From Magnetococcales bacterium (lineage in GTDB: Bacteria > Pseudomonadota > Magnetococcia > Magnetococcales > UBA8363), in contig JADFZF010000006.1 of the NCBI GenBank assembly GCA_015232645.1, forward strand, positions 1 to 40,897: a stretch of 40,897 bases of DNA. The letters run 5' to 3'. The translations under genes were made by a program, and so were the position numbers. The notes under the pieces are model-generated. The model was not told the DNA's origin and did no database searches. It was given only the letters and a program-made list of their open reading frames with translations. Shown in pieces: positions 1 through 40,897 of the stretch (positions are counted from its first letter, which is position 1; the number at the start of each line of letters is the position of its first letter).

Positions 1-126
1 CTGGAACCCTACGCCTACCTCCGCAAAGTCTTCAGTGAGATCCCAAACGCAGCCACAGTTGAGGATTTCGAGGCACTCCTCCCCTGGAACGTTAAAAAAA
101 AATCGGAGAAAAGCAAGACACCTTGA
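1..126 (+). pseudogene. 3' end of an IS66-family transposase (TnpC), truncated by the window edge
   Basis: Frame 1 reads LEPYAYLRKVFSEIPNAATVEDFEALLPWNVKKKSEKSKTP*, resembling the C-terminal motif of IS66 transposases (LEPYAYLR..L..LP....DieaLLPWN). May be intact beyond the window. Confidence 0.85.
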
Positions 127-150
127 GAACGGCATTCGTTCGGCGCTTAC
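124..150 (+). mobile_element. Putative right terminal inverted repeat of the IS66-type element
   Basis: Sequence gagaacggcattcgttcggcgcttac immediately follows the transposase stop. Its reverse complement begins GTAAGCG, matching the GTAA-type ends typical of the IS66 family. The left end is outside the window. Confidence 0.7.
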
Positions 151-511
151 ATTGCTTCCAACGGCTACGAATCAGCTGCCCTTCACAGACCACGACCCGG
201 CCTTGCATGAGAAGGGACCCGTCCCTTCCCGGCCTCAACTGGGTATCTGACGTGCCATAATCCATGCCACTGGGTGTCAACCATTCTGACAAATAAAAAC
301 ATCATTATAAAACAAAAATCAAACCAATATCTAATATGATGACCCATTGATCTGACGGCATTGATGCATTGCTGCGGAATGGTTGGCTCTCACTGCCAAG
401 GCTGCATGAAGGCAAGAATTTCGTGGAAGGGCTTGCCTCATGACTTGATCTGGAACGGTAGGCACCCAGTGCCGTCCGATATATAGAATCGGCTTTGTCG
501 TATTCGTAACC

Positions 512-553
512 CAGACGCAACGGAATCATTCACAGACGCAACGGAATCATTCA
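512..553. repeat. Perfect 21-bp tandem duplication (cagacgcaacggaatcattca x2)
   Basis: Copies at 512-532 and 533-553 read identically. Confidence 0.95.
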
Positions 554-656
554 GATCCCCCCCCCGCTCTTCGAAACAATTGAGAAAAAGTGGCTAGGGG
601 GTATCCCCCCCCACTTTCTCTTTAACAATCAATCCTGAAGCGGTGGGGATCTGAAT
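549..656. repeat. Long nested imperfect inverted repeat (~108 bp)
   Basis: Outer arms attcagatcccccccccgct (549-568) / agcggtggggatctgaat (639-656); inner arms gagaaaaagtgg (582-593) / ccactttctc (611-620); core gggggtatccccc (597-609). Confidence 0.8.
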
Positions 657-737
657 AGTTAAATTCAGCCAGGAGGTCTAAACGTTACGCCATAACCATC
701 TTATTATTTCATTATTTATATTATATCATTCTTAGAC

Positions 738-1148
738 TCATCTTCCTCTTCCGGGTTCGGAAGGCGGCCTGCTGGCGTTAACCGGTTGTAAAATATACTT
801 GATTTGTTTTGCCGGGGTGTTGTAGGCGCCAAGAATGCCAATATTTTCTGCGTTGACATTCAAAAGAGACGTGATCCCAGTCGTATTTGGTCCCTGGTCA
901 ACAGCCTCATATTGATTTTGGCTGTTCCCTGTATAGCACCAAACGTGAAATTCGACGGCATGATTATCCGTTTCATTAATCATGCCTTTGACGTGGGAAG
1001 CTTGGACTGGCCTGCAAGAATTGTTGATCCAAGTTACCGTGTCCTGGATTGTCATCGCAGAATGCGAAATCCACGTGGCATAAGTCAAACCGGGAATAAA
1101 TGTAAGAAGGGTAGCCGAAAACCCGATAAGGACCAACTTGCGCATCAT
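738..1148 (-). CDS. Hypothetical secreted protein
   Basis: 136-aa ORF with signal-peptide-like N-terminus MMRKLVLIGFSATLLTFIPGLTYA; no family recognised. Confidence 0.55.
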   Translation of the reverse strand: MMRKLVLIGFSATLLTFIPGLTYATWISHSAMTIQDTVTWINNSCRPVQASHVKGMINETDNHAVEFHVWCYTGNSQNQYEAVDQGPNTTGITSLLNVNAENIGILGAYNTPAKQIKYILQPVNASRPPSEPGRGR

Positions 1149-1558
1149 ATTCCTCCATCCAACGAAGTTAATTGAAGTTGTAAAAATTAGCCAGGATAAT
1201 TCAATGGTGGTCGTTTAACTCTCCCAGCCAAATTGATCTGCCTATTGCCTCTGGAGCCAAATCCGTGTGTAAGCCTCTTGAAGGCTTCGCATTTCTGTTA
1301 CGAAGGAAAATTGAGTCAATCGGGTAGGTTCCCATCCAAAAAACTTGGGAAGTCGGGGTAGAATCAATAATAGCCTTCGATCTCTAAATTTCCCGACTCA
1401 TACCATACCTATGTACTTTAAGTCCTGCTGAACGATCCCATGCTTCGAACTGTCATTGCATATAATATTGTTACCGTCTCTTCCCGTCAAGATCCTTCTG
1501 AGCCTCAACTCGCGGGTCGTGTCACATTTGGATCGAATGAACCATCGTCAAGCTTGAG

Positions 1559-2677
1559 TCAACCTCCCCTGGCTTGAAAAAAATCCCGATAAAAATCCAG
1601 AAACTTCCCAGCGATGATCGCCGCCCTCATCTCCCGGGACAGGGATAAATAATAAAAAAGATTGTGCAAAGTCATCAATCGGATGCCCAAAATTTCGCGA
1701 TTGATGAACAAATGCCGCAAATAGGCACGGCTGTAGTGTTGGCAGGTCTCGCAACCGCATTCGTGATCGATGGGCGAAGGATCGTCACGATTTCCAGCCC
1801 GTTTGATGTTGAAGGCCCCGAACCGGGTGAACAGTTGACCATTGCGGGCATTGCGCGTGGGCAGCACGCAATCGAACATATCCACCCCCGACCGCACCCC
1901 ATCGACGATATCTTCCGGCTTGCCCACCCCCATGAGATAACGTGGTTTGTCCAGAGGCAACAGCTCCGGGGCATAGGACAACACCGACAGCATGGAGTCC
2001 CGCGACTCTCCCACCGACAGGCCGCCGATGGCATAACCGTCGAATTCCATGGCCACCAGTGCTGCAGCCGATTTGCGCCGCAGCGACTCATGGGTGCCAC
2101 CCTGCATGATGCCGAACAAGGCACGATCCGATTTTTCCGGATCCCGCGCCGCCTGACAACGCGCCGCCCAACGCAGCGACAGCTCCATGGCGCGGCGGAC
2201 ATGTCCGCCATCCGCCCCTCCCGGTGGGCATTCATCCAACTGCATCATGATGTCGGAACCCAACTGCTCCTGAACCCGTATGGCCTGCTCGGGGCTGAGA
2301 AAATGTCGTGAACCATCGATGTGCGACTGAAACAGCGCCCCCTCCTCGGTGATTTTGCACAGGCTTCCCAGGCTGAAAATTTGGTATCCCCCCGAATCGG
2401 TCAAGATGGGGCGATCCCAGTTCATGAAGCGATGCACTCCCCCGAAGCGCACGATCAGGTCCGGGCCGGGACGCAACAAGAGATGATAAGTATTGTTGAG
2501 AATGATCTGCGCCCCGACCTGTTCAAGTTCCGCCGGGGTCATGGCCTTGACTGTAGCCTGGGTCCCCACCGGCATGAAGATCGGGGTGTCCACCACCCCA
2601 TGGGGGGTATGTAGTCGGCCGGCGCGGGCACCGCTGGGATCGGTCGCCAAGAGTTCAAATGAAAAAAATTCGGACAT
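1559..2677 (-). CDS. tgt: Queuine tRNA-ribosyltransferase
   Basis: TPIFMPVGTQATVKAMTP, ILNNTYHLLLRPG, DSGGYQIFSLG, GGLSVGE and the zinc site CGCETC are characteristic. The internal Met at 2677 is preferred over the track start 2695, which overlaps the queA stop. Confidence 0.97.
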   Translation of the reverse strand: MSEFFSFELLATDPSGARAGRLHTPHGVVDTPIFMPVGTQATVKAMTPAELEQVGAQIILNNTYHLLLRPGPDLIVRFGGVHRFMNWDRPILTDSGGYQIFSLGSLCKITEEGALFQSHIDGSRHFLSPEQAIRVQEQLGSDIMMQLDECPPGGADGGHVRRAMELSLRWAARCQAARDPEKSDRALFGIMQGGTHESLRRKSAAALVAMEFDGYAIGGLSVGESRDSMLSVLSYAPELLPLDKPRYLMGVGKPEDIVDGVRSGVDMFDCVLPTRNARNGQLFTRFGAFNIKRAGNRDDPSPIDHECGCETCQHYSRAYLRHLFINREILGIRLMTLHNLFYYLSLSREMRAAIIAGKFLDFYRDFFQARGG

Positions 2678-2682
2678 TCCCT

Positions 2683-3735
2683 TCATCCCGGCCACAACAA
2701 CGACGCATCCCCATAGGAATAAAACCGATACCCGGCGGACAAGGCCAGCTCATAATCCCGGTCAAGACGCGACAAACCGACAAAAGCCCCAACCAGCATC
2801 AACAGACTGGAGCGCGGCAGATGAAAATTGGTGATCATGCCATCGATCACCAAAAATGGATCACCGGGTCGAATAAAAAGATTGGTTTCCCCTTGCCAAG
2901 GGGCCAACGGAACTCCAGTCTGGCGAGCGGCGGTTTCCAGGGTTCGGACCACCGTTGTTCCCACGGCGATCACCCTGCCCCCGCTGGTCTGCGTCGCCGT
3001 GATCGCCGCAACCGTGGCCTCGGGAAGACAACACCATTCCCGATGCAGATGCTGTGCCGCCAGTCCCCCACCCCGCAATGGCTGAAAGGTCCCCAATCCG
3101 ACATGGAGCGTGGCAAATGCTACGCCAATTTGGCGGTCCGCCAGGCGTTGCAGCAACTCCGTGGTGAAATGCAATCCGGCCGTGGGGGCGGCCACGGCTC
3201 CATCATGGCGTGCAAACACCGTCTGATAACGGTGCCGATCATCCCGTTGCGCATCGGGGTTGATGTAGGGGGGCAAAGGCACCTGCCCATGACGCTCCAA
3301 CACCGCCTCCAGAGTCTCCCCCGGATGGTGCAGGATCACCTGAAAACCCGAACCGGTCCGACCCTGGATGGTGATCTCCAAACCATCGCCGATGAGCACC
3401 CGCATCCCGAATCGCACCCGTTTGTTACTGCGAACCAAAGCCTCCCAAGCACCCTCTCCCCCCAAAGGGCGCAACAGGAAGACTTCCATCTTGCCGCCGG
3501 AAGGCCGTTGCCCAGACAATCGTGCCGGAAACACCCGGGTATCGTTCAATACCACCAGATCACCGGAGCGCAGCAGGTCAGGCAGGTCGGAAAACCTCCG
3601 ATCTTCGGTAACGTCGGGCCGGCTCACCAGCAACCGGGCGGTATCCCTCGGCATCGCCGGGGTCTGGGCGATGCGTCCCTCAGGCAGGTCATACTCAAAA
3701 TGCTCTACGCTCAGGGGGTCTGAAAATCGAAACAC
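2683..3735 (-). CDS. queA: S-adenosylmethionine:tRNA ribosyltransferase-isomerase
   Basis: FEYDLPEGRIAQTPAMPRDTARLL, PTAGLHFT, ITNFHLPRSSLLMLVGAFVG motifs; adjacent to tgt. Confidence 0.97.
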   Translation of the reverse strand: MFRFSDPLSVEHFEYDLPEGRIAQTPAMPRDTARLLVSRPDVTEDRRFSDLPDLLRSGDLVVLNDTRVFPARLSGQRPSGGKMEVFLLRPLGGEGAWEALVRSNKRVRFGMRVLIGDGLEITIQGRTGSGFQVILHHPGETLEAVLERHGQVPLPPYINPDAQRDDRHRYQTVFARHDGAVAAPTAGLHFTTELLQRLADRQIGVAFATLHVGLGTFQPLRGGGLAAQHLHREWCCLPEATVAAITATQTSGGRVIAVGTTVVRTLETAARQTGVPLAPWQGETNLFIRPGDPFLVIDGMITNFHLPRSSLLMLVGAFVGLSRLDRDYELALSAGYRFYSYGDASLLWPG

Positions 3736-4013
3736 GTCGGTTCACATTTGGAAAAACGGTCGCCGTTATTACCTAGCGGACTCCACTGGAGCCAATCAAG
3801 CGCATCCGGTCCCGTACAGGCTCGGTCCTGTCCTTCAGAATGTACCATGGATGGGAAGGAATCCGCACCCGGTCCAGGAAGACCATCGGAAAATCAGCCC
3901 TGTCTCCGATGAAATTGACCAGGCTGTGGTTGCAATGGGTGGCAGGATGGTATTACAACTGTCTGGATTGGCCTGTCGGCCACATATTTCCAGTCGAACC
4001 AAGCCTGAGTCGA

Positions 4014-4898
4014 ATGGTTGTCATGCGTTATCAAGGTCCCATCTATCGGCCCCCCAGCGAGGCCGATTCCCTGCTGATCCAGGCGACCGTGGGTTGCCCC
4101 CATAACCAGTGCACCTTTTGCATGGTTTATAAACGTGGCCCACGGTTTCGTGTCCGTCCCGTGGCGGATGTGTGTGCCGATATCACCACCGCCCGGATCG
4201 AGTACGGGCCAGGCGTGCGTACCATGTTCCTGCCCGCCGGAAACAGCATCGCCATGGATACGGACGATTTAATGACGGTATGTCGGGTGGCCCGGGAACA
4301 GTTTCCCGATCTGGAACGGATGACCGTTTATGGATCGTCCACCTGTATCCTGGACAAAGGGGCGGACCAGTTGGTCCAATTGTATCGGGCCGGACTGAAT
4401 CGAATCCATGTGGGGCTGGAATCGGGGGACGACGAAACCTTGCGCCGGGTCAAAAAGGGGGCGACGGCAGAACAACAGATCCAGGCCGGCCAATGGGTCA
4501 TGGCCTCGGGGATGGAATTGAGTCTTTATGTCGTCCTGGGGCTGGCCGGTGCGGAACGCAGCATCCAACATGCCGAGGAGACCGCTCGGGCACTCAATGC
4601 CATCAATCCCCATTTCATTCGCATCCGAACTTTCGTCCCCAAGGAGAAAACTCCCATGCTCCGGGACTGGCAACAAGGTCGGTTCATCCTGCTGGGGCCT
4701 CATGGAATCCTGCGGGAAATGCATCGTTTGGTGAGCCTGCTGCACGTCGATTCCTGGCTCACATGCGACCATTATACCAACTACCTCCCCCTCCAAGGGC
4801 AACTCCCCGGCGGCCAGGGCGCGCTTCTGTCGGCCCTCGAACACGGCCTTCAACGTCCCGAAACCGATTACCGGCCATTTTTCATTGGCCGTGAATGA
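4014..4898 (+). CDS. Radical SAM protein
   Basis: CPHNQCTFC (CxxxxCxxC-type cluster motif), HVGLESGDDETLRRVKKG. The 5' extension to 3840 looks non-coding; start uncertain (4014 or 4023). Confidence 0.85.
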   Translation: MVVMRYQGPIYRPPSEADSLLIQATVGCPHNQCTFCMVYKRGPRFRVRPVADVCADITTARIEYGPGVRTMFLPAGNSIAMDTDDLMTVCRVAREQFPDLERMTVYGSSTCILDKGADQLVQLYRAGLNRIHVGLESGDDETLRRVKKGATAEQQIQAGQWVMASGMELSLYVVLGLAGAERSIQHAEETARALNAINPHFIRIRTFVPKEKTPMLRDWQQGRFILLGPHGILREMHRLVSLLHVDSWLTCDHYTNYLPLQGQLPGGQGALLSALEHGLQRPETDYRPFFIGRE

Positions 4899-5005
4899 AT
4901 CAATGATGACAAAATGTTAATGAATTTGTGTTTGACTTTTGGCCTGAAGGACTTCAGGCTTGACGCATGCGTCTGAAGCACCTGGGACTGAAAGAGGAAG
5001 ATGAA

Positions 5006-6070
5006 ATGAAAATACTTACAGTGGTCGGAACACGCCCCAATTTCACCAAGGAATACGCCATGTCCCGCGCCCTCAAACAAAAGGGACTCCATGAGGTACT
5101 CCTGCATACCGGTCAGCATTACGACTATGAAATGAGCCAGACATTTTTTGAAGGATTGTATCTGCCGACCCCAAAATACATCAATCAAATCATCAAATCC
5201 GGTTTCCATGGCGACGAGACGGCAGCCATGCTGATGTTCATCGAACAGGTGCTGCTGAAGGAACGGCCGGACGTCACTCTGGTCTATGGCGACGTCAATT
5301 CGACCGTTGCCGCCGCCCTCGCTTCGGTCAAACTGCATATTCCCGTGGCCCATGTGGAAGCGGGTTTGCGTTGCGAACACTTCTACAACCCGGAGGAAAT
5401 CAACCGCCGGGTCACCGACTCCATGAGCGAACTGCTGTTCCCACACATCCAATCGGCTTATCATTCATTGATACAAGAAAATTATCCCCCAGACAGAATC
5501 GTGCTGCCCGGGGATATCGTCATGGACAGCCTGTTGCTGGTCGCCCGCGATAAACAGATCACCCCCACCCGGGGTGATTATCACCTCATGACCTTGCACC
5601 GCGCCGAGAATACTAACGATCCGCAAAAACTCGAAAGCATCGTCACCGCGGTCATCGAAAGCGGCGCCCGGATCCTGTTTCTGGTCCATCCACGCACCAA
5701 AAAGGCGCTGGTACAAAATTCCCTCATGGATCGCCTGCATAAGGCAAAAAATATCGAAGTTCTGGGTCCTGAAGGATTCGTCAGCTTCGTCAAACTCCTG
5801 GCCGGGGCCCACAAGGTCATCACCGATTCGGGCGGTGTCCGGCGCGAAGGTTACATCTTTGGCAAACCCGTAATCAACATCAGTGATTTTGTCTGGGTAC
5901 CGGAGATGATGGCGGCCGGCTGGAGCCTGTTGGTCGGGGCTGACCGCCAACGTATTGTCCAGGCCATCCACGAATTCGAACCCACCGGCGAACGTCCTCC
6001 CATATTCGGTGATGGCAACGCCGCCGAAAAAATCGCCGCTGCCCTTGTGCACAGGTTCGGTGGCCCATGA
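5006..6070 (+). CDS. wecB: UDP-N-acetylglucosamine 2-epimerase (non-hydrolysing)
   Basis: VVGTRPNFTKE, HTGQHYDYEMS, VYGDVNSTVAAALA, HVEAGLRC, TDSGGVRREGYIFGKP. Start at 5006 has upstream SD-like agaggaag. Confidence 0.93.
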   Translation: MKILTVVGTRPNFTKEYAMSRALKQKGLHEVLLHTGQHYDYEMSQTFFEGLYLPTPKYINQIIKSGFHGDETAAMLMFIEQVLLKERPDVTLVYGDVNSTVAAALASVKLHIPVAHVEAGLRCEHFYNPEEINRRVTDSMSELLFPHIQSAYHSLIQENYPPDRIVLPGDIVMDSLLLVARDKQITPTRGDYHLMTLHRAENTNDPQKLESIVTAVIESGARILFLVHPRTKKALVQNSLMDRLHKAKNIEVLGPEGFVSFVKLLAGAHKVITDSGGVRREGYIFGKPVINISDFVWVPEMMAAGWSLLVGADRQRIVQAIHEFEPTGERPPIFGDGNAAEKIAAALVHRFGGP

Positions 6071-6864
6071 CAACCTTGACGACACCATCCCCTGCCAATC
6101 CACCGCCAACGGTGGTCATCGTCATCCCCATGTACAACGAAGAGGCCTCCATCCCCCTGCTGAGCTATCGCTTGCGTATCGTCCTGAGGGTGTTGTCGGA
6201 TACCACCAGACCGTTTCTGGTCCTTGTGGACGACGGCAGCAAGGATCGAACCCGCGAGGCCGTACAACAATTCTTCTCAGGCGTCGACCGACTGATCCTG
6301 GAACGCCACGAAGTGAACAAAGGCTACAGTTCGGCACTCAGAACCGGGGTGGAGAAAGCCTTGACCCTGCACCCTGATCTCATCGTCACCATCGATGCCG
6401 ATACCAATTACGATCATTTCTACATTCCCATGTTCGTGGAAAGTTTTCCCGAGGATTGCGATATCCTGACCGCCAGCCCCTGGCATCCCCAAGGGCAAAG
6501 AAAATATTTCCCCAGAAACCGACTGATCCTTTCCCTGACGCTGAGTGCCCTGTATCGCTTCGTGCTGGCGCGCTATGACTCGCCCCTGTACACCTACAGC
6601 TCCTGTTTCCGTGTCGCCCGGCCGGAAGTCTACCAGAAAATCAAATGGACCGGAGAATCCTTCACCGCCACCAGCGAAATCCTGGTCCGCTGCATCATCA
6701 ACGGGCTGCGGGTACGGGAACGCCCGTTTCAAGTCAATCCACGTTGGTTCGGCATCAGCAAGATGCGAAAATTGAAACAAATACGCATGCATCTGGACCT
6801 GCTGTGGCGGATCTGGAAAACGCCCGAGGAATTCATGATCAAAAACCAAATGGGCCAGGGATGA
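6067..6864 (+). CDS. Glycosyltransferase family 2 (dolichol-phosphate-mannose-synthase-like)
   Basis: VVIVIPMYNEEASIPLL, VDDGSKDRT, IDADTNYD. Overlaps the upstream stop by 4 bp (ATGA). Confidence 0.9.
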   Translation: MTTLTTPSPANPPPTVVIVIPMYNEEASIPLLSYRLRIVLRVLSDTTRPFLVLVDDGSKDRTREAVQQFFSGVDRLILERHEVNKGYSSALRTGVEKALTLHPDLIVTIDADTNYDHFYIPMFVESFPEDCDILTASPWHPQGQRKYFPRNRLILSLTLSALYRFVLARYDSPLYTYSSCFRVARPEVYQKIKWTGESFTATSEILVRCIINGLRVRERPFQVNPRWFGISKMRKLKQIRMHLDLLWRIWKTPEEFMIKNQMGQG

Positions 6865-6941
6865 CCGGTCCCTCCCCGCTCTGCTACCGACGATCCGAGC
6901 TGTCTGGACAGAATATGACCCATCCTGAAAAGGCGTGACCT

Positions 6942-8837
6942 ATGTGTGGCATTTTGGGCTGGTTCTCTTCCCATGGAACCACCTGCGACCCGGAAGCCTG
7001 CCTCCAAGGGTTACAGACCCTCGGCCATCGCGGGCCCCATGGCCGAGGGGTATTGCAACGCTCCGGGCTGTGGCTGGGGCACGTCCGACTGGCCATCATC
7101 GACGTCGAGCATGGTGGGCAACCCTGGATCGATGAGGATTCAGGATTGGCGATGGTGTACAACGGAGAAATTTACAATTATGTCGAAGAACGACGGCTGC
7201 TTGAAAACGCCGGTTACCAGTTTCGCAGTCACAGCGATACCGAAGTATTGCTGAAGATGTACCTGGCCTACGGTGAAAAAATGCTCGACCGGCTCAACGG
7301 CATGTTTGCCTTCGCCATTCATGACCCACGCAACAACACCCTGTTTTGCGCCCGGGATCATGCGGGGATCAAACCCTTCTACTACCTGGCCTCCAAAGAG
7401 GGAATCCTGTTTGCCTCCGAAGTCAAGGCCATGGTGACGGTACGTGGAGGATTGGAAGCGGACCCACAGGGTATGGCGGATTATATTGCCCTGCAATATC
7501 TTATCGGGTCAAAGACATTCTTCAGGGATGTACGGCGCCTGCTGCCGGGTCACTGCCTGCGTATCGGCTCCGATGGGACTCCGACGGTGCGACAATACTG
7601 GTCCCTGACCCCTGACGAAAGATTCACCGGCAATGCCGTGGAGGCGGCGGAATGGTTACGGGTCCATCTGGATGATGCCATCCGTCTGCAACTTCGCAGT
7701 GACGTCCCGCTGGGGGCGCACCTGAGCGGTGGCCTCGACACCGGCATCATCACCCGACTCGCCAGCCGCCGTATCGCTCCGGAACGCTTCAGCACCTTTA
7801 CCGCCGGCTTTCGCGAAGGCGGTGTCTTCGATGATACTGCAGCGGCCCGGATCAGCTCCCGGTTTTGTGACACCGACCATCATGAAATCTTTCCCACCGC
7901 CGATGATTTTCTTCATCTATTCCCCACCCTCGTCCATCATTTAGACGAACCCATGGCGGGTCAGGGGGTGTTTCCCCAATACATGGTGTCACGGCTGGCC
8001 CAAACCAAGGTACGCGTGGTGTTGGGCGGTCAGGGGGCGGACGAACTCTTCGGTGGCTACACCCGGTATTATGCCCTTCTCCTGGACCAAGCGATCCGCA
8101 ATGGCGCCGATCGAGGTCGGGAACCCCTCGGTATCGATTGGCCAACCCTGGGAGCGGGTCTGGGACAAATGCACAATTATGGCCCATTGTGGTCGCAAAT
8201 GCAGGCGGGTGGCGCATTTCAATCTCCCATCGAACGTTACTGGCGCATGATCGACCGTTCGGGCGATCTGAATGATGTCCTCGCCCCCGACTTTGTAGAA
8301 TCATTACAGGGATACCGAACCTTCAACGCCTATCGCGACATCGTCGACCGCTTTCCCGACGCGGAAGTCCTCAATCGAATCCTGTATTTCGAAACCAGTG
8401 CTTGGTTGCCGGCACTGCTGCACGTCGAAGACCGCATGAGCATGGCCGTCTCCCTGGAAAGCCGGGTCCCGTTCCTCGATCCTCGCATCATGCGTTTTGC
8501 CTTCAGTCTGCCTACCCGGATCAAGCTCCACCAGGGGCAAACCAAAGGGTTGATGCGACAGGCCTTTCATAATGATCTGGCACAGTCGGTCCGCGACCGC
8601 CGCGACAAGTTGGGCTTTCCGACCCCAACCAGCCGCTGGTTTGCCGGTCCGCTTCGGGACTTCGTCTGGGAAACCCTTAACAGTGTCTCCTGTCGGCAAC
8701 GGGGTATTTTTTCTCCAGAAGCAATACGCCGCATCAGCGAAAATCCCCAAGGCGACTTCGATCGCTCACTCTGGGGCATGCTCAACATCGAATTGTGGCA
8801 TCGCAATCTTCATCCCATGCCATCAATGGCCGCTTGA
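6942..8837 (+). CDS. asnB: Asparagine synthase (glutamine-hydrolysing)-like amidotransferase
   Basis: N-terminal MCGILGWF (class II Gln amidotransferase), YNGEIYNY, synthetase motif LSGGLDTG, GGQGADELFGGYTRY. Confidence 0.92.
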   Translation: MCGILGWFSSHGTTCDPEACLQGLQTLGHRGPHGRGVLQRSGLWLGHVRLAIIDVEHGGQPWIDEDSGLAMVYNGEIYNYVEERRLLENAGYQFRSHSDTEVLLKMYLAYGEKMLDRLNGMFAFAIHDPRNNTLFCARDHAGIKPFYYLASKEGILFASEVKAMVTVRGGLEADPQGMADYIALQYLIGSKTFFRDVRRLLPGHCLRIGSDGTPTVRQYWSLTPDERFTGNAVEAAEWLRVHLDDAIRLQLRSDVPLGAHLSGGLDTGIITRLASRRIAPERFSTFTAGFREGGVFDDTAAARISSRFCDTDHHEIFPTADDFLHLFPTLVHHLDEPMAGQGVFPQYMVSRLAQTKVRVVLGGQGADELFGGYTRYYALLLDQAIRNGADRGREPLGIDWPTLGAGLGQMHNYGPLWSQMQAGGAFQSPIERYWRMIDRSGDLNDVLAPDFVESLQGYRTFNAYRDIVDRFPDAEVLNRILYFETSAWLPALLHVEDRMSMAVSLESRVPFLDPRIMRFAFSLPTRIKLHQGQTKGLMRQAFHNDLAQSVRDRRDKLGFPTPTSRWFAGPLRDFVWETLNSVSCRQRGIFSPEAIRRISENPQGDFDRSLWGMLNIELWHRNLHPMPSMAA

Positions 8838-8933
8838 CCATCAATGGCTCCTGATGGAACCGATCGACGGACAGGCATTACCGCTCAAAATCAAACGCTC
8901 ACTCCACGGCGATGATTCGGGAGAACTGGTCCC

Positions 8934-9920
8934 ATGCTGACAGTCAAAAGCATCGTTACCTTCTATTTTCGTTATATTCTGCGCCGGCCCGCCTTGGTGA
9001 ACCGAGCCTTGTTCTACATCCCCAATTGGCGCGGACTGTTTCGCACCGCCCTCAATGAAATCAATTTTTTATTGCGTCGCGATCAAGGCTTTCGCATCAC
9101 TTCGGTGGTGGTGGAACTTTCGGGCCAATGCAATCTGAACTGTCTCCACTGCGCCCGACACCAAGCCATGACCCGGGAACAGGGATTGATGACCTGGGAA
9201 ACCTTCGAGACACTGGTAAAAAACAATCCCGATATCCCAATGTTCATTCTGGTGGGATGGGGGGAGATGATGCTCCATCCCGACTTCTTCAGAATGGTCG
9301 AGTTTCTGCGCCAAAAGGGAAAACGGGTCGCCCTCACCACCAATGCCACCTTGCTCACCCGCGAACGAATCGAAAAACTGGTGACCAGTGGCCTGTCACA
9401 CATCACCTTCTCCGTCGATGGGTTGGATGATGTTTATCAAAAAATGCGCGGAATTCCCTTCGAAAAAGTCGAAAGAAATATCATCGCCCTCGCCGAACGC
9501 ATCCGACAAACCGGTGCCGACATATTTCTGGAAATCAACTGCGTCGGTCATCCCGATGTCCTGCAACAGGAAAAGGAAATCCGCCAACGACTGGGTCCCT
9601 ACCTGGATGATATTCGCTTTTCCTCCTTCATGGAGTACAATATGCTGGTACCAACGAACCGCTCCAGCCCCTGCAGGGAATTCTGGCGCGGCATGATATC
9701 GGTCCTCCATGACGGACGGGTGGTCCCCTGCTGCATGGACTACAATGCCAGCATGGTTCTGGGCCATATCTCCGAAGGATCCCTGAACAGCCTCTGGAAC
9801 AACCCAGTGACCCGGGGACTACGTCGGGAGCAGCTGCGGTTGGAATTCAAGCGACGGTGCGCCACCTGCTATGAAAACGAACCTCCGGCACAATCGGGGA
9901 TCAATAAACGCTTTGATTAA
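8934..9920 (+). CDS. Radical SAM/SPASM domain protein
   Basis: SGQCNLNCLHCAR (CxxxCxxC) plus C-terminal VVPCCMDYNASMVLGHISEGSLNSLWNN...CATCYE typical of SPASM. Confidence 0.9.
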   Translation: MLTVKSIVTFYFRYILRRPALVNRALFYIPNWRGLFRTALNEINFLLRRDQGFRITSVVVELSGQCNLNCLHCARHQAMTREQGLMTWETFETLVKNNPDIPMFILVGWGEMMLHPDFFRMVEFLRQKGKRVALTTNATLLTRERIEKLVTSGLSHITFSVDGLDDVYQKMRGIPFEKVERNIIALAERIRQTGADIFLEINCVGHPDVLQQEKEIRQRLGPYLDDIRFSSFMEYNMLVPTNRSSPCREFWRGMISVLHDGRVVPCCMDYNASMVLGHISEGSLNSLWNNPVTRGLRREQLRLEFKRRCATCYENEPPAQSGINKRFD

Positions 9921-9937
9921 ACCTGAAGAGACGATGA

Positions 9938-11467
9938 ATGAATTTTCCAGACCGTCCTTCCCATGGTCTCCTGGCCACCTGGCTCCAGGACGGCCCATTC
10001 CTGACCGGCGCCCTGCTGTGCGCCGCGGCAGCTTATGGACTGATGTCTCTGGCCTGGCCGCCGGGACCAGGGGTGGATTTACGCAGTTATCTGGAGTACT
10101 ACTTCGATCTGGGACCCGATGTCCGACTGTTCCGTACCTGGGGCTCGGCGCAAATCTTGGGGTGGATGGTACAACTAAATTATAGTAATTTCAAACTGAC
10201 GGCCATGTTTTGTTATCTCCTCATGGTCGCCTCGGTCTATTATGTGGCCAGCCCTTTCGGTCGGGTCGCCGCCCGGGTGGCGACCATCGTCATCATATTG
10301 CATTTTGACCTCAATGGCCTGTTCCATCATGTATCCAGCGATATGCTGGCTTCCCTGGGAACCATGGCCCTGAGTGTCCTCCTGGTCCGTTTTCATCGAA
10401 CGCCACGGTTGTTGGCCGCAGTCCTGCTGGGTGCCTTTACCTTTCTTACCGTTTTGCTCCGGCCAGCCTCCATGTTATTCGTGGTGTTGGGTTTGTATCC
10501 CCTGGTCAGTCTGGGCATCAACCGTAGGAACGGCATGCTCTCTTTGGTATTTTTGATCACATTCACCGCTGGCTGGCTCGGATATTGTGGATACAACTGG
10601 TTCAATTATGGCGTTTTTTCCCTGACCAAGATCAATACGCAATTGTACTGGCCCGCTTATTCCCTGTTCATGCGCAATCCCATGTTCTCCAGAGACAACG
10701 GACCCGTATCCCAGGAATTGTTCGATCAAGTGGAAAGGATCCTCCTCAGCCAGGAAATCTACCGAACCCATGGGATCGACACCGAACAATTTTTCCACAA
10801 ACGTGATATCCGCATGTGGTCGGACCTCAACTACCTCGACAGCCTTCAACCCGGCCTGGTCAGGAAGGCAGCCTTTGAAGCCATCCACAAAAATCCGATG
10901 GGTTTTCTGTTGCGGTCCATGATCCTGCCATTTTACCACCTCATGACCGATGACGATCATTTGTCACTGCCCCTGCCGCTTCCCGAAACCGTCCCCCCAA
11001 CAAACCACGGGCTGGAAAAATCATTCAATTCCACCCTGAAGGATGACATTCACGGTCATACGACCGTTTCCAATGATCGTCCAGCAAAATGGTCCGCCAG
11101 TGAAGTGGAAAGAAAACTCAAAATGATCGATGGTCTCGTCAATGGACTCATCAAGAAAGGAGATTACCAGACGGGCTACCTGATCAAAACCCTGTTGATC
11201 CCCATCATGCCACCCATGTTGCTGTTTCTAGGAGCGGCCGTCCTCCTTTTGGGGCGCTGGAGAGAAACCAACGTGCGTTTGCTTCTCCTGCTGCTCATGG
11301 CGGTAACGGCGGTGATCGCCGCCAATGCCCAATTCGCCCACATGGTCCGGTTGCGTCTCCCCTACGACCCGATTTTGATTATTGGCGGATTGGTGGGATT
11401 GAAGGGCCATTCGTACTTTCGCAAAATCCTCATGCTGGATCGTTCACATGGCCAAGCCCGAGACTAA
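9938..11467 (+). CDS. Polytopic membrane protein, unknown function (possible GT-C-like glycosyltransferase)
   Basis: 509-aa ORF with many hydrophobic segments, located within the glycan cluster; family not recognised. Confidence 0.75.
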   Translation: MNFPDRPSHGLLATWLQDGPFLTGALLCAAAAYGLMSLAWPPGPGVDLRSYLEYYFDLGPDVRLFRTWGSAQILGWMVQLNYSNFKLTAMFCYLLMVASVYYVASPFGRVAARVATIVIILHFDLNGLFHHVSSDMLASLGTMALSVLLVRFHRTPRLLAAVLLGAFTFLTVLLRPASMLFVVLGLYPLVSLGINRRNGMLSLVFLITFTAGWLGYCGYNWFNYGVFSLTKINTQLYWPAYSLFMRNPMFSRDNGPVSQELFDQVERILLSQEIYRTHGIDTEQFFHKRDIRMWSDLNYLDSLQPGLVRKAAFEAIHKNPMGFLLRSMILPFYHLMTDDDHLSLPLPLPETVPPTNHGLEKSFNSTLKDDIHGHTTVSNDRPAKWSASEVERKLKMIDGLVNGLIKKGDYQTGYLIKTLLIPIMPPMLLFLGAAVLLLGRWRETNVRLLLLLLMAVTAVIAANAQFAHMVRLRLPYDPILIIGGLVGLKGHSYFRKILMLDRSHGQARD

Positions 11468-11625
11468 GTTGAAAACGCCAAATTGTCTTTCCAGACTCGC
11501 TTGTGGTAGGCTGTAACGTGTCGATAGACGAAAACGATCCGTTTTTTTTTAAGACCCCATCCACCGCCAACGAGTCCTGATGGCCAATCCGCTCCGTTTC
11601 AGAACACACCAACGGGAAGAAAATC

Positions 11626-12681
11626 ATGTCCGTCATCAATTTTGGCCTTGTCGGCTGTGGACGCATCTACCGTAAACATGTCGAAGCGCTCAGGCAATGC
11701 CATTTGGCCCGACTGATCGCCGTGTGCGACCCCAACGAACAGCGGGCGCAACAATCAGGTGCGTCGGAAGATATTCCTCATTACCTGCATATGGAAGCCA
11801 TGCTGGACGCCCATCCCGAAATCGACGTTATCAACATCCTGACTCCGAGCGGCCTTCACGCTGGACAGTGCGTCCTGGCGGCGCAGCGCGGAAAAAATGT
11901 TGTTGTGGAAAAACCCATGGCCTTGACCCTGGCCGATGCCGAACGAATGGTCAAGGTCTGCGATGCCAACAAGGTTCGTCTGTTCGTCGTCAAACAAAAC
12001 CGTTTCAACCCCGCTATCCAACTCCTGCGCCGCAAGTTTGAAGCCGGTGCCTTCGGCAAAATCACCCAAGGGAGTGTGCGGGTACGCTGGTCCCGCAATC
12101 AAGCTTATTACGATCAAGATGCCTGGCGGGGAACCTGGAAGATGGATGGGGGGGTCTTCGCCAACCAAGCCTCCCACCATGTCGACCTGCTGCAATGGTT
12201 CCTGGGGGATGTCGAGTCGGTTTACGCCAAAACCGCCACCCAATTGGTCGATATCGAAGTGGAGGATACCGGATTGGCCATCCTCAAATTCACCAGCGGC
12301 GCCCTGGGGCTGATCGAAGCCACCACCGCCACCCGCCCAAGCGACCTGGAAGGGAGCCTCTCCATCCTGGGAGAAAAAGGAACGGTCGTGGTGGGAGGAT
12401 TCGCCGTCAATCAAATCGAGACCTGGCACTTCGGTGATCCGGAAGAACGGGCCAGAATGGAAAAACCGGATCATTCCTTTCGCGACGTCTATGGACTCGG
12501 ACACGCCGCCTTCATCAACGATGTCTGCAACAGCATCCTCAATAATGGTCCCGCCCTGGTGGATGGCCTGGAAGGGATGAAATCCCTACGCCTGATCAAC
12601 GCCCTGTACGAATCGGCGGAAACCGGCAAGGAAATTTCCCTGGTATTCAAAACCCATTATGCCCGGCTGGGGGTACAGTGA
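11626..12681 (+). CDS. Gfo/Idh/MocA family oxidoreductase
   Basis: NFGLVGCGRIYRKHVEAL Rossmann motif, VVEKPMALTLADAERM, GGVFANQASHHVDLLQWFLG. Confidence 0.93.
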   Translation: MSVINFGLVGCGRIYRKHVEALRQCHLARLIAVCDPNEQRAQQSGASEDIPHYLHMEAMLDAHPEIDVINILTPSGLHAGQCVLAAQRGKNVVVEKPMALTLADAERMVKVCDANKVRLFVVKQNRFNPAIQLLRRKFEAGAFGKITQGSVRVRWSRNQAYYDQDAWRGTWKMDGGVFANQASHHVDLLQWFLGDVESVYAKTATQLVDIEVEDTGLAILKFTSGALGLIEATTATRPSDLEGSLSILGEKGTVVVGGFAVNQIETWHFGDPEERARMEKPDHSFRDVYGLGHAAFINDVCNSILNNGPALVDGLEGMKSLRLINALYESAETGKEISLVFKTHYARLGVQ

Positions 12682-13790
12682 ACGTCCCATTCATCGACCT
12701 GGGAAAACAGCACGAATCGATCCGGCGGGAAATCGATGGCGCCATCGACGACTGCATCCGCCACTCGGCCTTCATTCAGGGAACGCGGGTCGAGGGTTTC
12801 GAGGAGGCTTATGCAACCTACTGTGGCGCCCGACGGGTGATCGGTTGTGGTAACGGGACCGACGCTTTGTTTCTAGCCCTGAAGTGTCTGGGACTCCAGG
12901 CCGGAGATCGAGTCGTGGTACCGGCCAACACCTTCATCGCCACCGCCGAGGCGGTTTCCATGACCGGCGCACAACCGGTCTTTGCCGATGTCGACCCAGT
13001 GACTGCCAACCTTGTACCACGAAGCCTTCTTGAATGGGACCAACCCGAGGTGAAGGCGGTGATTCCCGTCCACCTGTATGGCCTGCCCGCCGATCTCCCG
13101 GGGTTTCGCTCCTTCCAAGGGCCATTGGGACGCCGTTGGCTGCTCGGGGATGCGGCCCAGGCTCATGGCGCCAGCATCGACGGCCGGGACGTGGCAATTC
13201 TGGCCGATGTCAGCACCGTCAGTTTCTTCCCTGGTAAAAATCTCGGTGCCCTCGGTGACGCCGGGGCCGTGATCACCAATGACGACTCTCTCGCCGATGC
13301 CATGGCGTCCTTCCGCAATCACGGCCGCAAGTCCAAATATACCCACGATGTCGAAGGGGTCAACATGCGCATGGACGAAATCCAGGCCGCCGTTTTACGT
13401 GTCAAATTGCGTCACCTGCCACGCTGGAACGAAATCCGTCGCCAACTGGCGGCCCGATATGCTAAAAAATTATCGGGAATCCCCGGCCTCACCTTGCCTC
13501 CCACCGTTCCGGCGGGACACGTCGCCGTCTACCACCTGTTCGTCATCGAAACCGATCAACGGGATGATTTGGCGCAATGGCTTTCACAACGGGGAATCGC
13601 CACCGGAATCCACTACCCGGTCCCCCTGCCGCTGCAACCCTGCTATGCCCACAGGCATCTGAATCCTTCCCTGTTTCCGGTGGCGGTGGAAAAATCACGG
13701 CGCATTCTTTCCTTACCCATCTTTCCTGAAATGACCAGGGGGCAACAGGATCATGTGGTGGAGGCGGTCCTGAGCTTCCTTGCCCACTGA
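12678..13790 (+). CDS. DegT/DnrJ/EryC1/StrS family sugar aminotransferase
   Basis: VPFIDLGKQH, CGNGTDALFLALKCLG, VVVPANTFIATAEAV, DAAQAHGA, SFFPGKNLGALGDAGA. Predicted GTG start overlaps the upstream stop. Confidence 0.95.
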   Translation: MNVPFIDLGKQHESIRREIDGAIDDCIRHSAFIQGTRVEGFEEAYATYCGARRVIGCGNGTDALFLALKCLGLQAGDRVVVPANTFIATAEAVSMTGAQPVFADVDPVTANLVPRSLLEWDQPEVKAVIPVHLYGLPADLPGFRSFQGPLGRRWLLGDAAQAHGASIDGRDVAILADVSTVSFFPGKNLGALGDAGAVITNDDSLADAMASFRNHGRKSKYTHDVEGVNMRMDEIQAAVLRVKLRHLPRWNEIRRQLAARYAKKLSGIPGLTLPPTVPAGHVAVYHLFVIETDQRDDLAQWLSQRGIATGIHYPVPLPLQPCYAHRHLNPSLFPVAVEKSRRILSLPIFPEMTRGQQDHVVEAVLSFLAH

Positions 13791-13831
13791 CTCAATGGTC
13801 AATCATCCCAAAAAAAAATAAGAGGCTCCTC

Positions 13832-15235
13832 ATGAACAAACGTGTTGCCTTGATTTATTCCCCCTCCGGGATGGGGCCCTACGATGGCGAAATTCAGGCC
13901 TATCACGATAATTTCGGCGTCCTGCCTTCCCTGAGCCTGGGTTATGTGGCCGCCGTCCTGGAACGGGAAGGGTGGGAATGCCGGTATTTCGATATCATCG
14001 CCCATGGCTACAATGCCATATCACTGGCCGATGCGGTGCGAACATTCGATCCCGCCTTCTCCTGTTATACGGTCTACACCTACCATTTCCACGAAAACAG
14101 ACATTGGATTCGCTTGGTTCGCGAGGCGACCGGCAAACCGACTCTGGTCGGAGGCATTCATACCGGTATCTACCCCCAGGAAACCTTCTCCTATCCCGAA
14201 CTCGATTTTGGCCTGATCGGCGAAGCGGAAGTCAACCTTCCGGCCTTCCTGCAGGCCTTTGAAAACCAAGACGGCTGGAAGGATGTCCCCGGTTTGATCT
14301 GGCGCGATCACGGCGAAATTCGCGTCAATCCCTGGGGGGGGCTGGTGAATGACGTCGATTCCTCTCCCCGACCGGCGCGTCACCTGTGGCCCATCGAAAA
14401 ATACTTTACCATCTCTTCCTCACGACGCAATTTCACCCCGATGATCACCAGCCGCGGCTGCCCTTACAAATGCATCTTTTGCGAACAGGGTAATCTCACC
14501 TTCCGCCCTCACAGCCCCGAATACGTGGTCGACGAAATCGAAGAATGCATCAACCGCTTCGGGGTCCGTGAAATCGACATGTTCGATTCCCAGATGACGG
14601 TGAAAAAATCCCGCATGTTCGCCATTTGTGAACTCATCCAAAAACGTGGCCTGCGCTTTCACTGGTCAGCCCGGTCACGGGTCGATACCGTCGACCTGGA
14701 AGTCCTTAAGGAAATGAAGGCAGCGGGATGCTATCGCATCTTTTTCGGCATCGAATCGGGCGATGAGCAAATTTTGAAAAACTTGAAAAAGAAAACCAGT
14801 ATCGACCGGATCCGTCGCACCATGAAAAATTGCCGAGAGGCGGGTATTCAAACCTTGGGGTTCTTCATGGTGGGTAGCCCGGGTGAAACCATCCAAACCG
14901 CTGAAAGGACCCTGGCCCTGGCCCTGGAACTGGAATTGGACTATGCGCAGTTCAACGGAGTACGTGCCATTCCCGGAACGGAGCTGTATGATATGGTGTT
15001 GCCGGAACAGGGGGAAGATTTTTGGCGACAATACATTCTGGATGGCAGCAAATCGGATTTTGTTGCCCGGGCCCAGTGTTCTTTGACCCAGGAGGAAATC
15101 AATGCTTTCCTGAAGAAATGTTATCGTAAGTTCTACTACCGCCCCAGCTATATCCTTGGCCGGCTGCAAAAAATCAAAACATGGGAAGAGTTCATGAAAC
15201 ACGCAAAAGCGGGCATCGATCTCCTGATCAAATGA
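13832..15235 (+). CDS. B12-binding-domain-type radical SAM protein
   Basis: N-terminal Rossmann-like region, GGIHTGIYPQE, SRGCPYKCIFCEQ, FGIESGDEQILKNLKK. SD-like gaggctcctc upstream. Confidence 0.92.
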   Translation: MNKRVALIYSPSGMGPYDGEIQAYHDNFGVLPSLSLGYVAAVLEREGWECRYFDIIAHGYNAISLADAVRTFDPAFSCYTVYTYHFHENRHWIRLVREATGKPTLVGGIHTGIYPQETFSYPELDFGLIGEAEVNLPAFLQAFENQDGWKDVPGLIWRDHGEIRVNPWGGLVNDVDSSPRPARHLWPIEKYFTISSSRRNFTPMITSRGCPYKCIFCEQGNLTFRPHSPEYVVDEIEECINRFGVREIDMFDSQMTVKKSRMFAICELIQKRGLRFHWSARSRVDTVDLEVLKEMKAAGCYRIFFGIESGDEQILKNLKKKTSIDRIRRTMKNCREAGIQTLGFFMVGSPGETIQTAERTLALALELELDYAQFNGVRAIPGTELYDMVLPEQGEDFWRQYILDGSKSDFVARAQCSLTQEEINAFLKKCYRKFYYRPSYILGRLQKIKTWEEFMKHAKAGIDLLIK

Positions 15236-15361
15236 ACCTTTCCGATCATCTCCGGCCCGGGGGAATGTCCGAACCGTGCCGGATGATCGCCCGCAACGGC
15301 GACCGCGGCCCCGGTCGCCATTCGATCCCGACTGATGACCCGGCCCTCCATGGAGGTTTTC

Positions 15362-16054
15362 ATGCGCCCCGTTTCCGCCACCAAGGCCTATATCCCTCAA
15401 CGTCAAAGCATCGTGACCACCAGCGACGTCGATGGGGCCGATTCACCGTTTGGGTATTGGGGCTACTTCAGCTACCCCATGCGTCGACGTTTGGACATGG
15501 TGGTGGAAGCCATGAAGAAAAAATCGGGCTACCACCGGATCCTTGATGCCGGTTACGGCTGCGGAGTCTTCCTGCCTGATCTCTATCATCGACTTGACCC
15601 CAATAACGGCGTACTCCACGGGGTGGACATCCATGATTCATCGGCCGAGGTCAAACAGAATCTGACCCTCTATGAAGAAATGGATGACCAGCGGATTGAA
15701 CTGGGAAAGTACCCACTGTTTGCCCTCCCCTTCCCAGACCATACCTTCGATCTCATCGTCTCAGTCAGTGTCCTGGAGCACATTCCACCTCATTTCCTCC
15801 CCTCCTGCCTCGATGAAATCAAGCGGGTGGCTGCCCCTGGGGCCGAGATCATCCTTGGGTTCCCGACCGATTGTATCCTGATTCGCGCCCTGGCCTGGAT
15901 CCAAAAACAAAATTTACGTGAAAACCACCCTTCTACCCACGAAGATATCACTCATGCCATCCATCAGGCGGGTCTGCGGATCGAATGCCAAACCCGATTT
16001 CCATGGTTTGCCGGCCCCCTGACCATGCATTACAATGTCCGCTGCACGGTCTAG
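15362..16054 (+). CDS. Class I SAM-dependent methyltransferase
   Basis: ILDAGYGCGVFLPDL, FDLIVSVSVLEHIPP, FLPSCLDEIKRVAAPGAEIIL. SD-like ggagg before ATG 15362. Confidence 0.88.
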   Translation: MRPVSATKAYIPQRQSIVTTSDVDGADSPFGYWGYFSYPMRRRLDMVVEAMKKKSGYHRILDAGYGCGVFLPDLYHRLDPNNGVLHGVDIHDSSAEVKQNLTLYEEMDDQRIELGKYPLFALPFPDHTFDLIVSVSVLEHIPPHFLPSCLDEIKRVAAPGAEIILGFPTDCILIRALAWIQKQNLRENHPSTHEDITHAIHQAGLRIECQTRFPWFAGPLTMHYNVRCTV

Positions 16055-16093
16055 GCCTCATGAACGAGAAACATCAAAAAATCAGACAGTCGG

Positions 16094-16675
16094 ATGAACA
16101 AAGAACATACCTTATGGTCCTATTGGCAAGGATTGTTGCGTCATTTTGGCCTGCGCAAGGCCTTCCTCTGGGGAGTGGAGGGGTTATGCAATTTCCTCTT
16201 TTCCCCCCTGCCGATCATCCTGGGAGGGAGCCAGATTCGCTCTTTGGTCTTTCGACCCATGTTCAAAAAAATTGGTCATGGTTTCTATTCATCGCCAGGA
16301 ATCAGATTGCTACACTGCTATAACATGGAAATCGGTGACCGTTGCAGTCTGAACTATAATGTCATGCTGAACGGACGCGGTGGCTTGGTGATCGGTGACG
16401 ATTTCACTTCCGGCCCCAACGTCACCATTTGGACCGCGGAACACCTGTTTCGTGATCCCTCGCGCAAGGTGTTGGAACAAGGGGAAATCGAAAAACCGGT
16501 CTTTATCGGCAACGACGTCTGGTGCGGGACCGGTTCGATCATCCTTCCCGGTGTCACAATCGCCGATGGAACCATCGTCGCTGCCGGGGCGGTTGTGCAT
16601 CGCAATACCGAACCCTACAGCATCGTCGGCGGGGTTCCGGCCAAAGTCATCGGATATAGAAAATCAAGCAAATAA
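16094..16675 (+). CDS. Left-handed beta-helix (hexapeptide) acyltransferase, LacA/WcaF-like
   Basis: IGNDVWCGTGSIILPGVTIADGTIVAAGAVVHRNTEPYSIVGGVPAKVIGYR. Confidence 0.92.
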   Translation: MNKEHTLWSYWQGLLRHFGLRKAFLWGVEGLCNFLFSPLPIILGGSQIRSLVFRPMFKKIGHGFYSSPGIRLLHCYNMEIGDRCSLNYNVMLNGRGGLVIGDDFTSGPNVTIWTAEHLFRDPSRKVLEQGEIEKPVFIGNDVWCGTGSIILPGVTIADGTIVAAGAVVHRNTEPYSIVGGVPAKVIGYRKSSK

Positions 16676-16740
16676 ATAATAACTCCAGATTGGGTGTACG
16701 AATCAAGAATGCCCCCTTCGGTCAATGAAAGTTAAATGCG

Positions 16741-17598
16741 ATGCAATGTTATCTGTGCAACTCAAAAATTTTCAAATCTCGAAAAGGAGAAGTTCGAGAT
16801 GCACCAAAAAAATTTCAGATCCTCCAGTGTGAAGTCTGCGGCTTGGTGATGTTGGACGACACCAACCATATTCCAACTGGATTTTATGAAAACTCTGGCA
16901 TGCATGGCTCAAAACCAATCTCGATGGAGTCCTGGTTGAAGGAAACGGATTGGGACGATCAGCGTCGGTTTGAAATGATTCAAGCGATGCTGCCCAACAA
17001 ACGTCTACTCGACTTTGGCTGTGGGGCCGGAGGCTTTTTACAAAAAGCTCGAACGTTGGCGGCTGATGTCACCGGGATTGAACTGGAGACGCGGGTTCAG
17101 GATTATTGGGCGAGCCAGATCCATATCGTTCCAAGCCTTGAAGCAGCGGCTTCTGGAGAAAAATACGATCTCATTACTGCTTTCCACGTGGTGGAACATT
17201 TGTCCGATCCTCGAGCCGTAATAAAAGGTCTGGCCAATCTGCTACGACCGCAAGGGCGAATAATTGTTGAAGTTCCCAGTGCTGAAGATGCCTTGCTCAC
17301 CTTGTACGATTGCGATGCTTTCCAACGTTTTACCTATTGGAGCCAACATCTGTTTCTATTTAATGCCGCTACCTTGGCGACACTGGCAACCCAAGCAGGG
17401 CAAAGAGTGATCGCCATCCAGAATCTTCAGCGTTACCCTCTTTCAAATCATCTTTATTGGTTAAGTAAAGGTCAACCAGGTGGTCATAAGCATTGGGCGT
17501 TCATGGATACCTCCGAGCTAACTTATGCCTATGCAAATACATTGAGTCAACTTGGAAAGACGGACACACTCATCGCTCATTTGGAAAAGATTGCCTAA
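16741..17598 (+). CDS. Class I SAM methyltransferase with N-terminal zinc-ribbon-like motif
   Basis: CYLC...CEVC Cys pairs, LLDFGCGAGGFLQKA, FHVVEHLSDPRAVIKGLANLLRPQGRIIVEVPS. Confidence 0.9.
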   Translation: MQCYLCNSKIFKSRKGEVRDAPKKFQILQCEVCGLVMLDDTNHIPTGFYENSGMHGSKPISMESWLKETDWDDQRRFEMIQAMLPNKRLLDFGCGAGGFLQKARTLAADVTGIELETRVQDYWASQIHIVPSLEAAASGEKYDLITAFHVVEHLSDPRAVIKGLANLLRPQGRIIVEVPSAEDALLTLYDCDAFQRFTYWSQHLFLFNAATLATLATQAGQRVIAIQNLQRYPLSNHLYWLSKGQPGGHKHWAFMDTSELTYAYANTLSQLGKTDTLIAHLEKIA

Positions 17599-17854
17599 TA
17601 TAACCAGTGTAATCTCTTGACCACCGGTCAATTTCTTGACAAAAAAATCTGCTCGAATGGGTGAGGATAGACCAAGGCCTTTCAATCTTTCTCAAACTAA
17701 AATCATACGAATGGACGCTCATGATCATCCCTCCCGGAATTTGCCCCCGGCCTACCGTTGAGAAGAGACTGACGCTTTCCGGTAACGATTCGCTCAAGTT
17801 ATACTTGGGAGACTGACTGGTCTCCAAGGCTGCAGCAAATTGTTGTTCATCCAT
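17570..17854 (-). CDS. Small hypothetical protein (94 aa), divergent from the next gene
   Basis: ATG at 17854 preceded on the minus strand by aaaagggg-atgaa; ORF MDEQQFAAALETSQ...GQIPGGMIMSVHSY... No homology recognised; overlaps the end of the upstream gene by 29 bp. Confidence 0.35.
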   Translation of the reverse strand: MDEQQFAAALETSQSPKYNLSESLPESVSLFSTVGRGQIPGGMIMSVHSYDFSLRKIERPWSILTHSSRFFCQEIDRWSRDYTGYIRQSFPNER

Positions 17855-17887
17855 TTCATCCCCTTTTGTGATCATGGGAGTTTGTCA

Positions 17888-20032
17888 GTGCTGGGAGTAT
17901 TTCATTCAGTCAATGCCAAATCGTGGTTGGACAGAGTCCATGAAGACTCCGTCCTGACCGGTTCCGGGAAACTAAAATATATAATATTCGCGATAGGATT
18001 TATATTTTTCTCGGCCCATTTCCTTTATAGAACCATTGCGCCGGAACTGAGACGGAATTTCTATCCGGTCGTAGCAGAAAATTCCATGCTCTGCACCAAC
18101 CAGGCCGTCCTTCTGGAGCAATGCCGTCTGAAAAAATGCGCCGTTCTCCAAGACCTTGAAGAACAGATCCTGGGCAACCGGTCGAAATTATTTCAGGAAC
18201 ACTTTTCTTCCTTCCTGTCCTTGTACTCCCCCATCAATGCCCTGGTTCTGGTCGGGGTGAAAAATATGTTCGGCCTAAACTGGATCGATACATTTTTAAC
18301 GGTCCGATATGCCTCTGCCGTTCTCATCTCGACAGGTGTCGGGTATTGGCTTTTCCGACTTCTGGGACCCGCTTCAGCGGGTCTGGCCATGATTTTCCTG
18401 GCTGGAATCCGCTTTCCTGAACAAGGATTCAACTACATCGCCCCCAGCAACATAACTATGGGCCTGTTTCTGCTGTTCTGGGGCGTATTGATTCATCGTC
18501 GCGGTGATATCGGTCTTTGGTTTCCCATCGTTCTGTTTTTCTTACTAGGGGTCCATCCCATCGCCGTCGGGTTCGCTGGAGTCACAATGGCAGCCTTCCT
18601 GGTATTACGTCCCTGGCCTCTGAATCGTCGCGATCTACTGCTGCTGATGGCTGCTGCGCTCACTTTCCTCATCGAACGGGTCGTAGCCAACCTCCCGACC
18701 ACCGGATACAATATCATCCTGAATGCCCACAATACCCAAGGATTCGATCTGTCGGGATTCAATTTTCCTTACGCTCTGCAACTGAGCCGCTATCTAATGA
18801 GCGTACTCGGTCTGGGTAAGGAAAGCTTGGCCGCCATCATACTGGTTACGCTTGGCATAGCCATCCTGCGTAAAGACTACATCTTTCCTGCATTCTTTCT
18901 ATTATTATCGATGCTGTGCCTAGCCGCCCTGTTCCACAACAGCGGCGCGGCACCTAGTGCCACTTTTGAAAGGTATTGGTTCTGCCTGGGCATCCTGTTG
19001 ACAACCGTGGTCGCCCACTTTTCCGTTCTCATTCTGACCATTATATTTTATTTCCTGAAAAAAAGGTTCATTTGGCTTTCCTCTGCCAACCACCGATCTG
19101 GTCGCCTCTGGTCCATTCCCCCCATGGAACCGATGCTGGCTCTGCTGTGCCTTGGGATCATAGCCTCGGCCCAAGCCATTCACCAACAGGCCATTCACCG
19201 ACATAATGGTATGCCCACTCTTGCCGAAAAAGTGGCCATCGTCGCCCAAAGCGGCAACTATCAATTCGATCCAAACCAACCGCCTATTTTGAAACATCCC
19301 CGCCATCCTTGCAGCAAGGTCCTCTACGTCAACGGTGGGAAGAATTTTTTCAATGAAGCCAACAATCTCCTACTGTTCTCCTATCTGGCCCATGGGGCGA
19401 CCGATTGCGGTGCCATTCTCTACTCCGTCGTTACCGCGACCGATGACAAAAAAGGTCAACTTTTCTTCAATAAACACCGCCAGGACATCACACATGTCGC
19501 TTTCATCAATCAGGTCCATGTCAGCCCGGTCCCGGTCACCGTGGCCGAAGGTAATCTACGCTTTCAATTCTGGAAAGAGATGACCAACATGCCATGGCGT
19601 TTTCTTTTCCACAACCCGGGTACAGATACTTCGATCATCACTCTGGAACGTTTGACCAACGATAACCACGACCGTGTCGAAGTGGCCCGCTTTACCCTCA
19701 AGCCAAAATGGCATGATTGGGTACAGACCTGGATCCCTCATGAGCTTCCCGGTCAGTACCATTACATCATGAATTATGTCGAAGGGGGGGATCCCATTCT
19801 GCTGGGGATGCGTTTTGGAAATGAAAAAACTGATCTACTCTGGCCTTGGAATCAGGGGGTGGAGATGAACTTCATCAGCTATCGGCTGGAAAGAAAGCGA
19901 CAGTTTGAACTCATGGATCGCGCAACACGATTCACCGTCGCTGAACTGGCCCCTGAACTCGGTTTAACTGGTCAAGTGGTCTCTGATCGTGGCTTTTCCG
20001 CCTTGGCCATCGTCGGCCCCAACCCACCGTGA
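17888..20032 (+). CDS. Large polytopic membrane protein with C-terminal soluble region, unknown function
   Basis: Many hydrophobic helices. GTG at 17888 has GGGAG 7 nt upstream and is preferred over the TTG start at 17840 in the track. Confidence 0.78.
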   Translation: MLGVFHSVNAKSWLDRVHEDSVLTGSGKLKYIIFAIGFIFFSAHFLYRTIAPELRRNFYPVVAENSMLCTNQAVLLEQCRLKKCAVLQDLEEQILGNRSKLFQEHFSSFLSLYSPINALVLVGVKNMFGLNWIDTFLTVRYASAVLISTGVGYWLFRLLGPASAGLAMIFLAGIRFPEQGFNYIAPSNITMGLFLLFWGVLIHRRGDIGLWFPIVLFFLLGVHPIAVGFAGVTMAAFLVLRPWPLNRRDLLLLMAAALTFLIERVVANLPTTGYNIILNAHNTQGFDLSGFNFPYALQLSRYLMSVLGLGKESLAAIILVTLGIAILRKDYIFPAFFLLLSMLCLAALFHNSGAAPSATFERYWFCLGILLTTVVAHFSVLILTIIFYFLKKRFIWLSSANHRSGRLWSIPPMEPMLALLCLGIIASAQAIHQQAIHRHNGMPTLAEKVAIVAQSGNYQFDPNQPPILKHPRHPCSKVLYVNGGKNFFNEANNLLLFSYLAHGATDCGAILYSVVTATDDKKGQLFFNKHRQDITHVAFINQVHVSPVPVTVAEGNLRFQFWKEMTNMPWRFLFHNPGTDTSIITLERLTNDNHDRVEVARFTLKPKWHDWVQTWIPHELPGQYHYIMNYVEGGDPILLGMRFGNEKTDLLWPWNQGVEMNFISYRLERKRQFELMDRATRFTVAELAPELGLTGQVVSDRGFSALAIVGPNPP

Positions 20033-20065
20033 TTATTTAATAATTTTATCAAAAATACAACAAAT

Positions 20066-20101
20066 AAAAAAAAAGGGTTGCGTCCAGAGCAACCCTTTTT
20101 T
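20066..20101. terminator. Bidirectional intrinsic terminator
   Basis: aaaaaaagggttgc-gtccaga-gcaaccctttttt: 7-bp GC stem flanked by A and T tracts, between convergent genes. Confidence 0.9.
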
Positions 20102-20121
20102 CAGAACATCAGGTCGGGTGA

Positions 20122-20439
20122 TCAGCTCCCCCAATTGGAATATTTCTCGCAAATCTTATTGATCCGTTTTCCGTTATCGGACTCGGAGAACTTGGCCAAG
20201 CTCCCCTTGAAGTCATCTGGGGTCTCATTCCACATGCATTCGCAAAAAGCGGCCATTTTGGTTTGACCGGCGATTGGGCTCGGGTCATTGCCACCTTCCC
20301 AGTTCTTGGTCGCATAGCTCAGGCACTGCTGATATTGCGGGTCACTGCTGGGAACGTCATTGTAGCTGCCAGCAGCAAAAGCGATCTGGGCGACCCCCAG
20401 ACCGAGAAGAGATACTGTGGTAATCAAAGTCGTTCTCAT
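20122..20439 (-). CDS. Small secreted protein, unknown function
   Basis: Signal peptide MRTTLITTVSLLGLGVAQIAFA, mature part with four Cys; faces the terminator at 20066-20101. Confidence 0.7.
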   Translation of the reverse strand: MRTTLITTVSLLGLGVAQIAFAAGSYNDVPSSDPQYQQCLSYATKNWEGGNDPSPIAGQTKMAAFCECMWNETPDDFKGSLAKFSESDNGKRINKICEKYSNWGS

Positions 20440-20981
20440 AGCCTGCTCATCCTAAAAAAATGTTTAAGAATCACGATTGAAAAGCCTCTCTTGGCGGATA
20501 ACCGACGACCACCCCCATCCGCGCTCCGAACTTTATTGCGTTAACCATTTTTTGTCAACCGTGATTCATCATCCAGCTCATAAATAATTCACCCATGCAG
20601 ATAATAAAAATACCACATTTTTTTTCATTATTAATTTGACATTATCTTTATGTATCTTAATACAGAGGGTTTGAAATTTCATGGCCAAGGCAATGTTTTC
20701 ATCCGCATAAACAGCACACCTGTCAAAGGAGATCGAACCGTTGCCTACCCCGGACAAAAAATCCGGTATTTCGAGATTTTATCTTCTAAAGATCCAGAGT
20801 CTTCCTGCCGCCAACACATGATCGATATGGTGATTATTATCCCAAGAACAGAAGAACCAGACACCAGGAATCTTAATAGAAAAAAAACGTAGTTGCGCAC
20901 TGGCCGGCAATATGTCACATACGGTGTGACTGATCCAATATCCAGCCAGAAGCCAAACCGTTGCCGATTCCGGGAGAAAAT

Positions 20982-22703
20982 ATGAAGATTATAATTGTAG
21001 GTGGGGTAGCCTGCGGTCCCAAAGCGGCTGCACGGCTGCATCGACTCCGGCCTCATGCCGATATCACCATCATCGAAAAAGGTGAACTTTTATCCTACGC
21101 CGGATGTGGCATGCCGTACTACATTTCAGGAGAGGTTCACAACATCAACGAATTGATGAAAACCAATCTTGGAATCGTCCGGGATAGCCACTACTTTCGC
21201 AATTTCAAGGGGCTGAATGTCCGCAACCTGACCTTGGCCACCCGGATCGATCGCCAAAAAAAACAACTGGAAATATTGGACCTGCAAAGCATCACCCGAG
21301 AAATGATCCCCTACGACAAACTGATCCTGGCGACCGGTGGACAACCCATCATGCCGCCCATCCCGGGAATCGATCTGAAAGGGGTCCATTCCCTTCACGA
21401 TCTTCACTCGGCCCGAAAAATCAAGGATGCCATCAGGGATGGCGCCAAAAAGGCTGTCATCATCGGCGGTGGTGCCATCGGTATCGAGGTGGCGGATGCC
21501 TTTATCAAAAATGACGTCGAAACCACGATCATCGAGGCTAAAAATCGCCTGTTCGCCAAAGTATTGGATCCGGACATGTCCGCCACGGTTCAGGACTACC
21601 TGGCGGTGGACGACATCATTCTGCAACTTTCCACCCGGGTCATCGGCTTCGAGGGCAATGAGGAAGGGGGCCTCAAAAAGGTCATCACCGATCGCGGTAT
21701 TGTCGATGCCGACCTGGTTATCAATGCCATCGGCGTCCACCCCAACACCCTGCTTGCCGAAGATGCCGGACTTGAACTTGGAGTCACCGGGGCCATTCGC
21801 GTCAACGCCCACATGCAAACCACCGATCCCGATATCTACGCCGGCGGGGATTGTGTCGAGTCGATCCACCTCATCACCAGACAGCCGGTCTACATCCCCA
21901 TGGGTGACACTGCCAATAAACATGGCCGGGTCATCGCCAACCACATCGCCGAATTCTATCCTTCCAACAGCTTTCCAGGAGTTCTTGGCACCGCCATCTA
22001 CAAATATGGCGACCTCTCGATCGGCCACTCCGGTGTCACCCATACCATGGCCACCTCTTTGGGGTACGATTGCGAAAGTATTCTCTACCCGGGGTTAGAC
22101 AAGCCAGAATTCTTCCCCACCGCCCGACGCATCGACATGAAACTGGTCGCCGATCGAAAAAATCACCGCATCATTGGCGTTCAGATCGTCGGCGAAGGAG
22201 AGGTATCCAAGCGTCTGGATGTTCTGGCGACCGCTATGACCTTCGGGGCTACCGTCGAACAATTAGCCCATCTCGATCTCGGTTACGCCCCCCCATACTC
22301 CCCTGCAATCGATAATGCCATCAATGCAGCCAACATCTGTTGCAACAAACTGAACGATGTCTCCCGTTCCGTCACCCCGGCTCAAGTCTGGCAAATGCGG
22401 CAGAATGGCTCCAAACTCCTGCTGGTCGACGTCCGTACCCAACGCGAGTATCAATCCCAACGTATCGACCTGGAGGATGTTGTCCATATCCCTCTCAACC
22501 TGCTCCGTCAAAGGATGGCTGAACTTCCGAGAGATCGCCCCGTCATCACCTTTTGCAAGGTGGGCTTGCGCGGCTACGAGGCCTGTCAGCTCCTGCGTGG
22601 ATTGGGCTTGGATAACGCCTGCTTCATGGAAGGGGGGGTGGCCTTATGGCCCTACCCGAAAATAACGGGTCAACCCGAACAACCCAACCTATCGACCCAA
22701 TAA
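20982..22703 (+). CDS. FAD-dependent pyridine nucleotide-disulfide oxidoreductase (CoA-disulfide-reductase-like) with C-terminal rhodanese domain
   Basis: KIIIVGGVACGPKAAARL, SYAGCGMPYYISG (redox Cys), VIIGGGAIGIEVADAF, YAGGDCVE; rhodanese CKVGLRG. gggag SD before ATG 20982. Confidence 0.9.
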   Translation: MKIIIVGGVACGPKAAARLHRLRPHADITIIEKGELLSYAGCGMPYYISGEVHNINELMKTNLGIVRDSHYFRNFKGLNVRNLTLATRIDRQKKQLEILDLQSITREMIPYDKLILATGGQPIMPPIPGIDLKGVHSLHDLHSARKIKDAIRDGAKKAVIIGGGAIGIEVADAFIKNDVETTIIEAKNRLFAKVLDPDMSATVQDYLAVDDIILQLSTRVIGFEGNEEGGLKKVITDRGIVDADLVINAIGVHPNTLLAEDAGLELGVTGAIRVNAHMQTTDPDIYAGGDCVESIHLITRQPVYIPMGDTANKHGRVIANHIAEFYPSNSFPGVLGTAIYKYGDLSIGHSGVTHTMATSLGYDCESILYPGLDKPEFFPTARRIDMKLVADRKNHRIIGVQIVGEGEVSKRLDVLATAMTFGATVEQLAHLDLGYAPPYSPAIDNAINAANICCNKLNDVSRSVTPAQVWQMRQNGSKLLLVDVRTQREYQSQRIDLEDVVHIPLNLLRQRMAELPRDRPVITFCKVGLRGYEACQLLRGLGLDNACFMEGGVALWPYPKITGQPEQPNLSTQ

Positions 22704-23321
22704 ATGATTCCTGACGCTCAACGACAGGCAAGCTTCCCGCGGATTCCTCCAAACTCTCGGCACGCAACTCCGACGTTCCAGGCTTTACCATGAATTCGCA
22801 CACCAACCAGATTTTACGGTGATACCCCTGGATACTCACAATCACCCCATTGGCCTCGGGTGCCGATCCTCGGATAAGGTCGTTTCCAAACTCCATCTCC
22901 CGATGCGTAACGAAGTCCAGAGGATGAATCCATGTCACCGTTCTGCAACAATGTTTTTCTGGAACCCTCGGAACGCCTGGGGAAAATCGCACGTCACTGA
23001 TCAGCAAGGTGGCCTGCGAATGGAGGATTCGTTGTGAAGGTTTCGGCCTTCATGCAACAGGACGGGTGACGGCCGATGTTCACCTATTCATCCATCACCT
23101 GGTTCGGCCTCTTTGGAGGACCGGAATGGCTCCAGTCGTCAACCTGGGGATCATGAAGGCCCCCTTGCGTCTTGAAAAGATTTTGAGCATAAAAAAAAAC
23201 GGCCTGACAGTCAGAGTTGGCACCCAGTGCCCCACCCGGCTCCGATCGAATCCCATTGAGTGTCACGGCTAAGCATGATATGAATTATCAATAGATTTTC
23301 CCACTGAAGCCGGGGGAAATT

Positions 23322-23840
23322 ATGGAAATTTACATCACCTTCATCGGTATTGTCGTAACTGCCATCGGAACGTTGTTTGCGGCTATGGCATTCGCAAAAT
23401 TTGACCGACTCAGACCAATCCGAAAGGATCTCACGCAATTTGAACACCGGATCAAACATGATTTGTTCCAATGGGAAAAAACTGGCCAACGAGCGGTTTC
23501 CAGTGATGGCATGGCCGACGTAAAAGCCCAGATGGCCATCGCGGATTCGACCGTAGCCATCCATCCCGAAGTATTCAACCGTTTCAATGCCCTGGGGTTC
23601 GCCTACCTGGCCAAAGGAAAGACCTCCCCATCCTTCGATGCCTTTTCCGAAGCCATGGAGGTCTGTCCCAACGCCAAAGGAGGCGATTTCGATCTGGCCA
23701 GGGTCTCCCTTGAAAAGAGCGCTCGCGACCGGTGTGACCCATACCCCCGCACAGCCGTGACCGTCGATCTCCCTTCCAGGAAGCCTCCCCGTTCAACTTT
23801 CCCTCCCCCCTCGCCCCCCTACCCATTCCTTGAGCACTGA
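23322..23840 (+). CDS. Small membrane-anchored hypothetical protein with possible TPR-like segment
   Basis: N-terminal TM MEIYITFIGIVVTAIGTLFAAMAFA, GFAYLAKGKTSPSFDAFSEAMEVCP; ggggg SD; stop 4 bp before the next ATG. Confidence 0.6.
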   Translation: MEIYITFIGIVVTAIGTLFAAMAFAKFDRLRPIRKDLTQFEHRIKHDLFQWEKTGQRAVSSDGMADVKAQMAIADSTVAIHPEVFNRFNALGFAYLAKGKTSPSFDAFSEAMEVCPNAKGGDFDLARVSLEKSARDRCDPYPRTAVTVDLPSRKPPRSTFPPPSPPYPFLEH

Positions 23841-23844
23841 GGGG

Positions 23845-24921
23845 ATGAAGATCGGGATCATTGGAGGTGGCATCAATGGCCTGAGCTGCGCGTGGCTACT
23901 GGCCCAAAAGGGCCATCAGGTTCAGGTTTACGAACGCCACACCATCATGAACGCCACCAGCCGGGCTTCCTCGAAGCTCCTCCACGGCGGTCTGCGCTAC
24001 CTGGAAAATAGAGAGTTTCGCCTGGTGCGCGAGTCGCTCCGCGAACGCAACGACTGGATCCGCCGGGTGCCGGACCTGACCAACCCCCTGCGTTTGGTGA
24101 TGCCCATCTACCAAGGAGGCCGCCGGCCCGCCTGGATGATGGCCATGGGGTTGTTCCTCTACGACCATTGGGCGGGCCACAATGACCTGCCGGGAACTCG
24201 ACGCCTGACCGCCGCAGAAGTGATGCAACGCGATCCGCTTCTCAACCCCAACCGCTTAGGTGGCGGCTTTGAATTTTCCGAAGTACAGATGGACGATTAC
24301 CTCCTGGGACTTTGGGTAGCGGAACAGGCCAAAGCCATCGGCGTCACCATCCGCGAACACGCCGAGGTCACCACCGTCGATACCCATGGTGGTGTTGCTT
24401 TGACCAACGGGGAAACCCGATACCACGATCAAATCGTGAATGTCGCCGGCCCATGGGCCCTGGAACTCCTGCAACGGAGCCAAATCGACAGTCCTCATCG
24501 GCTTGATCTGGTCCGAGGCAGTCATTTAATCCTGCAACACCCATGTCTTCAGGCCTTTCTGTTCGAGGTTCCCGGGGAACGCCGCATCCTCTTTGTGCTC
24601 CCCTGGAAAGAAGGGACCCTCGTCGGCACCACGGAGGTCCGTCAGACGTTGCATGACGCCATCGCCTGCAGTTCTAACGAAAAAAATTATCTTATTGATG
24701 TCTACAGATACTATTTTCCCAATCGCCAGATCACAGTTGTCGAAACCTTTGCCGGCCTGCGGCCACTATTGTATACCGCCAAGGATCCAAACAAGGCCAC
24801 ACGCGAATTTGCCATCCATCGTACCGGTCAGCTTACCACCGTGCTTGGTGGCAAGTGGACGACCGCCTTGGCTCTGGCACGAATAATTACCGATATGATC
24901 CAAAAATCCTTGGTGGCCTAG
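23845..24921 (+). CDS. FAD-dependent oxidoreductase, glycerol-3-phosphate dehydrogenase (GlpD)-like
   Basis: IGIIGGGINGLSCAWLLAQKGHQVQVYE, ATSRASSKLLHGGLRYLE, VNVAGPWA, GTTEVRQ. Start set at ATG 23845 after gagggg. Confidence 0.88.
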   Translation: MKIGIIGGGINGLSCAWLLAQKGHQVQVYERHTIMNATSRASSKLLHGGLRYLENREFRLVRESLRERNDWIRRVPDLTNPLRLVMPIYQGGRRPAWMMAMGLFLYDHWAGHNDLPGTRRLTAAEVMQRDPLLNPNRLGGGFEFSEVQMDDYLLGLWVAEQAKAIGVTIREHAEVTTVDTHGGVALTNGETRYHDQIVNVAGPWALELLQRSQIDSPHRLDLVRGSHLILQHPCLQAFLFEVPGERRILFVLPWKEGTLVGTTEVRQTLHDAIACSSNEKNYLIDVYRYYFPNRQITVVETFAGLRPLLYTAKDPNKATREFAIHRTGQLTTVLGGKWTTALALARIITDMIQKSLVA

Positions 24922-25197
24922 CAACGTTCCATCGGCAAGGTTGGAGAATCTGATGTAGAATCAGTTTGTTGTAGTATATAAACCCAATGCCTCATATTGT
25001 TCACATTCTGGATTTTGCCGATTTTGGTCGAGAAAGGCCGGTGAAAGTGCTACCACGCGACATGTCCCGTAATGGAATTATTTGAAATATAATTAACTTT
25101 TTCTGGAACGTTAGCAGGCCACCAAGGAAGGTTACCCCAAGCCTATATCGCGAGGCTGAACCAGGAATTCGCCCGAACGCCAATAGGGAGCGATAGG

Positions 25198-25231
25198 GAA
25201 GGGGCGGTTGGTTTGGGACCAACCGCCCCTG
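25198..25231. terminator. Strong GC-rich hairpin, likely transcription terminator for fba
   Basis: aggggcggttggt-ttggg-accaaccgcccct: ~13-bp perfect arms just downstream of the fba stop. No long T-tract. Confidence 0.6.
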
Positions 25232-25239
25232 AAAAGGTC

Positions 25240-26253
25240 TTAGTGGGCAAAAATACCTTTGCCCTGACCAGCGGAGCCCAGAACTTCCTTATTCTTCTCG
25301 ATGATCATTTTTTTCAGTTCATCGCGAGCGGGTCCGAGATATTTGCGGGGGTCGAACTCGGCGGGTTTGTCCTTGAAGACCTTGCGGATGATCGCAGTCA
25401 TGGCGAGACGGCCATCGGAGTCGATGTTGATTTTGCAAACCGCCGACCGGGCGGCACGACGCAGTTGATCTGCAGGGATACCGACCGCATCCTTGAGGGC
25501 TCCGCCGTTGCCGTTGATGGCCTGCACATAGGCGGGGACCACCGAGGAGGCTCCATGGAGGACGATGGGGAAGCCGGGGATCCGCTTTTCGATTTCCTCG
25601 AGGATATCGAAACGCAGGGGAGGGGGAACCAGGACGCCATCGGCACTGCGGGTGCATTGGGCCGGGGTGAACTTGTTGGCTCCGTGGGAGGTACCGATGG
25701 AGATGGCCAAGGAATCCACGCCGGTCTTGGCGACGAACTCTTCCACTTCCTCGGGACGGGTGTAGGTTGATTTATCTGCCACCACATCATCTTCGATACC
25801 GGCCAGAACACCCAGCTCACCTTCGACGGTGACATCACGGCTATGGGCATACTCCACCACCTTTTTGGTGAGGGCCATGTTGTCGGCGAAGGAATGGTGG
25901 GAGCCGTCGATCATGACCGACGAAAACCCGGTATCGATACAAGATTTGCACAGATCCAGGGTATCACCATGGTCGAGATGGAGAGCAAACTTCAGGTGGG
26001 GGTTGATCTCCTTGAGCAATTCCGCAGCCCCCTGGGCCATATAGCGCAACAGGGTCTGATTGGCATATTTCCGGGCGCCGGAGGAGACCTGCAAAATAAA
26101 CGGAGAGTCGGACTCACCGCAACCGGTGACGATGGCTTGCAACTGCTCCATGTTGTTGAAATTATAGGCTGGGATGGCGAATTTGCCCTCGAAGGCGGCC
26201 TTGAACATGGCTTTGGTGTTGACAAGGCCCAATTCTTTATAGCTGACGGTCAT
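25240..26253 (-). CDS. fba: Fructose-bisphosphate aldolase, class II
   Basis: AIPAYNFNNMEQLQAIV, ALHLDHGDTLDLCKSCIDTGFSSVMIDGSHH, GELGVLAGIEDD, VLHGASSVVPAYV. Confidence 0.95.
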   Translation of the reverse strand: MTVSYKELGLVNTKAMFKAAFEGKFAIPAYNFNNMEQLQAIVTGCGESDSPFILQVSSGARKYANQTLLRYMAQGAAELLKEINPHLKFALHLDHGDTLDLCKSCIDTGFSSVMIDGSHHSFADNMALTKKVVEYAHSRDVTVEGELGVLAGIEDDVVADKSTYTRPEEVEEFVAKTGVDSLAISIGTSHGANKFTPAQCTRSADGVLVPPPLRFDILEEIEKRIPGFPIVLHGASSVVPAYVQAINGNGGALKDAVGIPADQLRRAARSAVCKINIDSDGRLAMTAIIRKVFKDKPAEFDPRKYLGPARDELKKMIIEKNKEVLGSAGQGKGIFAH

Positions 26254-26414
26254 GTTTTCCTCATGTGTTGACGTGTTTAGTCGTTAGTCTCTCGAACGGT
26301 CGCATCGCATGGTGCAACAGAACGTTCTATTCACAGTGATGCTGATGGTAACAGCAGCGGTTGCGACGCGCAATCCCTTTTTTTTGATTGTACATTATTA
26401 GGAAGTGTACATTT

Positions 26415-27503
26415 TCAGCCATGCCGGCGTTCAAAGTCGGTCATGAAGGCCACCAGGGCCTCGACCCCTTCATCGGGCATGGCGTTGTAGAGGGAGGCCC
26501 GCATTCCACCCACTGAACGGTGTCCTTTGAGGGTAACGAGTCCCGCCTTGCTGGCTTCGGAGAGAAATGTTTCGGTCAGTTCGGGCCGACTCAGGGTAAA
26601 AGGGATGTTCATGCGCGAACGCGAGTCGGGTTGGTTGGGACATTGATAAAACCCGGAGGCATCGATCACCTGGTAGAGGCGTTGAGCCTGGCGGATATTG
26701 CGTTGTTCCATCCCGGAGACCCCTCCCTGATCCCGAACCCAGTCGAGAACCAGCCCCAGGATATAGATGGCATAGGTTGGGGGGGTATTGAGCATCGATT
26801 GTTCCGCGGCCTGGGCTTGATAGTCGAGCATCACCGGCAGATTGGCATTTCGCCCCAGGAGATCCTTGCGGATGATGACCACCGTTACGCCACTGGGTCC
26901 CAAATTTTTTTGCGCCCCGGCATAGATGCATCCGAAGCGGTTGACATCCAAAACACGTGACAAAACATTCGAGGACATGTCAGCGACCAGGGGAACCTTG
27001 CCGGTATCTGGGGTGTAGTGGAATTCGGTGCCGTAGATGGTATTGTTGGACGTCATGTGACAATAGACGGCGCTGGGATTGAGATCCAATTCCCCCTGGG
27101 TGGGAATGCGGGTGAACTGTACCCCTTCCGAAGAGGCGGCCACGCGGACTTTGGAAAGCATTTTCTTAGCTTCCTTCATGGCCTTTTTGGACCAACTTCC
27201 GGTGACGATGTAGTCGGCGGTCTGTTCCTTGGGGTCGGTGACAAGGTTCATGGGCACCATGGCAAACTGCAGGGTGGCCCCACCTTGGAGAAACAGCACC
27301 TCATAATCGGTGGAGATACCCATGAGGGATCTCAGCATCGACTCGGCATGTTCAATGATCCCCAGATATTTCTTTGACCGGTGACTCATCTCCATCACCG
27401 ACATGCCCGATCCTTGATAGTCCAACATTTCGTCCCGAGCCCGTTCCAAAACTGGTACCGGCAAGGCGGCAGGACCTGCACTGAAGTTATAAACGCGTCC
27501 CAT
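26415..27503 (-). CDS. serC: Phosphoserine aminotransferase
   Basis: YNFSAGPAALPVPVLERARDEMLDYQGSGMSVMEMSHRSKKY, FLQGGATLQFAMVPMNL, GAQKNLGPSGVTVVIIRKDLLG. Start set at Met 27503. Confidence 0.97.
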   Translation of the reverse strand: MGRVYNFSAGPAALPVPVLERARDEMLDYQGSGMSVMEMSHRSKKYLGIIEHAESMLRSLMGISTDYEVLFLQGGATLQFAMVPMNLVTDPKEQTADYIVTGSWSKKAMKEAKKMLSKVRVAASSEGVQFTRIPTQGELDLNPSAVYCHMTSNNTIYGTEFHYTPDTGKVPLVADMSSNVLSRVLDVNRFGCIYAGAQKNLGPSGVTVVIIRKDLLGRNANLPVMLDYQAQAAEQSMLNTPPTYAIYILGLVLDWVRDQGGVSGMEQRNIRQAQRLYQVIDASGFYQCPNQPDSRSRMNIPFTLSRPELTETFLSEASKAGLVTLKGHRSVGGMRASLYNAMPDEGVEALVAFMTDFERRHG

Positions 27504-27778
27504 CGGCTTTCCTTTGCTCCTTCTATAGGTAACCTGACGATCTATAGTGGCGACATCCGCCACCCCGAATATGAAGATTCTACCTCAATAATAAAAAACA
27601 ATCCTTGCTCTCTCCATGGAAACCCGAGGAAGGAAAGGATGCAGGAATCGCCAGAGACCGGGGCCGGTGAAAATGGGGAGAGAGTGAAGATCGAAGCACC
27701 GCGGCATGGCGATGCCAAGGCCTAAAAATTCCCGATCCATGGTGATGTACCCACCGGTGGGAGGGGCCTTGCCCCCCC

Positions 27779-27805
27779 GCTGGGGAGGAAAGACCCCTCC
27801 CCAGC
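27779..27805. terminator. GC-rich hairpin between acs end and serC start
   Basis: gctggggagg-aaagacc-cctccccagc, 10-bp arms, downstream of acs (minus strand); could equally be an interspersed repeat. Confidence 0.5.
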
Positions 27806-27850
27806 CCCGGCCAAGAACAATTGAATGGGAGGGAGTGAACGGTTGGGCTC

Positions 27851-29782
27851 CTAGAGGTTGTGACGATGTTTAATCAGGTTTTCCACCACGGTGGAATCGG
27901 CCAGGGTGGTGGTGTCGCCCAGATTCTCCAGTTCATTGGCGGCGATTTTGCGCAAAATGCGACGCATGATCTTGCCTGAACGGGTTTTAGGTAATCCAGG
28001 GGCCCATTGAACGATATCTAAGTGGGCGATGGCGCCGATTTCGCGACGCACCAGGGCAACCAGCTCCTTTTCCAGGGCATCCGACGGCTGAACCCCCTGC
28101 ATCAAGGTGACATAGGCGTATAAACCGTGCCCTTTGATGGGGTGGGGATAGCCGACCACAGCCGCTTCCGCGACTTTTTCATGCAATACCAAAGCACTTT
28201 CGATTTCCGCGGTGCCTAGATTATGCCCGGAAACGATAATGACGTCATCCACCCGTCCTGTGATCCAGTGATAGCCGTCGGCATCACGTTTGCATCCATC
28301 ACCGGTGAAATATTTTCCTGGAACGGCGGACAGATAGGTTTCCAGGAAACGTTGGTGATTGCCGTAGATAGTACGCATCATGCTCGGCCACGCCCGGGCC
28401 ATGACCAGGTTGCCCTCGGTCGCCCCCTCGAGAACTTTGCCATCGGCACTGGTCAGTTGGGGCTCAACCCCAAAGAAGGGCCGGGTGGCCGATCCTGGCT
28501 TCAGAGGGGTACAACCGGGCAAGGGGGTAATCATGATGGCACCGGTTTCCGTCTGCCACCAAGTATCGACGATGGGACATCTGCCCTCACCCACGCAGTG
28601 GTAATACCACTCCCAAGCCTCGGGGTTGATCGGTTCTCCCACCGATCCCAGCAGGCGGAGAGACTTGCGGGAGGTCTTCTTGACCAGCTCATCCCCCAAT
28701 CCCATGAGTGTGCGGATGGCGGTGGGGGCGGTATAGAAAATATTGACCTGATGTTTATCGATCACCTGCCAGAAGCGTGAGCCGTTGGGATGACTGGGAA
28801 CCCCTTCGAACATCAGGGTGGTGGCACCGTTGGTCAGGGGACCGTAGACGATGTAGGTGTGCCCCGTGACCCAGCCGACATCGGCGGTGCACCAATACAC
28901 ATCGCCGTCGTGATAGTCGAAAATAAATTTGTGGGTCATGGCCGCCATCAGATTATAACCGGCGGTGCTATGCTGCACCCCTTTGGGCTTACCGGTGGAT
29001 CCTGAAGTATAAAGGATGAACAACGGGGCTTCGGCATCCATCTCCTCGGCCGGGCAGAACGGTTCCACATGGGCCGCTGCTTCATGGTACCAAATATCGC
29101 GCCCCTCGACCCAATGGACTTCGGTGCCGCTGTGTCTGACGGTCAATACCGTGCTGACGTTGGGGCATGATTTCAAGGCCTCATCGACATTGGCACGCAG
29201 CGGAACGATCTTGCCTCCGCGAAAGCCTCCATCGGCGGTGATGACGGTATGACAGTCGGAATCGAGAATACGATCCTTGATGGAATCGGGAGAGAAACCG
29301 CCAAAGACCACCGAGTGAATCGCGCCAATCCGGGCACAGGCCAACATCGCCACCGCCGCTTCGATGATCATGGGGAGGTAGATACAGACCCGGTCCCCCT
29401 TGGCAACGCCGCGTCCTTTGAGAATATTGGCCATCCGACAGACTTCGGCATGCAACTGACGGTAGGTGATGCGACGGTCGGAATTGGGATCATCCCCCTC
29501 CCAGATGATGGCAATCTGATCACCTCGGGTTTCCAGATGCCGGTCCAGGCAATTGTAGGAAACATTGATTTTGCCACCATCAAACCAACGAATATGTCCT
29601 TTTTTCAGGTCACAATCGGACACCCGGTCCCAAGGTTTGAACCAGTGAAGGAACTCCCGTGCCCGTTCCCCCCAGAAGGTATCGGGGTCCTGAAGGGACT
29701 GCTGGTACCATCGCTGGTAGATATCTTCGTTGATAAATGCGTTATCGGCGAAATGTTTGGTAACCGGATAGACCTTGCTCAT
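27851..29782 (-). CDS. acs: Acetyl-CoA synthetase
   Basis: [77 protein letters not shown]. Confidence 0.97.
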
Positions 29783-30451
29783 GTCAGCCCTCTTGTTTTT
29801 ATTGTGTGATGTCCTGGCGTTCAGGCGGCATCGTCATGGAAGAACAAGCTACTCATGCCGGGGACGCCGAACTACCGAGGCATCCATGCCCGTTCGCGCT
29901 CCCCCCCCTCTTGAGAGGGTTGAACCGGCCCCGGATACTACCCTGTAATGCCCCATTCTATCACTTCGCCGACCACGAACCACCCCTGTCGTGTCCTTTG
30001 CAAAAAAAAATACCATCCGTCGCCCATCCCTTTCCGATGGATCAAGCGGGGCGCCTCACCCGGCAGAGTATGCCTGGTGCCTTGGGCACGGGGGAGTGCC
30101 GTTACGGGAAAATATTGCCCTCGACAAAACAAACCCACGTTTCTTGTTGGATAAACAATGCGAAAACAATGCAATACACCAAATATATGCAATGGCATTA
30201 CTCTTGCTTACCAATGAACCAGGCGACCACCGAACTTGTGCATTGGTGTCTCTCCCTCTCTCCTTCATTACTCCAGTTGCGTTTCCCAGGGTTCCAGGTG
30301 AGACGCCAACTGGTTTTTTTTATTTGCACCTCGTCAAAGGTCCAAGGCATTGATACAGTAGCGCAGCAGCGCTGAAATGAACCCCGATCCGCCACACTGT
30401 CTGGCAACAACGACAGGGTTGACTAGACCTGTTTCACGCTTTGATTAATTC

Positions 30452-30468
30452 TTGGCACCGTTTATGCT
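30452..30468 (+). promoter_or_regulatory. Putative sigma-54 (-24/-12) promoter
   Basis: TTGGCACcgtttaTGCTT: GG and GC dinucleotides separated by exactly 10 nt, as in the TGGCAC-N5-TTGCW consensus; ~90 bp upstream of the 30560 ORF. Confidence 0.65.
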
Positions 30469-30559
30469 TCACTAGAGGGCACAAAATCAAACCGTCCCAC
30501 CTCTGGAATCGGACCCCGAAACAAGGGTCTTGGCATTTTCGACGAAAGGAATTTGCACC

Positions 30560-30796
30560 ATGGCCGTTCCCAATGTTCAAGGGCTCATGACCGATGTCAG
30601 CCACATGGTCAGCATGCGCGCCGTGCATGCGAGAGAATCGTTGGCAAACAAGGTTCACACCACTTCGAATCAGTTGAAGACCACCATCGCCCACAACAAC
30701 AGCGTCCCCGAGCATGTGAAATCCCAAGCCTTCACACTCAGCATCTCCAAGGCGGCGATGACGCAATTTCAAAGCATCAACGCCAACAATCAATAG
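30560..30796 (+). CDS. Orphan 78-aa protein, unknown function
   Basis: MAVPNVQGLMTDVSHMVSMRAVHARESLANKVHTTSNQLKTTIAHNNSVPEHVKSQAFTLSISKAAMTQFQSINANNQ. SD-like gaaagga upstream (ATG 30560); no Cys or Trp; predicted helical. Confidence 0.65.
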   Translation: MAVPNVQGLMTDVSHMVSMRAVHARESLANKVHTTSNQLKTTIAHNNSVPEHVKSQAFTLSISKAAMTQFQSINANNQ

Positions 30797-30869
30797 AACG
30801 CATGGCCTGAAGCTGCCAGAATACCGACGCCCGAGAGGATCCGTCCCGGAAAGTGGCGGAGGCCGGCCT

Positions 30870-31727
30870 TCAGGAAAATAAGACCGCTGACATTTTGGAG
30901 CGATAGCTCGACACCAAGGGATGTTCGGGTCCCAACATGTCGAAAGTGTTGATCATGGCCTTTCTGGCGGCATCGTCCTGAAATTGCCGGTCCTTGCGCA
31001 AAATTTCCAGGAATTGATCCATCCCTTCGGCATATCGTTCCACGCCGATCAACCCTTGACCGTACTGTAATCTGGCCTGAAGATCGGTCGGGTCGCTGGC
31101 GACCTGCTGTTGCCATCGGGTCAGGTCCCCCTGTCCCCCGGCAAAAGCGAGGCGGGCCTTGAGTCTTACCGCTTCGGGACCGATGGCAGTGGTCGCGTCC
31201 AAACGGGCAAAATAACCTTTTCCCCCCTCCACGTCGCCGCGATCCAGTGCCAACTGGGTCAGTAACAACAGGGTCGGGCCATGCCGGGAATCCAGAGTCA
31301 AGGTTTCCTCACAAACCGCCTGGGCCTGGTCGGTCCTGCCATCCAGGAGCAGACGGCGGGCAAACTCGACCCGCTGATCGGCGGGGGAAGGAATGGCGCG
31401 TTCCAGAAACTGACGAATGGCCGTCTCCGGCAGGGCGCCGGTGAATTCATCCTTCAGTTGACCGTCCACAAACAGTTTCACCGCCGGTATCCCTTTGACG
31501 CCCCACTGACGCGCCAACTGTTTGTTGCGATCCGAGTCCACCTTGGCCAAAACGAATCTGCCGTTGCCTTCTCTGGCGAGTTTTTCCAAAACAGGCCCCA
31601 GCATCCGACATGGACCACACCATGACGCCCAAAAATCGACCAAAACAGGGGTGTCCAAGGATCGGCGCAATACCTGTGCTTCAAACCCAGCCTCATCGAC
31701 ATTCACCACCCATGGATTGTCAGCCAT
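30870..31727 (-). CDS. Thioredoxin domain protein with TPR-like C-terminus (CnoX/YbbN-like)
   Basis: VLVDFWASWCGPCRMLGPVLEKLA, GIPAVKLFVDG, helical repeat tail. Start at Met 31727 with upstream gaggtg. Confidence 0.9.
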   Translation of the reverse strand: MADNPWVVNVDEAGFEAQVLRRSLDTPVLVDFWASWCGPCRMLGPVLEKLAREGNGRFVLAKVDSDRNKQLARQWGVKGIPAVKLFVDGQLKDEFTGALPETAIRQFLERAIPSPADQRVEFARRLLLDGRTDQAQAVCEETLTLDSRHGPTLLLLTQLALDRGDVEGGKGYFARLDATTAIGPEAVRLKARLAFAGGQGDLTRWQQQVASDPTDLQARLQYGQGLIGVERYAEGMDQFLEILRKDRQFQDDAARKAMINTFDMLGPEHPLVSSYRSKMSAVLFS

Positions 31728-31987
31728 TCTCAACACCTCATTATCCGAGTTTCATAACGACCTATGGATACCGAATCGGCTTGCGGGAAAACGCCATGCC
31801 GCGGGCCGGATCATCTCCCCTCCCAGAACCCCCAAGGAAGTTTTCAAGCGATCATTGTCGTCTTTGCACGACGGCAGGTCAACCAGCCAGAGAGTTCTTT
31901 TCAATTCTCTGGCGTCGGAGTTCCCTCGTCATCGGGTACAACGAATCACTTCTTCGTGCCACCATGGCGCTCGTCCGAACCGTATGG

Positions 31988-34900
31988 TTAATTTTCATAG
32001 GACTTTGGCATGATCGGCAGGCTGACGACGAATCGGGCCCCCAGGCCCGGGCCATCGCTGCTGCCGGTAATGCGACCGCCCAGATGCTGAACGAAATTGG
32101 CTACGGAATGCAGGCCAAAACCGGTACCACGATCCTTGCTGCTGTAACCCGAGGCAAAAATATTGTTCTTCGCCTGTTCATCCATCCCTATTCCGTTGTC
32201 TTCGACGATGATTTCCAACCAGGAGGAATCGACGTATCGAGACAATATGTCGATACGTCCCGGCTGAGAAAGATCGTGACGTGGATCGGTGATGGCTTCG
32301 CAGGAATTTTTTACCAGATTGATCATCATTTGCAGCATCTGCCCTCGAGGCAGGACCACTTCATTGACCCCCAACCCCGACCTGTAGGTGAGTTGAATCT
32401 GATCACGAGTCAACAAATCCAAGAGAATGACGCGACAATCATCGATCAAATCCTTAAGAACAAACTTTTCCCTGAGGGTATAGTGGCTCGATTCCTGTTG
32501 AATGCGTATGATTTCACGCACATGCTCGGCCGCATCGCGCAGATGCAGGGCATTGGTTTTCAGTCCTTGAGTAGCGACTGTTTTCAGTTCTCCACTCATT
32601 TCATCGGCGACCGCGACCAGCCGCCGCAGGAGGGAATCGGGGTCCATCCCTTTGGAAGTCTGTTCATCCACCATGGGTCGAACCCGGGCAAATAAATCGG
32701 CCAGCCGCTCCAATTCCTTGCCATGGCGAATGATATCGTCACTGCGGCCAATGAGGCTCATCATGGCATTGCCGATATTGTGCAATATCGATACGCTCAT
32801 TTCGGCGACTCCCGCCTGGAACGAAGCAAATCGATGCTGTTCTTCAGCCCGCTTGCGTTCGGTAATGTCGCGGACAATTCCCACTACCCGATGGTCAGAC
32901 CCGCGATGGTCCATGAGACTGATGGATAACTCCACTGGAAATTCTTCACCTGTTTTATTCCTGGCGGTCAACTGAATGATGCGTCCTGGTTCCGAAGTCT
33001 TTTTATTCTGGAAGAAATTGACAAAAGCGGCATTGGCATGGGCCACCATGGGGGCGGGGGCCACCAGCTGATGCAGATTTCGACCCAAAGCCTCCTGGTC
33101 GGGGTAACCGAACATTTTTTCCGCGGCGGTATTCCAAAACTGAATAGTACAATCCTTGTTGACTTCGATGATGGCATCCTGGGCCGTACTGGCCATCATG
33201 CGAAAACGGGCCTCACTGCGACGCAATCTGTCTTCGGTACGGACCTGCAATGTGACATCCTCGCCAACACATAACAAACCGCTGCCATTCTCCCCATCCT
33301 TGGCCAACAAGCCTATTTTCCAGGAGATGGTGCGTAATGCCCCCGATTTCGTATAAACCTGAGTGTGAACTGAGTAGCTCTTATTATATTTCCTTTCCAG
33401 TATACGATCCTGGCTTTTCTTCATATCGGACCGCCAGTGCTCCGGGAGCATGTGATCAATTAAATTTTTTCCCATCAGATCAGGTAAATCATACCCAAGA
33501 ATACCCAATCCTTTTTGATTGATGAACTGGATATCTCCCTTGGCATCCAGGACGATAATAATGGTATCGGCCATGTCCAGATATTGTCGGGTCATGTCCT
33601 TATCCAGACGCAGTTGCCTGTTCATACGGACGTGATCACTGACATTGTGGAAAACGATCAGACACCCGGTTCTGAGGCCCATGCCATCATAAATCGGCGT
33701 GGCGTATATATCGAAAAATGTCCCGTCACCCTGACCGGATGGCATCCAGGCCACCTGGGACATGAATTCCTCGGATCCCTTGTCCATGGCGCGCACGCAC
33801 CGCTCTTCCAGACCTTCCAGATTGGCCAATGCCTCGATTTCGCAGAGGCTCCTCCCGACGATCCCGGTCTCCATCCGACCAAGCAGAGGCGCCAGGATGG
33901 TGTTGCACAGGGTGATGCGCAGATTGCGATCCACCACCAGTTTGCCACTGAGCCCGACATCGAACAATCGTTCGGAAAAGGCCTTTTCCTTGGCAAGGCG
34001 TCGAAACAACCTGGCCATGCCATAAAGATACACAGTCAGTAGAGCCGTCACGGTCAGTCCCGTCAACAAAACAAACACGGGTAAAAAAGAATGAGAAAGG
34101 GGACGGCCTGGGGCGGTCCGAGTAATGAGTTGCCAATGGTTGAGCCCGAGAGTGATCGACTGCCTCAGCGTTTGCTGGGATGAATTGGAATGGGGGAAAA
34201 AACCAACTTTCAGACCGGGGGCGGTGGTGCGCCAGCGGTCCTTGGAGCGAAACAATAACATCGTTCGGACCGGATCGGTGTCATCGATGAGGTCAAAATC
34301 CAGTTTTTCTTTCACCTCCGGTGACATCATCTCCCACATCCAGGTGGAAAGATCCAAACCAGCGGCGATGAATCCGGTCTGTGGGGGCATGAGAGCGTTG
34401 GTATGGCTGGGAATGGCCCGGCGGTCGAATATCGGGAAGACGACGATGCTTCGACACTTATCTTTATTGTTCATCGCCCGCGTCAGGCAGCCGGAAAACA
34501 CCATTTTGTTTTCTTTTCGCGCCAGAACCAGCAAGGGATTAAGGACGGGATGGGTCCGCCAGTTCTGGTCTTTCAGGTCCACCAGCGCCGTCGCCGGCTC
34601 CACATAGGCCGGGACATAATCGGCGGGATGGGAAGTGGCCATCGGCGGCAGGTCTGGCCGACTGGATTTCGAGTTGTCCGACGGGTCTGACCTGACGGGA
34701 ATCCAGGCAAAATACTTCAGAGGATAACCATGGTGCCGTAGCAGCGGCTCAACAAAATAATGAAATTCGACGGCATCGACATACTCCGATGCGCGAAAAA
34801 AACCGGCGATACTCAGTATGGACGTATCGAGCTGTTGCGCATGATTCATAAAGGTGCTACTTGCGGTATAGGAGATGCGGGAGAAAACATTTTCCTGTTC

Positions 34901-35047
34901 CTTTCCGTATTCCCGTTCAAGAAACAGGAATGCGTAAATGCTGGATAATATACCCACGAACAGGATAAATGGAATCGTGGCCCGTCGAGCCCGAGGAGAA
35001 TAGAACTGGGTTTCGAACCATGACCTTGTCTTTGGCAGAGATTCCAT
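31988..35047 (-). CDS. Membrane sensor histidine kinase with CHASE-type sensor and multiple PAS domains
   Basis: N-terminal TM, CHASE-like periplasmic region (FRASEYVDAVEFHYFVEPLLRHHGYPLKYFAWIPVR), second TM, three PAS regions, H-box ILHNIGNAMMSL, ATPase motifs NLVKNSCEAI, DNGIGM, GTGFGLHSV. Confidence 0.93.
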   Translation of the reverse strand: MESLPKTRSWFETQFYSPRARRATIPFILFVGILSSIYAFLFLEREYGKEQENVFSRISYTASSTFMNHAQQLDTSILSIAGFFRASEYVDAVEFHYFVEPLLRHHGYPLKYFAWIPVRSDPSDNSKSSRPDLPPMATSHPADYVPAYVEPATALVDLKDQNWRTHPVLNPLLVLARKENKMVFSGCLTRAMNNKDKCRSIVVFPIFDRRAIPSHTNALMPPQTGFIAAGLDLSTWMWEMMSPEVKEKLDFDLIDDTDPVRTMLLFRSKDRWRTTAPGLKVGFFPHSNSSQQTLRQSITLGLNHWQLITRTAPGRPLSHSFLPVFVLLTGLTVTALLTVYLYGMARLFRRLAKEKAFSERLFDVGLSGKLVVDRNLRITLCNTILAPLLGRMETGIVGRSLCEIEALANLEGLEERCVRAMDKGSEEFMSQVAWMPSGQGDGTFFDIYATPIYDGMGLRTGCLIVFHNVSDHVRMNRQLRLDKDMTRQYLDMADTIIIVLDAKGDIQFINQKGLGILGYDLPDLMGKNLIDHMLPEHWRSDMKKSQDRILERKYNKSYSVHTQVYTKSGALRTISWKIGLLAKDGENGSGLLCVGEDVTLQVRTEDRLRRSEARFRMMASTAQDAIIEVNKDCTIQFWNTAAEKMFGYPDQEALGRNLHQLVAPAPMVAHANAAFVNFFQNKKTSEPGRIIQLTARNKTGEEFPVELSISLMDHRGSDHRVVGIVRDITERKRAEEQHRFASFQAGVAEMSVSILHNIGNAMMSLIGRSDDIIRHGKELERLADLFARVRPMVDEQTSKGMDPDSLLRRLVAVADEMSGELKTVATQGLKTNALHLRDAAEHVREIIRIQQESSHYTLREKFVLKDLIDDCRVILLDLLTRDQIQLTYRSGLGVNEVVLPRGQMLQMMINLVKNSCEAITDPRHDLSQPGRIDILSRYVDSSWLEIIVEDNGIGMDEQAKNNIFASGYSSKDRGTGFGLHSVANFVQHLGGRITGSSDGPGLGARFVVSLPIMPKSYEN

Positions 35048-35066
35048 TGGGGCTTAGACCTTCCTA

Positions 35067-35972
35067 TCAGCCCGAATCCTTGTCGATAACCCGCAGGCGC
35101 TTTCGCAACCCATCGAGATCATTGACAACCAACAATACCGAGTGGACCGTGCCATAGGCACTTGTGAGTACCGAACCCGATACCAGTACATCCTTATCCA
35201 CTCCTCCAGGGCCTTGCATGACCCAGTAAAGATATTTCTGTTTTTCATTATAGTCGATCACGGCCTCAAAGAACGGACCGAGATCTTCCCTGGGAAACAG
35301 CCGATCCACTGGGGTATTCAATAGTTCATCGACCCGGCCTCCGGTCATACGCACGGCGTTATGGTTCAAAAACAATATGTCGTGATCGGGACGGCACAGG
35401 ATGACCCCTTCATTGAAAGAGCTGATGATATCCAACAAATAGGCACTGTTGAGATCCAGGGCATCGATGCGTTGACGTAAAATGTGCTGCTCTTCCCGCT
35501 CTTTATCCTTATTGTCCCAGGCGATACAGGCATTGCGGGCGTGTTGTAATATTTCATCGTGGGTGACCGGTTTCCGGACGTATAATACGTCATGTTGCAA
35601 CATCTGCTGAATTTCATCCACGGAACGGTCGGAAAATGCGGTAACAATGACAATGGTGATCCGGTCATCCAGGGCCCGCATTTTTTTGGCGGTCTCCAGG
35701 CCGTCGATGCCAGGGGGCATGCGCATATCGACAAATGCCAGAGCATAGGGCCTGCCTTCGATGATCGAACGCCGCACCTGCTCCACGGCATCTTCACCCT
35801 GATCGATCAGGTCCACGGCGAATACCGGTGGCTGTGGCTCCGTGGGCGTGGGGGCTTGGACAAACTCCTCCAACATTGATCGTTGCTTGGGGGCGCTGGG
35901 TTGCAACAAATGCTTGTAGAGCGTCAACAGATTATGGTCATCATCAACGACGAGAATCCTGTTGTTAATCAT
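35067..35972 (-). CDS. Response regulator with receiver and PAS domains
   Basis: RILVVDDDHNLLTLYKHLL, LAFVDMRMPPGIDGLETAKKM, IVIVTAFSD, YVRKPV; C-terminal PAS-like FNEGVILCRPDHDILFLNHNAVRMTGG. Start set at Met 35972. Confidence 0.9.
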   Translation of the reverse strand: MINNRILVVDDDHNLLTLYKHLLQPSAPKQRSMLEEFVQAPTPTEPQPPVFAVDLIDQGEDAVEQVRRSIIEGRPYALAFVDMRMPPGIDGLETAKKMRALDDRITIVIVTAFSDRSVDEIQQMLQHDVLYVRKPVTHDEILQHARNACIAWDNKDKEREEQHILRQRIDALDLNSAYLLDIISSFNEGVILCRPDHDILFLNHNAVRMTGGRVDELLNTPVDRLFPREDLGPFFEAVIDYNEKQKYLYWVMQGPGGVDKDVLVSGSVLTSAYGTVHSVLLVVNDLDGLRKRLRVIDKDSG

Positions 35973-36033
35973 GCGCAACCCCAAAAAATGAGTTAGCAGA
36001 ATTTGGATCGGACCAGGATCCGCAGGCCCCGCT

Positions 36034-37360
36034 TCAAGGACGTTCGGTCTGCTTCGACAGCACATCGATTCGACCCAGGACATATCTCAAGGCATCATTC
36101 GGCAAGGGTTCTTTTTCCAAGGTCCGGCGGTAACTTGCCAAAGCGTCAGCGATCATGCCCAGTCGATCCTGGGCCAAGGCCTGCCCCAGCAACCACGCAC
36201 TCCGATCCGGGTGACGGATCAACAATTTTTTGTACAGTGCCAAGGCACGGTGGTGGGCGCCACGGCGATGTTCCAAAGCCGCGAGCGTGGTCAGGTAGTC
36301 ATCCTGTTCACGTATTGCAGGACCGACTTGGGTCAGCCAGGTGTCGGCACGAAAAATATCGCCCAAAGCCAGGGCATCCCGCGCTTGTGACAAAGCCTGA
36401 AGGTCACGGGAACGCTGTTGCCCCGCCGATTCGGACAACTGCGGGGTGGCCATCGGCGATGCAACGACAGTTTCGGCCACGGCGGGAGATGCAGATTGGG
36501 CTCCAGGCTTGACTGGAGCTGCTTTATCAGGGGCGCGGTTGATTCTCTTTTCCATACGCTTCACATCCGCCATCTCGGTGGGCGGGGGGGGCGGGATCGT
36601 CCGTGGGCTGCGGGACGGCGACCGACGGGGGGGACGCTTGCCCCTGGGCCGATGCGGTATTGTGGATTGAAGCTGGTTGTTTGGCATGCCCACTGCCCGA
36701 TTTGGCTTTGCCGGCGTTGGGGCGGTGATCGTTGGTCTCTGGAGGCAGAAGAAAGTCCAGTCTCTTATCCAGTGCCAGCCCATTGCCCGTCTGAGGTACC
36801 GTGGCGTCGGAAAACCCCGAGGTCGGCAAGGCCGGGGTTTGAGGCTTCGACGATGCTCCGCTCTCCTGAGGTATCCGCCGCGTTTCCATGACCGCTGGAA
36901 CTTGCGGCGACGACTGGCTGGGGTCACCTGCCCCCGACAACGGGGGGCCGGCCGGTGGCTGACTGGCCGGGTCCGTCTCTCCCTTGACCGCCGGGATCGA
37001 TGCGGGCCATGACGGCTCCGGTTTCGACAAAGCCGCGGTTGAACTGGAAATCAGAGAGGCCAGAATGGGGAATCGCGCCGATAACGGTTCCAAAAATCCA
37101 GAGACCTTGAGCCACAATGCCTGACCTTGCAAAACCGCCCCCCCTCCGATCAGCAGCACGAGCAAGGTGACTCGGAGCCGGGTTTGTCGGCGCTTTTCCT
37201 GGGCCATCCGCGCGTTCAGCATTGCCGACTCGCGTTGAAAATCGATCTCGGCGTGATCCGGAGGCTGCGCGACTGCATCCGCGAATGCCGGCATGCTTTC
37301 CTGCGAAGTCGTGCCCCCGCGGGCATCCAATTTTCGCAGCGATGACAGGATGGTGCTCAC
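36034..37360 (-). pseudogene. MshN/GspB-like pilus biogenesis protein with TPR C-terminus, split by an apparent one-base frameshift
   Basis: ORFs 36527..37360 (MSTILSSLRKLDA, one TM, Pro-rich linker) and 36034..36927 (TPR-like helical repeats) join in frame if one C of the C8 tract (plus-strand G8 at 36584-36591) is removed. Confidence 0.75.
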
Positions 37361-37367
37361 GTTTTCC

Positions 37368-38135
37368 TCACTGTCCCATGATCTTATTTAATATTGCCAA
37401 TGGATTGGCCGGCTTCTTCGCCGCCTCGAGTTTTTCATTCAGGTCCGATGGTATCTTGTATTCCGCCTGGGACGGTTGCGCTTCCTCCACCGTTAGATCC
37501 GTATCCCAAACTTCATGCAAGGCTTCAACCCGGTTGCCAAAGGCAAAACGAACCGTTGGCTGTTGTCCGGCCGTCGTTCCTGGAATTGATTTCATCTGGA
37601 AATATTGAAAATTCCGACCTCCGTACACCTTGGATTCGGTGAGCGCTTGAAAAAAATCCAACACATCGGAACTGACCAGGGTTCGCCCGACAATCACAAC
37701 GTCTCGACCGCCATCGCGAAGCTGAATCTGGGTCAGCCACAGCTTGGTATACGGCCGACGGGCCAGATCGGCAAAATAACTGGAAAAACCTTCGCGATTG
37801 CCGACGCGATGTCCCGAAAGCAGCTCCAACACCAATTTCTTTACCTTGATATCTTTTTCCAATTGTTCCTGTTGCCGGATCTGGGCTGGATCGGGTGCGG
37901 CGAATTGTTGGCTTTCTTCAAATTTTTTCATCACCTCGTGGAGGGTCTGTCGTTGTCGCTCCAACCCCGACTGCTCATAAGACACCATGAATTTTTGCAC
38001 GAACACGCCCAGGGAGGCCAGGAAGAGGACTGAAAACAAGGCCAGATAGATGAAAAATGCCTTGCTGGCGTCCAACCAGTCGTGGGAGGTCGGAAAGGAT
38101 TCCGAATCGTAGAGGTTGACACGGGGTCTGATCAT
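37368..38135 (-). CDS. MSHA biogenesis protein MshJ / PilN-PilO-like
   Basis: Short N-terminus, one TM (FFIYLALFSVLFLASLGVFV), coiled coil, LWLTQIQLRDGGRDVVIVGRTLVSSDVLDFFQAL; sits between mshI and the mshN-like gene. Confidence 0.75.
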   Translation of the reverse strand: MIRPRVNLYDSESFPTSHDWLDASKAFFIYLALFSVLFLASLGVFVQKFMVSYEQSGLERQRQTLHEVMKKFEESQQFAAPDPAQIRQQEQLEKDIKVKKLVLELLSGHRVGNREGFSSYFADLARRPYTKLWLTQIQLRDGGRDVVIVGRTLVSSDVLDFFQALTESKVYGGRNFQYFQMKSIPGTTAGQQPTVRFAFGNRVEALHEVWDTDLTVEEAQPSQAEYKIPSDLNEKLEAAKKPANPLAILNKIMGQ

Positions 38136-39088
38136 TCCGTGGCCTCAACACTACGCAACGCGGCTCCCAATGCCGGCAAGCCACGAATGAAGGTCACCGG
38201 ATCGCCAGGTGGAGCGGTTTGAAACAAAAAATCCAGATGCAACGTTTTCAGGCGGACGTTCAAATGGGTGGCCAGGGAATCGCGCAGGAGTTGGTCAACT
38301 TCGGGAACGGCGATCAGATAGAGAATTTCCACCGGTTGATTAAAAAAATTGGATTCGGCGTAATTCAGGGAGCGTTGCACATCAGAGGCCAGAGTCCGAC
38401 CGGGATCGATACCCAGTTCCATGGCATCCTTGCTCATGACGGCGATCCGACGGGCCAGATACAACAGTCCACCACGACACACCAGCAGGCATCCCCAATC
38501 GCCAACCGGTGGAAAATACAACAAGGCCAATCCTTTGCCACTCTCAGGGAGAAAAGCGGCAATATTGTTCAACGCCAATTCCGTCACTTCTACCGCCTTG
38601 AGCTCCAGGCGGGTCGGTCGGATGACATCAAGATACTTTTGCACATCGGATTTGCGCGCCGCCGCAACGTAAACCTTGCGCGAGGCGGCCACCCGGATGG
38701 TATCGGGAATGAAGAAACAGTCGACCAGAGCCTCTTCCACCGAAAAATCCAAACGATCGCGCACGGCCCATTTCATGGCCTGCGCCAGTTCCGACAGGGG
38801 GACGTCCGCGGCATCGTTGGGAAACAGGGAGTAGCTTTCCATATCCAAACAATATACATACGGAACCCTAAGGGCCTGATGGTTTTTTGCCAGTTCCACG
38901 AGGACCAGGGACCGGCCAACCTCCTCCTTCCAGGGGACGTGCTGAAACACCTCCACTCGGGGGGTATCCCCGGTCATGCCACGCGTCAAGGCCATGGAGA
39001 TGCCCGAATCGTCCCAGGTCAATCCCGCCTGGACATCGAGGGATCCTTGTTTGTTGAAAAATTTCTTGATAATCGCCTGTATGTCCAT
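38132..39088 (-). CDS. mshI: MSHA biogenesis protein MshI (PilM-like)
   Basis: ALVDCFFIPDTIRVAASRKVYVAAARKSDVQKYLDVIRPTRLELKAVEVTELALNNIAAFL, GLALLYFPP. Overlaps the next gene by 4 bp. Confidence 0.8.
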   Translation of the reverse strand: MDIQAIIKKFFNKQGSLDVQAGLTWDDSGISMALTRGMTGDTPRVEVFQHVPWKEEVGRSLVLVELAKNHQALRVPYVYCLDMESYSLFPNDAADVPLSELAQAMKWAVRDRLDFSVEEALVDCFFIPDTIRVAASRKVYVAAARKSDVQKYLDVIRPTRLELKAVEVTELALNNIAAFLPESGKGLALLYFPPVGDWGCLLVCRGGLLYLARRIAVMSKDAMELGIDPGRTLASDVQRSLNYAESNFFNQPVEILYLIAVPEVDQLLRDSLATHLNVRLKTLHLDFLFQTAPPGDPVTFIRGLPALGAALRSVEATE

Positions 39089-39100
39089 CCTGACGACACC

Positions 39101-40318
39101 TTATTTAGCCATTTTGGCCATATCCCACAACGGCAGAAAGACCCCCATGGCCAAGATGGAGATCATGACCCCCATGATGACGGTAATCAATGGCTCGATG
39201 GCGCTGCTCAATGCCTTGACGTCGTATTCCACCTCGCGTTCGTAAAACGCGGCGATGTCATCCATCATCTGGTCCATGTTTCCGGTTTCTTCGCCTACTG
39301 CCATCATTTGAATGACCAGGGGGGGAAACAACTGCGTCGCATAAGCGGCTTGTACCAGACTTTCGCCGCGTTCGATACTGATCATCATGTCCCATATTTT
39401 TTTTCCCACATAACGGTTGTCCACGGCATGGGCGACCGATTCCAAAACCCCAAGAATGGGGACTCCTGATTTGGAAGACATAGCAAAGGAGCGGGAAAAT
39501 CGGGCCAGAGTTCCCCTTTTGATGATATCTCCGACGATGGGAAGCTTGAATTTCATGTGGTCCCACCAGAGTTTGCCATCCGGTTTGCTGATATAGGACA
39601 GAAAACCGGAGACTCCCGCCGCCATGGCGATGAGGATCAAATACCAATAATCCAGGGTAAACCGGGAGGTCGCCATAAGTAGTTTGGTTTGCCAGGGGAG
39701 TTCCAGTTTGAATGACTGAAAAAAACCAAAAAAATTGGGTAACACGAAATAGGCCATGATGAACAAGGCTCCGAACATCCCTGACAAGACGAATGCCGGA
39801 TATCGCAAGGCCGATTTGATTTGTTTTCGGGTGGCACTGTCCACCTCCATGTAATGGTACAACTGCCCAAAGGCTTCATCGAGGCGTCCGGTGGATTCCC
39901 CCACCCGGACCATATTGATGAACAGGGTGCTGAAAATCTTGGGATGAGAGGCCATGGCACGGGATAAATCCTGTCCCGCTTCCAGGGCGGCTGCGATTTG
40001 ACTCAGGGCTTTTTGCAGCATGACGTTACGCGAGCCACCCATGACCCCGTGGATGGCTCGGACCATGGGAATTCCGGCTCGCACGAGCGTTTGCAGTTGC
40101 CGCGACATCAAGACCAGATCGTCGGTCTTGGGGGGATTCTGCCCGAGCAGCTCTTCCAGAAGCCCCAGGCTGACCAGCGTTGATGATTCCTTGACTTCCA
40201 AGGGTTGTATGTTGCGTTTCAGGAGTTGTTCCGCCAGGTCCGAGGAGGACTCGGCGGGCATCTCACCGCTGACCTTCTTCCCATCACGATCCCGTCCGAT
40301 AAACTTGTAGATTTTCAT
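39101..40318 (-). CDS. mshG: Type II secretion F family / MSHA inner membrane protein MshG
   Basis: KIYKFIGRDRDGKKVSGEMPAESS, LVLMSRQLQTLVRAGIPMVRAI, VGESTGRLDEAF, FSRSFAMSSKSGVPILGVLE, MMAVGEETGNMDQMMDDIAAFYEREVEYDVKALSSAIEPLITVIMG. Confidence 0.93.
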   Translation of the reverse strand: MKIYKFIGRDRDGKKVSGEMPAESSSDLAEQLLKRNIQPLEVKESSTLVSLGLLEELLGQNPPKTDDLVLMSRQLQTLVRAGIPMVRAIHGVMGGSRNVMLQKALSQIAAALEAGQDLSRAMASHPKIFSTLFINMVRVGESTGRLDEAFGQLYHYMEVDSATRKQIKSALRYPAFVLSGMFGALFIMAYFVLPNFFGFFQSFKLELPWQTKLLMATSRFTLDYWYLILIAMAAGVSGFLSYISKPDGKLWWDHMKFKLPIVGDIIKRGTLARFSRSFAMSSKSGVPILGVLESVAHAVDNRYVGKKIWDMMISIERGESLVQAAYATQLFPPLVIQMMAVGEETGNMDQMMDDIAAFYEREVEYDVKALSSAIEPLITVIMGVMISILAMGVFLPLWDMAKMAK

Positions 40319-40710
40319 AAATAGTCAAGCCTTCCGCAATGATCACACGACCTGAAAGATGAAGTACGATATCCGGTTCCCGCTCTTGCCTCAACTGCCA
40401 TGGTACTTCGGAATTCAATAAAAACGCAGTCCTGCCGGATCATGGCCAGACCATTGGCTGCAATGACAGATCGAGTCGTCATGGCCCACGTGCCTTTCCA
40501 CCCCACAAAGTGAAAGGTTAAGCAAATTTTGGCATGGCCAACAGGAAAAATTGTCATCATTCGGATTCCCCCCCAGATGATGGAACCGCTCACGAAAAAA
40601 ATGGCGGGGGAGGCCTCCATGGTTGTGTTTTACATCCCCAACAGAGGAGCGGAGGCCAATGCCCACAGACTTCTGACCTGGTAACCGATCAAAACCTTGA
40701 AAAGCAACCT

Positions 40711-40729
40711 GAGGGGACTTCGTCCCCTC
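40711..40729. terminator. Short perfect hairpin in the intergenic tail
   Basis: gaggggac-ttc-gtcccctc, 8-bp arms. No T-tract directly adjacent. Confidence 0.4.
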
Positions 40730-40897
40730 AAGCCTTTGTGAAAAACATGCAAACAAAGTCATTCAGCAAAAGCAAAATCCTGGGAACAATTCTCCGGCCT
40801 CCCTACTTCTACCTTGTCATATTCATTAATTGGAATGGATCGCTGATTATTGATTGATCTATGAAAATAGTGAAAGAAAAAAGGGGTCTGGGGGATT

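Follow-up and report, generated by a model that had tools for sequence, protein, structure and literature searches.

Is a pilus-cluster gene that is broken by a one-base shift at a homopolymer a reversible switch, a recoding site, a pair of separate genes or an ordinary indel? This question is raised by a locus on the minus strand of the window, the whole stretch of DNA that was analysed (40,897 nucleotides), which is one whole contig of a Magnetococcales-like MAG of an uncultured bacterium (3.39 Mb, 426 contigs, 74% complete). The named genomes closest to it are MAGs of Magnetococcales. The N-terminal frame (36527-37360) begins with a GTG at 37360 and encodes a transmembrane segment, a Pro/Ala-rich linker and, after a run of eight cytosines, an out-of-frame tail that ends at a stop codon at 36527-36529, giving 277 aa with the C-terminal end ...HRDGGCEAYGKENQPRP. 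A second minus-strand frame (36034-36591) reads ...IPPPPPTEMADVKRMEKRINRAP..., carries the linker end, leads into a weak match to TPR and has its stop at 36034. The run, which is G8 on the plus strand at 36584-36591 and C8 on the minus strand, is located inside the overlap of both frames and is the probable place of the shift. The overlap extends over 36527-36929, and in principle any point in it could be the site of the shift.

The orthologue was found as one uninterrupted frame of 401-406 codons in three congeneric MAGs (G001, G005 and G003), where G001 and G005 are 81% identical to each other and G003 is 37% identical to G001. The gene order mshG-pilM-pilN-TPR-response regulator is common to the three congeners, with the orthologue located between the PilN-like and response-regulator genes. 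A profile of the three orthologues matches the window gene twice, in one frame over profile positions 2-251 and in the other over 193-400; the N-terminal frame is homologous to the intact orthologues as far as the linker and the C-terminal part is 51-55% identical to them. Because the relatives align with the first frame N-terminally and with the second frame C-terminally, sequence comparison confirms that a single gene is divided between the ORF 36527-37360 and the TPR-bearing frame (36591 to 36034). The initial annotation had described a membrane-anchored, MshN-related TPR gene broken by a one-base shift, and this description is borne out, with the shift at or beside the homopolymer. It had also named the alternative that the relatives all encode two proteins; they encode one, and the one-gene claim therefore holds. 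No further complete orthologue was found among the 48 genomes of the order that were searched, the copy in G004 being cut by a contig end, and no independent assembly of the same species was found in a contig scan, which matched the three congeners only.

In the assembled form, translation would end about 18 codons past the C8 run, and the TPR domain would either be missing or have no membrane anchor. It is very improbable that the locus is a stable split into two separate proteins, the second starting from an ATG just after the run. In-frame ATGs at 36573 and 36555 do follow immediately 3' of the run, but no good Shine-Dalgarno sequence precedes either of them, the TPR part would be deprived of its anchor and the split form was observed in no relative.

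The position of the frame change was estimated with a codon-usage model built on 26 window genes. The model places 96% of the probability at 36527-36591, with the peak at 36579-36580 just 3' of the run, 16% on the C8 run itself and 4% on 36592-36626, and so locates the change to within a few tens of bases. A C7 at 36627-36633 was rejected as the switch point, with a codon-usage probability of 0.02%. By this model, the frame change is likely to lie at C8 or a few bases 3' of it. The point just 3' of the run is preferred over the run by a modest margin, which, as far as the model goes, speaks slightly against slippage at C8; if slippage is the cause, the run would be the natural place of the shift.

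The same stretch bears on programmed +1 frameshifting or transcriptional slippage at the C run, which would yield a short and a full-length product and had been listed as an option in the initial annotation. The frame before the run is GCC CCC CCC GCC, so that a CCC-C slip to the +1 frame would be possible. However, the relatives read in one frame, with no shift site kept together with a stimulator, and the first-frame stop is located about 54 bases from the slip site rather than at it. No significant recoding signal was observed in three stretches downstream of the run, where z values of -1.5, +0.6 and +2.2 give no stable stimulating structure. Recoding is left without support and we regard it as the least probable reading of the locus.

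We then considered the C8 run itself. When synonymous codons of the N-terminal frame were resampled with the peptide fixed, a G/C run of at least 8 arose with P about 0.26, and G/C runs of at least 7 were slightly in excess (P 0.03). The run is not beyond chance and is expected from the Pro/Ala-rich peptide and the codon usage, being neither longer nor rarer than composition predicts. The G8/C8 8-mer has 626 matches in this genome and 472-1006 in each congener. A comparison of tract length across related strains had been proposed earlier, and it revealed a run that is conserved neither in position nor in length: in the orthologue, G001 carries C8, C7, C7 and G8, G005 carries C7, C7 and C10, and G003 has no run over 6, with all of these runs in frame and elsewhere in the gene. 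The C10 of G005 (L063:842-2044, minus strand) is found in the linker at a different place from the window C8 and is a candidate for run-length variation. A count over 440 kb of this genome gave 42 G/C runs of at least 8, 22 of which, besides C8, sit within open coding frames; the rest are mostly near gene ends, intergenic or at contig ends, and no other clear gene break was seen. The window itself has an intact G8 at 14334-14341. General homopolymer breakage of the assembly was likewise not seen in an orthologue comparison that was limited to about 40 kb of coding DNA. Two further runs, C9 at 557-565 and C8 at 605-612, are separated by 40 bp in sequence that shows no coding signal, at the left end of the contig. 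In addition, a possible second frameshift or gene split was noticed at about 6676-6684 of contig C1 (L098), where matches to one long G005 ORF switch frame with no nearby homopolymer.

The surroundings of the split gene are those of a pilus cluster, and all of the following genes are on the minus strand. Directly upstream is a PilN-like gene (37368-38135, 74% identical in G001 and G005), preceded by a PilM-like gene (38132-39088) and a gene for an mshG/pilC/gspF-like inner membrane protein (39101-40318). A response regulator with a PAS domain (35067-35972) lies directly downstream here and in the relatives. No Rfam features were found in 35000-40897. In the relatives mshE is located directly upstream of mshG, and here 560 bp of other sequence and a repeat (40318-40897) precede mshG. 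The sole close mshE match in the genome is a fragment (C332:18461-19498; residues 3-350 of 631, 92% identical) that runs into a contig end; the displacement of mshE is due either to rearrangement or to faulty assembly. At its right end (40804-40897) the contig holds the start of an interspersed repeat that occurs at about 40 places in the genome, with 76-98% identity over at most 94 bp. Its copies are often found at contig ends, in the longer ones a GGGGGATTGCCCCC hairpin and other palindromes follow, and two inverted copies lie about 240 bp apart in L179. The repeat looks like a small non-coding element.

The protein consists of one transmembrane segment predicted from hydropathy (residues 64-82, VTLLVLLIGGGAVLQGQAL; 37115-37171, minus strand), the Pro/Ala-rich linker and a C-terminal TPR-like domain, which includes a TPR_16-like stretch (36115-36264, minus strand) with an E-value of 0.00056 that does not reach the Pfam cut-off. 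Anchor, linker and C-terminal TPR part are the traits of MshN, the TPR matches being weak, but the position is not: mshN proper is located between mshM and mshE in the relatives and the gene described here follows pilN. Two intact mshN-like genes were found elsewhere in this genome, on contigs C177 (L107:1379-3612) and C332 (L115:9117-10451). One of them lies behind an mshM-like gene and the other before the mshE fragment, and the congeners show a single mshM-mshN-mshE order. Of the earlier label of an MshN-like pilus gene, the relationship to MshN and the pilus cluster are retained; by its position and by the two other mshN-like genes, the protein is a paralogue of MshN and not MshN itself.

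These observations bear directly on phase variation, in which slipped-strand mispairing at C8 would reversibly switch the TPR protein and, with it, pilus function. Such a switch would present itself, as seen here, in a G/C run of 8 with the gene one base out of frame, and G-run switches in Bifidobacterium pilus genes provide a precedent (PMC9187656), although the runs there are G10-G11. Against it stand a run that is not conserved in place or length and is expected from composition, and the genome-wide abundance of such 8-mers, most of which do no harm. Furthermore, MSHA pili in V. cholerae were reduced by deletion of mshA, mshE or mshL but not by that of mshN or mshM (PMC4624765). By analogy, loss of the pilus would not be expected from a true OFF state, the window protein being only a paralogue of MshN, and intact mshN-like genes are present elsewhere in the genome. 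The phase switch of an adhesive pilus that had been suggested earlier is not supported, given such a tract, the 22 others in intact frames and the paralogue status of the protein. We consider phase variation at this run unlikely, and it is quite unlikely that the C8 allele is the OFF state of a pilus-cluster accessory TPR protein under reversible slippage control.

The age of the break can be approached through the C-terminal half, which in this genome keeps the conserved columns and has no stop codons. A relative-rate test against G003 gave 18 versus 11 changes in this half (chi2 1.69), which is not significant and, with 29 informative sites, has little power. From the conservation, the absence of stops and the lack of significant acceleration, we infer that the break arose recently or that the organism does not have it at all. 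An old pseudogene was rejected on the absence of stops and of significant acceleration, the latter by a weak test.

The reading we favour, with good confidence, is a one-base slippage indel without sign of selection for switching. The membrane-anchored TPR gene at the end of the mshG-pilM-pilN cluster would have received a one-base indel at or next to the linker C8 by ordinary slippage at the run, technical or biological. This is favoured because the three congeners have one frame at the same place, codon usage points to a change within the run or immediately 3' of it, such a run is predicted by composition and is not conserved in position, and the break appears recent or absent from the organism. 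An amplification, sequencing or assembly error in the MAG is quite possibly the source. The MAGs of the relatives were obtained from Illumina reads with metaSPAdes assembly, and one such study, which names the relative HA3dbin1, amplified the DNA before sequencing and used the assembler-only option with no read correction; the preparation of this MAG was possibly different. The error reading is weakened by the 22 other G/C runs of at least 8 in open frames, at which the assembly is otherwise good. A real, recent and unselected frameshift in the sampled cells is somewhat less likely, though still a possible source. Among the options listed initially (indel error, null mutation, phase variation and recoding), which were the right ones, the evidence favours the ordinary ones.

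As found, the locus matters little beyond a warning that a lone homopolymer frameshift in a MAG should not be taken for phase variation. Were reads to reveal a true mixture of lengths, it would represent a slippage switch of a pilus-associated protein in uncultured environmental bacteria; no slippage switch was found described in this bacterial group in a limited literature search.

As in an isolated homopolymer indel of a draft MAG, a single one-base shift sits at or beside a homopolymer and relatives carry the gene intact. The fault is not systematic, as the other G/C runs of 8 in this assembly are in frame. The protein resembles V. cholerae MshN (VC0404) in its N-terminal membrane anchor, low-complexity linker, C-terminal TPR part and msh-type cluster, and a profile comparison with MshN of the genus gave 98% probability over the TPR part; it differs in following pilN, in being only 26-29% identical and in the presence of two separate mshN-like genes. 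With the switch of the sortase-dependent pili of Bifidobacterium breve it shares a G/C homopolymer in a gene of a pilus cluster, with the assembled sequence out of frame. The B. breve runs (G10-G11), however, recur from strain to strain, and their variation has been demonstrated (PMC9187656), whereas the window locus has a C8 that is not conserved and belongs to a different kind of pilus.
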